IMG/VR virus record: IMGVR_UViG_3300032236_000884
Coordinates: 1 to 51,048 of that record
From: a virus
DNA: 51,048 bases
Reading direction: 5' to 3' (one strand)
Both the position numbers and the translations under genes were made by a program. Below are positions 1-51,048 of the stretch, one piece after another. Position 1 is the first letter of the stretch; each line of letters opens with the position of its first letter. A model generated the notes under the pieces. The model was not told the origin of the DNA. It searched no databases and saw nothing but the letters and a program-made list of their open reading frames with translations.

Positions 1-38
1 GGAGTAACAAGTTTGCTGTATAGATCCAGTGTTTTGTT

Positions 39-67
39 ATTATATGTTATATTGGGGTGTTTGTCAA
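39..67 (-). promoter_or_regulatory. sigma70-type promoter reading out of the left edge
   Basis: On the minus strand a consensus -35 hexamer TTGACA (67-62) is followed by a 17-base spacer and a consensus -10 hexamer TATAAT (44-39). It overlaps the stop codon of the gene at 64-423 and would drive a gene beyond position 1, so that gene is probably expressed early by host RNA polymerase. No coding start is visible in bases 1-38. Confidence 0.75.
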
Positions 68-423
68 GGGGTTGTTGCGTACCTGAGTAAATGATATGGT
101 TCAGTTATTGTTGGGATGTCTAGCTTTTTATGTTCGAATGTTTGTTGATCTAGGGTTTCGTATTGGATTATGGAGTTATGGAATTCGAATTTATACAGAA
201 AGAATTTCTCTTCATAGTAATTGAAGTTATTCATCAGTATGTACAGTTCATTCAGATCATATATTTTAATTGATTTTGCGGTTAGTGTTTTGTTTTTGTA
301 TGTGGCTAATGGGGCACAGAGGAATCCATATGGTGTGAATGTGTTCAGGAACCAGATGGTTTCAGGGGTGGTGTTTTGGGTTAGGTATTGTTCTTGGGTT
401 ATTGTTGTGTTCATTGGTTTCAT
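64..423 (-). CDS. Hypothetical protein, 119 aa
   Basis: I do not recognise this protein. It is soluble-looking, rich in Asn, Thr, Tyr and Phe, without membrane segments or a clear catalytic motif. The start is uncertain: ATG at 423 or the ATG three codons later at 414. Either start lies inside the 3' end of the upstream Bfd-like gene (62-base overlap from 423), which suggests translational coupling or that one of the two reading frames is shorter than drawn. The stop codon overlaps a strong minus-strand promoter. It may be transcribed with the Bfd-like gene and the tRNA. Confidence 0.55.
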   Translation of the reverse strand: MKPMNTTITQEQYLTQNTTPETIWFLNTFTPYGFLCAPLATYKNKTLTAKSIKIYDLNELYILMNNFNYYEEKFFLYKFEFHNSIIQYETLDQQTFEHKKLDIPTITEPYHLLRYATTP

Positions 424-535
424 TATTAGTTAAACATTTACCGCATTGAATGTCAGGTTTGTTCAGGCGGGTTATCAGATCTTGTTTTGTTTGATAATCC
501 GATTCTTTTATATTTCTACAGATACAGATGATCAT
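362..535 (-). CDS. Bfd-like [2Fe-2S] ferredoxin, 57 aa
   Basis: A small protein beginning MIICICRN with the cysteine pattern of bacterioferritin-associated ferredoxin: C4-x-C6 near the N-terminus and C31-G-K-C34 after a short helical stretch. In the BFD-like family these four cysteines hold a [2Fe-2S] cluster; in bacteria Bfd passes electrons to bacterioferritin to release stored iron. The spacing between the cysteine pairs is a little shorter than in E. coli Bfd. The reading frame is open further upstream through the tRNA, but the ATG at 535 is chosen because homology begins exactly there. It sits 10 bases after the 3' end of tRNA-Asn on the same strand. The C-terminal 20 residues are Asn/Pro-rich and overlap the next gene. 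A role in host iron mobilisation or electron transfer is inference. Confidence 0.72.
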   Translation of the reverse strand: MIICICRNIKESDYQTKQDLITRLNKPDIQCGKCLTNNETNEHNNNPRTIPNPKHHP

Positions 536-544
536 TGGGGGGTT

Positions 545-620
545 TGGCTGGCAGGGTGGGATTCGAACCCACATTTAACTGATTAACAGTCAGCCCTCAT
601 TACCTATCGAGCACCTGCCA
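545..620 (-). tRNA. tRNA-Asn (GUU)
   Basis: A complete cloverleaf on the minus strand. The acceptor stem pairs TGGCAGG (620-614) with CCTGCCA (555-549). The D-arm is CTC...GAG, the anticodon loop is CTGTTAA with anticodon GTT at 587-585, and the T-arm is GTGGG-TTCGAAT-CCCAC. The discriminator is G548 and CCA is encoded (547-545), unlike the tRNA-like elements near 7.4 kb. It could support translation of the Asn-rich late structural proteins. Confidence 0.95.
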
Positions 621-648
621 ATTTTTCTATTATTTTATTATATGGTAT

Positions 649-1107
649 TTAGTTGTTGTTGTCAAGTATTTGTTTTTTATATTCTTCAGTCCAAAAACTG
701 TAATACATTGTCTTGGATAAAATATCTCTTGCTTTTAATAAAGAATCTTTTGGTTGTACTAATATCATTGGGTAATGCATATTGCCAGTACAGATACCAT
801 TGATATATCCAGGATCATCGGGATGATCTTTTAAAAATATCAGATTAGTATTATTTTTATTTAATTCATTAGCAAATTCTATTAAATTATTATTAGATAA
901 AGTTTTATTTTCATCATAAAAAATAATAATTTCAAAATTTTCTATTTCATTTATTTTTATACTTATATCAGTAATATTTTTAAATGGGAAAATGAATATG
1001 GTATTTTCTTTTAATGCTTTTTTAGCAAAAGGACATACAGACATTCCTTTTAATTCAGGTCTTCTTATTATCACTCTATCTATCCAGTCTTTTATCGGTT
1101 CTAACAT
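649..1107 (-). CDS. Conserved hypothetical protein with CPFAK motif, 152 aa
   Basis: The N-terminal part carries VCPFAKKA (Cys near residue 25), followed by alternating hydrophobic strands and helices. Later come HPDDPGY and a GNMHYPM segment, then a C-terminal KARDIL...YYSFWTEEY region. The CPFAK / HP / N-YP layout recalls the DUF1415 family of bacterial proteins of unknown function, but I only assert this as a resemblance. No signal peptide or membrane helix. ATG at 1107 begins the conserved-looking MLEPIKDWI; the gene is divergent from the plus-strand gene at 1132 with only 24 bases between the starts. Confidence 0.6.
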   Translation of the reverse strand: MLEPIKDWIDRVIIRRPELKGMSVCPFAKKALKENTIFIFPFKNITDISIKINEIENFEIIIFYDENKTLSNNNLIEFANELNKNNTNLIFLKDHPDDPGYINGICTGNMHYPMILVQPKDSLLKARDILSKTMYYSFWTEEYKKQILDNNN

Positions 1108-1112
1108 AAATA
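1105..1112 (+). promoter_or_regulatory. Possible late promoter, CATAAATA
   Basis: CATAAATA differs by one base from the T4 late promoter box TATAAATA. It lies 19 bases before the ATG at 1132 and is followed by TTAGG as a ribosome binding site, so it could start late transcription of the three-gene cluster at 1132-3402. It overlaps the start codon of the divergent gene. Confidence 0.4.
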
Positions 1113-1131
1113 CTTGTATTTAGGTAAAAAT

Positions 1132-2523
1132 ATGTTGGGATTTAAAGTTTGGCTAAAAGAATGTATCTTAAATGAAGCTAAAATAGAACATTTTTCTCAT
1201 ATTGGTTTAGATCCTAATAATCAAGAGCATAAAGATCTAGTTACTGCATTTAATAATACTCCACAAAAAGATTTGGTCAAGAAGAATCCTAATCAGTATA
1301 AGAGTATTGATGAATTACGTACTCATCCATCAATTAAACATGAATTAGATAAGATTTACACTAAAAGAATTGAAAGAAGTAAAGATCTGAAAGCAGCTGA
1401 GAGAGGCGATTATAGATTAATTCATCATGACCCAAAGAGTGGATTAAAAGTATTCAAAGTGCATAATCAAGAAGGTTGTGCAGCTGTTGGTGATGGTGCT
1501 AAATGGTGTACTGCTCAGAGAGGTGGTAATGCAATGGGTATGTATGATCCTAGCGGTAAACATAGCTATGTTATTCATACACCAGAAAAAGGTAATTTAA
1601 GTCGTATTGGTATTATTGGAGTTAAACCAGGAGAAAAACATCAAGAAGGAATGGGTGGCAATTTTCAAGATAAAGGAAATAATACAGTTTCTGATGAAGA
1701 TTGGAATATGTTGAGGAAGAAGTATAAGTTGGATGATGTTAGAGGGCTTGAGGGAATACGAGGAATCACTCTCGGAAAAGAAAGAAAAAAAGAATTAAGT
1801 GACGAACTGCATGGTAAAATACAAAAAGGTAAATTTGATCATCATGATATTGAACATGCCATAAAAATGGGATATTATAGCAAATCACATAAAGATGCTA
1901 TACAAAATCTTGTCAACGAAAAAGTTAAACCTGATATGTCAGAGGATGAACTATTAAAAGTTAAAAGTGATAATCCATATGTTCATTCAGCTATATTAAA
2001 TCATCCAAATCTTACTACTTTAGGTATTCACCGTTATTATACTGATAATGTTGCAGGATCTCAACATGGATTTGCCCCAAATGTGCAACAAGCAATATTA
2101 AATAATCCTAAAACAGGAAGTGCTGCACTTTCATCATTTGGAACCAGATATGTAAATCATGATAATGACCATGAAGTAGAAAGATTACTAAATCATCCAA
2201 AGGCAGATGGGAATGTTGTCGAGGCATTAATAAATCATGGTGGTTTATCACGAAACGCAGTAGAGATGATTTCCAAACATCCAAAAGCTTCAATAGATCA
2301 TTTGCGAGAAATAGCATGGAGACAGGATATACCGTCAGAAAGGTCAAAACGAATATTTCATAATATAATAAACCATCCAGCTATAAAAAGTCGTGATGAT
2401 GTTCACCGTATTGTAGACTCATTTGCAAGAATTCCGGAAGATAATGAAATGAAAGAGGTTGATAAAAAATTGAAATCTTTCGATAATAAACCAGTTGATC
2501 CAATGAATCCAGGTGGGAACTAA
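1132..2523 (+). CDS. Candidate internal virion protein with HEAT-like repeats, 463 aa
   Basis: The ATG at 1132 is chosen over an upstream TTG (1114) because AGG lies 8-10 bases before it and the protein then begins MLGFKVWLKECILNEA, parallel to the two following genes. That N-terminus resembles the capsid-targeting peptide of T4 internal proteins; possible prohead protease sites are L-K-E after residue 10 or L-N-E/A after residue 15. Around residues 118-128 is a GDGAKWCTA motif that I recall from other T4-like phage proteins of unknown function. The C-terminal half (about residues 270-450) is a series of short helical repeats containing N-H-P or K-H-P every 20-30 residues, likely an alpha-solenoid. 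Packaging into the head is inference. Confidence 0.65.
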   Translation: MLGFKVWLKECILNEAKIEHFSHIGLDPNNQEHKDLVTAFNNTPQKDLVKKNPNQYKSIDELRTHPSIKHELDKIYTKRIERSKDLKAAERGDYRLIHHDPKSGLKVFKVHNQEGCAAVGDGAKWCTAQRGGNAMGMYDPSGKHSYVIHTPEKGNLSRIGIIGVKPGEKHQEGMGGNFQDKGNNTVSDEDWNMLRKKYKLDDVRGLEGIRGITLGKERKKELSDELHGKIQKGKFDHHDIEHAIKMGYYSKSHKDAIQNLVNEKVKPDMSEDELLKVKSDNPYVHSAILNHPNLTTLGIHRYYTDNVAGSQHGFAPNVQQAILNNPKTGSAALSSFGTRYVNHDNDHEVERLLNHPKADGNVVEALINHGGLSRNAVEMISKHPKASIDHLREIAWRQDIPSERSKRIFHNIINHPAIKSRDDVHRIVDSFARIPEDNEMKEVDKKLKSFDNKPVDPMNPGGN

Positions 2524-2524
2524 A

Positions 2525-2977
2525 ATGTTAAAATTTAAAGAATTTATTGATGAATCTTTTGAACCAAACTTCAATGCAGCTCATTATGGTTGGCAGAAAT
2601 CACCAAAAGAAGAGAGGCATGTGGTCAATTTTGTCACTAAAAACAAAACCCCATATCAGTTGCAATTGCATCAAGCAAAACCAGACGAAGGACATCATTT
2701 AGGTTTTCAAGTTCTTGGTAAAACCAAAAGTAAGTCACTTGAAAGGACTGGTAAAGGGGAAATTAAAGATGTTATTGGGTCTGTGATGGGTTTGGCGATG
2801 AAAAAAGCAAAGGAAGAGCCAAGTATTCATAAAATCCATTATGAAGGAGCAGATGATGGATTACGAAGCATGTATGATACGATAGCAAAACACCCAGCAT
2901 TCCATAGAAGTTTATCAGCTAATGGGTTCAGATATGCTGGAAAATCAGGTAATATTCACACAATCGAGAAAGTATAA
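2525..2977 (+). CDS. Candidate capsid-targeted protein, 150 aa
   Basis: Begins MLKFKEFIDES, matching the T4 internal-protein targeting pattern M-x-x-aromatic-x-E-F-I-x-E with a potential cleavage after I8-D9-E10. ATG 2525 is preceded by AGGTGG and lies one base after the previous stop; an in-frame GTG at 2513 would lack this spacing. The mature part has no family I recognise: a basic, histidine-rich mixed alpha/beta sequence ending ...FRYAGKSGNIHTIEKV. Its stop overlaps the next start (TAATG), so the cluster is translationally coupled. The first 21 bases of the gene are identical to those of the next gene. Confidence 0.62.
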   Translation: MLKFKEFIDESFEPNFNAAHYGWQKSPKEERHVVNFVTKNKTPYQLQLHQAKPDEGHHLGFQVLGKTKSKSLERTGKGEIKDVIGSVMGLAMKKAKEEPSIHKIHYEGADDGLRSMYDTIAKHPAFHRSLSANGFRYAGKSGNIHTIEKV

Positions 2978-3402
2978 TGTTAAAATTTAAAGAATTTTTA
3001 GAAGAATTAGAAAATCCTACAGGAAAACTTAAAGATGCTTGCTGGAAAGGATACAAAGCCATAGGAACTAAGAAAAAGGACGGTAAAACCGTTCCTAATT
3101 GTGTTCCAGAAGACGTAGAACTAGATGAAACTGCAGCTTGGCAAAGAAAGGAAGGAAAGAATCCAGAAGGTGGACTCAATAAAAAAGGAGTTGAATCTTA
3201 TAGAAGGGAACATCCAGGATCAAAACTGCAAACAGCAGTAACAACTCCCCCTTCTAAACTTAAAAAAGGAAGTAAATCAGCAAAAAGAAGGAAATCTTTC
3301 TGTGCTAGAATGAAAGGAATGAAGAAAAGACTGACTTCTGCTGAGACAGCAAGAAATCCTGATTCTAGAATTAATAAAGCACTAAGAAAATGGAATTGTT
3401 AA
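2977..3402 (+). CDS. Basic phage protein, probable DUF6321 type, with capsid-targeting-like N-terminus, 141 aa
   Basis: Begins MLKFKEFLEEL, the same peptide as the upstream gene, with a possible prohead protease site after L8-E9-E10. The rest is very lysine/arginine rich. It has a KDACWKGYKAIGTKKKDGK segment (residues about 18-36) ending in P-N-C-V-P-E, then a conserved C-terminal block with KRRKSFCARMKGMKKRLTS and PDSRINKALRKWNC. This block is common in aquatic T4-like phages; I associate it with DUF6321 from memory. The charge and targeting peptide suggest a DNA-associated protein packed in the head, which is inference. The gene ends four bases into the convergent gene at 3399. Confidence 0.68.
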   Translation: MLKFKEFLEELENPTGKLKDACWKGYKAIGTKKKDGKTVPNCVPEDVELDETAAWQRKEGKNPEGGLNKKGVESYRREHPGSKLQTAVTTPPSKLKKGSKSAKRRKSFCARMKGMKKRLTSAETARNPDSRINKALRKWNC

Positions 3403-3647
3403 TTCCCTTTTAACTTCATATTTAAATAGAAGTTCTCAAGAACAAGGCAGGTAATCGAACTTAACATCGCTACCTGCCTTTCTTTTTCATCTAAGCTATT
3501 AAATCTATCCAGAACATCAATACAAGCCAATTTCATAAATTCATTTTCATCAACTCGCATCATTCCCCAGTCAATAGGGTATTCTTTTAATGCTTCTTTG
3601 GTTAAATCCACTAAAAGTTCTGGGGTTATATCTTTAAAATCAATCAT
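3399..3647 (-). CDS. Hypothetical protein, 82 aa
   Basis: A small acidic, mainly helical protein (MIDFKDITPELL...) with no motif I recognise. It follows the holin-like gene with a four-base overlap (start at 3647 inside 3644-3868), so it is the last cistron of the lysis block. Its 3' half contains a 10-bp inverted repeat that on the opposite strand looks like the terminator of the convergent cluster. A role in lysis timing is possible by position only. Confidence 0.55.
   Translation of the reverse strand: MIDFKDITPELLVDLTKEALKEYPIDWGMMRVDENEFMKLACIDVLDRFNSLDEKERQVAMLSSITCLVLENFYLNMKLKGN
3444..3487 (+). terminator. Probable rho-independent terminator inside the convergent gene
   Basis: On the plus strand AAGGCAGGTA (3444-3453) pairs perfectly with TACCTGCCTT (3471-3480) across a 17-base loop and is followed by TCTTTTTC. 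It lies about 40 bases after the stop of the plus-strand cluster at 1132-3402 and within the coding sequence of the minus-strand 82-residue gene. Confidence 0.55.
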
Positions 3648-3868
3648 TTATGTTCTGTGGTTTCTTTTAATTTAAGAGCTGCACCATGACCAGCTGCGAT
3701 AGTAGATAAAGCAATAGCTAATTCAACTACAGTAACTGTCCCTCCAGACAAAACCGAAAGGACACCCAAAGAACAGACAGCAACAAAAGAACTTCCCCAA
3801 GATATCCTACCCATGCAGAAAGTTTCATTATCCTTCTCCGTAAAGATATGTTTAGCTACCTTTCTCAT
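3644..3868 (-). CDS. Holin-like membrane protein, 74 aa
   Basis: A short protein with a charged N-terminus (MRKVAKHIFTEKDNE) and one long or two short hydrophobic stretches (about residues 24-45 and 47-66, Gly/Ala/Val/Leu-rich), ending in a charged tail KLKETTEHK. Size, topology and its position directly after the endolysin with an ATGA-type four-base overlap make a holin or other lysis membrane protein the best reading. No family-specific signature is recognised, so a simple membrane protein of other function remains possible. Confidence 0.6.
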   Translation of the reverse strand: MRKVAKHIFTEKDNETFCMGRISWGSSFVAVCSLGVLSVLSGGTVTVVELAIALSTIAAGHGAALKLKETTEHK

Positions 3869-4350
3869 GTTACTTTAGTTTCAAAATCGGCAGCAGATAC
3901 TAAGACTGGTAAATCTGTTGATTTTATATCAACACTTGGCCAACGATATCCTACAACATTATCGGTTTTGAATAATTTAATATTAACAGCATCAGATTGA
4001 TTACCACCAAGAACATAAAGGTTGCCGTTTTTATCTTTTCCAACCACAAATCCAACATGACCCCCACCTTTTCTTGTAAATACTACGATACAACCAAGTA
4101 CAGGAGTTTTTAGGGCAATACCCCAGTTCAAATAGGATTTAGCAAGACCGCTACGGGTTGATTTCATCCCAACATTTTCAAGGACTGCACCAACAAAAGC
4201 AGAACACCATGGAACCTCATCGTTGCTGATTCCAGAAAGATGAATTCTCTTCCAGAAATCAACAACAGTTGAGTTATTTTTAGGACCAGAAATTTCTTTT
4301 AAACCTATGTATTTTTCAGCTTCAACAAGCCAAGAAGGTTTTACAGACAT
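3865..4350 (-). CDS. Endolysin, NlpC/P60-CHAP-like peptidoglycan hydrolase (TIGR02594 type), 161 aa
   Basis: The sequence follows the TIGR02594 pattern: an N-terminal WLVEAEKYIGLKEISG segment, then VPWCSAFVGAVLENVG with catalytic Cys at residue 49, SGLAKSYLNWG, a strand with GCIVVF, and GGGHVGFVVG with catalytic His at 98. The end has LGGNQSDAVNI and VVGYRWP. Such enzymes cleave peptide bonds in peptidoglycan and act as phage endolysins. There is no signal peptide, so it should need the neighbouring holin-like protein for release. AGGT precedes the ATG at 4350. It heads the lysis block endolysin-holin-82 aa protein. Confidence 0.85.
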   Translation of the reverse strand: MSVKPSWLVEAEKYIGLKEISGPKNNSTVVDFWKRIHLSGISNDEVPWCSAFVGAVLENVGMKSTRSGLAKSYLNWGIALKTPVLGCIVVFTRKGGGHVGFVVGKDKNGNLYVLGGNQSDAVNIKLFKTDNVVGYRWPSVDIKSTDLPVLVSAADFETKVT

Positions 4351-4373
4351 AATAATACCTTAAATAAAAGTAT

Positions 4374-4787
4374 TTAGGTTTCCAGAAACTCCTTAGCAAT
4401 TGCTGATGCAATTCTTCCATCATACAGATTAGTATGATTAGTCTTTAGATAATTCATGATCTGAGCAAGACTTTCTTTTGGAGTAATATTAGAAATGATT
4501 TCCTTTAATTCATCTACTGAAAGTAATTTAGGAAGATATCGATTATATAATTCAAGCTCATTACTCAATTCTTCATTCATTCCCTTGATCTTAGTAATTT
4601 CTTCGACACCAAGTTTGAATTTCTTGATTACAGAAATGACTTCATCTTCAGTTGGATCACCGTTTCTTTTGGTCTTTCCGACCATACTACATTCAGAATA
4701 AAGAGTTACTAGAAGAGTAAGAAGAGATTGATTCTTTTCTCTTCTAGCATGATCTAAATCTGATTTAATTTCAGATAGAGTATTCAT
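4374..4787 (-). CDS. GatB/YqeY-domain protein, 137 aa
   Basis: A helical protein with the YqeY layout: MNTLSEIKSDLDHARREKNQSLLTLLVTLYSE, a middle region with DEVISVIKKFKLGVEE, then ELELYNRYLPKLLSVDELKEII and a C-terminal segment ending GRIASAIAKEFLE. In bacteria the domain occurs alone (YqeY) and as the tail of GatB, where it helps bind tRNA for transamidation. The start overlaps the stop of the methyltransferase gene by one base (TAATG). Its presence a few genes from a tRNA-Asn and tRNA-like RNAs is suggestive of an RNA-related role, but that is inference. Confidence 0.75.
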   Translation of the reverse strand: MNTLSEIKSDLDHARREKNQSLLTLLVTLYSECSMVGKTKRNGDPTEDEVISVIKKFKLGVEEITKIKGMNEELSNELELYNRYLPKLLSVDELKEIISNITPKESLAQIMNYLKTNHTNLYDGRIASAIAKEFLET

Positions 4788-5341
4788 TATTCAACCTGAT
4801 AAATCCAAGAATTTCCAATGGTTCCAACCTTATCAGGTGGAAAACAATCGTAAACTGCCCTACGAAGAGGTTCATGGTGAAAATCATCCCCTGCTAGGTA
4901 ACAGCCCTTCTTAACCTTTGGCAACCAAGCTTCAATATCAGCCTTAACTGAATCATAATCATGTGCACCATCGATATTGACGAAATGTAGACTTTCATCT
5001 TCATAATTTTTAGCTGCTTCAACCGAAGAAATTTTAAATAGATTATAATGACCTTCTACAGGCTTTAAATTTTCAATACAAACTTCCATAAGTCTATCAT
5101 TAATTACATCAGGATCTTGTTGATGAACATCCTCATCCAAAGAACCTTTAAAAGTATCGATGCAATCAAATGTGATCGTCTTGCCACTATTAATGATTTC
5201 AACGCACATATAAGCAGCTGACTTTCCCTTCCAAACTCCACATTCCACAAAATGCGCCTTTTCTGGTGCCCAGTTTACGATGGTTGAATATAATGACTCA
5301 TAGTTAAACCAACCTGGAACCTGCTGATAGAAATGTTCCAT
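4787..5341 (-). CDS. Class I SAM-dependent methyltransferase (Methyltransf_24-like), 184 aa
   Basis: The Rossmann-like motif I is HFVECGVWKGKSAAYM, followed by a DCIDTFKGS acidic loop and a later VNIDGAHDYDSVKADIEAWLPKVKKGCYLAGDDF block. These are the hallmarks of the Methyltransf_24/TylF-like group, which act on small molecules or sugars. Start: ATG at 5341, preceded by GGGGAT and one base after the upstream stop. An in-frame ATG at 5401 would overlap the upstream gene by about 60 bases and has no such site. Substrate unknown; modification of virion glycans or a nucleotide is possible. Confidence 0.75.
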   Translation of the reverse strand: MEHFYQQVPGWFNYESLYSTIVNWAPEKAHFVECGVWKGKSAAYMCVEIINSGKTITFDCIDTFKGSLDEDVHQQDPDVINDRLMEVCIENLKPVEGHYNLFKISSVEAAKNYEDESLHFVNIDGAHDYDSVKADIEAWLPKVKKGCYLAGDDFHHEPLRRAVYDCFPPDKVGTIGNSWIYQVE

Positions 5342-5342
5342 A

Positions 5343-5696
5343 TTAAATCCCCTTATAAAGGGAAGCAGAAAGTTGGAATGCACTCTTCCAAGACCACTCA
5401 TCCAATACTAGCTGATTAAAGATATAGTCTTCCACATCAATAACCTCATCGACACTCAATTCAAGCATACGAATAGCCTTGGTATATTCCTTTTCATATG
5501 AAACTGGTGGAGTAGGAAATGCTGTAAACTTCATATTATCGCTACCAGTATTAGCTACCTTTAGATTAGCTTTTGCAATCTTGATAACAGCAGCTTTATA
5601 ATCAACTACCGATTCTTCATACTCATTAATATGTTTTTGTTTATTTTCCTTAACAAGATCCAGAAGTTCTTGTCGATTCATACGAATACTATTCAT
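5343..5696 (-). CDS. Hypothetical protein, 117 aa
   Basis: A helical, charged N-terminal half (MNSIRMNRQELLDLVKENKQKH...) followed by a segment with FPTPPVSYEKEYTKAIRMLELS and a C-terminus DVEDYIFNQLVLDEWSWKSAF. The pattern is familiar from other T4-like phages but I know no function. ATG 5696 is preferred because AAGAGAAA lies just upstream; the frame is open to another ATG at 5720 that lacks a binding site. It lies directly downstream of the fourth structured RNA element and one base before the methyltransferase start. Confidence 0.6.
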   Translation of the reverse strand: MNSIRMNRQELLDLVKENKQKHINEYEESVVDYKAAVIKIAKANLKVANTGSDNMKFTAFPTPPVSYEKEYTKAIRMLELSVDEVIDVEDYIFNQLVLDEWSWKSAFQLSASLYKGI

Positions 5697-5738
5697 TACA
5701 TTTCTCTTATTGTTTAACATATATTAATTTTATTAAAC

Positions 5739-5790
5739 GGGGTGTATGTTTTTAGAGTTGCAGTCTAATTTTGGTTGCAGAAAACACCCC
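5739..5790 (-). ncRNA. Short Y RNA-like structured element (member 4)
   Basis: Between the Ro60-like gene and the next gene, the minus strand forms a 7-bp terminal stem GGGGTGT (5790-5784) with ACACCCC (5745-5739). The 5' strand is followed by TTTCT and GCAA, and the 3' strand is preceded by TAAAAACAT. This is the same terminal layout as the three elements upstream of the Ro60-like gene. There is no tRNA-like insert. No T-run follows, so it is not an ordinary terminator on this strand. Length 52 bases. Confidence 0.5.
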
Positions 5791-5798
5791 AATATTAC

Positions 5799-7232
5799 TT
5801 AAAAATCGTACTTAGGATTCATAATTGCCTTTAGCATGATTCCTTCAGGGGTGAAAGAATCTGAATCAGCACTAAGTACAGCACCTAAAATCGCAGGACT
5901 AAATCCAGATACAAGAGCCACACCAGATGCATCATGACGTACTGGAACATTATCCTTAGCGTTTATATTCCAGAATACTAAAGCAGGACATTCGTAACCT
6001 GCATTTTCATACTTACGCCTAATCATTTGGTAGGCTGAGTCATCAAACCTAGTGCATTGATTAAATTGCATATCTGAAAGTATCAGTAGCATATTAGGCA
6101 TTTCTTCACGCGGAACATTACCATTAATTGCTGTGGTTAGAATCAAATCAAGAGCAGAATGAAGATCAGTACTCATCGCCCACTTAGACTTGATCATTTG
6201 GTTACAACGATCAACAATATTACCTTGTAGATGTAAAATTTCTGGATGAGTAGAGAAAGTAACAAACAAATCCTTAAATTTACCCTTATTCTTTTCTGAT
6301 AGGTACAATCCTAATGAAACAGCCACATCAAGACAAGTCACAGACGCATTAGTTCCAGCAGGAGTACACATAGATCCAGATACATCAACCAAAGGAAGAA
6401 TATTTGCATCACCAACGAAGTTCTCAAGAGCATTCCATTGATTTACAATCAAATCAAGTTCAGTCTTTTTGTAATTTGTTGAATAACCATACGGACTAAT
6501 TATACCCTTCAGTACATCATAAGGATATACAGCACCAGCATTCACCTTAACTGACGCATCACCAGCATTCAGTTTATTTACATAATCAGTATATCCAACC
6601 GGATCATGCTTGTTGAACGCTTTCTTATAACGAGCAGAAGCTACAGATGGAACATGGCTATAATTGATATCAGTCCACGCATTACTACACATCTTAGTTT
6701 CTACCACAGTAGTATTAGTAGCCAAAAACTTACGATATTGACGAGGAGTCATATTCCAATAAGTCATGATTTCATTAGCAATGGCAGTTTTAGCTGACTT
6801 TTCTCTTGGAATCCATTTTGAGGCTAACTGATTACCAGAAAGAATAGCATCAAAAAGAACATCATATGCCTTGTGCTTATACTTTTGAGTACTGAAAACT
6901 AGGTAATCATCAAAACGACCAATTTCAGCAATTTTATCAAAAATACGATCTAGGATCTCAGGAGCATTTGACTCAAGATATACAAGAATATCACGGAAAA
7001 GCTTACGCTCACCAGCACCACCACGAACGTCACGAGTCCATAGAGCAATTCGAGTAGCAAGTTCTTTATCTTGCACAAAGGCAGAAGTGAATTCAGGAAT
7101 GATATTCTTCCCTCTTGAGGCCCCGATTTTAAAGAAGAGATTGGTTAGAGAATCACCAGAAGACTTGAACGCCTTCATTCCATTTTCAGTTCTGGTAATA
7201 CGATTATCTACAGCATTTGCAAAAGTTGTCAT
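5799..7232 (-). CDS. Ro60-like TROVE/DUF2828-type vWA-domain RNA-binding protein, 477 aa
   Basis: The N-terminal two thirds form a helical-repeat region with the signatures TRTENGMKAF, FFKIGASRGK, WTRDVRGGAGERKLFRDIL, IGRFDDYLVF, MTPRQYRKFLA and YSHVPSVASARYKKAF. These are known to me from phage proteins called TROVE-domain or DUF2828. The C-terminal third is a von Willebrand A domain with the MIDAS motif DVSGSM and a later LILSDMQF strand. This ring-plus-vWA design is that of Ro60/Rsr, which binds Y RNAs and damaged non-coding RNA and in bacteria works with nucleases or sits near RNA-repair genes. Three tandem structured RNAs lie directly upstream on the same strand, two of them tRNA mimics, and a related one directly downstream. 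GAGG precedes the ATG. Assignment to the family is firm; Y RNA binding is inference. Confidence 0.82.
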   Translation of the reverse strand: MTTFANAVDNRITRTENGMKAFKSSGDSLTNLFFKIGASRGKNIIPEFTSAFVQDKELATRIALWTRDVRGGAGERKLFRDILVYLESNAPEILDRIFDKIAEIGRFDDYLVFSTQKYKHKAYDVLFDAILSGNQLASKWIPREKSAKTAIANEIMTYWNMTPRQYRKFLATNTTVVETKMCSNAWTDINYSHVPSVASARYKKAFNKHDPVGYTDYVNKLNAGDASVKVNAGAVYPYDVLKGIISPYGYSTNYKKTELDLIVNQWNALENFVGDANILPLVDVSGSMCTPAGTNASVTCLDVAVSLGLYLSEKNKGKFKDLFVTFSTHPEILHLQGNIVDRCNQMIKSKWAMSTDLHSALDLILTTAINGNVPREEMPNMLLILSDMQFNQCTRFDDSAYQMIRRKYENAGYECPALVFWNINAKDNVPVRHDASGVALVSGFSPAILGAVLSADSDSFTPEGIMLKAIMNPKYDF

Positions 7233-7314
7233 AATAATACCTCACGGTTTGCATTGTTTTAGTCAAATTTATAGTTTGATTATTAATGTTTGCTGGAAGC
7301 AAACCAATTTTAGC

Positions 7315-7440
7315 TGGATGTATTTTTATATGGACCGCTGTCTTACCATTCGACTTCTCTGTAAGAAATATACAGAGGATGGAATCGAACCACCTATTCG
7401 CGGTTTGTATTTTATAAAATTAAATTGCTGAAAACATCCA
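7315..7440 (-). ncRNA. YrlA-like tRNA-mimic RNA, second long element (member 3)
   Basis: The terminal stem TGGATGT (7440-7434) pairs with ACATCCA (7321-7315), with TTTCA-GCAA after the 5' strand and TATAAAAAT before the 3' strand. A second helix is TTTTATA (7419-7413) with TATAAAA (7330-7324). Inside is a permuted tRNA body. The 3' half comes first: stem ACCGC (7404-7400) and T-arm GGTGG-TTCGATT-CCATC (7394-7378). The acceptor-like stem CTCTGTA (7377-7371) pairs perfectly with TACAGAG (7363-7357), closed by a 7-base loop. Then comes a D-arm with GG (7347-7346), and GCGGT (7338-7334) pairs perfectly with ACCGC. No simple joining of the halves gives a loop with U33, and no CCA is encoded, which favours a tRNA mimic over a tRNA gene. 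Confidence 0.78.
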
Positions 7441-7448
7441 AATAATAC

Positions 7449-7588
7449 AGGGTTCGTTTTTTCGTCGCTCTACCAGACTGAGCTACACCCCCCGAAAAGA
7501 TATCAAGAAAGAATTCTTTTCGGGGAATGATTGGATTTGAACCAATGACCAACGGCTTAAAATGCTATAGTTTTGCAGAATGAACCCT
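7449..7588 (-). ncRNA. YrlA-like tRNA-mimic RNA, first long element (member 2)
   Basis: The terminal stem AGGGTTC (7588-7582) pairs with GAACCCT (7455-7449), with ATTCT-GCAA after the 5' strand and ACGAAAAAAC before the 3' strand. Inside, the T-arm ATTGG-TTCAAAT-CCAAT (7546-7530) precedes the D-arm GCTC-AGTCTGGTA-GAGC (7483-7467). The acceptor-like helix runs from CATTCCC (7529-7523) against GGGGGTG (7492-7486) and continues for 15 bp in all, closed by a 14-base loop. CGT (7554-7552) pairs with ACG (7465-7463). Joining the D half after ACG (7463) to the T half at GC (7565) would give a 5-bp anticodon stem and loop ATTTTAA, that is Lys(UUU). No CCA is encoded and base 73 would be C. Confidence 0.78.
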
Positions 7589-7597
7589 AATTTTAAC

Positions 7598-7650
7598 AGG
7601 AAGACTTTTTCTACTTACCAAAAGTACGTTGAATTTGCGGTAATCTTCCT
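7598..7650 (-). ncRNA. Short Y RNA-like structured element (member 1)
   Basis: The terminal stem AGGAAGA (7650-7644) pairs with TCTTCCT (7604-7598). The 5' strand continues with TTACC, which can pair with GGTAA (7619-7615), then GCAA. The 3' strand is preceded by GTAGAAAAAG. This is the same terminal module as the two tRNA-mimic elements that follow 9 and 8 bases apart, but without the tRNA-like insert. GTTGAA (7661-7656) could also pair with TTCAAC (7633-7628) to make a pseudoknot. On the plus strand the same repeat is followed by a T-run and could alternatively act as a terminator. Confidence 0.5.
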
Positions 7651-7670
7651 TTTTTCTTCAACTTAAAGCT

Positions 7671-7699
7671 ATGATATCCTATTTTTTACAGGTTGTAAA
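7671..7699 (-). promoter_or_regulatory. sigma70-type promoter for the RNA array and Ro60-like gene
   Basis: On the minus strand TTTACA (7699-7694), a 17-base spacer and TATCAT (7676-7671) match five of six bases in each sigma70 box. Transcription would start near 7664, about 14 bases before the first structured element, and could run through all three RNAs into the Ro60-like gene. Confidence 0.55.
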
Positions 7700-7707
7700 G
7701 CTTTTTT

Positions 7708-8049
7708 TTAAAAAATTATGTAAATATAGACCAAATAATGCAGAAGTTGATCTAATCCAACCAGAAACCAGAAAATTTGTGATTCTGCACCAATGTTAAG
7801 AATTTTATTCAGATTAGTCTTACAGAAATCAATCGTATAATGAGTACCAAAGTCAAGAATTCCCATTGATACTGGATCGATTCCAGTATTCAGAAGAATA
7901 ATATAAGTTCCTAATCCATGAAGGGATGAATGTAATAGACCACCAGGATGAAGAAAAGTTCCTTTATTTTTCCATTGATATTCTGTTTGTGTGACAAAAT
8001 CAATCAAAAAATGTTTAATTAAAAATAAAATTAATAATTTTTCAGTCAT
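7708..8049 (-). CDS. DUF3307-like integral membrane protein, 113 aa
   Basis: Several hydrophobic segments separated by short polar loops. The N-terminal LILFLIKHFLIDFVTQTEYQWKNKG, then HPGGLLHSSLHGLGTYIILL, match the DUF3307 pattern (a conserved His/Asp pair in the first helix, Q-T, NKG, then G-G-x-x-H-x-x-x-H). The middle has another histidine (FGTHYTIDF). About three or four membrane helices. The family has no established function. It overlaps the preceding gene by four bases (ATGA) and is the last cistron before the RNA array. Confidence 0.65.
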   Translation of the reverse strand: MTEKLLILFLIKHFLIDFVTQTEYQWKNKGTFLHPGGLLHSSLHGLGTYIILLNTGIDPVSMGILDFGTHYTIDFCKTNLNKILNIGAESQIFWFLVGLDQLLHYLVYIYIIF

Positions 8050-8315
8050 TCAGTTTCCTTATCCCACTCTTTAAATGTTTTTCCTTTATAGGTTTCGTAT
8101 TCATCATATAAAGTTCGTTCATATTTATCAATTAAATTATCATTTTCATCAAAAACTAAACAACATCTAAAACCAATCTGGAAAAAAATAACATATTTTC
8201 GGTCATTGAGCTGATATTCAATAACTTTACTAAATTCTTCCCGTTTATATGGATCATATTTTTGAAGAATTTCCTCAGTTTCTCGTAAAGTTCTAATTTC
8301 TTTTGGATAAGACAT
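8046..8315 (-). CDS. Hypothetical protein, 89 aa
   Basis: Charged small protein (MSYPKEIRTLRETEEIL...) with a central beta-rich stretch RKYVIFFQIGFRCCLVFDENDN and an acidic tail. I recognise no domain. It is coupled on both sides: the start overlaps the stop of the 181-residue gene by one base and its stop overlaps the DUF3307-like start by four bases. Confidence 0.6.
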   Translation of the reverse strand: MSYPKEIRTLRETEEILQKYDPYKREEFSKVIEYQLNDRKYVIFFQIGFRCCLVFDENDNLIDKYERTLYDEYETYKGKTFKEWDKETE

Positions 8316-8860
8316 TACTTTTTACGTCTCATTATCAAAATATGTTGTTTATTGTCATCAGTTTTACCCCATATTTTATTTTCGTTATTTTTCAAATATT
8401 CAGAATCAATTTCATGTTCTGTTTTTCCATCATGATGATGAAACGTAAAATTGGGGTCTTTTTCTTTAATTAAATCCATCCATAATTTTTTAGATCCACT
8501 GGATTGAACTGAGTCACTTTTTATATATCCATATTCATTCGCATGATGTTTCATAAAATTCTTTATATGACTGGAATCTCCGTTTCCTTTGTTTATATAT
8601 CCCTGCATGTGATTTCGACTAACAACAGATATTTCAGTTGGTGTTCCTTTTACATTTCTATGATAAAAATGGATATCGTTTAATTTTGTTCTGTGATATC
8701 CATTACCTATGTTTTCACTTTTATCCGAATTATCCTTAATATGTTTTTGAATCGCGTTATAAGCTTCACTTTTTTCATTTTTGTCTTTTGTGTAATAACG
8801 GTCATCTTCTATTTTTGGAGTTTCAGACAAAAATTCTAAAAATGATAATAATTTATTCAT
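8315..8860 (-). CDS. Hypothetical protein with capsid-targeting-like N-terminus, 181 aa
   Basis: Begins MNKLLSFLEFLSETPK, a hydrophobic helix with F-L-x-F-L-S-E/T that resembles the capsid-targeting peptide of T4 internal proteins, with a possible prohead protease cut after L11-S12-E13. The body is hydrophilic and rich in His, Lys, Asn and Asp, with a DGKTEHEIDSEYLKNNENKIWG segment near the end and a basic C-terminus MRRKK. No enzyme family recognised. Its start overlaps the previous gene by eight bases. If the peptide is genuine this would be a fourth candidate head-internal protein; here the match is weaker than in the 1.1-3.4 kb cluster. Confidence 0.6.
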   Translation of the reverse strand: MNKLLSFLEFLSETPKIEDDRYYTKDKNEKSEAYNAIQKHIKDNSDKSENIGNGYHRTKLNDIHFYHRNVKGTPTEISVVSRNHMQGYINKGNGDSSHIKNFMKHHANEYGYIKSDSVQSSGSKKLWMDLIKEKDPNFTFHHHDGKTEHEIDSEYLKNNENKIWGKTDDNKQHILIMRRKK

Positions 8861-9119
8861 GTAATAATTCCGTATTCTCGTTTATTAATGTGAAATGGTC
8901 GTAAATTTCTTGATCTCCGTCGATAACTAAACATTCAACAACAAATCCATCGGAATATCTCAAACTATACATTCTTTCATCAAATTCAATAGACAAGACT
9001 CCATTAAATTTAAGCCTTGGGGTTACTCCAACTGGATTAAGGTCATCAACAGTTTTCAACGTTTCAATATATTTTGGATATACGGAAAATGTTTTATATA
9101 CATCAGGAGAAACATTCAT
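8853..9119 (-). CDS. Hypothetical protein, 88 aa
   Basis: A small beta-rich protein (MNVSPDVYKTFSVYPKYIETLK...) with LSIEFDERMYSLRYSDGFVVECLVIDG in the centre. No family recognised. Its start overlaps the stop of the PurD-like gene by one base, so it is translated as part of the same minus-strand operon (11189 towards 7708). Confidence 0.6.
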   Translation of the reverse strand: MNVSPDVYKTFSVYPKYIETLKTVDDLNPVGVTPRLKFNGVLSIEFDERMYSLRYSDGFVVECLVIDGDQEIYDHFTLINENTELLHE

Positions 9120-10507
9120 TATCGATTACCAGTTCTTCCAAGCTTCATTGCATATTGTTCAGCTATAGACTTTCCAACTTTTTCGTTTCCATAGTCAAAT
9201 TCTTTAGCAAATCCCATTTTATGTAACAAAGGCAATTGTTTTTCCAATCTTTTGCCAATATCTGTTCTATACAAAGGAGAATTTGCTACCTGCACTTGTT
9301 TAATGGTTTCATATGCATTATCAGCTGCTTCTTTTACTGAACTTCCTGTTCCAGTTACAGTTAACAGATAATTTCCAGCAGTAACATATCCTTTAAACTT
9401 TTTAATTTTTCCATTTTCGAGTTTAATATTTTCTCCCAATTTTATTTCAGAAAAATGTAAAGTATTTTTATCCTTAACCTTTGAAATATCAAGAGGATAG
9501 CCCCATTCAGATTCATCTTCTGGTTTCTTAGGAAAAGATCCATTAGCTAAAACTACCCCAACAGAAATGACACCTTCATCAACTTTCATTGTATCTTTAC
9601 CATGAACAAGATCATACATCCACTGAGCTGTATCTCCTTTATGTAAAGCTTCTTGAATTTGAATTAAAGGGTAGCCAAAACGCTCTGTCGTTTCCAATGG
9701 GTAAGGAACACCAGTCTTTTCATCAATGATACAAGCAACATCAATATAACCACAATAATTAATTGATTCAAAATAAGGAATCAAAGGTTTCAGCAACATA
9801 TCAGCCAATTTAGATTTTTTGGTATATGCTAAAACTGTTCCCATTTCTCCAGTATTAACCGAAAGATCATCATTCATTAATTTTTTGAATTCAAAATTTT
9901 CAAGAAAATATTGATTGAACCCATGTGGACCAAAAAATCCACCTACTGCCATTTCAATTCCAGGTTTAAATTCTTGTAAGATATAAGATTGTTTCTTTCC
10001 CATCTCCTTCCATTTCATAAGCATAAAAATCATATCTTCTGGAGATTTAGAAACATATGATAATGATTTATCAGTTTCATTACCACAAGGCTTAGAAACC
10101 CATCTTTTAGGATTTTGTTCGATGAACTTGATTCCTTCTTCATAAGAATTGAATGGACCAGAATAAGGCATAGTTTTTATTCCATGCTCTTTAAACAAAT
10201 CTTGTCCATAGTTTCTATCAAGCTCAGATTTGGCTTTTTCGTCACCAATACCAAAAATAGGATAATCTTTATCTTTGTAAGACTTCATTTCTCTCATCAA
10301 AGTAATATTATCTGTCAACACGATAAGATCAGCCCAATCCATATATTTTTTATAATCAGAAACTTTATCAATGAGTCCATCTCCTAATGTAATAGGATGA
10401 CTTTCTTTGTTCATATGAATGTAAAACTTTACATCATGTCCATGATCTTGAAATCTTAGAGCCAGATCAAGTGCTAACCCTTCAGAATCGACTACTAAAA
10501 TCTTCAT
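9119..10507 (-). CDS. PurD-like ATP-grasp ligase (phosphoribosylamine-glycine ligase homologue), 462 aa
   Basis: The N-terminal domain begins MKILVVDSEGLALDLALRFQDHGHDV as in GAR synthetase-type ATP-grasp enzymes. The central ATP-grasp region has PKRWVSKPCGNETDKSLSYV, then SYILQEFKPGIEMAVGGFF and CGYIDVACIIDEKTG followed by PLETTERFGYPLIQIQEAL, which matches the metal-binding E-x-N/T-x-R-x-G-x-P-E region of PurD. A C-terminal domain has GYVTAGNYLLTVTGTGSSVKEAADNAYETI. PurD joins phosphoribosylamine and glycine in purine synthesis. Divergence from bacterial PurD leaves the substrate open; it could support nucleotide supply or make another amide. It shares an operon with small unknown genes. 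Confidence 0.75.
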   Translation of the reverse strand: MKILVVDSEGLALDLALRFQDHGHDVKFYIHMNKESHPITLGDGLIDKVSDYKKYMDWADLIVLTDNITLMREMKSYKDKDYPIFGIGDEKAKSELDRNYGQDLFKEHGIKTMPYSGPFNSYEEGIKFIEQNPKRWVSKPCGNETDKSLSYVSKSPEDMIFMLMKWKEMGKKQSYILQEFKPGIEMAVGGFFGPHGFNQYFLENFEFKKLMNDDLSVNTGEMGTVLAYTKKSKLADMLLKPLIPYFESINYCGYIDVACIIDEKTGVPYPLETTERFGYPLIQIQEALHKGDTAQWMYDLVHGKDTMKVDEGVISVGVVLANGSFPKKPEDESEWGYPLDISKVKDKNTLHFSEIKLGENIKLENGKIKKFKGYVTAGNYLLTVTGTGSSVKEAADNAYETIKQVQVANSPLYRTDIGKRLEKQLPLLHKMGFAKEFDYGNEKVGKSIAEQYAMKLGRTGNR

Positions 10508-10532
10508 TGATATTTTCCTAACTTAAATCTTA

Positions 10533-11189
10533 CTATTTATTCTTTCTAAACAACTTTTTGATTTTCTTTTGAAACTTCTCTATTTCATTATAATCAGAAA
10601 CAAAATTCTTCTTTATATATTTTTTACCAGAAGTCGCTAAATATGCATTGATTTCATCAATTATAATTTCATCATCTGAAGAATATCCCATTTTAATTAA
10701 TGAAGCCTTAAATTCATCATATACATAAAGAGGCATTTTGTTTATTATATTTAAAACCTCTATTTTATACTTTTCATCTAAAAAATATTTTGCATGACAA
10801 AATTCATGTTCAAAATCAGACTTCCTTCCTTTTAATGCTGATATTAGATAAAATGGTTCATTTTCATCTACAAGTTCAAGTATTTGCTCAAACAATTTCT
10901 TTTCGGTTCTAGTAAGATCAAATCTAAAATGATCTATGAAAGAAATTACTGAATATCCAGGAATATTAAATGCATCCCAATAAGAAAAGTAATTGATCTT
11001 TCCTTTTTCGGTCATATAGTAATAAAGAAAATCATCTATTCCTGTTCTTTGATTTCTTATATCCTCATGAGGAGATTCATAGAATTCTGATAATCTAAAT
11101 AAACATATACTTTGATCTCTAAAATTATCAAAAGTCAAAGATACAATATTTTTATCAATCAAATCTATTTTATATATTGGAGTGAACAT
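10533..11189 (-). CDS. HExxH-motif protein, putative zincin-like, 218 aa
   Basis: The N-terminal part has FRLSEFYESP (residues 31-40), which I recall from a conserved phage family. The centre has DHFRFDLTRTEKKLFEQIL, then FYLISALKG and H-E-F-C-H at residues 128-132, the HExxH zinc-binding pattern of metallopeptidases, and later IIDEINAYLATSG. The order helix-HExxH-later glutamate would fit a small zincin, but proteolysis is not shown. It heads the minus-strand operon. Its ATG at 11189 shares the palindrome CATG with the ATG of the divergent gene at 11188, and no clear ribosome binding site is visible on this strand. Confidence 0.6.
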   Translation of the reverse strand: MFTPIYKIDLIDKNIVSLTFDNFRDQSICLFRLSEFYESPHEDIRNQRTGIDDFLYYYMTEKGKINYFSYWDAFNIPGYSVISFIDHFRFDLTRTEKKLFEQILELVDENEPFYLISALKGRKSDFEHEFCHAKYFLDEKYKIEVLNIINKMPLYVYDEFKASLIKMGYSSDDEIIIDEINAYLATSGKKYIKKNFVSDYNEIEKFQKKIKKLFRKNK

Positions 11190-11376
11190 GTCGGTTTATC
11201 AAGTTGAATTAATGAATGATCGTGAACCTAACAACGTGGAATATATCATTAGATTCTATGTTACCAATGACTTCGGAAATATCCTTGAACATATTAAGAA
11301 TGATTCTAAATTAGATTCATATGTAATTTCTTCAGTTAACAATATTAGTAGTTCTAATGATGTAATTATTATCTAA
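11188..11376 (+). CDS. Hypothetical protein, 62 aa
   Basis: A small acidic protein (MSVYQVELMNDREPNNVEYIIRFYV...) with a beta-alpha-beta look and a Ser/Asn-rich C-terminus ending DVIII. ATG at 11188 is chosen because GGAG lies about 8 bases upstream; a GTG at 11182 is in frame. Its start codon overlaps that of the divergent gene by two bases. No family recognised. Confidence 0.55.
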   Translation: MSVYQVELMNDREPNNVEYIIRFYVTNDFGNILEHIKNDSKLDSYVISSVNNISSSNDVIII

Positions 11377-11444
11377 TAATATAATATATCTATATAGAAT
11401 GTATTAATGTATTATCAAAGGGCTACATACTTAGTGTCTCAAAG

Positions 11445-11495
11445 AGTCAAGTGAAAGTCAAGAACTTTTTTTAAAAATATTTTTTACTTGACTTT
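11445..11495. repeat. Direct and inverted AGTCAAG repeats at a promoter
   Basis: AGTCAAG occurs at 11445-11451 and 11456-11462, and its complement CTTGACT at 11487-11493. The inner pair extends to a 9-bp inverted repeat AAAGTCAAG (11454-11462) with CTTGACTTT (11487-11495) around a T-rich loop. The right arm contains the -35 box of the following promoter, so this may be an operator or an overlapping terminator. Nothing else is seen in 11377-11546. Confidence 0.45.
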
Positions 11496-11516
11496 TTGAT
11501 TGATTAGGAGTATTAT
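11488..11516 (+). promoter_or_regulatory. sigma70-type promoter
   Basis: TTGACT (11488-11493), a 17-base spacer and TATTAT (11511-11516). It stands 30 bases before the small gene at 11547 and suggests early expression by unmodified host polymerase. Confidence 0.7.
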
Positions 11517-11546
11517 TAATTTTTAATGGATAAAAATAGGTGAACT

Positions 11547-11720
11547 ATGCAAAAACAATTTAAGCCAAAGGTCAATCTTCCTTCATATGTAAAGGTTAAT
11601 GCGATGATGGGTGATATTCCTGGGTACAAGAAAATCATGGCTAAGGCGATTTATGAATTTGAACAAAAGCGTAATGAAAATCTACGTAAGATCAACAGAG
11701 ACACTTCAAAAGAAGATTGA
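11547..11720 (+). CDS. Small basic hypothetical protein, 57 aa
   Basis: An open frame from ATG 11547 with a clear ribosome binding site (TAGGTGA) and its own promoter. The protein MQKQFKPKVNLPSYVKVNAM... is basic and helical, with GDIPGYKKIMAKAIYEFEQKRNENLRKI in the second half. No homologue recognised. Placement behind a strong host-type promoter suggests a small early protein, perhaps acting on host machinery; that is inference. Confidence 0.65.
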   Translation: MQKQFKPKVNLPSYVKVNAMMGDIPGYKKIMAKAIYEFEQKRNENLRKINRDTSKED

Positions 11721-11743
11721 TACAAAGATTTCTTACTTTTCTC

Positions 11744-11772
11744 TTGACAAAAATTGTAATGTTGAATAAAAT
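11744..11772 (+). promoter_or_regulatory. sigma70-type promoter
   Basis: Consensus TTGACA (11744-11749), a 17-base spacer and TAAAAT (11767-11772). The transcript would begin near 11779, giving a leader of about 60 bases before the gene at 11839. Confidence 0.75.
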
Positions 11773-11838
11773 CTCTATTTGGGTTTATAATCCAAGATAC
11801 AGAATTGCCATTTCAACTTTTATTCAAAATATTTTATC

Positions 11839-12444
11839 ATGAACATCTTTTATATTGATTCTGATGTACGCAAATGTGCTGAAATGCATAACTCTAAGCA
11901 TGTAATAAAAATGATACTTGAGGAAAATCAACTACTTTCTACCGCACATAGAGTGTTAGATGGGATTGAATCTACAGTTATTTCTGATTCTGGTAGAAAA
12001 AAGAAAGTTTGGGAATTACCGGATGAAAGAAATCATATTTTATATTCAGCAACTCACATTAATCATCCATCAGCAATTTGGGTAAGACAGTCCAACAAAA
12101 ACTACCAATGGTTGTGGGAACATGTCACTGAACTCTGTAAAGAATATACGTTTCGCTATGGTAAAATTCATAAGTGTGAATCATCGGGTCTTGTTTTAGC
12201 TCTCAACGAATGTCCAAAAAATATTCCTATTGGAGAATTTACCGAACCAACCCCAGCAATGCCAGTAGAATATATTGTCCAAGGTGATTCTTTGACTTCA
12301 TATAGAAATTACTATGTTCGTGGCAAACAGCATCTTGCGTCATGGGAAGGCAAAGTAAATAGTAGAGAAGTTCCTTTGTGGTATCGTCAGGGATGTCTAG
12401 ATTTAATGGCTGAAGATGCTCAGAAGTTGGGATTAGGTTATTGA
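11839..12444 (+). CDS. Conserved phage protein of unknown function, 201 aa
   Basis: A conserved family in phages and some bacteria: MNIFYIDSDVRKCAEMHNSKHVIKMILEENQLLSTAHRVLDG, then ATHINHPSAIWVRQS, YQWLWEHVTELCKEYTFRYGK, FTEPTPAMP and a C-terminal SYRNYYVRGKQHLASW...REVPLWY. I recall these being labelled either hypothetical or pyrimidine-dimer glycosylase-like, but I see no endonuclease V catalytic N-terminus and do not assign an activity. The many conserved His, Trp and Tyr residues hint at nucleic-acid binding. It is served by its own host-type promoter and followed directly by a small membrane ORF. Confidence 0.65.
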   Translation: MNIFYIDSDVRKCAEMHNSKHVIKMILEENQLLSTAHRVLDGIESTVISDSGRKKKVWELPDERNHILYSATHINHPSAIWVRQSNKNYQWLWEHVTELCKEYTFRYGKIHKCESSGLVLALNECPKNIPIGEFTEPTPAMPVEYIVQGDSLTSYRNYYVRGKQHLASWEGKVNSREVPLWYRQGCLDLMAEDAQKLGLGY

Positions 12445-12566
12445 TGAAGAAAGTTTGTATTCAAATCATTACTAGTTTGGTCATTACAATTTTGTCTGAA
12501 ATTGTTTTAGATCATTTTTTCAGAAAACCAAAAGCTCAACTTAAGATATCCAATTTAACTAAATAA
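12444..12566 (+). CDS. Small putative membrane protein, 40 aa
   Basis: ATG 12444 overlaps the stop of the preceding gene (TGATG) and has AGG 8 bases upstream. The product MKKVCIQIITSLVITILSEI... has a single hydrophobic helix (about residues 4-23) followed by a basic tail with FFRKPKAQLK. Spacing and coupling support translation, but the ORF is short and no homologue is recognised. Confidence 0.45.
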   Translation: MKKVCIQIITSLVITILSEIVLDHFFRKPKAQLKISNLTK

Positions 12567-12590
12567 TAGATAACACTTGAGGATTATGCT

Positions 12591-12848
12591 GTGCCATTAT
12601 ACGATATTTTGAATAAAGAAACTGGTGAAATTGAAGAAGTATTCATGAGTATTTCTGCTTATGAGCAATACAAACTTGATAACCCAGATCACCAACAAGT
12701 ATTCAATACTTTAAATTTTCAAGATTCTGTTTCTCTTGGAATTAAAAAGCCCCCAGAAGATTTCCAGAAATATGTATTGGAAAAAGTCAAGAAAAACAAT
12801 CCATTACACACTATTCAATCTCGGTTTGAAACGCCAAGAGAATGGTAA
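12591..12848 (+). CDS. Conserved small phage protein, FmdB-like without cysteines, 85 aa
   Basis: Starts with GTG at 12591, supported by GAGGA seven bases upstream. The N-terminus MPLYDILNKETGEIEEVFMSISAYEQY resembles FmdB/Zn-ribbon regulatory proteins (MPLYDY-like start), but the usual cysteine pairs are absent. The C-terminal half has SVSLGIKKPPEDFQKYVLEKVKKNNP and ends TIQSRFETPREW, a pattern shared by small proteins in T4-like aquatic phages. Function unknown; it ends just before a terminator. Confidence 0.6.
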   Translation: MPLYDILNKETGEIEEVFMSISAYEQYKLDNPDHQQVFNTLNFQDSVSLGIKKPPEDFQKYVLEKVKKNNPLHTIQSRFETPREW

Positions 12849-12899
12849 ACTAAACTATTGTCATGTTTATTTTTGAAGCTTTTATTTAAACTTCAACCG

Positions 12900-12935
12900 A
12901 AAGGGAATGAGAGGAATCTTATTCCCTTTTATTTT
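12900..12935 (+). terminator. Rho-independent terminator
   Basis: AAAGGGAAT (12900-12908) pairs with ATTCCCTTT (12921-12929) across a 12-base loop and is followed by a T-rich tract. It separates the 11.5-12.8 kb genes from the PhoH-like gene and argues against translating PhoH from the open frame upstream of it. Confidence 0.65.
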
Positions 12936-12950
12936 ATAAAAAGGACTACA

Positions 12951-13715
12951 ATGGCAAAAACCAAAAAGATCGGATCTAAATTTCTAAAAGGCCAAGAAAT
13001 CGATAACATGGAAAATGTTTCAGCATATAAAAAACAAAAAAGAAAACCACAGAATACTTTAGGTGAAATTCATTTAAAAGAAATTCATCCATTAACAGAA
13101 AATCAAAGAAAAGTATTCGATGCTTACGATGAAGGTAAGAATATTATATGTTCTGGTTTTCCTGGATGTGGTAAAACTTTTTTGGCTATGTATTTGGCGT
13201 TAGATGATATTCTTTTTGGTGAAGGTGGATACGAAAACATTGTAATCATAAGAAGTTTAGTAAAATCAAGAGAAATTGGTCATTTGCCTGGATCTGCTGA
13301 AGAAAAAGCATCTGTATTTGAAGCTCCGTATAAAGGAATCTGTAATGAATTATGCAGAAGAGGTGATGCTTATGAGATTCTTAAGAAGAAAGATATTATT
13401 AGATTCGAAAGCACTTCATTTCTAAGAGGAATCACGTATAGTAACTGTATTGTTATTGTTGATGAATACGAAAATATGAATTTCGCTGAGATCGACACAA
13501 TATGTGGCAGAATAGGATCGAATTGTAAATTACTTTTTTGTGGCGATTTACATCAGAGTGATCTTGTTAATACCAGAGAAAAAAGTGGATTTGAGGATTT
13601 CATGGATATAGCAAGTAGAATGAATAGTTTTGAGATTATTGATTTCCAAATTCCTGATGTTGTAAGATCTGGATTTGTTTATGAGTATTTAATGGCAAAA
13701 TATGGTATCAACTGA
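12951..13715 (+). CDS. phoH: PhoH-like P-loop ATPase, 254 aa
   Basis: After a basic N-terminus (MAKTKKIGSK) the core begins PLTENQRKVFDAYDEGKNII. It contains Walker A GFPGCGKT (residues 69-76), the PhoH segment IRSLVKSREIGHLPGSAEEK, Walker B IVIVDEYENM (DE at 171-172) and GDLHQSDLV, with the C-terminal FQIPDVVRSGFV. This is the usual PhoH-like family of T4-like and other phages, a helicase-like ATPase of uncertain role. ATG 12951 is used because AAGGA precedes it and a terminator hairpin lies immediately upstream, although the frame is open further. The end overlaps the nuclease start by 14 bases. Confidence 0.88.
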   Translation: MAKTKKIGSKFLKGQEIDNMENVSAYKKQKRKPQNTLGEIHLKEIHPLTENQRKVFDAYDEGKNIICSGFPGCGKTFLAMYLALDDILFGEGGYENIVIIRSLVKSREIGHLPGSAEEKASVFEAPYKGICNELCRRGDAYEILKKKDIIRFESTSFLRGITYSNCIVIVDEYENMNFAEIDTICGRIGSNCKLLFCGDLHQSDLVNTREKSGFEDFMDIASRMNSFEIIDFQIPDVVRSGFVYEYLMAKYGIN

Positions 13716-14379
13716 AAATAAATTTGTACATTGTCCTCCAGTACCTCTTGTAGAACTGACAACAAAGACGATTAATGGTAAAAGACATTATGTTACTGAG
13801 AAAGGTAACTATGTTTCTATAACCAGTCTTCTTGGTGAATTTAATAAAAAATCTATATTTGAATGGAGGAAGAGAGTTGGGGAAGAAGAAGCTAATAGAA
13901 TTTCATCAACAGCATCTTCCAGAGGAACTAGAGTCCATACTTTATGTGAATTGTATCTAAAGAATCAGGAAATTGACCGTAAAAAGCATTTTCCTGATAC
14001 TTTGTCTAGTTTTTATACTATAAAACCACTTCTTGATAATATCAACAATATTCATTATCTTGAGGCTCCATTATATTCCAATCAATTAAAAGTTGCAGGA
14101 AGAACAGATTGTATTGGAGAATATGATGGAGTTCTTTCCATAATAGATTTCAAAACATCATTACGAGAAAAAGAAGAAGATTGGATTCAGTCATATTTTC
14201 ATCAGGCAGCATTTTATGCTTGTGCTTATTATGAATTGACTGGAATTAAAATATCTCAGATAGTTATTATCATTGCAGTTGATGATGGAATGCCTCAGCT
14301 GTTTATTAAACCAGTAAAGGACTATATTAAACCTATGATTAATAAAGTTAAGTATTTTTATGAGAACATATATGTATAA
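13702..14379 (+). CDS. PD-(D/E)XK (RecB/Cas4-like) exonuclease, 225 aa
   Basis: Contains the features of this nuclease superfamily. GTRVHTLCELYL has His79 as in RecB-type motif I. VAGRTDCIGEYDG has Asp136, and LSIIDFKTS has Asp149 and Lys151 of the D-x-K core. A following IQSYFHQAAFYACAYYELTG is the Q-x-x-x-Y-type helix. Such proteins are common in T4-like aquatic phages next to PhoH and are thought to act in DNA recombination or host DNA breakdown. The start lies inside the 3' end of phoH. It is followed by a secreted HNH-like protein whose start overlaps it. Confidence 0.78.
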   Translation: MVSTENKFVHCPPVPLVELTTKTINGKRHYVTEKGNYVSITSLLGEFNKKSIFEWRKRVGEEEANRISSTASSRGTRVHTLCELYLKNQEIDRKKHFPDTLSSFYTIKPLLDNINNIHYLEAPLYSNQLKVAGRTDCIGEYDGVLSIIDFKTSLREKEEDWIQSYFHQAAFYACAYYELTGIKISQIVIIIAVDDGMPQLFIKPVKDYIKPMINKVKYFYENIYV

Positions 14380-14818
14380 ATTTATTCTATTATTTTTATT
14401 ATCGACTTCAGTATATTCATTTGAATTACCGAATAAAAAACTAACATCTGGTGATGTGGATCATGAACGAACCAAATCTGTTCTTTGTGTACCTAATTTT
14501 ACTGCAGGTAAAGATGATGATGGTGAAAATGTTCGCCATGTACCACAGAAAATCAAAAATATAGTTTTTCAAGAATATGGAATTCCAAAAGAAAAAAGAT
14601 CAGATTATGTTATAGATCATCTTGTTAGTCTATCTAATGGGGGATTGAATAACTTATATAATTTATGGCCTCAACCAAAAGATGAAGGACATTTAAAAGA
14701 TAGATTAGAAAATAAGTTACATAAAATGGTTTGTAAAGGTCAGATATCATTAGAAGAAGCACAGAATGCATTAAGTGATAATTGGGAAAAATCATATTTA
14801 AAATATATTGAAGATTAG
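14372..14818 (+). CDS. Secreted HNH-like nuclease, 148 aa
   Basis: The protein starts with a signal peptide (MYKFILLFLLSTSVYS, cleavage probably before FELP). The mature part has VIDHLVSLSNGGLNNLYNLWPQ, matching the DH...GG...N..NLWPQ core of a group of bacterial HNH-type proteins, then KDRLENKLHKMVCKGQISLEEAQ. Cys in SVLCVPN and in VCKG may form a disulfide. ATG 14372 gives the better signal peptide; ATG 14360 is in frame and also possible. Both overlap the upstream nuclease gene. A nuclease exported to the periplasm by a phage could act on DNA of competing phages or the host surface, which is inference. Confidence 0.7.
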   Translation: MYKFILLFLLSTSVYSFELPNKKLTSGDVDHERTKSVLCVPNFTAGKDDDGENVRHVPQKIKNIVFQEYGIPKEKRSDYVIDHLVSLSNGGLNNLYNLWPQPKDEGHLKDRLENKLHKMVCKGQISLEEAQNALSDNWEKSYLKYIED

Positions 14819-14853
14819 TTGACTTAATCTATATTTTCTAGTAATATAAAATA

Positions 14854-14861
14854 TATAAATA
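14854..14861 (+). promoter_or_regulatory. Late promoter TATAAATA
   Basis: An exact T4-type late box. It lies 116 bases before the RlpA-like gene at 14977 and directly before a hairpin, so the transcript would begin inside that hairpin. It probably serves the RlpA-gp33-gp59 group late in infection. Confidence 0.55.
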
Positions 14862-14863
14862 GA

Positions 14864-14891
14864 AAATCAACCAAATAAAATTGGTTGATTT
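14864..14891. other. Inverted repeat, terminator or leader hairpin
   Basis: AAATCAACC (14864-14872) pairs with GGTTGATTT (14883-14891) around a 10-base AT loop. It follows the HNH-like gene, but the downstream run TAGACTACTTTT is weak, so terminator function is uncertain. The rest of 14892-14976 shows only AGGAG before the next gene. Confidence 0.45.
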
Positions 14892-14976
14892 AGACTACTT
14901 TTAAAAATTAAAGTAATCGCTTGTATCAAATAGTAAAGTGCCGGTAATCCTGGTACTCCAATAGGAGAAAAGAACG

Positions 14977-15315
14977 ATGAAATTTATTTCAATCATTATT
15001 ATGTCTTTTGTGATCGGATTTTCAGTTAATGCTGAACAAATCGGAACTGCAAGCTGGTATGGTGGTAAGTTCCATGGCAGAAAAACCGCATCTGGACAGA
15101 TTTTTAATACACATAAACTAACAGCTGCACATAGAACCATTAAACTTGGTTCCAAAGTAAAGATAACTAATTTACATAACCATAAATCTGTAATTGTTTT
15201 AATTAATGATAGAGGTCCATTTGTAAAAGGAAGAATTGCCGATTTATCATATGCTGCGAAAGAAGCATTGGATATGGGTGGTACGGCTAAAGTTTCAATC
15301 AAAGTGCTCGATTAA
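14977..15315 (+). CDS. RlpA-like double-psi beta-barrel protein, secreted, 112 aa
   Basis: Signal peptide MKFISIIIMSFVIGFSVNA, then the RlpA core: GTASWYGGKFHGRKTASGQIFN, LTAAHRTIKLGSKVKITNL and VIVLINDRGPFVKGRIADLSYAAKEAL, including the conserved Asp in NDRGPF. RlpA proteins are lytic transglycosylases acting on denuded glycan strands at the septum; short forms without a SPOR domain are found in phages. The length covers only the barrel domain. AGGAG precedes the start. Possible roles are wall remodelling during lysis or blocking septation. Confidence 0.82.
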   Translation: MKFISIIIMSFVIGFSVNAEQIGTASWYGGKFHGRKTASGQIFNTHKLTAAHRTIKLGSKVKITNLHNHKSVIVLINDRGPFVKGRIADLSYAAKEALDMGGTAKVSIKVLD

Positions 15316-15323
15316 AGGATATT

Positions 15324-15563
15324 ATGAAAAAGAAAGTGACAAAACCAAATCTAGAAGAAATGGAAAAATTTTCCAATAACATTTTAAATATTGTAGAAAG
15401 AGATAAATTAGATTATCTAGAAGCAATTACAGAATATTCAGAACAAGTTGGACTTGAGTTAGATATTGCTGCATCTCTCATCACTCCATTCCTAAAAGAT
15501 AAAATTTCAGAAGAAGCTAGAAGAAATAATCTAATCGAAAAGACCCCAGTTCTATACATCTAA
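15324..15563 (+). CDS. 33: Late transcription accessory protein gp33, 79 aa
   Basis: A small acidic helical protein with the gp33 pattern EFSNNILNIVERDKLDYLEAITEYSEQVGLELDIAASLITPFLKDKISEEA. In T4, gp33 bridges RNA polymerase and the sliding clamp to co-activate late transcription from TATAAATA promoters, which are present in this window. The neighbours gp59 and gp32 are those of T4. AAAGGA precedes ATG 15324; the stop overlaps the gp59 start (TAATG). The segment quoted reads EKFSNN in the actual protein, near residue 15. Confidence 0.8.
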   Translation: MKKKVTKPNLEEMEKFSNNILNIVERDKLDYLEAITEYSEQVGLELDIAASLITPFLKDKISEEARRNNLIEKTPVLYI

Positions 15564-16144
15564 TGTCTTCGTTAAGTTCTGGTCAAATGTATCATGCATT
15601 AAGATTGCATTTTACGTCAAAATATGATTTCTTTAAATATCAAGGAAAGACTAGAATAAAGACCATATCAAATAGTCATTTAGAAATATTTGGTATGTTG
15701 GATCGAAGATATAGCACAGATCTTCAGAATTTCTACGTCTCTAATTTAATTGAAAATCCAAAAATTTGGATTGGTGAATTATTATCTAATGATTGTGATA
15801 AGATATTTAAAGAATGGAATAAGAAGAATAGTAACTTGACTTATATCTATAAGCAAGATATTATTAATTTATTGGAAGAAGTATCAGATATTAATGATCT
15901 GATACTAATTAAGGATGATTTCCCTCTATTAATGCAAAAAGTAATGCAAGAAAAAATTCAATTAGAAACATTATTGATTATGAATTCTGTATTGAGGTTT
16001 TTCCCTTTGTGGAATAGAGATATCAAGGATGATATTTTTTGGCCTGGTTTTAAGAATAAATGTTTTAAATATTATCCTTTTTTGAAATTCAATAAGGATG
16101 ATATGAAGAGTATTTTGAAAAATGAGGTCAAAAAGCTTATATAA
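15563..16144 (+). CDS. 59: DNA helicase loader gp59, 193 aa
   Basis: A basic helical protein beginning MSSLSSGQMYHALRLHFTSKYDFFKYQGKT, the usual start of gp59 homologues (a helix binding forked DNA), with a length close to T4 gp59 (217 aa). In T4 it loads the gp41 helicase on gp32-coated single strands. The order 33-59-32 is as in T4. Its last codons overlap the late promoter of gene 32. Confidence 0.82.
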   Translation: MSSLSSGQMYHALRLHFTSKYDFFKYQGKTRIKTISNSHLEIFGMLDRRYSTDLQNFYVSNLIENPKIWIGELLSNDCDKIFKEWNKKNSNLTYIYKQDIINLLEEVSDINDLILIKDDFPLLMQKVMQEKIQLETLLIMNSVLRFFPLWNRDIKDDIFWPGFKNKCFKYYPFLKFNKDDMKSILKNEVKKLI

Positions 16145-16147
16145 ATA
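16140..16147 (+). promoter_or_regulatory. Late promoter TATAAATA
   Basis: An exact late box overlapping the gp59 stop region, 73 bases before the gp32 start. The leader 16155-16219 is AT-rich and ends in AAGAGGT before the ATG. Gene 32 of T4 also has separate promoters and a translational operator; no clear pseudoknot is identified here. Confidence 0.6.
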
Positions 16148-16219
16148 CATGTATATTATGAGTATTTGGATAAGTTGTTTTAAAATTGTTTATACGCTGT
16201 TAATAAGAGGTAATAATAT

Positions 16220-17110
16220 ATGTCATTTGCAAATCTAAAAAGAAACTCAGGGTCAAGTCTAGAAAAGCTTGCTAAGGCTGCTGAGTCCATGTCTTCTGGT
16301 GGGAATCAAAATTCCGATGCTGATGAGTATTGGAAGTGTAATGTTGATAAAGTTGGAAATGGCTACGCGATCATCAGATTTCTTCCTACTCCCGAACAAG
16401 ATGGCGATGACGGACTCCCTTTCGTAAAGTATTGGGATCATGGTTTCCAAGGTCCAGGCGGATGGTACATTCAGACTTCATTAACTTCAATTGGTCTTAA
16501 TGATCCAGTATCTGATTACAATGGAAAGTTGTGGGCAACAGGAAATGAATCCGATAAGGAACTTGCTCGTAAGCAAAAGCGTAGACTCCATTACGTTTCA
16601 AATATCTATGTTGTAAAGGATTCTTCTAATCCTGAGAATGAAGGTAAGGTTTTTAAATTCCGATATGGAAAGAAGATTTTTGAAAAGATCACTGGTGCAA
16701 TGAACCCACAGTTCGAGGATGAAGTTGCGTTTGATCCTTTTGATCTTTGGACTGGTGCTAACTTCAAGCTAAAGATTCGTAAGGTTGATGGATATCAAAA
16801 TTATGATCTGTCAGAATTTGATAAGCCATCTCCTCTGTCACAGTCAGATGAAGAACTTGAATTAATTTATAACTCTCAATCTTCTTTGAAGGAGATCCTT
16901 GATCCTAAGAACTTTAAGTCTTATGAAGAACTTGAACGTCTTCTTAACAAGGCTCTCGGTAATGCTCCAACAAAGCAAGCGTCGCCACAAGAAAATAAGA
17001 TGAAGAACATCGAAACCAAAGAAAAGGAAATTGAAAATGCCTTTACTGATACTTTAGATGATGATGAGAATGCGGATTTTTTCGCAGATCTTCTAAACGA
17101 TGACGATTAA
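16220..17110 (+). CDS. 32: Single-stranded DNA-binding protein gp32, 296 aa
   Basis: Domains follow T4 gp32. A basic N-terminus MSFANLKRNSGSSLEKLAKAAE serves cooperativity. The OB-fold core has YAIIRFLPTP, HGFQGPGGWYIQTS, ARKQKRRLHYVSNIYVVKD, NPENEGKVFKFRYGKKIFEKI and FKLKIRKVDGYQNYD. The acidic C-terminal tail ends FFADLLNDDD and contacts other replication proteins. The T4 zinc ligands (a His and three Cys) are not conserved: the region after GGWYIQTS has no cysteine, as in cyanophage gp32. It coats single strands in replication and recombination. A strong terminator follows. Confidence 0.95.
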   Translation: MSFANLKRNSGSSLEKLAKAAESMSSGGNQNSDADEYWKCNVDKVGNGYAIIRFLPTPEQDGDDGLPFVKYWDHGFQGPGGWYIQTSLTSIGLNDPVSDYNGKLWATGNESDKELARKQKRRLHYVSNIYVVKDSSNPENEGKVFKFRYGKKIFEKITGAMNPQFEDEVAFDPFDLWTGANFKLKIRKVDGYQNYDLSEFDKPSPLSQSDEELELIYNSQSSLKEILDPKNFKSYEELERLLNKALGNAPTKQASPQENKMKNIETKEKEIENAFTDTLDDDENADFFADLLNDDD

Positions 17111-17116
17111 AGAATA

Positions 17117-17138
17117 GGGGGCGAAAGCCCCCTTTTTT
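17117..17138 (+). terminator. Rho-independent terminator after gene 32
   Basis: GGGGGC (17117-17122), loop GAAA, GCCCCC (17127-17132), then six T. It overlaps the stop codon of the convergent homing-endonuclease-like gene by two bases. Confidence 0.93.
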
Positions 17139-18003
17139 ATAAAGTGATCCTTACCCATCCAGCCAATTTTCCTTCTCTCAATTTTTTCATATCTAATTTA
17201 TTTTCTTCACAAAATGTTTTGTAATTTCCTTCCACGTAATAGACTACATTTTCTGGAGAAATAATTTTGTATTTTTTCGCATTGGGGTTATTCTGTTTAT
17301 TATATTTGCCTTTGTTTACATGAATTAATTCTCCAGAAATATATCTTGGATCATCTACCTGAACTGTTAATATTTTTTCATCTTTATCTTTAACCGTTAC
17401 TAGACCTTTTTTAGTATGTGTTAACTCACCATTCAAATATCTCGGATCATCTTTATTAACACAAAAAATACTTCCGTTTTTATCTCTTACTGGGACAAGC
17501 CCAGTAGTTACGTGAATATATTCCCCACTTATATATTTTTCATTATCTTGCGTCACCATATAAGTTTTCCCTTCGAAATCTTTTACTGGGATTAATCCTT
17601 TAGTAACACCAACTAAATCCCCATTCAAATATCTTGGGTCATTTATAGAAACAGAAACAATATTACCGAAAGAATCTTTTACAGTAACCATTCCAGTAGT
17701 ATCAAAATTTTTTGCTCCGTTTTTCTTATTGAGGAATCTATCATCTTTCATCACATTCATTCTATCGAGGACTTTATCTTCCCAATCGCAACAAGCTTTT
17801 GGGTTATTTGGGAATATTTTTCTTATTTGAATAATATCTGGTTCACCATTTTTGATTCTAAATTCATTCACTTCATCAGAAGAAGTAAAATATGTTGTCC
17901 ATAAATCATTTGGGCAACATCCTTGTTCGGTTTTCCGTCCATAATACCATGTATTAAGATGCGACCAACCTATTAAATATGTAAATGGAATATAAGTATT
18001 CAT
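17137..18003 (-). CDS. Putative homing endonuclease with four tandem repeats, 288 aa
   Basis: The N-terminal 95 residues (FTYLIGWSHLNTWYYGRK, LWTTYFTSSDEVNEFRIKNG, DIIQIRKIF, WEDKVLDRMNVMKDDRFLNK) match a GIY-YIG-related family of free-standing homing endonucleases in T4-like phages. Next come four about 32-residue repeats of the form G-x-V-x-V-K-D-x-x-G-...-DDPRY-x-x-G-E-L (about residues 103-230), seen in such proteins as DNA-reading modules. The end (YKIISPENVVYYVEGNYKTFCEENKLDMKKLREG) resembles a NUMOD-type helix-turn-helix. It lies between gene 32 and the hub operon on its own late promoter and hairpin leader, typical of a mobile intergenic insertion. Confidence 0.75.
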   Translation of the reverse strand: MNTYIPFTYLIGWSHLNTWYYGRKTEQGCCPNDLWTTYFTSSDEVNEFRIKNGEPDIIQIRKIFPNNPKACCDWEDKVLDRMNVMKDDRFLNKKNGAKNFDTTGMVTVKDSFGNIVSVSINDPRYLNGDLVGVTKGLIPVKDFEGKTYMVTQDNEKYISGEYIHVTTGLVPVRDKNGSIFCVNKDDPRYLNGELTHTKKGLVTVKDKDEKILTVQVDDPRYISGELIHVNKGKYNKQNNPNAKKYKIISPENVVYYVEGNYKTFCEENKLDMKKLREGKLAGWVRITL

Positions 18004-18034
18004 GCTGACATGCTCCTAAAGTGTTAATGTTAGA

Positions 18035-18064
18035 GTAAATGGGGATGGCAGTCCCGCGATTTAC
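18035..18064. other. Hairpin in the leader of the homing-endonuclease-like gene
   Basis: GTAAAT (18035-18040) pairs with ATTTAC (18059-18064), and inside it GGG pairs with CCC. On the minus strand it lies between the late promoter and the AGGAG of the gene starting at 18003. T4 homing genes often carry leader hairpins that block early translation; here the binding site itself is not in the stem. Confidence 0.5.
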
Positions 18065-18067
18065 TAT

Positions 18068-18075
18068 TATTTATA
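18068..18075 (-). promoter_or_regulatory. Late promoter TATAAATA (minus strand)
   Basis: An exact late box on the minus strand, overlapping the stop of the hub transglycosylase gene. It would transcribe the homing-endonuclease-like gene, 65 bases downstream. Confidence 0.6.
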
Positions 18076-20122
18076 CAGGTCTAACTGAATTATATTGAGC
18101 CTTCAACAATGTAGGCTCATTTGACCTTGCTCCTATCTCCATTCCCATAACACCTTCATTGCTAGGTGTCTTTTCATTTTTTGAACGTGTAGAACCACCA
18201 GAACCTCCTTGATTAACAACGATAGGTTGTTGTGGTTGTAATGCCGTTTCTTGTTTTATAGTATTGATATTCCTTGAAACAGAATCAATTGTTGCTCCTT
18301 GAGTTATCTCTCTTTGTGAAGGAGGTATTAATTGACTTGTATTTTCCGGTCTATTTAATATGTTTGTATTCTTTTCTCTTAGTATGGGAGCAGGAAAAGA
18401 TTCTAAAGGTCTTAGTTTTTCTGGTTCTTGTGTTTTTTGTTTTTCTTCTATGATACCTTTTACATCAAGGTCTTTTACGGCTTCATATGATTCTTTCTTT
18501 TCTGGTTCTTTATTTGGAGTTTCTGGAACTAATTGTCTTTCTACCGTTCTTCTGTAAAGGCTTTGATCTTGAGCTTTTAAAGGTACGATTGGTTTATCTG
18601 ATGGTTTATTAAATTTTCCCATTAGATCGATAGCACCTTTTGCACCAGATTCCACTACACCTCTCGATAGATTTGCTGCTTCAATTGCTCCTTCTGTCAT
18701 TAATCCAGTTAAAGTTCCAAGAGGATCTTCTAAACTAGACATCAAAGTAGGTTCCGGAGCTGTTTGTCCCGTAGGTGGTTGATATGAAGCAATTGATGAA
18801 GTGTCTACGTCTGTTCCTTCGATATTTTGTGCAAACGTTTCTCCTCTGCTCATAAATCTGGACATATTTTGATATGCCTGAGCTACTGTTATATCACCAC
18901 CTAACAGTGCTTTGTTTCCAGAAATAGAATTAGGAGCTAATCCTTTAACAGATGTGACTTTTGCTTCAGGATTATCTCTAAGAGATTTTAAGAAGGATGA
19001 ACCTCCTCCTTGCCCTAAAAGATGTAATGCGTAAATGTTGGCATTTGGATCTGAACCACCTAATCTTTCCCCAATTTGCATATTTTCTTTAGAAAATTCA
19101 GCAAGCATTTGTGACTGTACTTTTGGATCATCTCTATATTGAGATGGGTTGGAAGTATCTAATCCATATTTTGACCCATATTTCTTTACAGTTGAATTCC
19201 AAGTATCTTCAGTAAATTGACCTAATCCAAATGCTGAACTTCCAGGATTTTTTGCATAAGGGTTAAATCCACTTTCTGCAAAGGATATTCTAGTCAAAAG
19301 TTTTGGATCAATACCCGCATCTTTTGCTGCTTGTTCCAATAATGGTTTTGTTTGTTCCCATCTTTGTGTAACATCTTTAGAAACTCTTTTTTGTTGAAAA
19401 GTTTCATCTGTCATGGGAGAAGTATGCGTCTGACCGTGAGATTTTCTCCACTCTTCCATAGGATCTTTAAAATCTTTAAAGAAGTTTTTAGGATTGAACG
19501 TCTCTCCGAATCTTTCTTCGCCTAATATATTTAATGCTATTCCTGGGTTTAATCCTATTCCTCCCATCAGCATCGACATAAGACTTTTCAGTATTCCACC
19601 AGCACCACCTTTACCCGCTGGACCAGGTGTTTTTGGTCCTTTTTGTCCGTTTGGTCCTCCAAGGGGAGAATTTAAATCTATTCCTCCAAAAGCAGGAATA
19701 TCCATATTTTCTACTGTAAGATTATGTATCAGAACATCTTTAATTTCTAATTTATCAATTTTGAAATTTTTTATACTATCAAGTCTTTCTTCTTTTTTAA
19801 CGGTTTCAGTTTGAAAATCCTCTAATTTAGCTTCGAGAAAATCCTGTTGTATAGCTTTTTCTTGGATTTCTTTTCCAATGAATTTAGCTAATGAATTATT
19901 AATACTCATTAAAACATTTTCAATACGTTCAAGAATTTTTACAGTTTTATTATTTTCTTTGATGTATGTTGAATTAATTGAGTTATCATTTGCTGCAACT
20001 GGGTTAAATGCATTACCAACAAATCCTATTCCTTTTAGGATTTTCTCAGATGAAATTTCTCTAATATTCCTATCGTCAATTGATTGAGATTTAGGATTTG
20101 AATTTAATGGTAATTTTGCCAT
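18071..20122 (-). CDS. Baseplate hub/tail-tip protein with SLT transglycosylase domain, 683 aa
   Basis: Residues 1-150 are helical with a coiled-coil look (KILERIENVLMSINNSLAKF). Residues 150-200 are Gly/Pro-rich with a short hydrophobic stretch. Residues about 258-400 form a lytic transglycosylase domain: EQAAKDAGIDPKLLTRISFAESGFNPYA with catalytic Glu283, then SSAFGLGQFTEDTWNSTV and a YALHLLGQGGGSSFL segment. The C-terminal 250 residues are Pro/Glu/Ser-rich and low-complexity, probably extended. It is first in position for locally opening peptidoglycan during DNA entry, a job done by gp5 lysozyme in T4. It follows gp26/gp51-like in the hub operon. Confidence 0.78.
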   Translation of the reverse strand: MAKLPLNSNPKSQSIDDRNIREISSEKILKGIGFVGNAFNPVAANDNSINSTYIKENNKTVKILERIENVLMSINNSLAKFIGKEIQEKAIQQDFLEAKLEDFQTETVKKEERLDSIKNFKIDKLEIKDVLIHNLTVENMDIPAFGGIDLNSPLGGPNGQKGPKTPGPAGKGGAGGILKSLMSMLMGGIGLNPGIALNILGEERFGETFNPKNFFKDFKDPMEEWRKSHGQTHTSPMTDETFQQKRVSKDVTQRWEQTKPLLEQAAKDAGIDPKLLTRISFAESGFNPYAKNPGSSAFGLGQFTEDTWNSTVKKYGSKYGLDTSNPSQYRDDPKVQSQMLAEFSKENMQIGERLGGSDPNANIYALHLLGQGGGSSFLKSLRDNPEAKVTSVKGLAPNSISGNKALLGGDITVAQAYQNMSRFMSRGETFAQNIEGTDVDTSSIASYQPPTGQTAPEPTLMSSLEDPLGTLTGLMTEGAIEAANLSRGVVESGAKGAIDLMGKFNKPSDKPIVPLKAQDQSLYRRTVERQLVPETPNKEPEKKESYEAVKDLDVKGIIEEKQKTQEPEKLRPLESFPAPILREKNTNILNRPENTSQLIPPSQREITQGATIDSVSRNINTIKQETALQPQQPIVVNQGGSGGSTRSKNEKTPSNEGVMGMEIGARSNEPTLLKAQYNSVRPV

Positions 20123-20123
20123 T

Positions 20124-20375
20124 TTAAGACCTATTTTGTTTTGCTCGTTCGAGCTTTTCGTTTACTTCTTTAATGTATTGTTCTAATTGAATTAGATAAA
20201 TCTCTCTTTCCCAAGGAATCATATTTTCCAAAACTTCAAGACTATATTTGTGGTGATGCATTAATGCAAAATTAGTCCTGAAATAATTCTGCAAATTATC
20301 ATGATAAAAAGTTATACTAAAAAATTTTGTAGACCCTCCAGAACAATAGTATGTTCGAATCCACATTTTGAACAT
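20124..20375 (-). CDS. 51: gp51-like baseplate hub assembly protein, 83 aa maximal frame
   Basis: The last 45 residues, MHHHKYSLEVLENMIPWEREIYLIQLEQYIKEVNEKLERAKQ, match a small helical protein found after gp26 in T4-like phages, where T4 has gene 51 (hub assembly catalyst). The start is a problem: the maximal frame from ATG 20375 overlaps gp26 by 64 bases, the next ATG is at 20261 and would remove residues that look conserved (YFRTNFAL). A GGAGGG at 20340-20335 is too far from either. A non-ATG start (for example TTG about 30 bases before 20261) is possible. Identity as gp51 rests on position and shape. Confidence 0.55.
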   Translation of the reverse strand: MFKMWIRTYYCSGGSTKFFSITFYHDNLQNYFRTNFALMHHHKYSLEVLENMIPWEREIYLIQLEQYIKEVNEKLERAKQNRS

Positions 20376-21031
20376 GTATTATTGATCTCTTTTTTTAATT
20401 TAGGTAAATGGGTAAAATGTTCTGCAATTTTTTCATATTGATCATTATTCAGCAAATCTAACCAATCAACCAATTCTTTTTTAGTAAATTCATCTCGGTA
20501 ATATAGTTTTTCTGAATCAAAAACATATTCAACACAATCAGCAATAATTTCAGTTGTAATATCTGCTAGTCTTTTATCGGATGAAAAATTCTTTGAAATA
20601 TCAAAATTAGGATGTTTCATTTTTAGACCCAATTCAGAATCCAAATTAATAATATCTGTATATCCATTTAAATCCACATCAACATCAAGGACGTTGATAT
20701 TCAATTCCATTGGATTATCACAGACCTCATTATCAATCGTATTTTTGCATAGATATTTTGGGGAAATTGCTTCTCCTATTGATCTTGCTCTTAATTGTAA
20801 AAAAAAGTATTCAGTATCAGTTGTAGATAAAGAATCTACGTCCAATTTAGATACACAACAAGATTTAATAACTTCTCTAATATTATCATTAATAAAATTA
20901 ATATCATTTGATTCTAATGCGATCATTAAAATCTTTTGTTCTTTTACATTAAAAGGTCTAAATTTGACTTTTTCATTTTTAATAGGTAGTGTCAAATCAT
21001 ATATTGGTGCATTAATTACAGGCAAAGTCAT
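20312..21031 (-). CDS. 26: Baseplate hub subunit gp26, 239 aa
   Basis: Begins LPVINAPIYDLTLPIKNEKVKFRPFNVKEQKILMIALESND, the familiar gp26-family start (beta hairpin, RPF-VKE, helix with A-x-E-S). A CCVSKLD region and a C-terminal LVDWLDLLNNDQYEKIAEHF helix precede C-S-K-C-G with further polar residues, a possible zinc knuckle. T4 gp26 is 208 aa and belongs to the hub. It is followed by the gp51-like gene, as in T4. Confidence 0.8.
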   Translation of the reverse strand: MTLPVINAPIYDLTLPIKNEKVKFRPFNVKEQKILMIALESNDINFINDNIREVIKSCCVSKLDVDSLSTTDTEYFFLQLRARSIGEAISPKYLCKNTIDNEVCDNPMELNINVLDVDVDLNGYTDIINLDSELGLKMKHPNFDISKNFSSDKRLADITTEIIADCVEYVFDSEKLYYRDEFTKKELVDWLDLLNNDQYEKIAEHFTHLPKLKKEINNTCSKCGFEHTIVLEGLQNFLV

Positions 21032-21044
21032 TTATTTCTCCATT

Positions 21045-21572
21045 CTATTGTGTATAACGATAAGCAAATGTAACCATCAATTTGTGTACTTCATTATCAG
21101 CACCCCAGTCTAATTTTAAAGGATGTACTGAAATTGGAAATGCTTCGATCAACTTAACATTAAAAGATTCTTTACCAGTTACATCATATTGTATGATTTC
21201 GATTTGCCCAGCATAGGTATCTTTGTATTTAAAATCAAATTTTACACCGAAAGCTGATGATATAGTTGAATCCGAAATGTTATCCATCCACCTATCAAAT
21301 AACTTTTTCTCCCTCATATCATCTGAACACAAAAATGTTAAATTGTGTTTATCGTAAAAATTCTGTATAGGGAATTGCTGAACAGGACCATATGTTTTCT
21401 GTTCAACCAAAGAAAAAGTTCTTGATGGTAGTTCCGATGCTTCACATTTAAATGTTAATTCTTGGGAAGAATATGAATCTAAAATAGGGGCCGTTATTTT
21501 TACTGTAAAATTACACGGTCTTGCTAGATCCTTTGGGAATTTACTAATAAAATCTGATATATTTGCGACCAT
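21045..21572 (-). CDS. Tail tube-type protein (gp19 family), 175 aa
   Basis: Pattern of T4-like tube proteins: MVANISDFISKFPKDLARPCNFTVKITAP, then LTFKCEASELPSRTFSLVEQKTYGPVQQFPI, FYDKHNLTFLCSDDMREKKLFDRWMD and a C-terminal EAFPISVHPLKLDWGADNEVHKLMVTFAYRY. This is the two-sheet tube fold shared by gp19, gp48 and gp54. With 175 residues it equals gp19 in size, but its place among hub genes allows it to be a tube initiator or first ring rather than the main tube protein, whose gene may lie outside the window. Confidence 0.72.
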   Translation of the reverse strand: MVANISDFISKFPKDLARPCNFTVKITAPILDSYSSQELTFKCEASELPSRTFSLVEQKTYGPVQQFPIQNFYDKHNLTFLCSDDMREKKLFDRWMDNISDSTISSAFGVKFDFKYKDTYAGQIEIIQYDVTGKESFNVKLIEAFPISVHPLKLDWGADNEVHKLMVTFAYRYTQ

Positions 21573-21573
21573 T

Positions 21574-22368
21574 TTAGCTACTTCTGATTATTTTTCTTGA
21601 ATCTTTCCATACTGTTTCTCTGCTCTTCTTTTGGAACTTTTCAACATTTAGTCCAGCAGCAAATACCCATTCATGTGATTGTATAGGTAAAATTTTACTT
21701 TTAATTTGTTCTAGTAAATAAAACTTAACACAAGGTTTAAACTCTTTTAAACTGACTGTTGATTTTAAAAAATCGTAAGTGATTCTTAATTTAATCATAT
21801 CAGTTTGTTTATTATAAATTGATCGAGTGTCCAACAGTTTATTAAGGAAAATTAATCTCATATCCGTTGGAAGATAGTGTAAATTTAATCCCATAAATCC
21901 AGGACCATTTTTTAAATTCTTCCTTTCTAATAAAATCATTAAAGGAAATTTATCCCAATAAGGTAATTCATCTTTATGATAAGCATCATACAAATAAAAA
22001 TACATTCCTCCCATTACAAATTTATTGTTATAAGAAGCATTAATTGTTTTTATATTTTCATTTTGTACATTTGTCTGTAATGCTTTAATTTTTAATTGCA
22101 ACCATCCCAATGAAACTTCAGCTAATTTTTCTTTATCTTCTTTTGGTGCTTTTAGAAATCTTTCAAATATAGGTGGTAATGTTACTGATCCAAAAAAATG
22201 AGCATTTAATTCTTTTTGTAAATGATTTTCAGCAATTTTTACTGGTTTATTATCTCTGCTCATATAATGCCATAAACCAATTCCTTGAGTATATGGATTA
22301 AATATGAATTTCATGTCTTTATAATCGACAACAACGAAATCGGTGTAATTTTTAAATTCTTGAGGCAT
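21574..22368 (-). CDS. Conserved T4-like virion-associated protein, 264 aa
   Basis: I recognise the family from aquatic T4-like phages but not its role: FIFNPYTQGIGLWHYM near the start, then a helical part, a central KDELPYWDKFPLMILLERKN and GFMGLNLHYLPTDMRLIFLNKLL, and a C-terminal FKPCVKFYLLEQIKSKILPIQSHEWVFAAGLNVEKFQKKSRETVWKDS. It is adjacent to gp4, the position of gene 2 (DNA end protector) in T4, and its length is close to gp2 (274 aa), so gp2 is possible on synteny but not shown by motif. A TATAAATA box at 22381-22374 lies only 5 bases before the ATG. Confidence 0.62.
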   Translation of the reverse strand: MPQEFKNYTDFVVVDYKDMKFIFNPYTQGIGLWHYMSRDNKPVKIAENHLQKELNAHFFGSVTLPPIFERFLKAPKEDKEKLAEVSLGWLQLKIKALQTNVQNENIKTINASYNNKFVMGGMYFYLYDAYHKDELPYWDKFPLMILLERKNLKNGPGFMGLNLHYLPTDMRLIFLNKLLDTRSIYNKQTDMIKLRITYDFLKSTVSLKEFKPCVKFYLLEQIKSKILPIQSHEWVFAAGLNVEKFQKKSRETVWKDSRKIIRSS

Positions 22369-22381
22369 AAGGATATTTATA

Positions 22382-22828
22382 CTAGAAAGGACTATCTTTT
22401 TCTGTTAAAATTTTGAAAACCCAACCTCTTTCTCTGCAATATTTCATCGCTGCTTTCCATTTGGCAGAATTAATTCCCCAAGTATAAACTTCATTGATAT
22501 ATCTTTTCGTGACCTTTTTCTTTGGTGTAGGTTCTATCGTTTGATCGTATGGTTTAATTTCAATCATATATGTGACTATTTTTCCATCCAATCTTTTTAC
22601 TTTTGCAATAACATCTGGGTAATAATTATGTTTTTTATTATCAATAGGAGAAATATAAGGAACTTTTATTTCTTCAGATGAATATTGAATAACATTTGGA
22701 TTGCTGTCCAGCCAATTTAAAGTCTTTCTTTCCCATGATGATCTTACCCAAATTTCGTTGATATTGCCAACGTACTTTTCTGGATGTTTTGGATACCATC
22801 TTTTTGGTTCTGGATATCTTCTTGCCAT
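22382..22828 (-). CDS. 4: Head completion protein gp4, TnsA/PD-(D/E)XK fold, 148 aa
   Basis: Nearly the whole gp4 pattern is visible: RRYPEPKRWYPKHPEKYVGN, IWVRSSWERKTLNWLDSNPNVIQYSSEEIKVPYISPID, HNYYPDVIAKV and MIEIKPYDQT with the D-x(n)-E-x-K nuclease core, TKRYINEVYTWGINSAKWKAAMKYC and GWVFKIL. T4 gp4 is 150 aa and acts at the end of head filling, before tail attachment. It starts the minus-strand hub block; an AATAAATA box precedes it, back to back with a late promoter for the plus strand. Confidence 0.9.
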   Translation of the reverse strand: MARRYPEPKRWYPKHPEKYVGNINEIWVRSSWERKTLNWLDSNPNVIQYSSEEIKVPYISPIDNKKHNYYPDVIAKVKRLDGKIVTYMIEIKPYDQTIEPTPKKKVTKRYINEVYTWGINSAKWKAAMKYCRERGWVFKILTEKDSPF

Positions 22829-22830
22829 TA

Positions 22831-22838
22831 TATAAATA
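22831..22838 (+). promoter_or_regulatory. Late promoter TATAAATA for the baseplate operon
   Basis: An exact late box 31 bases before the gp48 start at 22870. On the other strand AATAAATA at 22860-22853 faces gp4, so the 41-base gap 22829-22869 carries divergent late promoters. Confidence 0.65.
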
Positions 22839-22869
22839 GTTGAAATACTAGTATTTATTTAAAACTAAG

Positions 22870-23832
22870 ATGGCAAATCAACCAGTTACACCACAATCAC
22901 TGCCAACTGACGCTCTCAATTCAAATCCTTATTCGATAACCAGTTTGGTATATCCTCAGGATTTGACCGGATCAGTTGGTCATTATGTTAATTTTTATAT
23001 TAACGTTAACAGAAGCAGCCAATTTTATAATTCAACAAGTGGATTTAGTTATGGTCAAGGAATTAAACCATGGAGCGTTGTTACTAATCCAGCATATGGT
23101 ACTGGTAATGGAGGAAATGTTATTTTTGGTACTTCCGGTAATGGAACTGGATTTTCTGTTGGTTCTGTAACTAATCAAAGAATTGCTCAAAGTATTTCAT
23201 TGTATATTCCAGATTCCATGTCGTATGGACAAAATATAAAATGGGAAAATTCATCATTATATGAAATGGGCGGTTCTCTGATTGATACTTTGAAGTCAGC
23301 AGCCGACTTAGCTACAAAAGGAAAAAACTTTAATACTGTTAAAACTACATCCGCATTTAAAGCGATAATGTCTGGTCTTCCTGAAACTTTTGCTAGTCTC
23401 GGTGCTACTGCCGACAAAATAATGGGAGCAACTGGATGGGCATTTAATCCTCAGCTATTAGTTCTTTTCCGTGGTATTGATTTCAGAACATTTCAATATG
23501 ACTTTTATTTCTCTCCAAGAAATACAGCAGAAGCATCAACAGTAAGAGAAATTGTTAAAGCATTTAGATTCCATTCCCATCCAGAAGTAAATACTGCGGC
23601 TGGCATATTCTATGGTGCTCCATCTACATTTGATATTGAGTTTATGCATAATGGAAGTATAAATGATAAGATTCAACAAGTGTCTACCTGTGCTTTAGTT
23701 GGATATGATGTTGATTATGCTCCTTATGGATGGTCAACTTATGATGATGGAATGCCAATTCAAACCAGATTAACATTAAGATTTCAAGAAATGGAAATCA
23801 TTGATAAAACTAAAATTCAACAGGGGTATTAA
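22870..23832 (+). CDS. 48: Baseplate tail tube cap gp48, 320 aa
   Basis: The N-terminal residues form an extended arm (PQSLPTDALNSNPYSITSLVYPQDL). The core has LYIPDSMSYGQNIKWENSSLYEMGG. The C-terminal tube-like domain has NPQLLVLFRGIDFRTFQYDFYFSPRNTAEASTVREIVKAFRFHSHPE, FDIEFMHNG and LVGYDVDYAPYGWSTYDDGMPIQTRLTLRFQEMEII. These are standard for gp48/gp54-type proteins on which the tail tube starts. Size is close to T4 gp48 (364 aa) and gp54 (320 aa); gp48 is favoured by resemblance to aquatic T4-like homologues. Stop and gp53 start overlap (TAATG). Confidence 0.8.
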   Translation: MANQPVTPQSLPTDALNSNPYSITSLVYPQDLTGSVGHYVNFYINVNRSSQFYNSTSGFSYGQGIKPWSVVTNPAYGTGNGGNVIFGTSGNGTGFSVGSVTNQRIAQSISLYIPDSMSYGQNIKWENSSLYEMGGSLIDTLKSAADLATKGKNFNTVKTTSAFKAIMSGLPETFASLGATADKIMGATGWAFNPQLLVLFRGIDFRTFQYDFYFSPRNTAEASTVREIVKAFRFHSHPEVNTAAGIFYGAPSTFDIEFMHNGSINDKIQQVSTCALVGYDVDYAPYGWSTYDDGMPIQTRLTLRFQEMEIIDKTKIQQGY

Positions 23833-24464
23833 TGTCATTTTTTTCTTTATTTCCTGTTATATTGAATCCTGATGGTAAATTATTAACTGATATAACTGTC
23901 AGGACAAAAATTAGAGATTCTTGGTTAGATAATGAAAGATTATATTACATTTATAATTATCAAGATCATGATCGCCCAGAAGATATCGCTCATAAGATGT
24001 ATGGTGATCAAGGACTTGGATGGATTATTGTATATTCCAATAACATTTTAGATCCAAATTTTGATTTTCCTTTATCTACATCTCAATTTGAATCTTATTT
24101 AAATGACAAATATCGCTCTCAAGGAGAAAGTGTGGGAAAAACTGGAGTAGAATATGCATTATCTACAGTTGATCCTGTGTATGGATACCAAAAAGAAGTT
24201 TCATATGGATATGAATATAATACAGTAGTCGAATATTTTCCAGTAGATCAAACCTCATATGAGAATATAGTTCCTATTTTTACTACTGTAAATGATCCAG
24301 TTACAAATAAACCTATTCAATACTCTGTTAATAAAAGATATCCATTAGTAACAATATATGATATTGAGTTTCAAAATAATGAAAAGAAAAGACCAATAAA
24401 AATTCTAAAGCAACAATATGTTAATCAAGCTAAAACTGAATTGAGGAATCTTCTTAAACAATGA
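23832..24464 (+). CDS. 53: Baseplate wedge protein gp53, 210 aa
   Basis: Pattern of gp53: SFFSLFPVI, DITVRTKIRDSWLDNERLYYIYNYQDHDRPEDIAHKMYGDQGLGWIIVYSNNILDPNFDFPLSTSQFESYL, which contains a LysM-like element, then a beta-rich C-terminal half with RYPLVTIYDIEFQNNEKKRPIKIL. T4 gp53 is 196 aa and links wedges to each other around the hub. It overlaps both neighbours by one and four bases. Confidence 0.88.
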   Translation: MSFFSLFPVILNPDGKLLTDITVRTKIRDSWLDNERLYYIYNYQDHDRPEDIAHKMYGDQGLGWIIVYSNNILDPNFDFPLSTSQFESYLNDKYRSQGESVGKTGVEYALSTVDPVYGYQKEVSYGYEYNTVVEYFPVDQTSYENIVPIFTTVNDPVTNKPIQYSVNKRYPLVTIYDIEFQNNEKKRPIKILKQQYVNQAKTELRNLLKQ

Positions 24465-25930
24465 GCGTTTCACAAAGAAATGATTATACTTCTTTAACTG
24501 TCACTGGTTTAGAAGTTAATAGATGTTTGATTACATCAGCTACAGCTAGTATTGATTTCAAAAATGCAGTAGCTGAATTTGCGTATTTTGAAGATTTGTT
24601 TACTAATACTGTTTCTGGGATGCTATTGATAAGTGATTCTTCTGCATTTCCTAATATTTTATCTTGGTGCGGCGAAGAAAGACTTGAATTGGAGATTAAT
24701 AAACCTGGATCTAATCAGCCTCCTTTTTCCGGAACATTCCGAATTTATAATATATCAAGAAGGCATATAACCAAAGATAATAATGAAAATTATCTGATAA
24801 ATTTTTGTTCAGAAGAATTAGTCATATCGGAAAAGACAAGAATATCAAAAACTTATAAAAACACAAAGATATCAGATATTGTTAAAGATATTGCTTTTAA
24901 TTATTTGAAAATAAAGCCAACAGATTTTCCTGATACTAATATTGAAGAAACATTTGGTAATGCTACTATAACTATTCCTAATATGAAGCCGTTGGAAGCC
25001 ATCAATTGGTTATGTACTATGGCTATTGTAGGTGATACTAAATTTGGAAACCATTCTGGGCCAGATGGGGGTGCATCCTATTTGTTCTGGAGAAATAAAG
25101 ATGGATATCATTTTAGATCACTGTTATCTATTTTTAATACCGTTAATCCACATAGTAGTCCATCTACATCTTCATACAGACATCCTTTATCTGATCCGAA
25201 ATATCAATATGGATATTGGTATGGTTTAAAAAATACAGATGTACCATCAGATTTTCCATATGATCCATATTCACAGATTATTTCATATGAAATATTAAAT
25301 ACATATGATGCACTAGAATCTCAGCAAAGAGGAATGTTTTCTAATAGAACAATTTCATTAGATTTCATTACAAGAAAATATACTGTAAGTGATTTTGATT
25401 ATAATACATATTTTAATGACTTTTTAAAACAAAAAGTTGATTTATATAAAACTTTTAATACATTGCCCGTAGTTAGTAATGCAGTTGATCGTTTAGGTAA
25501 AACAGCAAATCAATATCCTACAGGAAACATTAGAATATACCCATCAACGACTTTACAAGCTGAAAATGAATTTGTTAAACAGAATTCTCCAAATGTGTAT
25601 CCTAATTATGTAGAAAATACTGTGCCATATCGTTTAGCCCAATTATCTCTAATTGGAATTAATAGAATTAAATTGGCAATTCCTGGTGATCCTTATATTA
25701 CTGTTGGAAAATTAGTTGATGTATTTCTTCCACAGACAACTATTGATCCAAAAACCGGAAATAAGTTGAAAGATAGATTTTTGAGTGGTACATATTTGGT
25801 TACTTGTGTTCGTCATGCTCTGGATCAAGAAAACGAATTTAAAACTGTTATTGAAGTAGTTAAAGATGCTTATAGTGAAGTTGAATCTGTAAATGGACTT
25901 GCTTCATTCCCCGGACCATTAAACATTTAA
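24461..25930 (+). CDS. Baseplate hub protein, gp27-like, 489 aa
   Basis: N-terminal tube-like domain (VTGLEVNRCLITSATASIDFKNAVAEFAYFEDLFTNTVSGMLLISDSSAFPN), then FCSEELVISEKTRISKTYKNTKISDIVKDIAFNYLKIKP, ITIPNMKPLEAINWLCTMAI and a YLFWRNKDGYHFRSL strand. C-terminal LIGINRIKLAIPGDPYITVGKLVDVFLP and GTYLVTCVRHALDQENEFKTVIEVVKDAY. The layout is that of VgrG/gp44/gp27 hub proteins. I assign it as central hub protein; whether it corresponds to T4 gp27 alone or also substitutes part of gp5 is open. No lysozyme domain is present. Confidence 0.7.
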   Translation: MSVSQRNDYTSLTVTGLEVNRCLITSATASIDFKNAVAEFAYFEDLFTNTVSGMLLISDSSAFPNILSWCGEERLELEINKPGSNQPPFSGTFRIYNISRRHITKDNNENYLINFCSEELVISEKTRISKTYKNTKISDIVKDIAFNYLKIKPTDFPDTNIEETFGNATITIPNMKPLEAINWLCTMAIVGDTKFGNHSGPDGGASYLFWRNKDGYHFRSLLSIFNTVNPHSSPSTSSYRHPLSDPKYQYGYWYGLKNTDVPSDFPYDPYSQIISYEILNTYDALESQQRGMFSNRTISLDFITRKYTVSDFDYNTYFNDFLKQKVDLYKTFNTLPVVSNAVDRLGKTANQYPTGNIRIYPSTTLQAENEFVKQNSPNVYPNYVENTVPYRLAQLSLIGINRIKLAIPGDPYITVGKLVDVFLPQTTIDPKTGNKLKDRFLSGTYLVTCVRHALDQENEFKTVIEVVKDAYSEVESVNGLASFPGPLNI

Positions 25931-25940
25931 TAAATAGAAG

Positions 25941-26327
25941 ATGGCATATCAGTATTTTTCAGATCTAGATTTAAGATTTAACATTCATCCTGTAACTAAG
26001 GATTTGGTATTGTCTTCAGATGAACAGGCTATCACAAGATCGGTTAAAAATCTTGTGTTAACTAAACATTATGAAAGATTGATGCAATCTAATATAGGTT
26101 CTAATGTCAGTGGTATGTTATTTGAAATGATAACACCATTGGTCGCTAATGCTGTCCAAAAAGAAATTTATGATGTTATAACTGCATTCGAACCTAGAGC
26201 GATTAATATTAGTGTTTTTGTTGAAGCTTTACCCGAACAAAATGCAATGAACGCAACTATTCAATATTATATGGAAAACTCACCAATTCCAGTTATTGTA
26301 GACATATTACTAGAAAGGATAAGATAA
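25941..26327 (+). CDS. 25: Baseplate wedge protein gp25, 128 aa
   Basis: Classic gp25/GPW family: FSDLDLRFNIHPVTKDLVLSSDEQAITRSVKNLVLTKHYERLMQSNIGSNVSGMLFE, PLVANAVQKEIYDVITAFEPRAINISV and a C-terminal PIPVIVDILLERIR. T4 gp25 is 132 aa and helps trigger sheath contraction as part of the inner baseplate. An AATAAATA sequence precedes it. gp6 follows after one base. Confidence 0.93.
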   Translation: MAYQYFSDLDLRFNIHPVTKDLVLSSDEQAITRSVKNLVLTKHYERLMQSNIGSNVSGMLFEMITPLVANAVQKEIYDVITAFEPRAINISVFVEALPEQNAMNATIQYYMENSPIPVIVDILLERIR

Positions 26328-26328
26328 C

Positions 26329-28410
26329 ATGGCATCTTCCAATAACAATTTGCAACTAGCAGGAACAGATTTTGATCAGATAAAAAGTAACTTGATTACT
26401 TTTCTTCAGAGTCAAAATGTATTAACTGATGCTAATTATACCGGGAGTGCTCTTTCTGTACTATTAGATATTCTTGCGTATAACACTTATTATAATGCAA
26501 ATTATTTAAACCTGATTGGAAGTGAATTATTTCTTGATAGTGCTACAAAAAGAAGTTCTGTAGTTTCTAAAGCAAAAGAATTGGGTTATGTCCCAAAATC
26601 AGCTACATCTTCGCAGGCAGTTTTAGATGTATCTGTTATAGGACTTCAGTCTACATTTTTCACTTTACCAAAGTATTCAAGATTTATTTCTGGACAAATT
26701 AATAATAAAACTTATACTTTTGTAACTAATAAAGAATATTCGGTTTCTGTAGATAATAATGGAGATGGTATTATTTCTGGAGTTACTGTATACGAAGGCG
26801 AGCCAGTAACTTATAATTTTGTTTATATTTATTCATCAAATCCGAAATCTACATTTAATATTCCAGATCCTAGAATTGATATAAATTCTTTAATTGTTTC
26901 GGTTCAAGAATCAAGCACTTCATCTAATTTTGATATTTACAATAAAGCGGAACAATATGTTAATTTAAATGGTGACAGTTTAGTATATTTTATACAAGAA
27001 TCATCAGATGGAACTTATGACATATATTTTGGAGATGATATTTTAGGTAAAGCATTAGTAGATGGTAACATTGTTTCTGTATCTTATATCTCTACATCAG
27101 GTTCAGTAGCAAACAGTATTCAAAGATTCCATCTTGTAACATTACCATCATCATCTTTCACATCATTAACTGCTAACACTACCCAGATATCTTTCGGTGG
27201 TGGTGATAAAGAAACGATTGATTCTATAAAATTTCAAGCACCTAAATCATATGCATCACAAAATAGAGCAGTAACAAAAGATGACTATATTAATTTGATA
27301 CAAAGAAATAGTCTTGGTATACAATTTGATGCAGTTAATGTTTGGGGAGGAGAAGAAAATATTCCTCCTGTTTACGGGCAAGTATTTGTTTGTTTGAAAC
27401 CGTCTGGTGCTTATACTTTAACACAAACACAAAAAACTAAATTAATACAAGACGTAATATCTCCAATATCAGTAATGACAGTACAACCTTCTATTGTTGA
27501 TCCTGATTATACTTATATCAAAATTGATGTAAATTTGTTTTATAATCAATCTAAAACAGTATTATCTCCAAATGATATGAAACAATTGGTGTCTAATACT
27601 ATAACTAATTTTGCTAGTTCTACTTTAAACACATTCAATTCAACTTTTTCTTCTAGTGAATTGACCAATGCTATTCAAAATACTGATAAATCAATAATAG
27701 CGAATGAAGTTAGTATTCAGTTACAGAAAAAGATTTATCCTAATTTGACTACTCCAACTTCATATACTTTCTATTATGGTGTTCCTTTAGAAAAAGGAAT
27801 GTTCCAAAGTGGAGTATCAAGTTCTCCTGCGGTTCAGTTCAGAGATCCTACGAATCTAGCTAACATTATTGATGGGATTTATATTGAAGAAGTTCCTTCT
27901 TCTACTGGAGGAGTAGCTTCAATATCTTTAATCAATAGTGGATATAGTTATCAATATAAACCTACAGTAACTATATTAGGTGATGGGAATGGAGCATCAG
28001 CTGAGGCTATATTAAATACAAATGGAACAATTAGATCTATTAATGTACTGAGTTCTGGAAATAATTATACTAGTGCTATAGTTTCAATAACACCTGCTTC
28101 TGGTGATGTTACTGGTACAGGAGCAGCTGCAATAGCAACATTAGAAGGGCAATACGGAACTTTACGCACGTATTATAACAATGATAAACAAGTAAAAACA
28201 ATATTTGATCCTTCAGTCGGAACTATAGATTATGTTAATGGGATTGTTACCCTTAATTCTTTTGGTCCTATAGAAGTAGATAATCCACTAGGTCAATTAA
28301 CAATGACAGTGAATCCTACCACAACTATTATTTCATCATCAAAAAATAGAATAATAACAGTAGATCCATTTGATCCTAATGCAATTACTGTTAAAGTTAC
28401 AGCGAAATAA
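26329..28410 (+). CDS. 6: Baseplate wedge protein gp6, 693 aa
   Basis: N-terminal gp6 signature DFDQIKSNLITFLQSQNV, YTGSALSVLLDILAYNTYYNANYLNLIGSELFLDSATKRSSVVSKAKELGYVPKSATSSQA, and a baseplate-J-type middle with FGGGDKETIDSIKFQAPKSYASQNRAVTKDDYINLI and VFVCLKPSGAYTLT. T4 gp6 (660 aa) forms the wedge ring. The C-terminal part carries an insertion-like module at about residues 525-610 (SLINSGYSYQYKPTVTILGDGNGASAEA...) that recurs in gp7, gp8 and the DUF4815 protein. Confidence 0.92.
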   Translation: MASSNNNLQLAGTDFDQIKSNLITFLQSQNVLTDANYTGSALSVLLDILAYNTYYNANYLNLIGSELFLDSATKRSSVVSKAKELGYVPKSATSSQAVLDVSVIGLQSTFFTLPKYSRFISGQINNKTYTFVTNKEYSVSVDNNGDGIISGVTVYEGEPVTYNFVYIYSSNPKSTFNIPDPRIDINSLIVSVQESSTSSNFDIYNKAEQYVNLNGDSLVYFIQESSDGTYDIYFGDDILGKALVDGNIVSVSYISTSGSVANSIQRFHLVTLPSSSFTSLTANTTQISFGGGDKETIDSIKFQAPKSYASQNRAVTKDDYINLIQRNSLGIQFDAVNVWGGEENIPPVYGQVFVCLKPSGAYTLTQTQKTKLIQDVISPISVMTVQPSIVDPDYTYIKIDVNLFYNQSKTVLSPNDMKQLVSNTITNFASSTLNTFNSTFSSSELTNAIQNTDKSIIANEVSIQLQKKIYPNLTTPTSYTFYYGVPLEKGMFQSGVSSSPAVQFRDPTNLANIIDGIYIEEVPSSTGGVASISLINSGYSYQYKPTVTILGDGNGASAEAILNTNGTIRSINVLSSGNNYTSAIVSITPASGDVTGTGAAAIATLEGQYGTLRTYYNNDKQVKTIFDPSVGTIDYVNGIVTLNSFGPIEVDNPLGQLTMTVNPTTTIISSSKNRIITVDPFDPNAITVKVTAK

Positions 28411-28412
28411 AA

Positions 28413-31400
28413 ATGACAGAAATTACATTAAAACCGTCATTACTGATATCTAGTCAACTTCCAAGTTATATAACCGATGATGCTTCATACAGCAAATTCG
28501 TTTCATTTATGGAAGCGTATTATGAGTGGATGGAACAAGATGAAAATGTAATAAATTCTTCACGAAATTTGTTAAATTATCAAGATATTGATAAAACTAC
28601 AAATGAATTTTTGCAATATTTCGTTAATGAATTTCTTCCCTATTTTCCAGAAGAAACTTTAGTTGATCAAACGAAATTAATAAAATTCGCTAAAGAATTA
28701 TATCAAACAAAAGGAACGCTTGCTTCATATAAGTTTCTATTTAGAGTTTTATATGATTCTGATTTTGATGTATTCTACACGAAAGATGCAGTTTTAAGAG
28801 CTTCAGCAGGAAAATGGTATGTTGCCAAAAGCTTAAGGTTATCAACAGATGATTTACGATTTTTAAATATACCAAATTATAGGATTTTTGGTGAAACTAC
28901 AAAATCCATAGCAACTATAGAAAATTCTGTTTTATCTGGCACAAAGATAGAAGTATTTGTTTCTAATATAGAAAGATTATTTCAATCTGGAGAATATGTT
29001 CGTATAGTTGATAATAATAATCAAGATGTAATAATAAATGGCTCTAATCTACGAGCAAAAATAGTAGGACAGATAAGCCAATTAAATATAGATCCTAATA
29101 ATAGAGGATCATTTTATAAAAAAGGAGATCCGGTATCAATTTATGGAGGATTAAATTCGCCTACAGGTATTGGAGCAACAGCGACTGTCGGTCAGACAAC
29201 TGCTGGGGGTGTAAAAAGTGTTTCTGTAATTAATGGTGGATTTGGTTATAGAGAAGATCCAAATACTGTCATAGCATTTTCTAATCTTAATGCAGGAGCT
29301 AAAACTCCAATAGCTCACGTTGCATCTTTGTCTCCTACGATCTTACCTATTATTTCGATTATTAATGGGGGAGTTGGTTATCAAAATAATGATCCAATTT
29401 ATACCATAATCAATTCAAATGAATATGATTTTGGGTATGTTTCTTCAGTTGACGCAAATGGAAAAATTATACAAGTTGGCTATAATAATGGAGTTCCTGC
29501 AAATTCTGTTATAGGGGTTACTGCGAATGTCAAATCATCAAACGTTTTAGCATATGGAGCAATAATAAGCGTAGCTAATTCGGCAGGAAGTGCTATATCA
29601 AATGCTACCTATATTCCAACTAATTCGATAGGATTTTCAAAGAATGTTTCCATCGGAAATAACACGTATGGATTTTTTACCGCAAATCCTAATGCCAATG
29701 CCAATACATCTTTAGCTAACAGTTTATCGTTTATATCTTTTTCCACTTATCCTATATCATCAATACTAGTTACAGATCAAGGAGGTGGGATTACTCAAGA
29801 ACCAGCTGTTACTGCATTATCAACATATGCAACAGACGATTCACAGTATCCTGCGTTATTGAGTTCTCTTGGAATATTAGGACCAGTACAGATTATAGAT
29901 GGTGGTATTGGATATAAGGTTAATGATTCGATAGTTTTTTCTGGTGGTTCTGGATATGGTGCATATGCAAATGTTTCAGCCATAGATGCAAATGGAAAAA
30001 TAACATCAATATCATATATACAAGGAAATCGACCATATTCATTAGGAGGGATGGGATATGGATCATCTTTACCTGCGTTAAGTGTAAATTCTTCAAACAC
30101 ATATGCACATGGAGCATCAATAGTAGTTACTGGAACGTTAGGAACTGGAGCATTATTATCAGCTACAACAGATAGAGCTGGTTCTATAACTTCTATTAAT
30201 ATTGAAAACTATGGAGAAGATTATATTTCGACTCCAAATGTTTCTATTAAAGTTCAAGATATTGTAGTTTCGAATATAACTATATCGAATCTTCCAGAAA
30301 AAGGAGATTTTATTTATCAAGGTATATCGGCTAATACTACTACATATCAATCTTATGTAGATTCAGTTTCATTATTGATACCTGACGCAGATCCAACTAA
30401 ATCTCTTTACAATTTGAGATTATATGAGTATACGGCAATACCAAATCCGAATCTACCATTAAAAATAGATAGAAATTCATTATCTATAAAAATTTATAAT
30501 GCAATACCTATTGGGTTTGAAACTACCTATCCCTTTAACTATAATACAAATATTCAAGGGTTTAATCAATATGGAGATGGTTCTGCAAAAGCTTATGCTA
30601 AATTTTTAAATGGTCTAGTAATTGGCCAAGGTGAGTATTTGAATACAGAAGGACAACCAAGTTCATTCGATGTACTACAAAGCACCAAATATAATAATTA
30701 CACATACAAAATAACAGTACAGAAAGAAATTTCAAAATACAGAGATATTCTTTTGAATTTGCTCCATCCTTCCGGAACTAATTTAATCGGAAGATATTCT
30801 ATGGAATCAAAAAATGAATTTGATTTTCATAGTCAAGAAGCGTTATTTACTGGACATACTTTATCATATTATACTGGTTATACTGGAAGTTCCGTTAATA
30901 TGGTTAGTGACTTTAATATTAAAAGTAACAATATACTAACTTTTTATAATCTTGCTGGAGCTAATCTATCCAACATTATTTCAAATACTAATATTATAGA
31001 AGTAACACCAATTAATGGTCCTTATGTAAAATGTGAAGTAGATTCAGTAAACTATAGTTCTAATACTATAACATTAAGAAATAGCACTTGGTTAACTTAT
31101 GGTAATGTAGCTTATGTTCAAGCTAATTCCGGATCAAATTTAATAAGTATTATATCATTGACAGGATCATATGATATCATGAATGGTGGCAACTATAGCG
31201 ATCCTAAACATCATCTAAAAGATATAGTTTATGCTGGTGATACGTTAATGTTACAAGGGAATTCTACCGTATTTTCTGTTAATGCTGTCGATTATATTAA
31301 TAATACTATTACAGTGTATCCTAATTTGACACAAATATCTAATACAGTGATGACAGTAAAAAGAACATTTGGTCCAACTAATAAAGTTAGAATTTTCGGT

Positions 31401-31490
31401 CCAGTTGGAACCCAATATATACCAGAATTAACTACGGAAACTGGTGCAACATTAATAACAGAAGACGGACAGACAATAATCTTGGGGTAA
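28413..31490 (+). CDS. 7: Baseplate wedge protein gp7, 1025 aa
   Basis: N-terminal block LLISSQLPSYITDDASYSKFVSFMEAYYEWMEQDENV, then FLPYFPEETLVDQTKLIKFAKELYQTKGTLASYKFLFRVLYDSDFDVFYTKD, typical of aquatic T4-like gp7 homologues. Length matches T4 gp7 (1032 aa), which initiates wedge assembly with gp10. The centre (about residues 230-630) contains repeated beta modules of the form INGGxGYxxxP...GAxAxV. The C-terminal 400 residues are beta-rich, with LLHPSGTNLIGRYSM. It follows gp6 after two bases. Confidence 0.8.
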   Translation: MTEITLKPSLLISSQLPSYITDDASYSKFVSFMEAYYEWMEQDENVINSSRNLLNYQDIDKTTNEFLQYFVNEFLPYFPEETLVDQTKLIKFAKELYQTKGTLASYKFLFRVLYDSDFDVFYTKDAVLRASAGKWYVAKSLRLSTDDLRFLNIPNYRIFGETTKSIATIENSVLSGTKIEVFVSNIERLFQSGEYVRIVDNNNQDVIINGSNLRAKIVGQISQLNIDPNNRGSFYKKGDPVSIYGGLNSPTGIGATATVGQTTAGGVKSVSVINGGFGYREDPNTVIAFSNLNAGAKTPIAHVASLSPTILPIISIINGGVGYQNNDPIYTIINSNEYDFGYVSSVDANGKIIQVGYNNGVPANSVIGVTANVKSSNVLAYGAIISVANSAGSAISNATYIPTNSIGFSKNVSIGNNTYGFFTANPNANANTSLANSLSFISFSTYPISSILVTDQGGGITQEPAVTALSTYATDDSQYPALLSSLGILGPVQIIDGGIGYKVNDSIVFSGGSGYGAYANVSAIDANGKITSISYIQGNRPYSLGGMGYGSSLPALSVNSSNTYAHGASIVVTGTLGTGALLSATTDRAGSITSINIENYGEDYISTPNVSIKVQDIVVSNITISNLPEKGDFIYQGISANTTTYQSYVDSVSLLIPDADPTKSLYNLRLYEYTAIPNPNLPLKIDRNSLSIKIYNAIPIGFETTYPFNYNTNIQGFNQYGDGSAKAYAKFLNGLVIGQGEYLNTEGQPSSFDVLQSTKYNNYTYKITVQKEISKYRDILLNLLHPSGTNLIGRYSMESKNEFDFHSQEALFTGHTLSYYTGYTGSSVNMVSDFNIKSNNILTFYNLAGANLSNIISNTNIIEVTPINGPYVKCEVDSVNYSSNTITLRNSTWLTYGNVAYVQANSGSNLISIISLTGSYDIMNGGNYSDPKHHLKDIVYAGDTLMLQGNSTVFSVNAVDYINNTITVYPNLTQISNTVMTVKRTFGPTNKVRIFGPVGTQYIPELTTETGATLITEDGQTIILG

Positions 31491-31493
31491 AGA

Positions 31494-33224
31494 ATGTCAA
31501 CCATAAAAATTTCACAATTAGTTCCAATAACTTTAAATTCTAATACATCAAATACATTGCTTGTTGGTGTTGACATTCCAACTAACATTACTGGTAAAAT
31601 TACTGCAACTGCGCTTGCTCAGGGTTTATATTCTAATAATAATTTGAATGTTGGAAATAATCCAATTATATTTCCTAATACTGTAGCTCAATTTTCTGGA
31701 AATAGTTCTACATACATTCAAGTCAATTTACAGAATTTTACTCCAAATGGGTCAGCTGATTTAGTTATAACTTCAGATAAAGGAACTGATAGTAATAACT
31801 ACGTTGATTTTGGAATTAACAACTCAACTTTTAATGACCCTGCATATTCCGCAATGGGCGCTTTTGATGGTTACTTATATGTTTCTGGTCCAGCCGGAAC
31901 TTCTAATACAGGAAATTTAGTATTAGGTACTGCATCTTATGGTGGAAATGTAGTTGTTATAGCTGGAGGAACTACTAAAGGAAACGTAGTTACTGTTTTC
32001 AATGAAGATGATATATCATTATATCAGCCAGTATTAATATCAGCTAACGATTCTGATCCAATTTTAAGAATTTCTCAATATGGTTCTGGTAATTGTTTAG
32101 TCATAAATGACGAGCTTGGTGATACATCTCCATTAGTTGTTGATGGTAATGGGAATTTATCTTTAGGAGCACTCAGTTCTTCTGGTAATAAGTTATATGT
32201 TGCTGGAAATACCTATATTTCTGGTAATGTTATAACTACTGGGAATTATATATTAAATGGAGGATCAGTAGTTGCTTCGAATAATTTTGTAAACTCTAAT
32301 GATGCTCTAACATTAGCTTCATCAAAAACATATACTGATACAGCCAACTCTTATATATCAAATAATTATCTACGTAATGCTACAGGAACATTTAATGGAA
32401 TTTTAACCATTAATGATAAATTTAATGCTAACGGTTCAGTAATATTTGCAAATACTGTTTTTTCTCCAACAGAAGCCGCGCTAACTATAGCTGCTTGTCC
32501 TATTAGTGATATACAATTACCATCTAATGATGGTTATATGTTGCATATATCTGGAAAACAAAATGTTTCTTCTAGGATAGTGTTCGATTCATTTGGGGCA
32601 AATACATATGGAGTTATCGCTGGAAGAACAGCACGAGGAACTCCTACAGCACCACAAGCAGTAGCGAATGGTGATATATTGATGAGATTATCTGGAAATG
32701 GATATGGTACTACTAAATATTCTACATTAGGAAGCGGTAGAATTGATATTGTTGCAGCAGAAAACTTCACAGATGCTTCTCGCGCAACACAAATACAGTT
32801 CTTTACTACCATAGCGGGCACTAATACTCAAACACAGATTGCGTCATTCAATGGTCAATCTGCTATATTTACTGGTGTAGTTAATCCACAAAAAGGATTC
32901 ATTTATAATCCAAATGTAATTTCTGGTATAATTAATACATTAAATATTGATATTGCAAATAATTCATTATATAAATTTAATTGCAATGCAACCACGACAA
33001 TAAATTTAAATGGGTATGCTGCGGGTAAAGTTGTAGAAGTTTGGTTAACAAATATTGATACTGGTCCCGGATCAAATCACACAATCACTCACGGTTGTTA
33101 TGCAAACAATTCAACTATTGGTGCGGCATCTTTCACTTTGACATCATTACACTCTGCATACCTAAGATATTTCAGTATTGATGGTGATTTAGCAAATACA
33201 TATGTTTCTGTCAATTATTCATAA
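31494..33224 (+). CDS. Fibre-like structural protein, 576 aa
   Basis: Beta-rich, Asn/Ser/Thr/Gly-rich protein. N-terminal MSTIKISQLVPITLNSNTSNTLLVGVDIP resembles attachment segments of phage fibre proteins. The middle has repeated strands with YVAGNTYISGNVITTGNY, an alpha segment SNDALTLASSKTYTDTANSYI, and a C-terminal domain with NTLNIDIANNSLYKFNCNATTTINL and a WLTNIDTGPGSNHTITHG loop. It sits between gp7 and gp8, genes that are adjacent in T4, so it may be a baseplate-attached short fibre or spike acquired there. No S74 chaperone. Confidence 0.62.
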   Translation: MSTIKISQLVPITLNSNTSNTLLVGVDIPTNITGKITATALAQGLYSNNNLNVGNNPIIFPNTVAQFSGNSSTYIQVNLQNFTPNGSADLVITSDKGTDSNNYVDFGINNSTFNDPAYSAMGAFDGYLYVSGPAGTSNTGNLVLGTASYGGNVVVIAGGTTKGNVVTVFNEDDISLYQPVLISANDSDPILRISQYGSGNCLVINDELGDTSPLVVDGNGNLSLGALSSSGNKLYVAGNTYISGNVITTGNYILNGGSVVASNNFVNSNDALTLASSKTYTDTANSYISNNYLRNATGTFNGILTINDKFNANGSVIFANTVFSPTEAALTIAACPISDIQLPSNDGYMLHISGKQNVSSRIVFDSFGANTYGVIAGRTARGTPTAPQAVANGDILMRLSGNGYGTTKYSTLGSGRIDIVAAENFTDASRATQIQFFTTIAGTNTQTQIASFNGQSAIFTGVVNPQKGFIYNPNVISGIINTLNIDIANNSLYKFNCNATTTINLNGYAAGKVVEVWLTNIDTGPGSNHTITHGCYANNSTIGAASFTLTSLHSAYLRYFSIDGDLANTYVSVNYS

Positions 33225-33235
33225 TAAATAAAATC

Positions 33236-34603
33236 ATGGCAAGTAAATCATTATTAACATATGGCGCTCAAGTAACGTCAGTAGAACAGGTTTATTATTC
33301 TCCTGTAGTAAAATTACCGACTACCAATGAAAATTTGTCGGAAATGTATTGTGTTCTATCTAAAGTAGATGCTTGGCAAGACGATAATAATCCCCCAGCC
33401 CCAACTCAAGACCAAAAGTCTATTAAAAGATTTTTGAAAAATGTTTTTGTGGCTAAACAAGTCACTAGTAATGATATATCTCCTGTTATTAGGAGGATAA
33501 ATTGGACACAAAATACAGTTTATGACTGGTATAGAGATGATATAGATATGTTTGAACTTGATTCAAACGGATTTCCAATTTATTCATTTTATGTGAAAAA
33601 TAAATACGACCAAATTTTCAAATGTCTTTGGAATAATAATGGTTCTCCTTCATTATATGAACCATATTTTGAGCCTGGAACATATAATACAAATAACATT
33701 TACCAAAATATAGATGGATATAAATGGAAATATATTTTTACTGTAGATCTTGCGTCTAAAGTAAAATTTATGGATACTACATGGATTCCTGTATCTGCTG
33801 GTTCAAAAACTCCAAATTCAATAGATTCAATTAATGGTTCCGGAAATATTGACGTTATTAATGTCATTAATGGTGGTTCAAATTATAATCCAATTACCGA
33901 TGTTGTGAAATTGAGTATAATAGGAGATGGAACTGGGGCTAATGGAAGCATCATTTTTTCAAATAATAGTATATCTGATGTTATCATAACAAATCCAGGT
34001 AAAAATTATACGTATGCTAATGCTTATATCCAATCTGCAAATGGTTCTGGTTGTATATTAGCAGCAAATACAGTATCTCCAATTGGAGGACATGGGTATG
34101 ATCCAGTATCAGAACTTGGTTGTAGTCATGTTATGATATCTTCTGAATTTGATGGTTCAGAAAATAATAAAATACCTACTGATATAGATTATCACCAAGT
34201 TGGAATTTTGGTAAATCCGACCACACAAAGTTTGTCTCCTTTATCTGCTAATGGATCAATTTATAAAACTAGCACAAGTTTGGTTGTTGCTGGTGGATTT
34301 GGTTCATTTTCTCTTGATGAAATTGTTTTCCAAGGATCTTCTGTTGATAATTCTACTTTTACTGGAATAGTGTTAAGTTTTAACACATCCACTAATGAAC
34401 TTTTATTAATAAATACTACTGGTAGTTTAACTACGAATGCCCCCATATTTGGAAGCAGTTCTGGTACTGCAAGAACATTATTATCATATAGTTTGCCAGA
34501 CTTCAGTACATTATCTGGATATTTGGTTTATATGGAAAATAGATCAGGTATAACACGTAGTTCCGATGGAATTGAACAATTTAAGATAGTTTTAGGCTAC
34601 TGA
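33236..34603 (+). CDS. 8: Baseplate wedge protein gp8, 455 aa
   Basis: N-terminal part carries the gp8 features YYSPVVKLPTTNENLSEMYCVLSKVDAWQDDNNPPAPTQDQKSIKRFLKNVFVAKQV, DISPVIRRINWTQNTVYDWYRDDIDMF and NIDGYKWKYIFTVD. C-terminal part has the LGCSHVMISSEFDGSENNKIPTDIDYHQVGIL block. T4 gp8 is 334 aa; the extra length is due mainly to an inserted INGGSNYNP...GDGTGANG...NPGKNYTYAN module at about residues 205-285. It is a wedge arm protein. Confidence 0.88.
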   Translation: MASKSLLTYGAQVTSVEQVYYSPVVKLPTTNENLSEMYCVLSKVDAWQDDNNPPAPTQDQKSIKRFLKNVFVAKQVTSNDISPVIRRINWTQNTVYDWYRDDIDMFELDSNGFPIYSFYVKNKYDQIFKCLWNNNGSPSLYEPYFEPGTYNTNNIYQNIDGYKWKYIFTVDLASKVKFMDTTWIPVSAGSKTPNSIDSINGSGNIDVINVINGGSNYNPITDVVKLSIIGDGTGANGSIIFSNNSISDVIITNPGKNYTYANAYIQSANGSGCILAANTVSPIGGHGYDPVSELGCSHVMISSEFDGSENNKIPTDIDYHQVGILVNPTTQSLSPLSANGSIYKTSTSLVVAGGFGSFSLDEIVFQGSSVDNSTFTGIVLSFNTSTNELLLINTTGSLTTNAPIFGSSSGTARTLLSYSLPDFSTLSGYLVYMENRSGITRSSDGIEQFKIVLGY

Positions 34604-34614
34604 CTTCAATTTGA

Positions 34615-34622
34615 TATAAATA
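34615..34622 (+). promoter_or_regulatory. Late promoter TATAAATA
   Basis: An exact late box 24 bases before the 2140-residue protein gene at 34647, in the 43-base gap after gp8. Confidence 0.65.
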
Positions 34623-34646
34623 CAAAGATTAAAAGGTTAAATAAAT

Positions 34647-37600
34647 ATGTCAATTAATTTTAACGTGGACCCGTATTATGATGATTATAGTGCGGATAAA
34701 AATTTCCATCGCATATTATACAAACCAGGCGTTGCTGTCCAAGCGAGAGAATTAACTCAGTCACAGACGATTTTACAAAATCAAATCACATCTTTCGCTG
34801 ATAATATTTTCAAACAAAATTCTCCAGTAAATGGAGGACAAGTAACTACCAATTTTAATTGTTATTATATCAAATTACAATCTACTTACAATAGTGCAGC
34901 AGTTGATGTTACTCAATTCATTAATTTATTAGTGACAAATGCTTCGGGAACTGTTTCAGCTAAAGTATTAGCAGTTGTTCCAGCTACTGGAACTAGTGGA
35001 TTAGGAGATCCTCCCACTCTAATAGTTTCATACAAATCAGGAGTTCATTTTGTAGATAATGATGTTATCTATGATGTTAATTCAAATCTTGCTGCACAAG
35101 CAATATCACTGAATTCTTCAGGATTATCTTCAGTAGCTTCAATTTCTAAAGGGGTGTTTTACGTATTAGGTAATTTTGTTCAGGTTTCTGATTCTACAGT
35201 AGTTCTGTCAAAATATAGTAATAGCCCAAGTCTCAGAATTGGATTAACTATAACCGAAACGATTTATGATTATATCGATGATTCGTCCTTATTAGATCCG
35301 GCATTAGGTGCATCAAATTATCAAGCTCCAGGAGCTGATAGATATGTAATTTCTTTGGCTTTAGATACAAGACCATTGTTATTTGGTGATGACCAGAACT
35401 TTATCGAACTTGTCAAAGTTGAAAACGGAAGTGTATATAAAATGGTCGATGGTTCAGTATATGCTACTATCGATGATTATTTTGCAAAACGTGAATATGA
35501 AACTAATGGCGATTATGTAGTCAATGATTTCAAATTAACTCCTAAGTATAATACATCTGATGCTAATACCTATATTATGAATGTAGGCAAAGGTCTTGCG
35601 TATGTTCATGGTTATAGAGTAGAAAATCCCGCCCCAGTAGATATAGTTTCAAACAGAGCAAGAACAACTGCGAATACTGTAAATGAATCAGTTTATTCTG
35701 GGTATGGTAATTTTTTCTATGTAAGTAATCTGAAAGGAGCCAATAGTTCATTTTTTGATATAACAACAGAACAAGCTATTGATTTACATTGTGTATATTC
35801 GGCAAATGTTAATATATCCACTAATACCGCATATAACTCAACATTAGTTGCTTCTGGATATGTTCGTGGATTAGTATATGATCATGATTTAAGTGATGCA
35901 AGTTCTAATACTTACGTATATAAATTATACGTAAATGATCTACAGAATAATGTGTTTAGTGGCAATGTAGTCAGTTCTACTGCAACTACTATCACTTTAC
36001 CAAGTACAGCTTCAGCTATTGCAAATGCTTACATTGGCGTAGTAGTACAGATTACAGGTGGAACAGATTCTGGAGATTTCAGAACAATTACAAGTTATAA
36101 TGGTTCAACTAAAGTAGCTACTGTTAATAACGCATGGTCAGTTAATCCTGATGCTACATCAACATTTTCTTTAAATTTTGATACTACTTCAGTAGAATCG
36201 ATTTTAACAGTAAATAAAGCATCATATCCAGCTACGATCTATGGTAAGTCTGATATAGATAATACCGGAAAAAATAATGGATTATCTAGTGGATATACTA
36301 TTCTCGAAAATCCTAACGCGCCGGAACTTATATTTAATGTTGGAAATCCATATGTAAAAACTATAACTTCTGGTTCTTATACGACCACTCATGAAATCCG
36401 AAATGTCGGGTTTACATCTTCAGGTTCAACTCTATCAGCTCAAATTTCTTATACTGGAAGTTATTCTGGAGTAATCTCTCATATTGGTCCATTAGGACAA
36501 AATTTGTCTCCTTCGCAAGTGCTGCAACAATATACTATTATAGTAACTAACAAAGGAACAAATACAACAATTAATAATGGAGATATCATCCCTTGGGTTA
36601 CTGATGTTGTGTCTTCTCGTACAGTACAACTTAGCGCAAGTGGATCTGTAGCGACTTTCTCTACTACAACTTCGGATCTTTCTCCTTTTACCGCAACTAT
36701 TGTTGCTAAAGTTTTTGTACAGAATGCTGTTGATACTAACCAAAACGTCATTTTAAAATATAAAACTCCTATCACAGCAAATAGCCAAACTGTTTTTACT
36801 AGCGGAACACAAGTAAATACATACACATTTGTAGATGATTCAGCAACTTCTACTGGACAAGTTTATATTCAAAATGCTGGAATTGTAAGTCCAGGAAGTA
36901 AACAATCTTTGTATTTGTCTGACGTATATAATATTTCAAAGATTATTGATACTGGTTCTCCGTCTACTACACCTACCTTGGATATGCTGTCTAATCCAGC
37001 ATATGATGTTTCCTCAAATTATATTTTTGATAATGGTCAGAGAGATAATTATTATGATCATTCAAGTATAACATTAAAACCTGGAGCACCAAACCCTAAA
37101 GGTAATCTATGGATATTACTTAACTATTTTAAACATAGTGGTGGTGATGGATATTTCAGCGTTTCATCTTATCCTACAACATTAAAAGGACAAGATTTTT
37201 ATAGAACAATACCATCATATCAAAGTAAATCTGGTAACTATTATAATCTGAGAGATTGTCTAGATTTTAGACCAGCAAGATTAAATGCTCAATCTAGTTT
37301 TGTATTCCGTTATGGTAATACAAACTCATCTACACAAGGATTATTATTGCCAGTAGATGGAACATTGTTCTTATGTAACTATTTTTATTACCTTGGAAGA
37401 AAAGATTTATTAGTTTTAACTAAAGATAGGAATCTACAAATAGTAGAAGGTTCTCCTTCTCTTAATCCTAATATTCCAGTTGGGCCAGATGCCTCATTAG
37501 TAATAGCTAATATAGAACATAGACCTTATACTGGTTATTTGCCATCTGAAATACCAAATGGTGTTGGTGATCTTTCAGTTCAGAAAGTTCAACATAAAAG

Positions 37601-40600
37601 ATACACTATGCAAGATATTGCTGGTCTTGACTCAAGGATTGGTCAGATTGAATATTATACTGCGTTATCTGCCCTAGAACAAAGCACATCAAATCAACAG
37701 ATTACTGATGCTTATGGTCTTAATAGGTTCAAAAATGGCATAATGACTGATGACTTTTCAAGTTTTGCTACAGCAGATACCGTTAATATGGACTATTCTG
37801 CTGGCATCAATAAAAGAACTCGTCAGATGTCAGCTTTACAAAAAGTAAATAACTTCCCTCTGAAAAATTTAGCATTAGCATATAATTTATCGACTCCATC
37901 CACTAGTTTACTTTCTTCTTTGGATTATTCGATAACCACAGATGGAATTATAAATTATTTCAGTCTACCATATACTACTGCAAATGTGGTAACACAAAAA
38001 TATGCAAGTAGAACAACAAACATCAATCCATTTTCAGTAACTACATCAACAGGAGTTGTTAGTTTATCTCCAAACGTGGATACATGGGTTGATAATAATT
38101 ACGCTCCTTCATTATTGATAACTGACCCTAATCTACAAGTGTTTCAGTCTTCAAATAATATCAGTGTTCTGAGTGTCGGTGATTGGAAAACTGTATCCGC
38201 AACCACTGTTTTATCTGGTACTTCGATTTCCACATCATCTAGTACAGTAAATACTGTTAATCATACTGGACAAAATTGGTGGCCAGGTGCTGATTTATCT
38301 TCTAGTGGATTAGGAAATTCAGCACAGGGTGATAATACTGGAATTGGACAATCTGTAACTACTACCACCACTTCAGTAACAGATACATACACAACTACTT
38401 TACAACAACAACAGAGTAATGTATTAGGTCCATATAATAAAATAGGAAATACCTATTCGATCAATAACGGTTATATAACTGACATAAGCATTTTACCTTG
38501 GATAAGACCACAAGAAGTTATAATCAGAACAAATAATTTATTATTTAATTCTACTCTTCATAATTTCTTTGATAATGTAAATGTGGATAATTTTGTTCGC
38601 AAACCAAATATAATTGAATTAGTAAGTGTTAATGGAACATTTAATCAAGGAGATGTTGTTGGATATGTAAGCGGAGGCAGATTTACTGCAACAGCTGTTG
38701 TTATTGATGTTTTCATATACGTTGGAACATCTAAAGTTAGATTATATGTTGCTGCTGACGGATATTCATCAACATATAATAATGGAACATCTCTGATTAA
38801 TGCTACATTCAATTCAGATGGCAGTTATACTACTGTAGCTAGTGGAACGATTTCAAGTACAATTCATTATGGTGGAGTAGTAACATCATCTAATACAACA
38901 AATAGTACAATTACGTTATCTCCATTAGCTTCTTCTGTTAATGGGTTTTATAATGGGAATACTGTTTATATTGCTTCAGGAAGTGGCCTTGGATCTTCTG
39001 CGACCATAACAGGTTATGACGGAACAACAAAAACAGCCAATGTTTCTCCAACAATAACTACTAATAATGGTTCGATTTATTCGATAGGATCTTTCCAATC
39101 AAATGAACAAGGAAAATATAGCGGAGTGTTTATCATTCCTCCAAATACTTTCCATAATGGACAAAGAATATTCAGTGTTGATAATAGAGTAAATAATAAT
39201 TTAGGATCTATAACAACTAGTGCTCAAGGAACTTTTTATTCAGAAGGTTTGCATACTACAGCACAACAACTTGAATTTGGGGCATCACCTTCTGGAGCAA
39301 AAGGAACTTTTACTCAAACTAATCAAAAGACTGTATCGTATACTACATCGTATACATCTACAAGTTCTATTAGTACCCGATCTCCATATGATCCATTAGC
39401 CCAATCATTTATTATTGATGCGACTAATTATCCTAATGGCTGTTTCCTAGCAGATGTTAAGTTATTCTTTTCGTCCAAACCAACTAGTGATAAATCTCCA
39501 GTAACAATATCTATTGTTGGAACCTTGAATGGATATCCAAATGGAGATACATTAGACCACTCAATAGTTACATTAACTCCCGATAATGTGAATGTATCAC
39601 AAAATCCACAATATCTGGATTCAACCGCATATACACAATTTACTTTCAATTCTCCTGTGTATATCAGACCAGGAGTAATGTATGCGATTATTATAAAATC
39701 TAATTCTGATCAATATACTGTTTGGACAGCAGCTAATGGTGATACAGCATTACCATCATCTGTTAAAAACCAACCAACAGATCCAATGCCAACAAACATA
39801 AGCAAAATTACTACTGCTCCATATGTTGGTGGATTATTCATTTCTCAGAATGCTCAAACATGGACTGCCGATCAAAATCAAAGTTTAATGTTTACGATTG
39901 ATCGTTGTGTTTTCGATACTACAAAAACACCAACTATCAGAATGGTTGTTCCAAAATTGTTACCCCAAAGAGCATTGATCGAACAAAGTGTAAATTATTA
40001 CAACAATGCAAATAATGTATCAAATACAGTTACTTCTGTATCAAATAGTAATATTTTGGTCGATGCTTTCAATTTGACTACTACTGATTTTATTCCGACT
40101 TCTACTGGGGTTTTGTATTCATATTCAGCAACATTAACTAGTGGAATTTCCACTAATCCAGTTGCTATTAATCCTGGTAAATATGGTACAGCAATGTATG
40201 ACGATATTTACTTGAATGATAATAATGGAGAAAGAGTATTAGTAGCAAATTCGACAACATCTTTCTCGATGTATGCATTATTAAATTCAACTGATAATGC
40301 TGTAAGTCCAATTATATCTGATGCCGGAACAAGCTTATATGCTATACAATATAGCGTAAATAATTGCAGCTTATCAAATAACTTGATAACTTTAGTTAAT
40401 GGTGGATCTGGTTATAACGTTTCTACGACTAGTGTAACTATTTCTTCTCCAACTGGAAAAAATGGTACTCAAGCATATGCTACTGCTAATGTCGTTAGCG
40501 GAGTTATCAAAAACATTTATATCACAACTCCAGGTTCTGGTTATATAACTACGCCAACTATAACCATAAATGATGCTAATAGTTCACCAGGAACAGGAGC

Positions 40601-41069
40601 TATAGTCACCATTGCCGGAGAAACATCTTCTCATGGTGGTCCTGCTCTTTGTAAGTATTTTACAAAGAAAGTTGTATTGAATGCTGGATTTGATTCCGGG
40701 GATTTAAATGTTTATATGACTGCATATCGTCCAGTTAATACTGATATCTTAGTTTATTATAAGATTCTAAATAGACAAGATACACAAAAGTTCGAAGATG
40801 GTAATTGGCAGTTAATGACCAAAACACAAAATTCGGACACATTATATTCTCAGAGTAGAACTGATTTGTATGAATATACTTTTGCTCCTGGTACTTCTGG
40901 AGTTGACCAAGGCTATGTTTCATATACAAGTACAAATGGTCAAACCTATACTACATTTAGTCAATTCGCAATAAAAGTTGTATTAGTTACTACTGATAAT
41001 ACATCAGTTCCGTTCCTAAGTGATCTGAGATGTATTGCATTACCATCTAATGTAAATACATCCGCATAA
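34647..41069 (+). CDS. Giant DUF4815-type baseplate/fibre-base protein, 2140 aa
   Basis: The N-terminus (NVDPYYDDYSADKNFHRILYKPGVAVQARELTQSQTILQNQITSFADNIFKQ) is the DUF4815 signature. DUF4815 proteins are large virion proteins of aquatic T4-like phages placed where T4 has gp9/gp10. Residues about 1050-1080 hold a helical HKRYTMQDIAGLDSRIGQIEYYTALSALEQ segment, which could trimerise. A beta-rich domain with DPLAQSFIIDATNYPNGCFLADVKLFFSSKP lies near residue 1580. One GGSGYNVSTT...PGSGYITTP module lies at about 1910-1990. It probably joins wedge and tail fibres. No catalytic motif seen. Confidence 0.75.
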   Translation: MSINFNVDPYYDDYSADKNFHRILYKPGVAVQARELTQSQTILQNQITSFADNIFKQNSPVNGGQVTTNFNCYYIKLQSTYNSAAVDVTQFINLLVTNASGTVSAKVLAVVPATGTSGLGDPPTLIVSYKSGVHFVDNDVIYDVNSNLAAQAISLNSSGLSSVASISKGVFYVLGNFVQVSDSTVVLSKYSNSPSLRIGLTITETIYDYIDDSSLLDPALGASNYQAPGADRYVISLALDTRPLLFGDDQNFIELVKVENGSVYKMVDGSVYATIDDYFAKREYETNGDYVVNDFKLTPKYNTSDANTYIMNVGKGLAYVHGYRVENPAPVDIVSNRARTTANTVNESVYSGYGNFFYVSNLKGANSSFFDITTEQAIDLHCVYSANVNISTNTAYNSTLVASGYVRGLVYDHDLSDASSNTYVYKLYVNDLQNNVFSGNVVSSTATTITLPSTASAIANAYIGVVVQITGGTDSGDFRTITSYNGSTKVATVNNAWSVNPDATSTFSLNFDTTSVESILTVNKASYPATIYGKSDIDNTGKNNGLSSGYTILENPNAPELIFNVGNPYVKTITSGSYTTTHEIRNVGFTSSGSTLSAQISYTGSYSGVISHIGPLGQNLSPSQVLQQYTIIVTNKGTNTTINNGDIIPWVTDVVSSRTVQLSASGSVATFSTTTSDLSPFTATIVAKVFVQNAVDTNQNVILKYKTPITANSQTVFTSGTQVNTYTFVDDSATSTGQVYIQNAGIVSPGSKQSLYLSDVYNISKIIDTGSPSTTPTLDMLSNPAYDVSSNYIFDNGQRDNYYDHSSITLKPGAPNPKGNLWILLNYFKHSGGDGYFSVSSYPTTLKGQDFYRTIPSYQSKSGNYYNLRDCLDFRPARLNAQSSFVFRYGNTNSSTQGLLLPVDGTLFLCNYFYYLGRKDLLVLTKDRNLQIVEGSPSLNPNIPVGPDASLVIANIEHRPYTGYLPSEIPNGVGDLSVQKVQHKRYTMQDIAGLDSRIGQIEYYTALSALEQSTSNQQITDAYGLNRFKNGIMTDDFSSFATADTVNMDYSAGINKRTRQMSALQKVNNFPLKNLALAYNLSTPSTSLLSSLDYSITTDGIINYFSLPYTTANVVTQKYASRTTNINPFSVTTSTGVVSLSPNVDTWVDNNYAPSLLITDPNLQVFQSSNNISVLSVGDWKTVSATTVLSGTSISTSSSTVNTVNHTGQNWWPGADLSSSGLGNSAQGDNTGIGQSVTTTTTSVTDTYTTTLQQQQSNVLGPYNKIGNTYSINNGYITDISILPWIRPQEVIIRTNNLLFNSTLHNFFDNVNVDNFVRKPNIIELVSVNGTFNQGDVVGYVSGGRFTATAVVIDVFIYVGTSKVRLYVAADGYSSTYNNGTSLINATFNSDGSYTTVASGTISSTIHYGGVVTSSNTTNSTITLSPLASSVNGFYNGNTVYIASGSGLGSSATITGYDGTTKTANVSPTITTNNGSIYSIGSFQSNEQGKYSGVFIIPPNTFHNGQRIFSVDNRVNNNLGSITTSAQGTFYSEGLHTTAQQLEFGASPSGAKGTFTQTNQKTVSYTTSYTSTSSISTRSPYDPLAQSFIIDATNYPNGCFLADVKLFFSSKPTSDKSPVTISIVGTLNGYPNGDTLDHSIVTLTPDNVNVSQNPQYLDSTAYTQFTFNSPVYIRPGVMYAIIIKSNSDQYTVWTAANGDTALPSSVKNQPTDPMPTNISKITTAPYVGGLFISQNAQTWTADQNQSLMFTIDRCVFDTTKTPTIRMVVPKLLPQRALIEQSVNYYNNANNVSNTVTSVSNSNILVDAFNLTTTDFIPTSTGVLYSYSATLTSGISTNPVAINPGKYGTAMYDDIYLNDNNGERVLVANSTTSFSMYALLNSTDNAVSPIISDAGTSLYAIQYSVNNCSLSNNLITLVNGGSGYNVSTTSVTISSPTGKNGTQAYATANVVSGVIKNIYITTPGSGYITTPTITINDANSSPGTGAIVTIAGETSSHGGPALCKYFTKKVVLNAGFDSGDLNVYMTAYRPVNTDILVYYKILNRQDTQKFEDGNWQLMTKTQNSDTLYSQSRTDLYEYTFAPGTSGVDQGYVSYTSTNGQTYTTFSQFAIKVVLVTTDNTSVPFLSDLRCIALPSNVNTSA

Positions 41070-41070
41070 T

Positions 41071-41301
41071 ATGGAATATCTAAAAGTACAAGGAACCAAA
41101 TTGATTAGGGACGCTTCAACTGGCGCCCTAATCAATACTGATTTAAATGGTTTACAAGAATATAATAAAAAACGACAAGTATTAGCAAATCAAAAAGAAG
41201 AAATAAATAATATAAAAGCAGATATTGTTAATATTAAAGACGATTTGTCAGAAATAAAACAATTGATGTTACAACTATTAGATAAAGGTTCAAATGTCTA
41301 A
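41071..41301 (+). CDS. Small coiled-coil virion-associated protein, 76 aa
   Basis: MEYLKVQGTKLIRDASTGALINTDLNGLQEYNKKRQVL then a heptad-rich helix KEEINNIKADIVNIKDDLSEIKQLMLQLL that should form a coiled coil. Small proteins of this type occur after DUF4815 genes in related phages and may clamp or stabilise fibre attachment. It starts one base after the giant gene and overlaps the next gene by eight bases. Confidence 0.65.
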   Translation: MEYLKVQGTKLIRDASTGALINTDLNGLQEYNKKRQVLANQKEEINNIKADIVNIKDDLSEIKQLMLQLLDKGSNV

Positions 41302-44233
41302 CTTTAATCCAGCTCAACAATTTAATATTTTAAGTTATGCCAATACCTTTGGAGATTGGGTAGTAACAACTAATGCATTAGTTAAACAAAATAATGATCT
41401 TGCGGCAAATAATTTCACGAAAGCATCAGGAACACTTTATCTTTCTGATCCATCACTTGCTTTACAAGTTAATACTGCTTCAATTTTTCAAAGTTCAGTA
41501 CAGATCATTGGTGTAGGATCATCTGCTTATATTCAAAATAATTTAACCGTTGGTGCACTTGGTTCCACTACAAGTGGTCAAGTTTATTTGAATTATGTTG
41601 GTAATGGACCAACATTGACTTCATACGGATTAATATCTGCATTAGGAGCTAATACTGGATTATATGTAGCAAATACAGCAAATATTGGAGGAAGCTTATT
41701 TGTATCAAATACTGCATCATTCTCCAATACAGTAACTGTATACGGTACAACTTATCTCGCAAATAATTTATATTCATCTAATACTATATTTGTAGATAAA
41801 ATTCAGTCTAATACTAGTGTTAACACTAAAGTATTAACTGCGCAAAATCAAGTTTCAACTAACTTTTTACAAGCAAATAGTGCAATAAGCACATATAATC
41901 TTGTTTCTGATAATATTCAAGCAAATACTAGTGTTACATCAAACAGTATATCTGCTGTAAATACTTTATTTACTAATTCTATCCAAGCGAACGGAAGTAT
42001 CAATACTACTACATCTACAAGCAATACTGTTCAAGCTAATGTGAGTGTTAATACATCTATTATAAATGTTACAGGATTAGCTAATTTAGGAAACGTTCTT
42101 ACCAATATAGTAACTGCAAATAATGTTGCAGTAGGTTCTGGTGGATTAAGTGTTGCTGGAAATTTCGTTATTAACGGAAGTACTGTTTATAATGCACCAA
42201 CATTTACAATAAGTGCAAATTCTCCAAACCCATCTTTGATATTCAATCCTGGTTTTGGGGTTTATAGAAGTACAGCAAATGCTTTGATTAGATGGAATGA
42301 ATCTAATACATATTGGGAAATGAACAATGTTAATACTGGAAATTATTACAGAGTATTAACCAATGAATATTTAAGTGATTCAACATCAACTAATAATTCT
42401 TCGAATGTAGCTTCTTCTGCTGGATTATATGTCGTTTCTAGTATGGCAAATTCAGCATTTGCTCGTGCAAATACTTCATTAAATGTTATAACTGGAACAT
42501 CTGGATATGCTTCACCAAATAATGGAGCCATTATTATCAATAGTGGTAATGGTTTAACCGTTTATGCTACGGCAAATACATTAACTGTAAATACTGCACA
42601 AGATTTAAGAACAACAGCTAATCCTTCTTTTAATGGATTATCATTAACCAATGCCCTTCCTATAACATCAGGTGGTACTGGTTCAACGTCTGCATCAGAT
42701 GCAAGAACGGCAATACTTCCTACTGGAACTACAGCTGGATATGTATTGACAACTGGTGGACCTGGTAATTTTTATTGGTCTGCTCCAACAGGTGGAGGTG
42801 GTGGCGGTGTTACCCCAGGGACTTCAATCAACTCCACCAGAATAACCACAACTGCTAATGCAAGTCAAACAGTTTTCACAACTCCAACATATATTCCTGG
42901 AGCTTCACAGCTTAGAGTTTATATTAATGGTGTACGTCAATTTAATTCCGATTATACAGAAACGTCTAATACATCTATAACATTAACTAGTGGAGCTACT
43001 GTTGGTGATATAGTTCTATTAGAAGTCGATGGATATTATGTAAATCCTTATTATGCGAATAATATTCCTTTTACAGCTCCTTTTGGTTCAATTATTTCTT
43101 CTGCTAATACCATTCAATTAGCAATACAAGATTTAGAAACCAGAAAAGCAACTTTGACATCTCCAACATTTACTGGAGGAGTATTAGCTCCAACTCCAGC
43201 AACAACATCTAGCAATACTCAAGTAGCAACTACTGCATTTGTATCAAATTATGTAAACCAAGGAACTGGTACAATATTCACACATAGTATATCGGGTAAT
43301 GCAGGAACTGTAACAAATGGAGTATATACAAATGGATCTTACTCTAATCCTACTTGGTTCACAGCTTTAGATAGTACAAAACTTACTGGAACTATTCCTT
43401 CTGCTGTTTTAGGTAATTCTTCGTTGTATGTGGGTACTACTGCCATTGCATTAAATCGTGCTACTTCATCATTAGCATTGACTGGTGTTAGTATTGATGG
43501 TACTTCTAAAAATATTACAGATTATACAATAAATCAAAATGTTGGATCCAGTAATTCTCCAACATTCTCTGATCTATACGTTAATGGATGGTTTAGAAAT
43601 AATAACTCTTCATCGGGATTATATAATCAAGCTACTACAAGAGGAATAGTAGACGCATCATATAATGCACCATATGGCACTATGTCATGTTATGGAACGG
43701 GATATAACTCTTGGCAAGGTTGGTCGATACCAGGAACATTTAGTTTCATGGGACAGTCTGGATCAGCCTATGGTTTATACGATTCATCTTCAGCACATTG
43801 GTCGATATACACACCATATAATACTTCTTATATGGGTTTAAATGGTACTACCACATCTTCTTCTTGGAGTGTATATGTTTCTGGATCGATATATGCCACA
43901 GGTAATATTGCTGCATACTCTGATAGAAGAAAGAAGAAAAATATTGTCACTATAGATAATGCATTAGATAAAGTTCTGCAATTGAGAGGAGTATATTATG
44001 AAAGAATAGATCCAGTAATCGAATCTCAAAGAGACAAAACTGAAATTGGTGTTATCGCTCAAGAAGTTCTCGAAGTAACCCCAGAAGTAGTAACATATGC
44101 AGATGATGTTGATGAATATGGTGTCACATACGGCAACTTTGCTGGTCTGTTTATTGAAGCATTTAAAGATCAACAAAAGTTAATCGATGAATTAAGAAAA
44201 GAAATTGAAGATTTAAAATTAAAGGTAAATTAA
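41294..44233 (+). CDS. Tail fibre with C-terminal S74 chaperone domain, 979 aa
   Basis: The N-terminal part has NPAQQFNILSYANTFGDWVVTTNALVKQNNDLAANNF, a common fibre attachment motif. A long Asn/Thr/Ser-rich beta-repeat region (about residues 60-330) follows. A Gly-rich hinge (GPGNFYWSAPTGGGGGG) and a TTANASQTVFTTPTYIPGASQLRVYINGVRQ domain lead to a ATSSNTQVATTAFVSNYV motif (phage fibre repeat). The last about 100 residues, SDRRKKKNIVTIDNALDKVLQLRGVYYERI...EIGVIAQEVLEVTPEVV, are a peptidase S74 intramolecular chaperone, which trimerises the fibre and then cuts itself off before the Ser of S-D-R. Confidence 0.88.
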   Translation: MSNFNPAQQFNILSYANTFGDWVVTTNALVKQNNDLAANNFTKASGTLYLSDPSLALQVNTASIFQSSVQIIGVGSSAYIQNNLTVGALGSTTSGQVYLNYVGNGPTLTSYGLISALGANTGLYVANTANIGGSLFVSNTASFSNTVTVYGTTYLANNLYSSNTIFVDKIQSNTSVNTKVLTAQNQVSTNFLQANSAISTYNLVSDNIQANTSVTSNSISAVNTLFTNSIQANGSINTTTSTSNTVQANVSVNTSIINVTGLANLGNVLTNIVTANNVAVGSGGLSVAGNFVINGSTVYNAPTFTISANSPNPSLIFNPGFGVYRSTANALIRWNESNTYWEMNNVNTGNYYRVLTNEYLSDSTSTNNSSNVASSAGLYVVSSMANSAFARANTSLNVITGTSGYASPNNGAIIINSGNGLTVYATANTLTVNTAQDLRTTANPSFNGLSLTNALPITSGGTGSTSASDARTAILPTGTTAGYVLTTGGPGNFYWSAPTGGGGGGVTPGTSINSTRITTTANASQTVFTTPTYIPGASQLRVYINGVRQFNSDYTETSNTSITLTSGATVGDIVLLEVDGYYVNPYYANNIPFTAPFGSIISSANTIQLAIQDLETRKATLTSPTFTGGVLAPTPATTSSNTQVATTAFVSNYVNQGTGTIFTHSISGNAGTVTNGVYTNGSYSNPTWFTALDSTKLTGTIPSAVLGNSSLYVGTTAIALNRATSSLALTGVSIDGTSKNITDYTINQNVGSSNSPTFSDLYVNGWFRNNNSSSGLYNQATTRGIVDASYNAPYGTMSCYGTGYNSWQGWSIPGTFSFMGQSGSAYGLYDSSSAHWSIYTPYNTSYMGLNGTTTSSSWSVYVSGSIYATGNIAAYSDRRKKKNIVTIDNALDKVLQLRGVYYERIDPVIESQRDKTEIGVIAQEVLEVTPEVVTYADDVDEYGVTYGNFAGLFIEAFKDQQKLIDELRKEIEDLKLKVN

Positions 44234-44234
44234 T

Positions 44235-44486
44235 ATGGCAATCACAAAAACAGTAGAAATTATTTCAATTAGATATCAAAAAGCAACTCAAGTTCCTGTC
44301 GTAGAAGACGATTTGATTTGGGTAGATAAAAAGATTACTTTAGATGATCCAGAAAATTCAGATGATCCACATTTTCCAATTATCAAACACGATGCGTATA
44401 AATTATACGCAGATTCGGATATTAGTGGCGAAGAACAGATCGTTAAAGATATTTTTGCAGCAGTTTTTAAAACCAAGAAAAAATAA
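44235..44486 (+). CDS. Hypothetical small protein of the fibre locus, 83 aa
   Basis: MAITKTVEIISIRYQKATQVPVVEDDLIWVDKKITLDDPENSDDPHFPI... is acidic with a basic end (KTKKK). It follows the S74 fibre after one base and precedes the first glycine-rich adhesin. No family with a function recognised; perhaps a fibre assembly factor by position. Confidence 0.55.
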   Translation: MAITKTVEIISIRYQKATQVPVVEDDLIWVDKKITLDDPENSDDPHFPIIKHDAYKLYADSDISGEEQIVKDIFAAVFKTKKK

Positions 44487-44493
44487 TTAGACA

Positions 44494-45507
44494 ATGACTC
44501 TACCATCGTCAGGCACATTAACCATCGATCAGATTAATTCAGAACGTGGAATTTCTGGTGGAACGTATACATTATTAGATTCAAGTGATATGAGATATCT
44601 TTCTGGAGACCTTTCTGGAACAGTCTATTTCTCTGATTTTTATGGTAAATCTATGTGGCCAAGTAGTTTAAATTATCTGGTTGTTGGTGGCGGTGGTGGT
44701 GCTGGTGCTGGAGATTCGAGTTATTCTGGTGGCGGTGGTGGTGGTGCTGGTGGATTCCTAAGTGGAACATTAGCAGTTACTAGAAGTACGAGTTATACAG
44801 TTACCGTTGGTGCTGGTGGTACTGTTGTTAATAATTCCGCTGGAGGTAATGGAGGAAATTCCGCATTATCTAGTATAACCGCCATAGGAGGTGGTGGCGG
44901 TGGTTCACCACAACCAACATTCAACTCAGAAATTTCTGGTAAAACTGGTGGTTCTGGTGGTGGTGGAAACATATATCCAGGATCTGGAACTTCTGGCCAA
45001 GGTAATGCGGGTGGTTATGGTGGTGGATATAGTGGATATGCAGCAGGCGGTGGTGGTGGAGCAGGTGCAGTAGGACAAAATGCCCAATATACTAATGGTT
45101 ATTTTTATGGTGGATATTTTTATGGAGGTAAAGGTGGAGATGGACTCACTTCATCTATTACTGGAACATCTACCTATTATGCTGGCGGCGGTGGTGGTGC
45201 ATTAGGATCTGGTGATGGAGTTGATATCAGAGGCGGAGCTGGCGGCTTAGGTGGAGGTGGTAATGCACAACGATGGTGGACTGGATCAGGATATGGATCT
45301 GTTTCAGCAGGAGGAATAAACACTGGTGGTGGCGGTGGTGGTTATGGTTACACTAATCCTGGTCATCAACCCGGAGGTTCTGGTGTGGTGATTATATCTT
45401 ATCCAAACACATACAGAACTGCAACAACAACAGGATCACCCACTTATACTAATGTAGGTGGAAATCATGTATATAAATTTACTGGTTCTGGATCTATTTC
45501 TTGGTAA
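44494..45507 (+). CDS. Glycine-rich tail adhesin, copy 1, 337 aa
   Basis: N-terminal MTLPSSGTLTIDQINSERG and YFSDFYGKS form a short attachment domain. Residues about 65-300 are a glycine-rich shell with many GGGGGG and GGG runs alternating with short hypervariable segments (SLNYLVVGGGGGAG, ITAIGGGGGG, YYAGGGGGA). The end is SGVVIISYPNTYRT...HVYKFTGSGSISW. The arrangement recalls polyglycine-sandwich adhesins such as gp38 of T-even phages, where the variable loops bind the host receptor. It is a paralogue of the gene at 46786. Confidence 0.75.
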   Translation: MTLPSSGTLTIDQINSERGISGGTYTLLDSSDMRYLSGDLSGTVYFSDFYGKSMWPSSLNYLVVGGGGGAGAGDSSYSGGGGGGAGGFLSGTLAVTRSTSYTVTVGAGGTVVNNSAGGNGGNSALSSITAIGGGGGGSPQPTFNSEISGKTGGSGGGGNIYPGSGTSGQGNAGGYGGGYSGYAAGGGGGAGAVGQNAQYTNGYFYGGYFYGGKGGDGLTSSITGTSTYYAGGGGGALGSGDGVDIRGGAGGLGGGGNAQRWWTGSGYGSVSAGGINTGGGGGGYGYTNPGHQPGGSGVVIISYPNTYRTATTTGSPTYTNVGGNHVYKFTGSGSISW

Positions 45508-45546
45508 TATAGGTTATAAAAATGGCACATTTCGCTCAACTAGATG
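45475..45546 (+). repeat. 72-bp perfect direct repeat, copy 1
   Basis: Identical to 47749-47820. It covers the last codons and stop of the glycine-rich adhesin, the gap AATATAGGTTATAAAA and the first codons of the MAHFAQLD gene, and marks the border of a duplicated two-gene cassette. Confidence 0.93.
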
Positions 45547-45926
45547 AAAATAATATCGTCACCCAAGTCATAGTAATCCATAATAATGAATTGATTGATC
45601 CTAATACTTTATTAGAATCTGAAGAAATAGGTGTTGCCTTTTGTAAATCTTTATATGGATCTGATACTAAATGGAAACAAACTTCGTACAACAATACTAT
45701 TCGTAAAAATTACGCAGGAATTGGATTCGAATACAATTCTATATTAGATGCATTTATATCACCAAAACCATTTCCTAGTTGGATTTTAAATGAATCAATT
45801 TGTCAATGGGAAGCACCAGTACCAAAACCCACAGATGATAAAAATTATATTTGGGATGAAAATACCATATCTTGGATTATATCAACCCCACCAAAAATAA
45901 GTAATACTGATATTAAATTAGGATAA
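45522..45926 (+). CDS. MAHFAQLD-type fibre-locus protein, copy 1, 134 aa
   Basis: MAHFAQLDENNIVTQVIVIHNNELIDPN...CKSLYGSDTKWKQTSYN, then KNYAGIGFEYNSILDAFISPKPFPSWILNE and PVPKPTDDKNYIWDENTISW. This small protein family is frequent next to fibre genes of aquatic T4-like phages; the aromatic-rich C-terminus resembles tail fibre assembly or short adhesin-tip proteins. Paralogue at 47796. Role in assembly or capping of the upstream adhesin is inference from pairing in both cassettes. Confidence 0.68.
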   Translation: MAHFAQLDENNIVTQVIVIHNNELIDPNTLLESEEIGVAFCKSLYGSDTKWKQTSYNNTIRKNYAGIGFEYNSILDAFISPKPFPSWILNESICQWEAPVPKPTDDKNYIWDENTISWIISTPPKISNTDIKLG

Positions 45927-45929
45927 AAA

Positions 45930-46784
45930 ATGACAACAAAAGTCACAGCTTCAGTTTTATCAAATACTGCCGTAACAGCAGGTTCCTTTGGAGGAGCAAA
46001 TGCAATACCTACATTTACCGTCGATGCACAAGGCAGATTAACTGCGGCAGGTACAGTAACTCCAGCCATTGCGTCTTCACAAGTTAGTGGTTTAGCTGCT
46101 TCTGCTACTACTGATACGACCAATGCTGGTAATATATCTTCTGGTACGCTACCAAATGCCAGATTGTCATCCATTCCAAATACCGCATTGGCAAATAGTT
46201 CTTTTACTATTGGTTCAACCTCAGTTTCATTAGGTGGTACTGTAACTTCTTTTGCTGGAGTTACTTTAACTAGTCCTACCTTTACTACACCAACATTAGG
46301 GACCCCAGCATCAGGTAATTTAAGTAATTGTACTTTTCCAACATTAAATCAAAATACATCTGGTTCTGCTGCTACTTTTACAAGTACCACGCAAAATTCT
46401 CAATTTAATTCGATTGGTGTTGGTACTCCTGGTTCTGGTACTGCTGGTGAAATTAGAGCAACTAATAATATTACTGCTTATTATTCTGATGATAGATTAA
46501 AAACTCGTTTAGGTAATATAGAAAATGCAATAGATAAAGTTTTATCTTTGAATGGTTTTTATTATGAAGCAAATGAAACTGCACAAGAATTAGGATATGT
46601 AGTAAGAAAAGAAGTTGGTGTATCTGCACAAGAAGTACAAAAAATACTTCCAGAAATTGTAGTCCCTGCACCAATTGACGATAAGTATCTAACCGTTCAT
46701 TATGAAAGATTAGTTCCTTTATTAATTGAAGCAATTAAAGAACAACAAGAACAAATTAATACTCTAAAAGAATTAATTAAATAA
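45930..46784 (+). CDS. Short tail fibre with S74 chaperone domain, 284 aa
   Basis: The N-terminal part is a typical fibre module (SFGGANAIPTFTVDAQGRLTAAGTVTP, LPNARLSSIPNTAL). A beta-rich middle with TPTLGTPASGNLSNCTFP follows. The C-terminal about 100 residues, SDDRLKTRLGNIENAIDKVLSLNGFYYEANE...EVGVSAQEVQKILPEIVV, are an S74 intramolecular chaperone with S-D-x-R for self-cleavage. It is inserted between the two copies of the adhesin cassette. Confidence 0.85.
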   Translation: MTTKVTASVLSNTAVTAGSFGGANAIPTFTVDAQGRLTAAGTVTPAIASSQVSGLAASATTDTTNAGNISSGTLPNARLSSIPNTALANSSFTIGSTSVSLGGTVTSFAGVTLTSPTFTTPTLGTPASGNLSNCTFPTLNQNTSGSAATFTSTTQNSQFNSIGVGTPGSGTAGEIRATNNITAYYSDDRLKTRLGNIENAIDKVLSLNGFYYEANETAQELGYVVRKEVGVSAQEVQKILPEIVVPAPIDDKYLTVHYERLVPLLIEAIKEQQEQINTLKELIK

Positions 46785-46785
46785 A

Positions 46786-47781
46786 ATGACATTACCATCA
46801 ACAGGATCAATATCTTTTTCCCAGATAAACACAGAATTGGCATTAACTAGTACTGCTCAAATTTCATTAAATGATACTTTAGTGAGAACTCTTGCCGGTG
46901 TTGCCTCTGGAGCAATTACAACGCCAACTAATTTTTATGGTAAAAGTTATGCTCCGACCTCTGTTAGTTATTTGGTTGTTGCTGGCGGTGGTGGCGCCGG
47001 AACAACATCCGGAAGGGGTGGTGGTGGTGGAGCAGGAGGTTATCTAGAAGGAACTATTGCAGTATCAACTGGAACTGCTTATACTGTTACTGTTGGGGCT
47101 GGGGGAACATATTTTAGGTGTGGTTCCGGATATCCATCCGGTATAAGTGGAGCCAATAGTTCTTTTGGTTCAATTACAGCTATTGGTGGAGGAGCTTCCA
47201 ATCCAAATAGTGGAAGTAGTGGAAAAGGAGGATCAGGAGCGGGTTTTGATGCAAACGGATTATGTTCGGGTGGAGGTTCTGGTGGTGGTTTTGCTGGAAC
47301 TTCTGGGCAAGGATATGCCGGTGGTTATGGGTTTCACGGATTTATTAGTGGAGGATGGGCAGCAGGTGGTGGTGGAGGAGCTGGTGCTGCTGGTGGAAAT
47401 GCTTATGCTGTATATCTGGGGTGTGCGAAATGGGCTGAATGCTCCGGTTACGCAGGAAGTGGAGGTACAGGAAAACAATCATCTATTTCTGGTACTGCTA
47501 CTTATTATGCTGGTGGTGGTGGTGGTTCATCTTACCTCCAAGCTGATGGTAGTGGTGGAACAGGTGGAGGAGGAGGAGCCGGTTCGAAAGGAACCGTAAA
47601 TACTGGAGGTGGTTCTGGTGGTGGATGTATTGGGTTTGTTTCCGGTGGTGGTTCTGGAATAGTTATTATATCCTATCCAAATACTAAAAAAGTAGCATCT
47701 ACAACCGGAAGTCCAACATTTACAAATTCTGGTGGAAATTACATCTACAAATTTACTGGTTCTGGATCTATTTCTTGGTAA
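46786..47781 (+). CDS. Glycine-rich tail adhesin, copy 2, 331 aa
   Basis: Same architecture as the gene at 44494: short N-terminal domain (MTLPSTGSISFSQINTELAL, FYGKSY), then glycine-rich repeats (VVAGGGGAG, AWAAGGGGGAGAAGG is similar to the copy-1 AAGGGGGAGAVG) with different intervening segments, and the same end SGIVIISYPNTKKV...YIYKFTGSGSISW. The intervening loops contain Cys residues (GLCSGGGSGGG, YLGCAKWAECSG) absent from copy 1, so the receptor-binding surface differs. Probably an alternative or second adhesin. Confidence 0.74.
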   Translation: MTLPSTGSISFSQINTELALTSTAQISLNDTLVRTLAGVASGAITTPTNFYGKSYAPTSVSYLVVAGGGGAGTTSGRGGGGGAGGYLEGTIAVSTGTAYTVTVGAGGTYFRCGSGYPSGISGANSSFGSITAIGGGASNPNSGSSGKGGSGAGFDANGLCSGGGSGGGFAGTSGQGYAGGYGFHGFISGGWAAGGGGGAGAAGGNAYAVYLGCAKWAECSGYAGSGGTGKQSSISGTATYYAGGGGGSSYLQADGSGGTGGGGGAGSKGTVNTGGGSGGGCIGFVSGGGSGIVIISYPNTKKVASTTGSPTFTNSGGNYIYKFTGSGSISW

Positions 47782-47820
47782 TATAGGTTATAAAAATGGC
47801 ACATTTCGCTCAACTAGATG
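47749..47820 (+). repeat. 72-bp perfect direct repeat, copy 2
   Basis: Identical to 45475-45546, 2274 bases away. Recombination between the copies would delete one adhesin cassette together with the S74 short fibre. Confidence 0.93.
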
Positions 47821-48179
47821 CAAACAATACAGTAATAAATGTTATTGTTGTAAATAATGATGAATTAATTGATCCAAATACGTCATTAGAATCAGAAGAA
47901 ATGGGTATTTCCTTTTGTAAATCTTTATATGGGTCTGATACTGTTTGGAAACAAACAAGTTATAATCATAATTTCAGAAGACAGTTTGCTGGAATTGGAC
48001 ATATATATTATGAGAAGTTGGATGCATTTATTTCCCCACAATTATATCCATCTTGGATTTTTAATGAAGATACTGGAATTTGGAATCCACCAGTACCAAA
48101 ACCCACAGACGATAAAAATTACATTTGGAACGAAGAAACCAAATCTTGGGATGAAAATGTTATTCCAGTAATACCTTAA
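47796..48179 (+). CDS. MAHFAQLD-type fibre-locus protein, copy 2, 127 aa
   Basis: Paralogue of the gene at 45522: MAHFAQLDANNTVINVIVVNNDELIDPNTSLESEEMG, CKSLYGSDTVWKQTSYN, RQFAGIGHIYYEKLDAFISPQLYPSWIFNE, PVPKPTDDKNYIWNEETKSW. The first 25 bases are identical to copy 1 because of the 72-bp repeat, while later codons diverge. It follows glycine-rich adhesin copy 2 as copy 1 follows its own adhesin. Confidence 0.68.
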   Translation: MAHFAQLDANNTVINVIVVNNDELIDPNTSLESEEMGISFCKSLYGSDTVWKQTSYNHNFRRQFAGIGHIYYEKLDAFISPQLYPSWIFNEDTGIWNPPVPKPTDDKNYIWNEETKSWDENVIPVIP

Positions 48180-48192
48180 TGGAGATTTTATT

Positions 48193-48873
48193 ATGACACT
48201 TATTATGACCCCCGAAATTATTGAATCAGAAAATCACACAGAACAAAAACTTTCAGTAGGCACATATTTTCCTACCAATGTTTATAGTATTAAAAAAATA
48301 GAATTTTTGGATTCTGTAAAAAAATCTGCATATAATGCTGTTTCTGAACAATCAAAAAATTATGATGATATTTACCCAGTAGTAATGTCTGGTAATATAT
48401 TTGAGGATGAAACTATAAAAGATTTTACTGATTATATCGGAAACACAGCTTGGAATATCTTAAATGATCAAGGATATGCAATGGAAAATTATGAGTTATA
48501 TTTTACTGAAATGTGGATGCAGGAACATCATAAACATTCATTGATGGAACAACATTCCCATGCTGGTGGAATTCAAATGGTTGGATTTTATTTTCTAGAA
48601 ACTCCAGAAAACTGTAGTAAACTTTTAATGCATGATCCTCGACCAGCCAAAGTACAAATAAATTTACAACAAAAAAATGACAATATAGCCACTTACGGAA
48701 GTGATATTATAAATTTTGTCCCTGAACCTGGATTATTAATTTTTACTAATGCTTGGTTGCCTCATTCATTTGGAAGACATGCAAGTGACGATCCCATCAG
48801 ATTTATTCATTTTAATTTAAATGTAAAATACAATTCAAAAGAATGTCAATTTAACCAAGCTGAAATTATATAA
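48193..48873 (+). CDS. 2OG-Fe(II) oxygenase family protein, 226 aa
   Basis: Residues about 110-210 show the double-stranded beta-helix of this group: MEQHSHAGGIQMVGFYFLETPENCSKLLMHDPRP, a GDIINFVP-like strand (written SDIINFVPEPGLLIFTNAWLPHSF) and DDPIRFIHFNL. The His in HSHAGG and LPHSF with a nearby acidic residue are likely iron ligands, and Arg in DDPIRF likely binds 2-oxoglutarate. Such genes are common in the fibre locus of cyanophage-like phages; the substrate is unknown and could be a virion protein (prolyl/lysyl hydroxylation) or host factor. GGAG precedes ATG 48193. Confidence 0.8.
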   Translation: MTLIMTPEIIESENHTEQKLSVGTYFPTNVYSIKKIEFLDSVKKSAYNAVSEQSKNYDDIYPVVMSGNIFEDETIKDFTDYIGNTAWNILNDQGYAMENYELYFTEMWMQEHHKHSLMEQHSHAGGIQMVGFYFLETPENCSKLLMHDPRPAKVQINLQQKNDNIATYGSDIINFVPEPGLLIFTNAWLPHSFGRHASDDPIRFIHFNLNVKYNSKECQFNQAEII

Positions 48874-49100
48874 TGAACAAATATTTGATAAGATTCAATA
48901 AAACGCGAGGCCAACCAGGAAGAGGAACTTTTGATCATGTTTGGCGAGTTTTTGAAAATGACAAAGAATATCTGTTTAAGAATGTAGAAATAAATGTCAA
49001 CTCTTATTCAGAACGTTCCGGTGAAGATTGGAATATTGCTTGTGAAGGTATTATGACTATAGACAGAACAACATCTACTGCGATAATCAACAATATTTAA
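48873..49100 (+). CDS. Conserved hypothetical protein, 75 aa
   Basis: MNKYLIRFNKTRGQPGRGTFDHVWRVFENDKEYLFKNVEINVNSYSERSGEDWNIACEG is a conserved small protein of aquatic T4-like phages, seen near 2OG-oxygenase and fibre genes. No function known to me. Its start overlaps the oxygenase stop (TAATG) and it ends before a terminator. Confidence 0.68.
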   Translation: MNKYLIRFNKTRGQPGRGTFDHVWRVFENDKEYLFKNVEINVNSYSERSGEDWNIACEGIMTIDRTTSTAIINNI

Positions 49101-49109
49101 TACACACAA

Positions 49110-49129
49110 ACCCTCTTCGGAGGGTTTTT
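49110..49129 (+). terminator. Rho-independent terminator
   Basis: ACCCTC (49110-49115), loop TTCG, GAGGGT (49120-49125) and a T-run to 49129. It ends the adhesin/oxygenase transcript. Confidence 0.9.
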
Positions 49130-49135
49130 AATAAA

Positions 49136-49143
49136 TATAAATA
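49136..49143 (+). promoter_or_regulatory. Late promoter TATAAATA
   Basis: An exact late box directly after the terminator and 27 bases before the gene at 49171, so a new late transcript starts here. Confidence 0.65.
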
Positions 49144-49170
49144 ATACTATAACTAAATTAGGATCGTATA

Positions 49171-49521
49171 ATGGCAGGATATCAAGATCTATTTATGAAC
49201 CAAGGAGAAACATTTACAAGTTCTCTGACATTAACAGACGACAATGGATTGCCATATGATTTAAGTAATTTCATTATAGCAAGCCAAGCTAGAAAATCAT
49301 TTTATTCAGCAAATGCTGTAATAACTTTTGATTCAGCTATTACTGATCATGTTGGTGGTGTTATTCAGATATCTGCAAATTCAGCAACAACCTTAAATGT
49401 ATCAGCAACAAGACTGGTATATGATGTGTATATCAGGGAAGTTCCTACTGGTACTGTTTCTAGAGTATTAGAAGGTACAATATACGTAAGTCCAGCAGTA
49501 ACCACAACATTAAGTTATTAA
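49171..49521 (+). CDS. Conserved virion-associated protein, 116 aa
   Basis: A beta-rich small protein: MAGYQDLFMNQGETFTSSLTLTDDNGLPYDLSNFIIASQARKSFYSANA...VYDVYIREVPTGTVSRVLEGTIYVSPAVTT. This domain precedes fibre genes in many T4-like and other phages (Ig-like, probably a virion decoration or fibre connector). First gene of a new late transcript. Confidence 0.65.
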   Translation: MAGYQDLFMNQGETFTSSLTLTDDNGLPYDLSNFIIASQARKSFYSANAVITFDSAITDHVGGVIQISANSATTLNVSATRLVYDVYIREVPTGTVSRVLEGTIYVSPAVTTTLSY

Positions 49522-49522
49522 A

Positions 49523-50185
49523 ATGGTAAACGTAGTAGTAAATCCTGTTAATACGGTTAATGTAAGGATTGGACAAAATAAACCTAAGGTAGTATCAGTT
49601 GCAACTCCAGCAAACCAAGGGTTTGATATTGTCAACTACGAACTAATTGCTACTGAAGGACAAACAGAATTTTTTGTTAATGGTGGATATACAGTAGGTA
49701 ATATTTCAGTTTATATCAACGGAATACTCTTATCTAATACTGATTTTGATTCTTCTAATGGAAGAACAATAATTTTATATATACCAGCATCATCTGGAGA
49801 TAATATTACAATATCAAAATGGGCTTCTGGTATTGTTTCTGCAAAATCTAATTATGTAACTTTAAATGATGTTTCAATAACATCTAATACAGTATCAACT
49901 ACGACAAATATTGCGAATCAAGTATTAGATGTAGTTGATATACGTCTTTACAGATCCGCTAAATATCTTATTCAAGTAACAAGCGGAAGTGATTCACAAA
50001 CAAGTGAAGTTTTATTGATCCACGATGGTATTAATGTATTTGTAACTGAATATGGTTTGATTTATACAGATATCGCTCTTATGACTTATGATGGCGTTAT
50101 AAATGGATTCAACGCAGAATTGTTAATGAGTCCAGTTAACTCTGTAAATAATATTAAAATCTACAAGACTTCTACAATACTATAA
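49523..50185 (+). CDS. Conserved structural protein, 220 aa
   Basis: MVNVVVNPVNTVNVRIGQNKPKVVSVATPANQGFD, then QTEFFVNGGYTVGNISVYINGILLSNTDFDSSNGRTIILYIPASSGDNITISKW, a fibre-associated beta-domain also recognisable in fragment form within the 979-residue fibre (residues about 540-585). The C-terminal half is another beta domain with YLIQVTSGSDSQTSEVLLIHDG. Likely part of the tail fibre complex. The stop overlaps the next start (TAATG). Confidence 0.62.
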   Translation: MVNVVVNPVNTVNVRIGQNKPKVVSVATPANQGFDIVNYELIATEGQTEFFVNGGYTVGNISVYINGILLSNTDFDSSNGRTIILYIPASSGDNITISKWASGIVSAKSNYVTLNDVSITSNTVSTTTNIANQVLDVVDIRLYRSAKYLIQVTSGSDSQTSEVLLIHDGINVFVTEYGLIYTDIALMTYDGVINGFNAELLMSPVNSVNNIKIYKTSTIL

Positions 50186-51048
50186 TGTCAAATTCCAGAA
50201 ATATATCTACAGTACCTTCAGATTTAGCTAATAATATTGGAAAAATATTATCAGTAAATAATGCAGCTAAAATAGTTTGGAAAGATGATACTGGAAGCGC
50301 AAATACTGTAGAATTACAAATAGGGTTGAAAAAAACTAATGATAATGTAGCAAATCTTTCATTCGTAGTAACTGATTCAGTTTACAGAACTGCTAAAGCC
50401 GCATATAATGTAGCTAATCTTGCTTTTACAGTAGCAAATAGTTCTTGGTTTACTGCAAATACTGCTAATGCGACTGCTAACATTGCATTAAGCGTTGCAA
50501 AATCAAGCTTTAATCAAGCAAATACAGCTTACGATAGAGCAAACATTGCCTATACACAAGCAAATAATTCATATACTTATGCTTCTAATATAGCAAATAG
50601 TGCATTTATTTCAGCAAATTCAGCTTGGAATACAGCGAATGCAGGATACAATGTAGCTAATCTTGCTTTTACAGTAGCAAATAGTTCTTGGTTTACTGCA
50701 AATACTGCTAATGCGACTGCTAACATTGCATTAAGCGTTGCAAAATCGGCGTATGGACAAGCAAATAATGAACCGAAAGGCGCAGCTGCTTATAACGTTG
50801 CGAATCTTTCATTTGCAGTAGCTAACGCTTCTTTTAACACTGCCAACGCTGGATATAATGTAGCTAATAACGCTTATAATGTTGCAAATACCGCTTGGGT
50901 TGGAGCTAATGCTGCGTATACATATGCTTCTAGTACCGCTAATAACGCTTATAATACAGCTAATGCTGCTTGGAGCACAGCTAATTCTAAATTCAATTCA
51001 TCAGGCGGAAGTATATCAGGTCCAGTAACCATTAATTCAACTTTAACC
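50185..51048 (+). CDS. Repetitive tail fibre, 5' part only (cut by window edge)
   Basis: Open from ATG 50185 to the end of the window (288 codons without stop). After an N-terminal domain (SNSRNISTVPSDLANNIGKILSVNNAAKIVWKDD) come about 25 short alternating repeats of the type A-x-x-x-A-N or Y-N-V-A-N-x-A-F, rich in Ala and Asn, which form a trimeric helical or beta shaft in long fibres. The last codons (SSGGSISGPVTINSTL) start a different domain common in phage fibres. The C-terminal receptor-binding part lies outside. Confidence 0.78.
   Translation, partial: MSNSRNISTVPSDLANNIGKILSVNNAAKIVWKDDTGSANTVELQIGLKKTNDNVANLSFVVTDSVYRTAKAAYNVANLAFTVANSSWFTANTANATANIALSVAKSSFNQANTAYDRANIAYTQANNSYTYASNIANSAFISANSAWNTANAGYNVANLAFTVANSSWFTANTANATANIALSVAKSAYGQANNEPKGAAAYNVANLSFAVANASFNTANAGYNVANNAYNVANTAWVGANAAYTYASSTANNAYNTANAAWSTANSKFNSSGGSISGPVTINSTLT
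50407..50504 (+). repeat. 98-bp perfect direct repeat, copy 1
   Basis: Identical to 50650-50747, offset 243 bases (81 codons, in frame). Codes for the shaft segment NVANLAFTVANSSWF and onward. Exact identity at the DNA level points to a recent duplication or gene conversion. Confidence 0.93.
50650..50747 (+). repeat. 98-bp perfect direct repeat, copy 2
   Basis: Second copy of the in-frame repeat at 50407-50504 within the same fibre gene. Unequal exchange between copies would change shaft length in steps of 81 residues. Confidence 0.93.

What the first reader, a model, noticed from the sequence alone, without database searches (positions are those of the whole stretch)
5739..7699. Phage-encoded Ro60-Y RNA-like module: TROVE/vWA gene flanked by tRNA-mimic RNAs
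Seen: a 477-residue TROVE/DUF2828-type protein with a DVSGSM MIDAS motif is preceded on the same strand by two RNA elements that contain complete but permuted tRNA bodies hung on 7-bp terminal stems, plus one shorter related element, and followed by another. Known: bacterial Ro60 (Rsr) binds Y RNAs. The YrlA-type Y RNAs mimic tRNA with a looped-off acceptor stem, and are encoded beside rsr, often in pairs. Inference: this is a self-contained phage RNP, possibly used to capture or degrade structured RNA, to steer a nuclease, or to interfere with tRNA-targeting defences.
Basis: partly seen in the sequence, partly recalled or inferred. Interest (0 to 1): 0.95.

Follow-up and report, generated by a model that had tools for sequence, protein, structure and literature searches.

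The report
Phage Ro60 protein with tRNA-mimic RNAs
Hundreds of bacterial viruses carry a relative of the human Ro60 autoantigen together with tandem small RNA genes that share one protein-docking stem and display pieces of tRNA, often an anticodon loop, which points to a viral RNA-protein particle that deals with attack on tRNAs.

Summary
The minus strand of 5.7-7.7 kb encodes a Ro60-fold protein (Pfam DUF2828 + DUF7788; whole-length structural match to Ro60/Rsr, Z 12-19) and five small RNA elements, four upstream and one downstream. All share one module: a 7-bp terminal stem followed by NTNCNGCAA, and A-rich sequence before the closing strand. Two elements carry a permuted tRNA body in YrlA order (Rfam YrlA, 35.8 bits, below the family cut-off).

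The module occurs in at least 120 IMG/VR stretches (scrambled control: 0). In 136 of 139 places the four unconstrained stem bases are complementary. Element-bearing virus records encode the protein in 32 of 50 cases (24 of 26 that are 50 kb or longer) against 0 of 46 controls.

Short elements display anticodon-stem-loop mimics (C32, U33, A37, A38; A34 avoided). Other phages insert the same module, circularly permuted, into tRNAs ending in CCA. The closest Rfam relative of the short elements is Dictyostelium Class I RNA, reported as unique to social amoebae.

Most likely this is a Ro60-Y RNA-like particle displaying tRNA decoys or adaptors during infection. Binding and function are untested.

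The parts
7671..7699 (-). candidate sigma70-type promoter (TTTACA, 17 nt, TATCAT) in front of the array
   Evidence: pattern scan, 10 of 12; the count in the region does not exceed shuffles, so only its position supports it
7598..7650 (-). short element 1: AGGAAGA/TCTTCCT stem, TTACCGCAA motif, AAAAAG before the closing strand, GTTA after it
   Evidence: (same element in L001, L002)
7449..7588 (-). tRNA-bodied element 2 (YrlA order): AGGGTTC/GAACCCT stem, T arm, looped acceptor stem, D arm
   Evidence: Rfam YrlA 35.8 bits; fold z -4.7; compensatory changes vs L001/L002
7315..7440 (-). tRNA-bodied element 3 (YrlA order): TGGATGT/ACATCCA stem, T arm, looped acceptor stem, D arm
   Evidence: acceptor CTCTGTA/TACAGAG against TCCCAAT/ATTGGGA in L001
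7246..7305 (-). short element 4: GGTTTGC/GCAAACC stem, TTCCAGCAA motif
   Evidence: weak Rfam Dicty_Class_I_RNA match, 18.8 bits
7263..7279 (-). anticodon-stem-loop mimic in element 4 (TCAAA-CTATAAA-TTTGA)
   Evidence: read from the sequence; listed (L050 row)
5799..7232 (-). Ro60-fold protein, 477 aa, DUF2828 + DUF7788 (vWA with MIDAS), phrog_850
5739..5790 (-). short element 5, downstream of the gene: GGGGTGT/ACACCCC stem, TTTCTGCAA motif
   Evidence: (same place in L001)
5752..5768 (-). anticodon-stem-loop mimic in element 5 (TTAGA-CTGCAAC-TCTAA, anticodon GCA)
   Evidence: read from the sequence; the L001 counterpart is listed

Best explanation
The locus encodes a phage Ro ribonucleoprotein. 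SHOWN by comparison: a Ro60-fold DUF2828 protein is encoded with a family of small RNAs on the same strand. All share a constant module (7-bp covarying stem, NTNCNGCAA on the 5' side, A-rich 3' side, usually CCUGU at the 3' end). Between its two halves the RNAs carry interchangeable tRNA parts: an anticodon stem-loop, a permuted T-acceptor-D body, or a tRNA whose acceptor stem is replaced by the module; in some phages the module is itself inserted, circularly permuted, into a CCA-ending tRNA. INFERRED: the protein binds the constant module, as Ro60/Rsr binds the stem of Y RNAs, and displays the variable tRNA part. The most likely use is in tRNA conflict: the displayed parts act as decoys or adaptors for enzymes that cut or process tRNA (above all anticodon nucleases of host defence), sparing the tRNAs that phage translation needs and perhaps handing damaged tRNA to phage RNA ligases. 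A Listeria phage homologue is found in purified virions, so the protein may be delivered with the genome and act early (inferred).
For: Fold: AF2 model (pLDDT 79.9) matches Trove domain 9kop Z 19.0, Thermus phage phiLo Ro60 Z 18.1, Xenopus Ro60 Z 16.4, D. radiodurans Rsr Z 12.2 over 383-407 residues; the next unrelated rows stand at 9.9. Module: 67/93 upstream motifs have the exact 7-nt complement at register 0, 0-7/93 at distant registers, 2/146 antisense; 136/139 pattern places complementary with 24 stem sequences; 7/7 pairs with double changes. Linkage: 47/47 elements on the gene's strand; protein in 32/50 element-bearing virus records (24/26 of 50 kb or more) vs 0/46 controls; scrambled motif 0 vs at least 120 hits; 21/21 model hits with E < 0.01 in isolate phages on the gene's strand, several between tRNA genes. 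tRNA mimicry: 46/105 short elements with an anticodon-like hairpin vs shuffle mean 6.4; without any loop filter the 7-nt loops show C32, U33 (p 3e-14), A37, A38 and avoid A34 (p 2e-13), as bacterial tRNAs do. Body covariation. Homologue CKA15_055 in CsCl-purified virions, 20 peptides, 57% coverage (PMC12282133). 14 of 16 DUF2828 phages examined encode an RNA ligase of the RtcB, Rnl1 or Rnl2 family.
Against: No binding, expression or phenotype data for this phage. In several phages the elements lie 7-15 kb (Serratia phage BF: about 200 kb) from the gene. The top-transcribed noncoding RNA of Listeria phage CKA15 (26,236-26,727) is not one of these elements, whose array lies at 25,206-25,664. Many elements carry no recognisable anticodon loop, and the window's own element 4 has an A34 loop, the only one of 43 with U33 and a purine at 37. 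RNA ligases are common in such phages anyway (T4 has them and no element was found there); RtcB is in only 2 of 16. Lak-A1 has a DUF2828 relative but no element found. MFE folding of element 4 alone prefers another hairpin. The 0/46 controls are shorter on average than the element-bearing records.
Confidence: 0.55

Rival explanations
1. Ordinary Ro60-YrlA particle: the RNAs are plain Y RNAs that gate the Ro ring and tether it to a host exonuclease such as PNPase, so that structured RNA is degraded or matured; the tRNA shape only recruits the nuclease.
For: Two window elements have YrlA order and one an Rfam YrlA match; the fold matches D. radiodurans Rsr; Rsr-Y RNA-PNPase is established in D. 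radiodurans (cited in PMC7790460 and PMC12282133).
Against: Most elements are 50-65 nt with an anticodon loop instead of a D/T/acceptor body; anticodon identity varies, which a pure nuclease tether does not need; arrays of 3-8 different RNAs per phage.
Confidence: 0.25
2. tRNA-repair scaffold: the RNP holds cleaved tRNAs or tRNA halves for phage RNA ligases, like the bacterial rsr-yrl-rtcBA operon.
For: 14 of 16 DUF2828 phages examined encode RtcB, Rnl1 or Rnl2; an RNA ligase gene lies two genes upstream of DUF2828 in Serratia phage BF and RtcB 1.3 kb downstream in Listeria LMTA-94.
Against: Ligases are frequent in large phages without the system (T4); no consistent ligase neighbour; no ligase was identified among the 21 window proteins put to PHROGs, although the window is a fragment.
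Confidence: 0.15
3. Degenerating phage tRNA genes with no function of their own.
For: Elements often lie inside tRNA clusters and contain tRNA pieces; some tRNA-like forms are annotated as pseudo or undetermined tRNAs.
Against: A constant module with covarying stem across very distant phages, co-occurrence with one protein family, and short elements made of the module plus an anticodon loop.
Confidence: 0.02
4. Cis-acting leader elements that regulate the DUF2828 gene.
For: Four of five window elements lie in the 5' leader and one just after the gene.
Against: In other phages the elements are kilobases away between tRNA genes, or downstream of the gene (Whirlwind, Staphylococcus phage).
Confidence: 0.03

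Closest known systems
Bacterial Ro60 (Rsr) with YrlA Y RNA (Rfam RF02553; rsr-yrl-rtcBA operon)
   Same: Ro60 fold with vWA/MIDAS domain; RNA with terminal stem and permuted T-acceptor-D tRNA body; RNAs encoded beside the protein, several copies
   Different: Protein is DUF2828, not Pfam TROVE by sequence; RNAs score below the YrlA cut-off; most are 50-65 nt with an anticodon loop; shared NTNCNGCAA module; further topologies; no rtcBA operon
Dictyostelium Class I RNA (Rfam RF01414)
   Same: About 60 nt; short covarying terminal stem; conserved motif (CCUUACAGCAA) right after the 5' stem strand; conserved 3' CUGU; multigene; full-length matches at phage elements (23-32 bits)
   Different: Below Rfam cut-off (41.5 bits); eukaryotic, DUSE promoter; known partner is the RRM protein Rnp1A; reported as absent outside dictyostelids (PMC7919456)
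Ro-like genes and Y RNAs of mycobacteriophages (Chen et al. 2014, as cited in PMC12282133)
   Same: Phage-encoded Ro-like protein (Whirlwind gp55 belongs to the same family) and YrlA-like RNA; Whirlwind carries both a YrlA match and the short module
   Different: The cited work was not readable here; the module, anticodon mimics, other topologies and spread over many phage groups are not described in the papers I could read
Listeria phage CKA15 Rsr-like protein CKA15_055 (PMC12282133)
   Same: Same protein family; the element array of its close relative LMTA-94 (three elements, directly upstream of the gene) is conserved in CKA15 at 96.5% identity; authors suggest phage Y RNAs nearby
   Different: Authors point to other, highly transcribed RNAs as Y RNA candidates and give no structure; the main one is not one of these elements

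Membership tests
Ro60/Rsr protein family | ring of helical repeats plus C-terminal vWA domain with MIDAS | tested here: met
   Z 12-19 over 383-407 residues to Ro60 and Rsr structures, Foldseek E 8e-8 to 9kop and 2.5e-7 to 2nvo; DxSxS plus invariant T355 and D387
Ro60/Rsr protein family | Pfam TROVE (PF05731) sequence match | tested here: not met
   Only DUF2828 and DUF7788 at E <= 1, so the claim is Ro60-fold relative, not TROVE member
Ro60/Rsr protein family | binds Y RNA and misfolded RNA | not testable with these tools
   needs biochemistry
YrlA Y RNA (RF02553) | T arm, looped acceptor, D arm on a terminal stem | tested here: met
   elements 7588-7449 and 7440-7315; 28 non-redundant long elements in this order
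YrlA Y RNA (RF02553) | score above Rfam gathering cut-off | tested here: not met
   35.8 bits against 69; only 7588-7449 matches
YrlA Y RNA (RF02553) | gene next to an rsr/Ro60 gene | tested here: met
   array beside the Ro60-fold gene
Dictyostelium Class I RNA (RF01414) | terminal stem plus 11-nt motif and CUGU 3' end | tested here: met
   full-length 1-56 matches at phage elements; GCAA and the G after the stem invariant in A3
Dictyostelium Class I RNA (RF01414) | score above Rfam gathering cut-off | tested here: not met
   best 31.9 bits against 41.5
Functional circularly permuted tRNA gene | anticodon arm present in the permuted gene | tested here: not met
   the two window bodies have no anticodon arm; the module takes its place

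The most novel reading that the evidence does not exclude
DUF2828 proteins and their module RNAs form an ancient RNP class of their own, beside TROVE-Y RNA, that displays exchangeable tRNA parts. Phages use it as a library of tRNA decoys against anticodon nucleases, and the long-unexplained Class I RNAs of social amoebae belong to the same RNA class and bind a Ro60-like protein.
Probability: 0.25. Interest if true: 0.97.

Novelty: new variant of a known kind. Interest (0 to 1): 0.88.

Why it matters
Over 680 sequenced phage records, including phages of E. coli, Salmonella, Listeria, Staphylococcus, Vibrio and Mycobacterium, carry this protein, mostly annotated hypothetical or 'RNA-binding'. 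Recognising a partner RNA family with anticodon-loop mimics gives the protein a testable function, adds a possible anti-tRNA-nuclease strategy, gives Ro60 biology simple phage models in laboratory strains, and offers the first sequence and structure relatives of the Dictyostelium Class I RNAs.

Tried and rejected
T4 species 1 and 2 RNAs (rnaC, rnaD) were considered as members: no module in rnaD and no R1 match in T4. Cellular genomes: two pattern hits in genome contigs, neither with the complementary stem, so chance. RtcB as general partner: only 2 of 16 phages. Equating the array with the highly transcribed RNA of Listeria CKA15: coordinates differ. The T4 match to the Class I model (24.3 bits) lacks the module, showing that single matches near 24 bits can be chance. 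MAFFT alignment of whole elements misplaced the 3' stem, so fixed-length ends were aligned (A3). R1 on the window with filters off gave weak scores (16.6 bits best) plus one unrelated site at 31,159-31,208: a model with a fixed loop loses the long elements. phmmer and hmmsearch against the PDB found no convincing sequence-level relative. Reviews of bacterial Y RNAs (Sim and Wolin) were not held and Chen et al. 2014 was not read, so I could not check whether phage DUF2828 elements were reported there.

Full report
OBSERVATION. On the minus strand, 5799-7232 encodes 477 aa with Pfam DUF7788 (E 6e-47, the vWA part) and DUF2828 (E 4e-26), phrog_850 'RNA-binding protein' (E 2e-134). Upstream of it lie four RNA elements (7650-7598, 7588-7449, 7440-7315, 7305-7246) and downstream a fifth (5790-5739). 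Each begins with a 7-nt strand, then five bases and GCAA (usually NTNCNGCAA), and ends with A-rich sequence and the perfect complement of the 7-nt strand. The second and third carry a T arm, a looped acceptor stem and a D arm, in that order, which is the order of the bacterial Y RNA YrlA (Rfam RF02553, 35.8 bits for the second element, E 1.4e-5 in the 2.2-kb search, cut-off 69). The anticodon arm is missing: the terminal stem sits in its place. The window is a 51-kb IMG/VR virus record with T4-like baseplate, single-strand DNA-binding and PhoH-like genes.

THE RNA FAMILY IS REAL. Nearly every relative of the gene with upstream sequence has 1-5 such elements on the same strand (L001-L028), and so have isolates of Aeromonas (seven in about 1.1 kb), Escherichia, Listeria, Mycobacterium, Bacillus, Staphylococcus, Enterococcus and cyanobacterial phages. 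Because those scans required pairing, I also tested without that requirement. Of 93 occurrences of the 5' motif within 1.5 kb upstream, 67 have the exact 7-nt complement downstream at the predicted register. With the register moved by 1 to 3 bases towards the motif 22, 12 and 4 do (overlap with the true stem), with other shifts 0-7, on the other strand 2 of 146. In 136 of 139 places the four unconstrained stem bases are complementary, with 24 different sequences. All seven pairs of the gapless alignment A3 show double changes, covariation score 1.04 against 0.24 shuffled (these rows were chosen for perfect pairing, so searches are the cleaner tests). In cellular genomes (257 Gb) only two chance hits without a stem occur.

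LINKAGE TO THE PROTEIN. Of the 120 pattern stretches, chosen without regard to the protein, 43 hold a DUF2828 gene, with 47 of 47 elements on its strand. Searching whole records, 32 of 50 element-bearing records encode phrog_850 (24 of 26 that are 50 kb or longer) against 0 of 46 control records. Controls are shorter on average, but none of those of 50 kb or more has it either. In ten isolate genomes all 21 model matches with E < 0.01 lie on the strand of the gene. Where they are not adjacent to it they often lie among tRNA genes (KVP40, S13, DLP_6, BF). T4, phiKZ and SPO1 have none with E < 1.

FOLD. The AF2 model from 22 window and IMG/VR sequences (pLDDT 79.9, pTM 0.76) matches Ro60-type structures over its whole length: 9kop (Trove domain) Z 19.0, 9l5y (Ro60 of Thermus phage phiLo) Z 18.1, Xenopus Ro60 Z 16.4, D. 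radiodurans Rsr Z 12.2; the first unrelated rows, vWA domains, are at 9.9 and cover that domain only. MIDAS residues D283, S285, S287, T355 and D387 are invariant in the alignment.

tRNA MIMICRY. Between window, L001 and L002 the acceptor stems of the tRNA-bodied elements are replaced by different but fully paired sequences, with compensatory T-arm changes. Long elements elsewhere are 28 in YrlA order, 9 in tRNA order (module in place of the acceptor stem), 18 with only a T-arm motif, 18 with neither or only a D motif (motif matching is crude). In S13, Ci1, BUCT-ZZ01, B23 (L038, L035, L034, L049) and in L051, L069 and L107 the same module is circularly permuted: a tRNA in normal order, in most cases ending in CCA, with AAAAN, stem, small loop, stem, NTNCNGCA in the region of the anticodon arm. 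Short elements mostly hold a hairpin with a 7-nt loop: 71 of 105 non-redundant elements with a stem of 4 or more pairs; only 7-nt loops are clearly enriched over shuffles. Without any filter on the loop its letters follow tRNA anticodon loops: C32 43/71, U33 51/71, A37 52/71, A38 47/71, and A34, which bacterial tRNAs avoid (own knowledge), 4/71 in A-rich sequence (p 2e-13). Among loops with U33 and a purine at 37, UUU and UGU are the commonest anticodons. In the window, element 5 has such a loop (GCA) and element 4 an unusual one (AUA).

DICTYOSTELIUM. The only other Rfam family that repeatedly matches the short elements is Dictyostelium Class I RNA (RF01414): full-length matches at 23-30 bits in L039, L040 and L043 and up to 31.9 bits in whole records; none in the control virus records searched alongside, one non-element match in T4 (sequence). 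According to PMC7919456, Class I RNAs have a 6-bp covarying stem, an 11-nt motif adjacent to its 5' strand with near-invariant T3, C6, C9, A10, A11, and 3' CUGU, are about 60 nt long, bind Rnp1A, and were not found outside dictyostelids. The architecture is the same. Homology or convergence on a Ro60-type binding site cannot be told apart here.

MECHANISM. Shown: gene-RNA linkage, common module, tRNA-like variable parts, Ro60 fold. From the literature: the Listeria phage CKA15 homologue (CKA15_055, at 23,695-25,215) is in CsCl-purified virions (20 peptides, 57% coverage), and its authors suggested Y RNAs near it (PMC12282133). The strongly transcribed RNA they map (26,236-26,727) is upstream of, and not the same as, the element array (25,206-25,664). 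For the bacterial rsr-yrl-rtcBA operon, YrlA has been proposed as a competitive inhibitor of an anticodon nuclease (PMC7790460). Inferred: the protein binds the constant module and displays tRNA parts, as decoys or adaptors in conflict over tRNAs. RNA ligases in 14 of 16 DUF2828 phages and the frequent placement in tRNA clusters fit this but do not prove it.

LIMITS. No binding or expression data exist for this phage. E-values of the home-made model are rough. Key reviews on bacterial Y RNAs were not held in the library, so priority cannot be settled; Y RNAs and Ro-like genes in mycobacteriophages were already known.

Noticed in passing
L039, L040, L043 and other phage records; window 7304-7245: Rfam Dictyostelium Class I RNA model matches the phage short elements over its full length, although the class is reported as unique to social amoebae.
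   Followed up: partly
L038 4896-5138, L035 5012-5125, L049 4866-4975: Records annotate 110-121-nt 'tRNA-OTHER', pseudo or oversized tRNAs; these are tRNAs with the Ro-binding-type module inserted, circularly permuted, near the anticodon arm.
   Followed up: partly
L319 3237-3728 (CKA15 26,236-26,727); L043 about 2487-2978: A roughly 490-nt noncoding RNA that PMC12282133 reports as the most transcribed region of a Listeria phage; it does not carry the module and remains unidentified.
   Followed up: no
L040 5869-6055: Sub-threshold match (30.8 bits, cut-off 47) to Rfam permuted tmRNA in Escherichia phage phiSUSP1, overlapping a tRNA-Ile gene.
   Followed up: no
L051 11400-11560; L069, L107: tRNA-like genes ending in CCA that hold the module and also a weak anticodon-like hairpin with GUA in the loop.
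   Followed up: no
window 545-620 (-): tRNA-Asn (GTT) gene on the same strand, about 5 kb downstream of the array; a gene matching the phrog 'tRNA amidotransferase' lies at 4374-4787.
   Followed up: no
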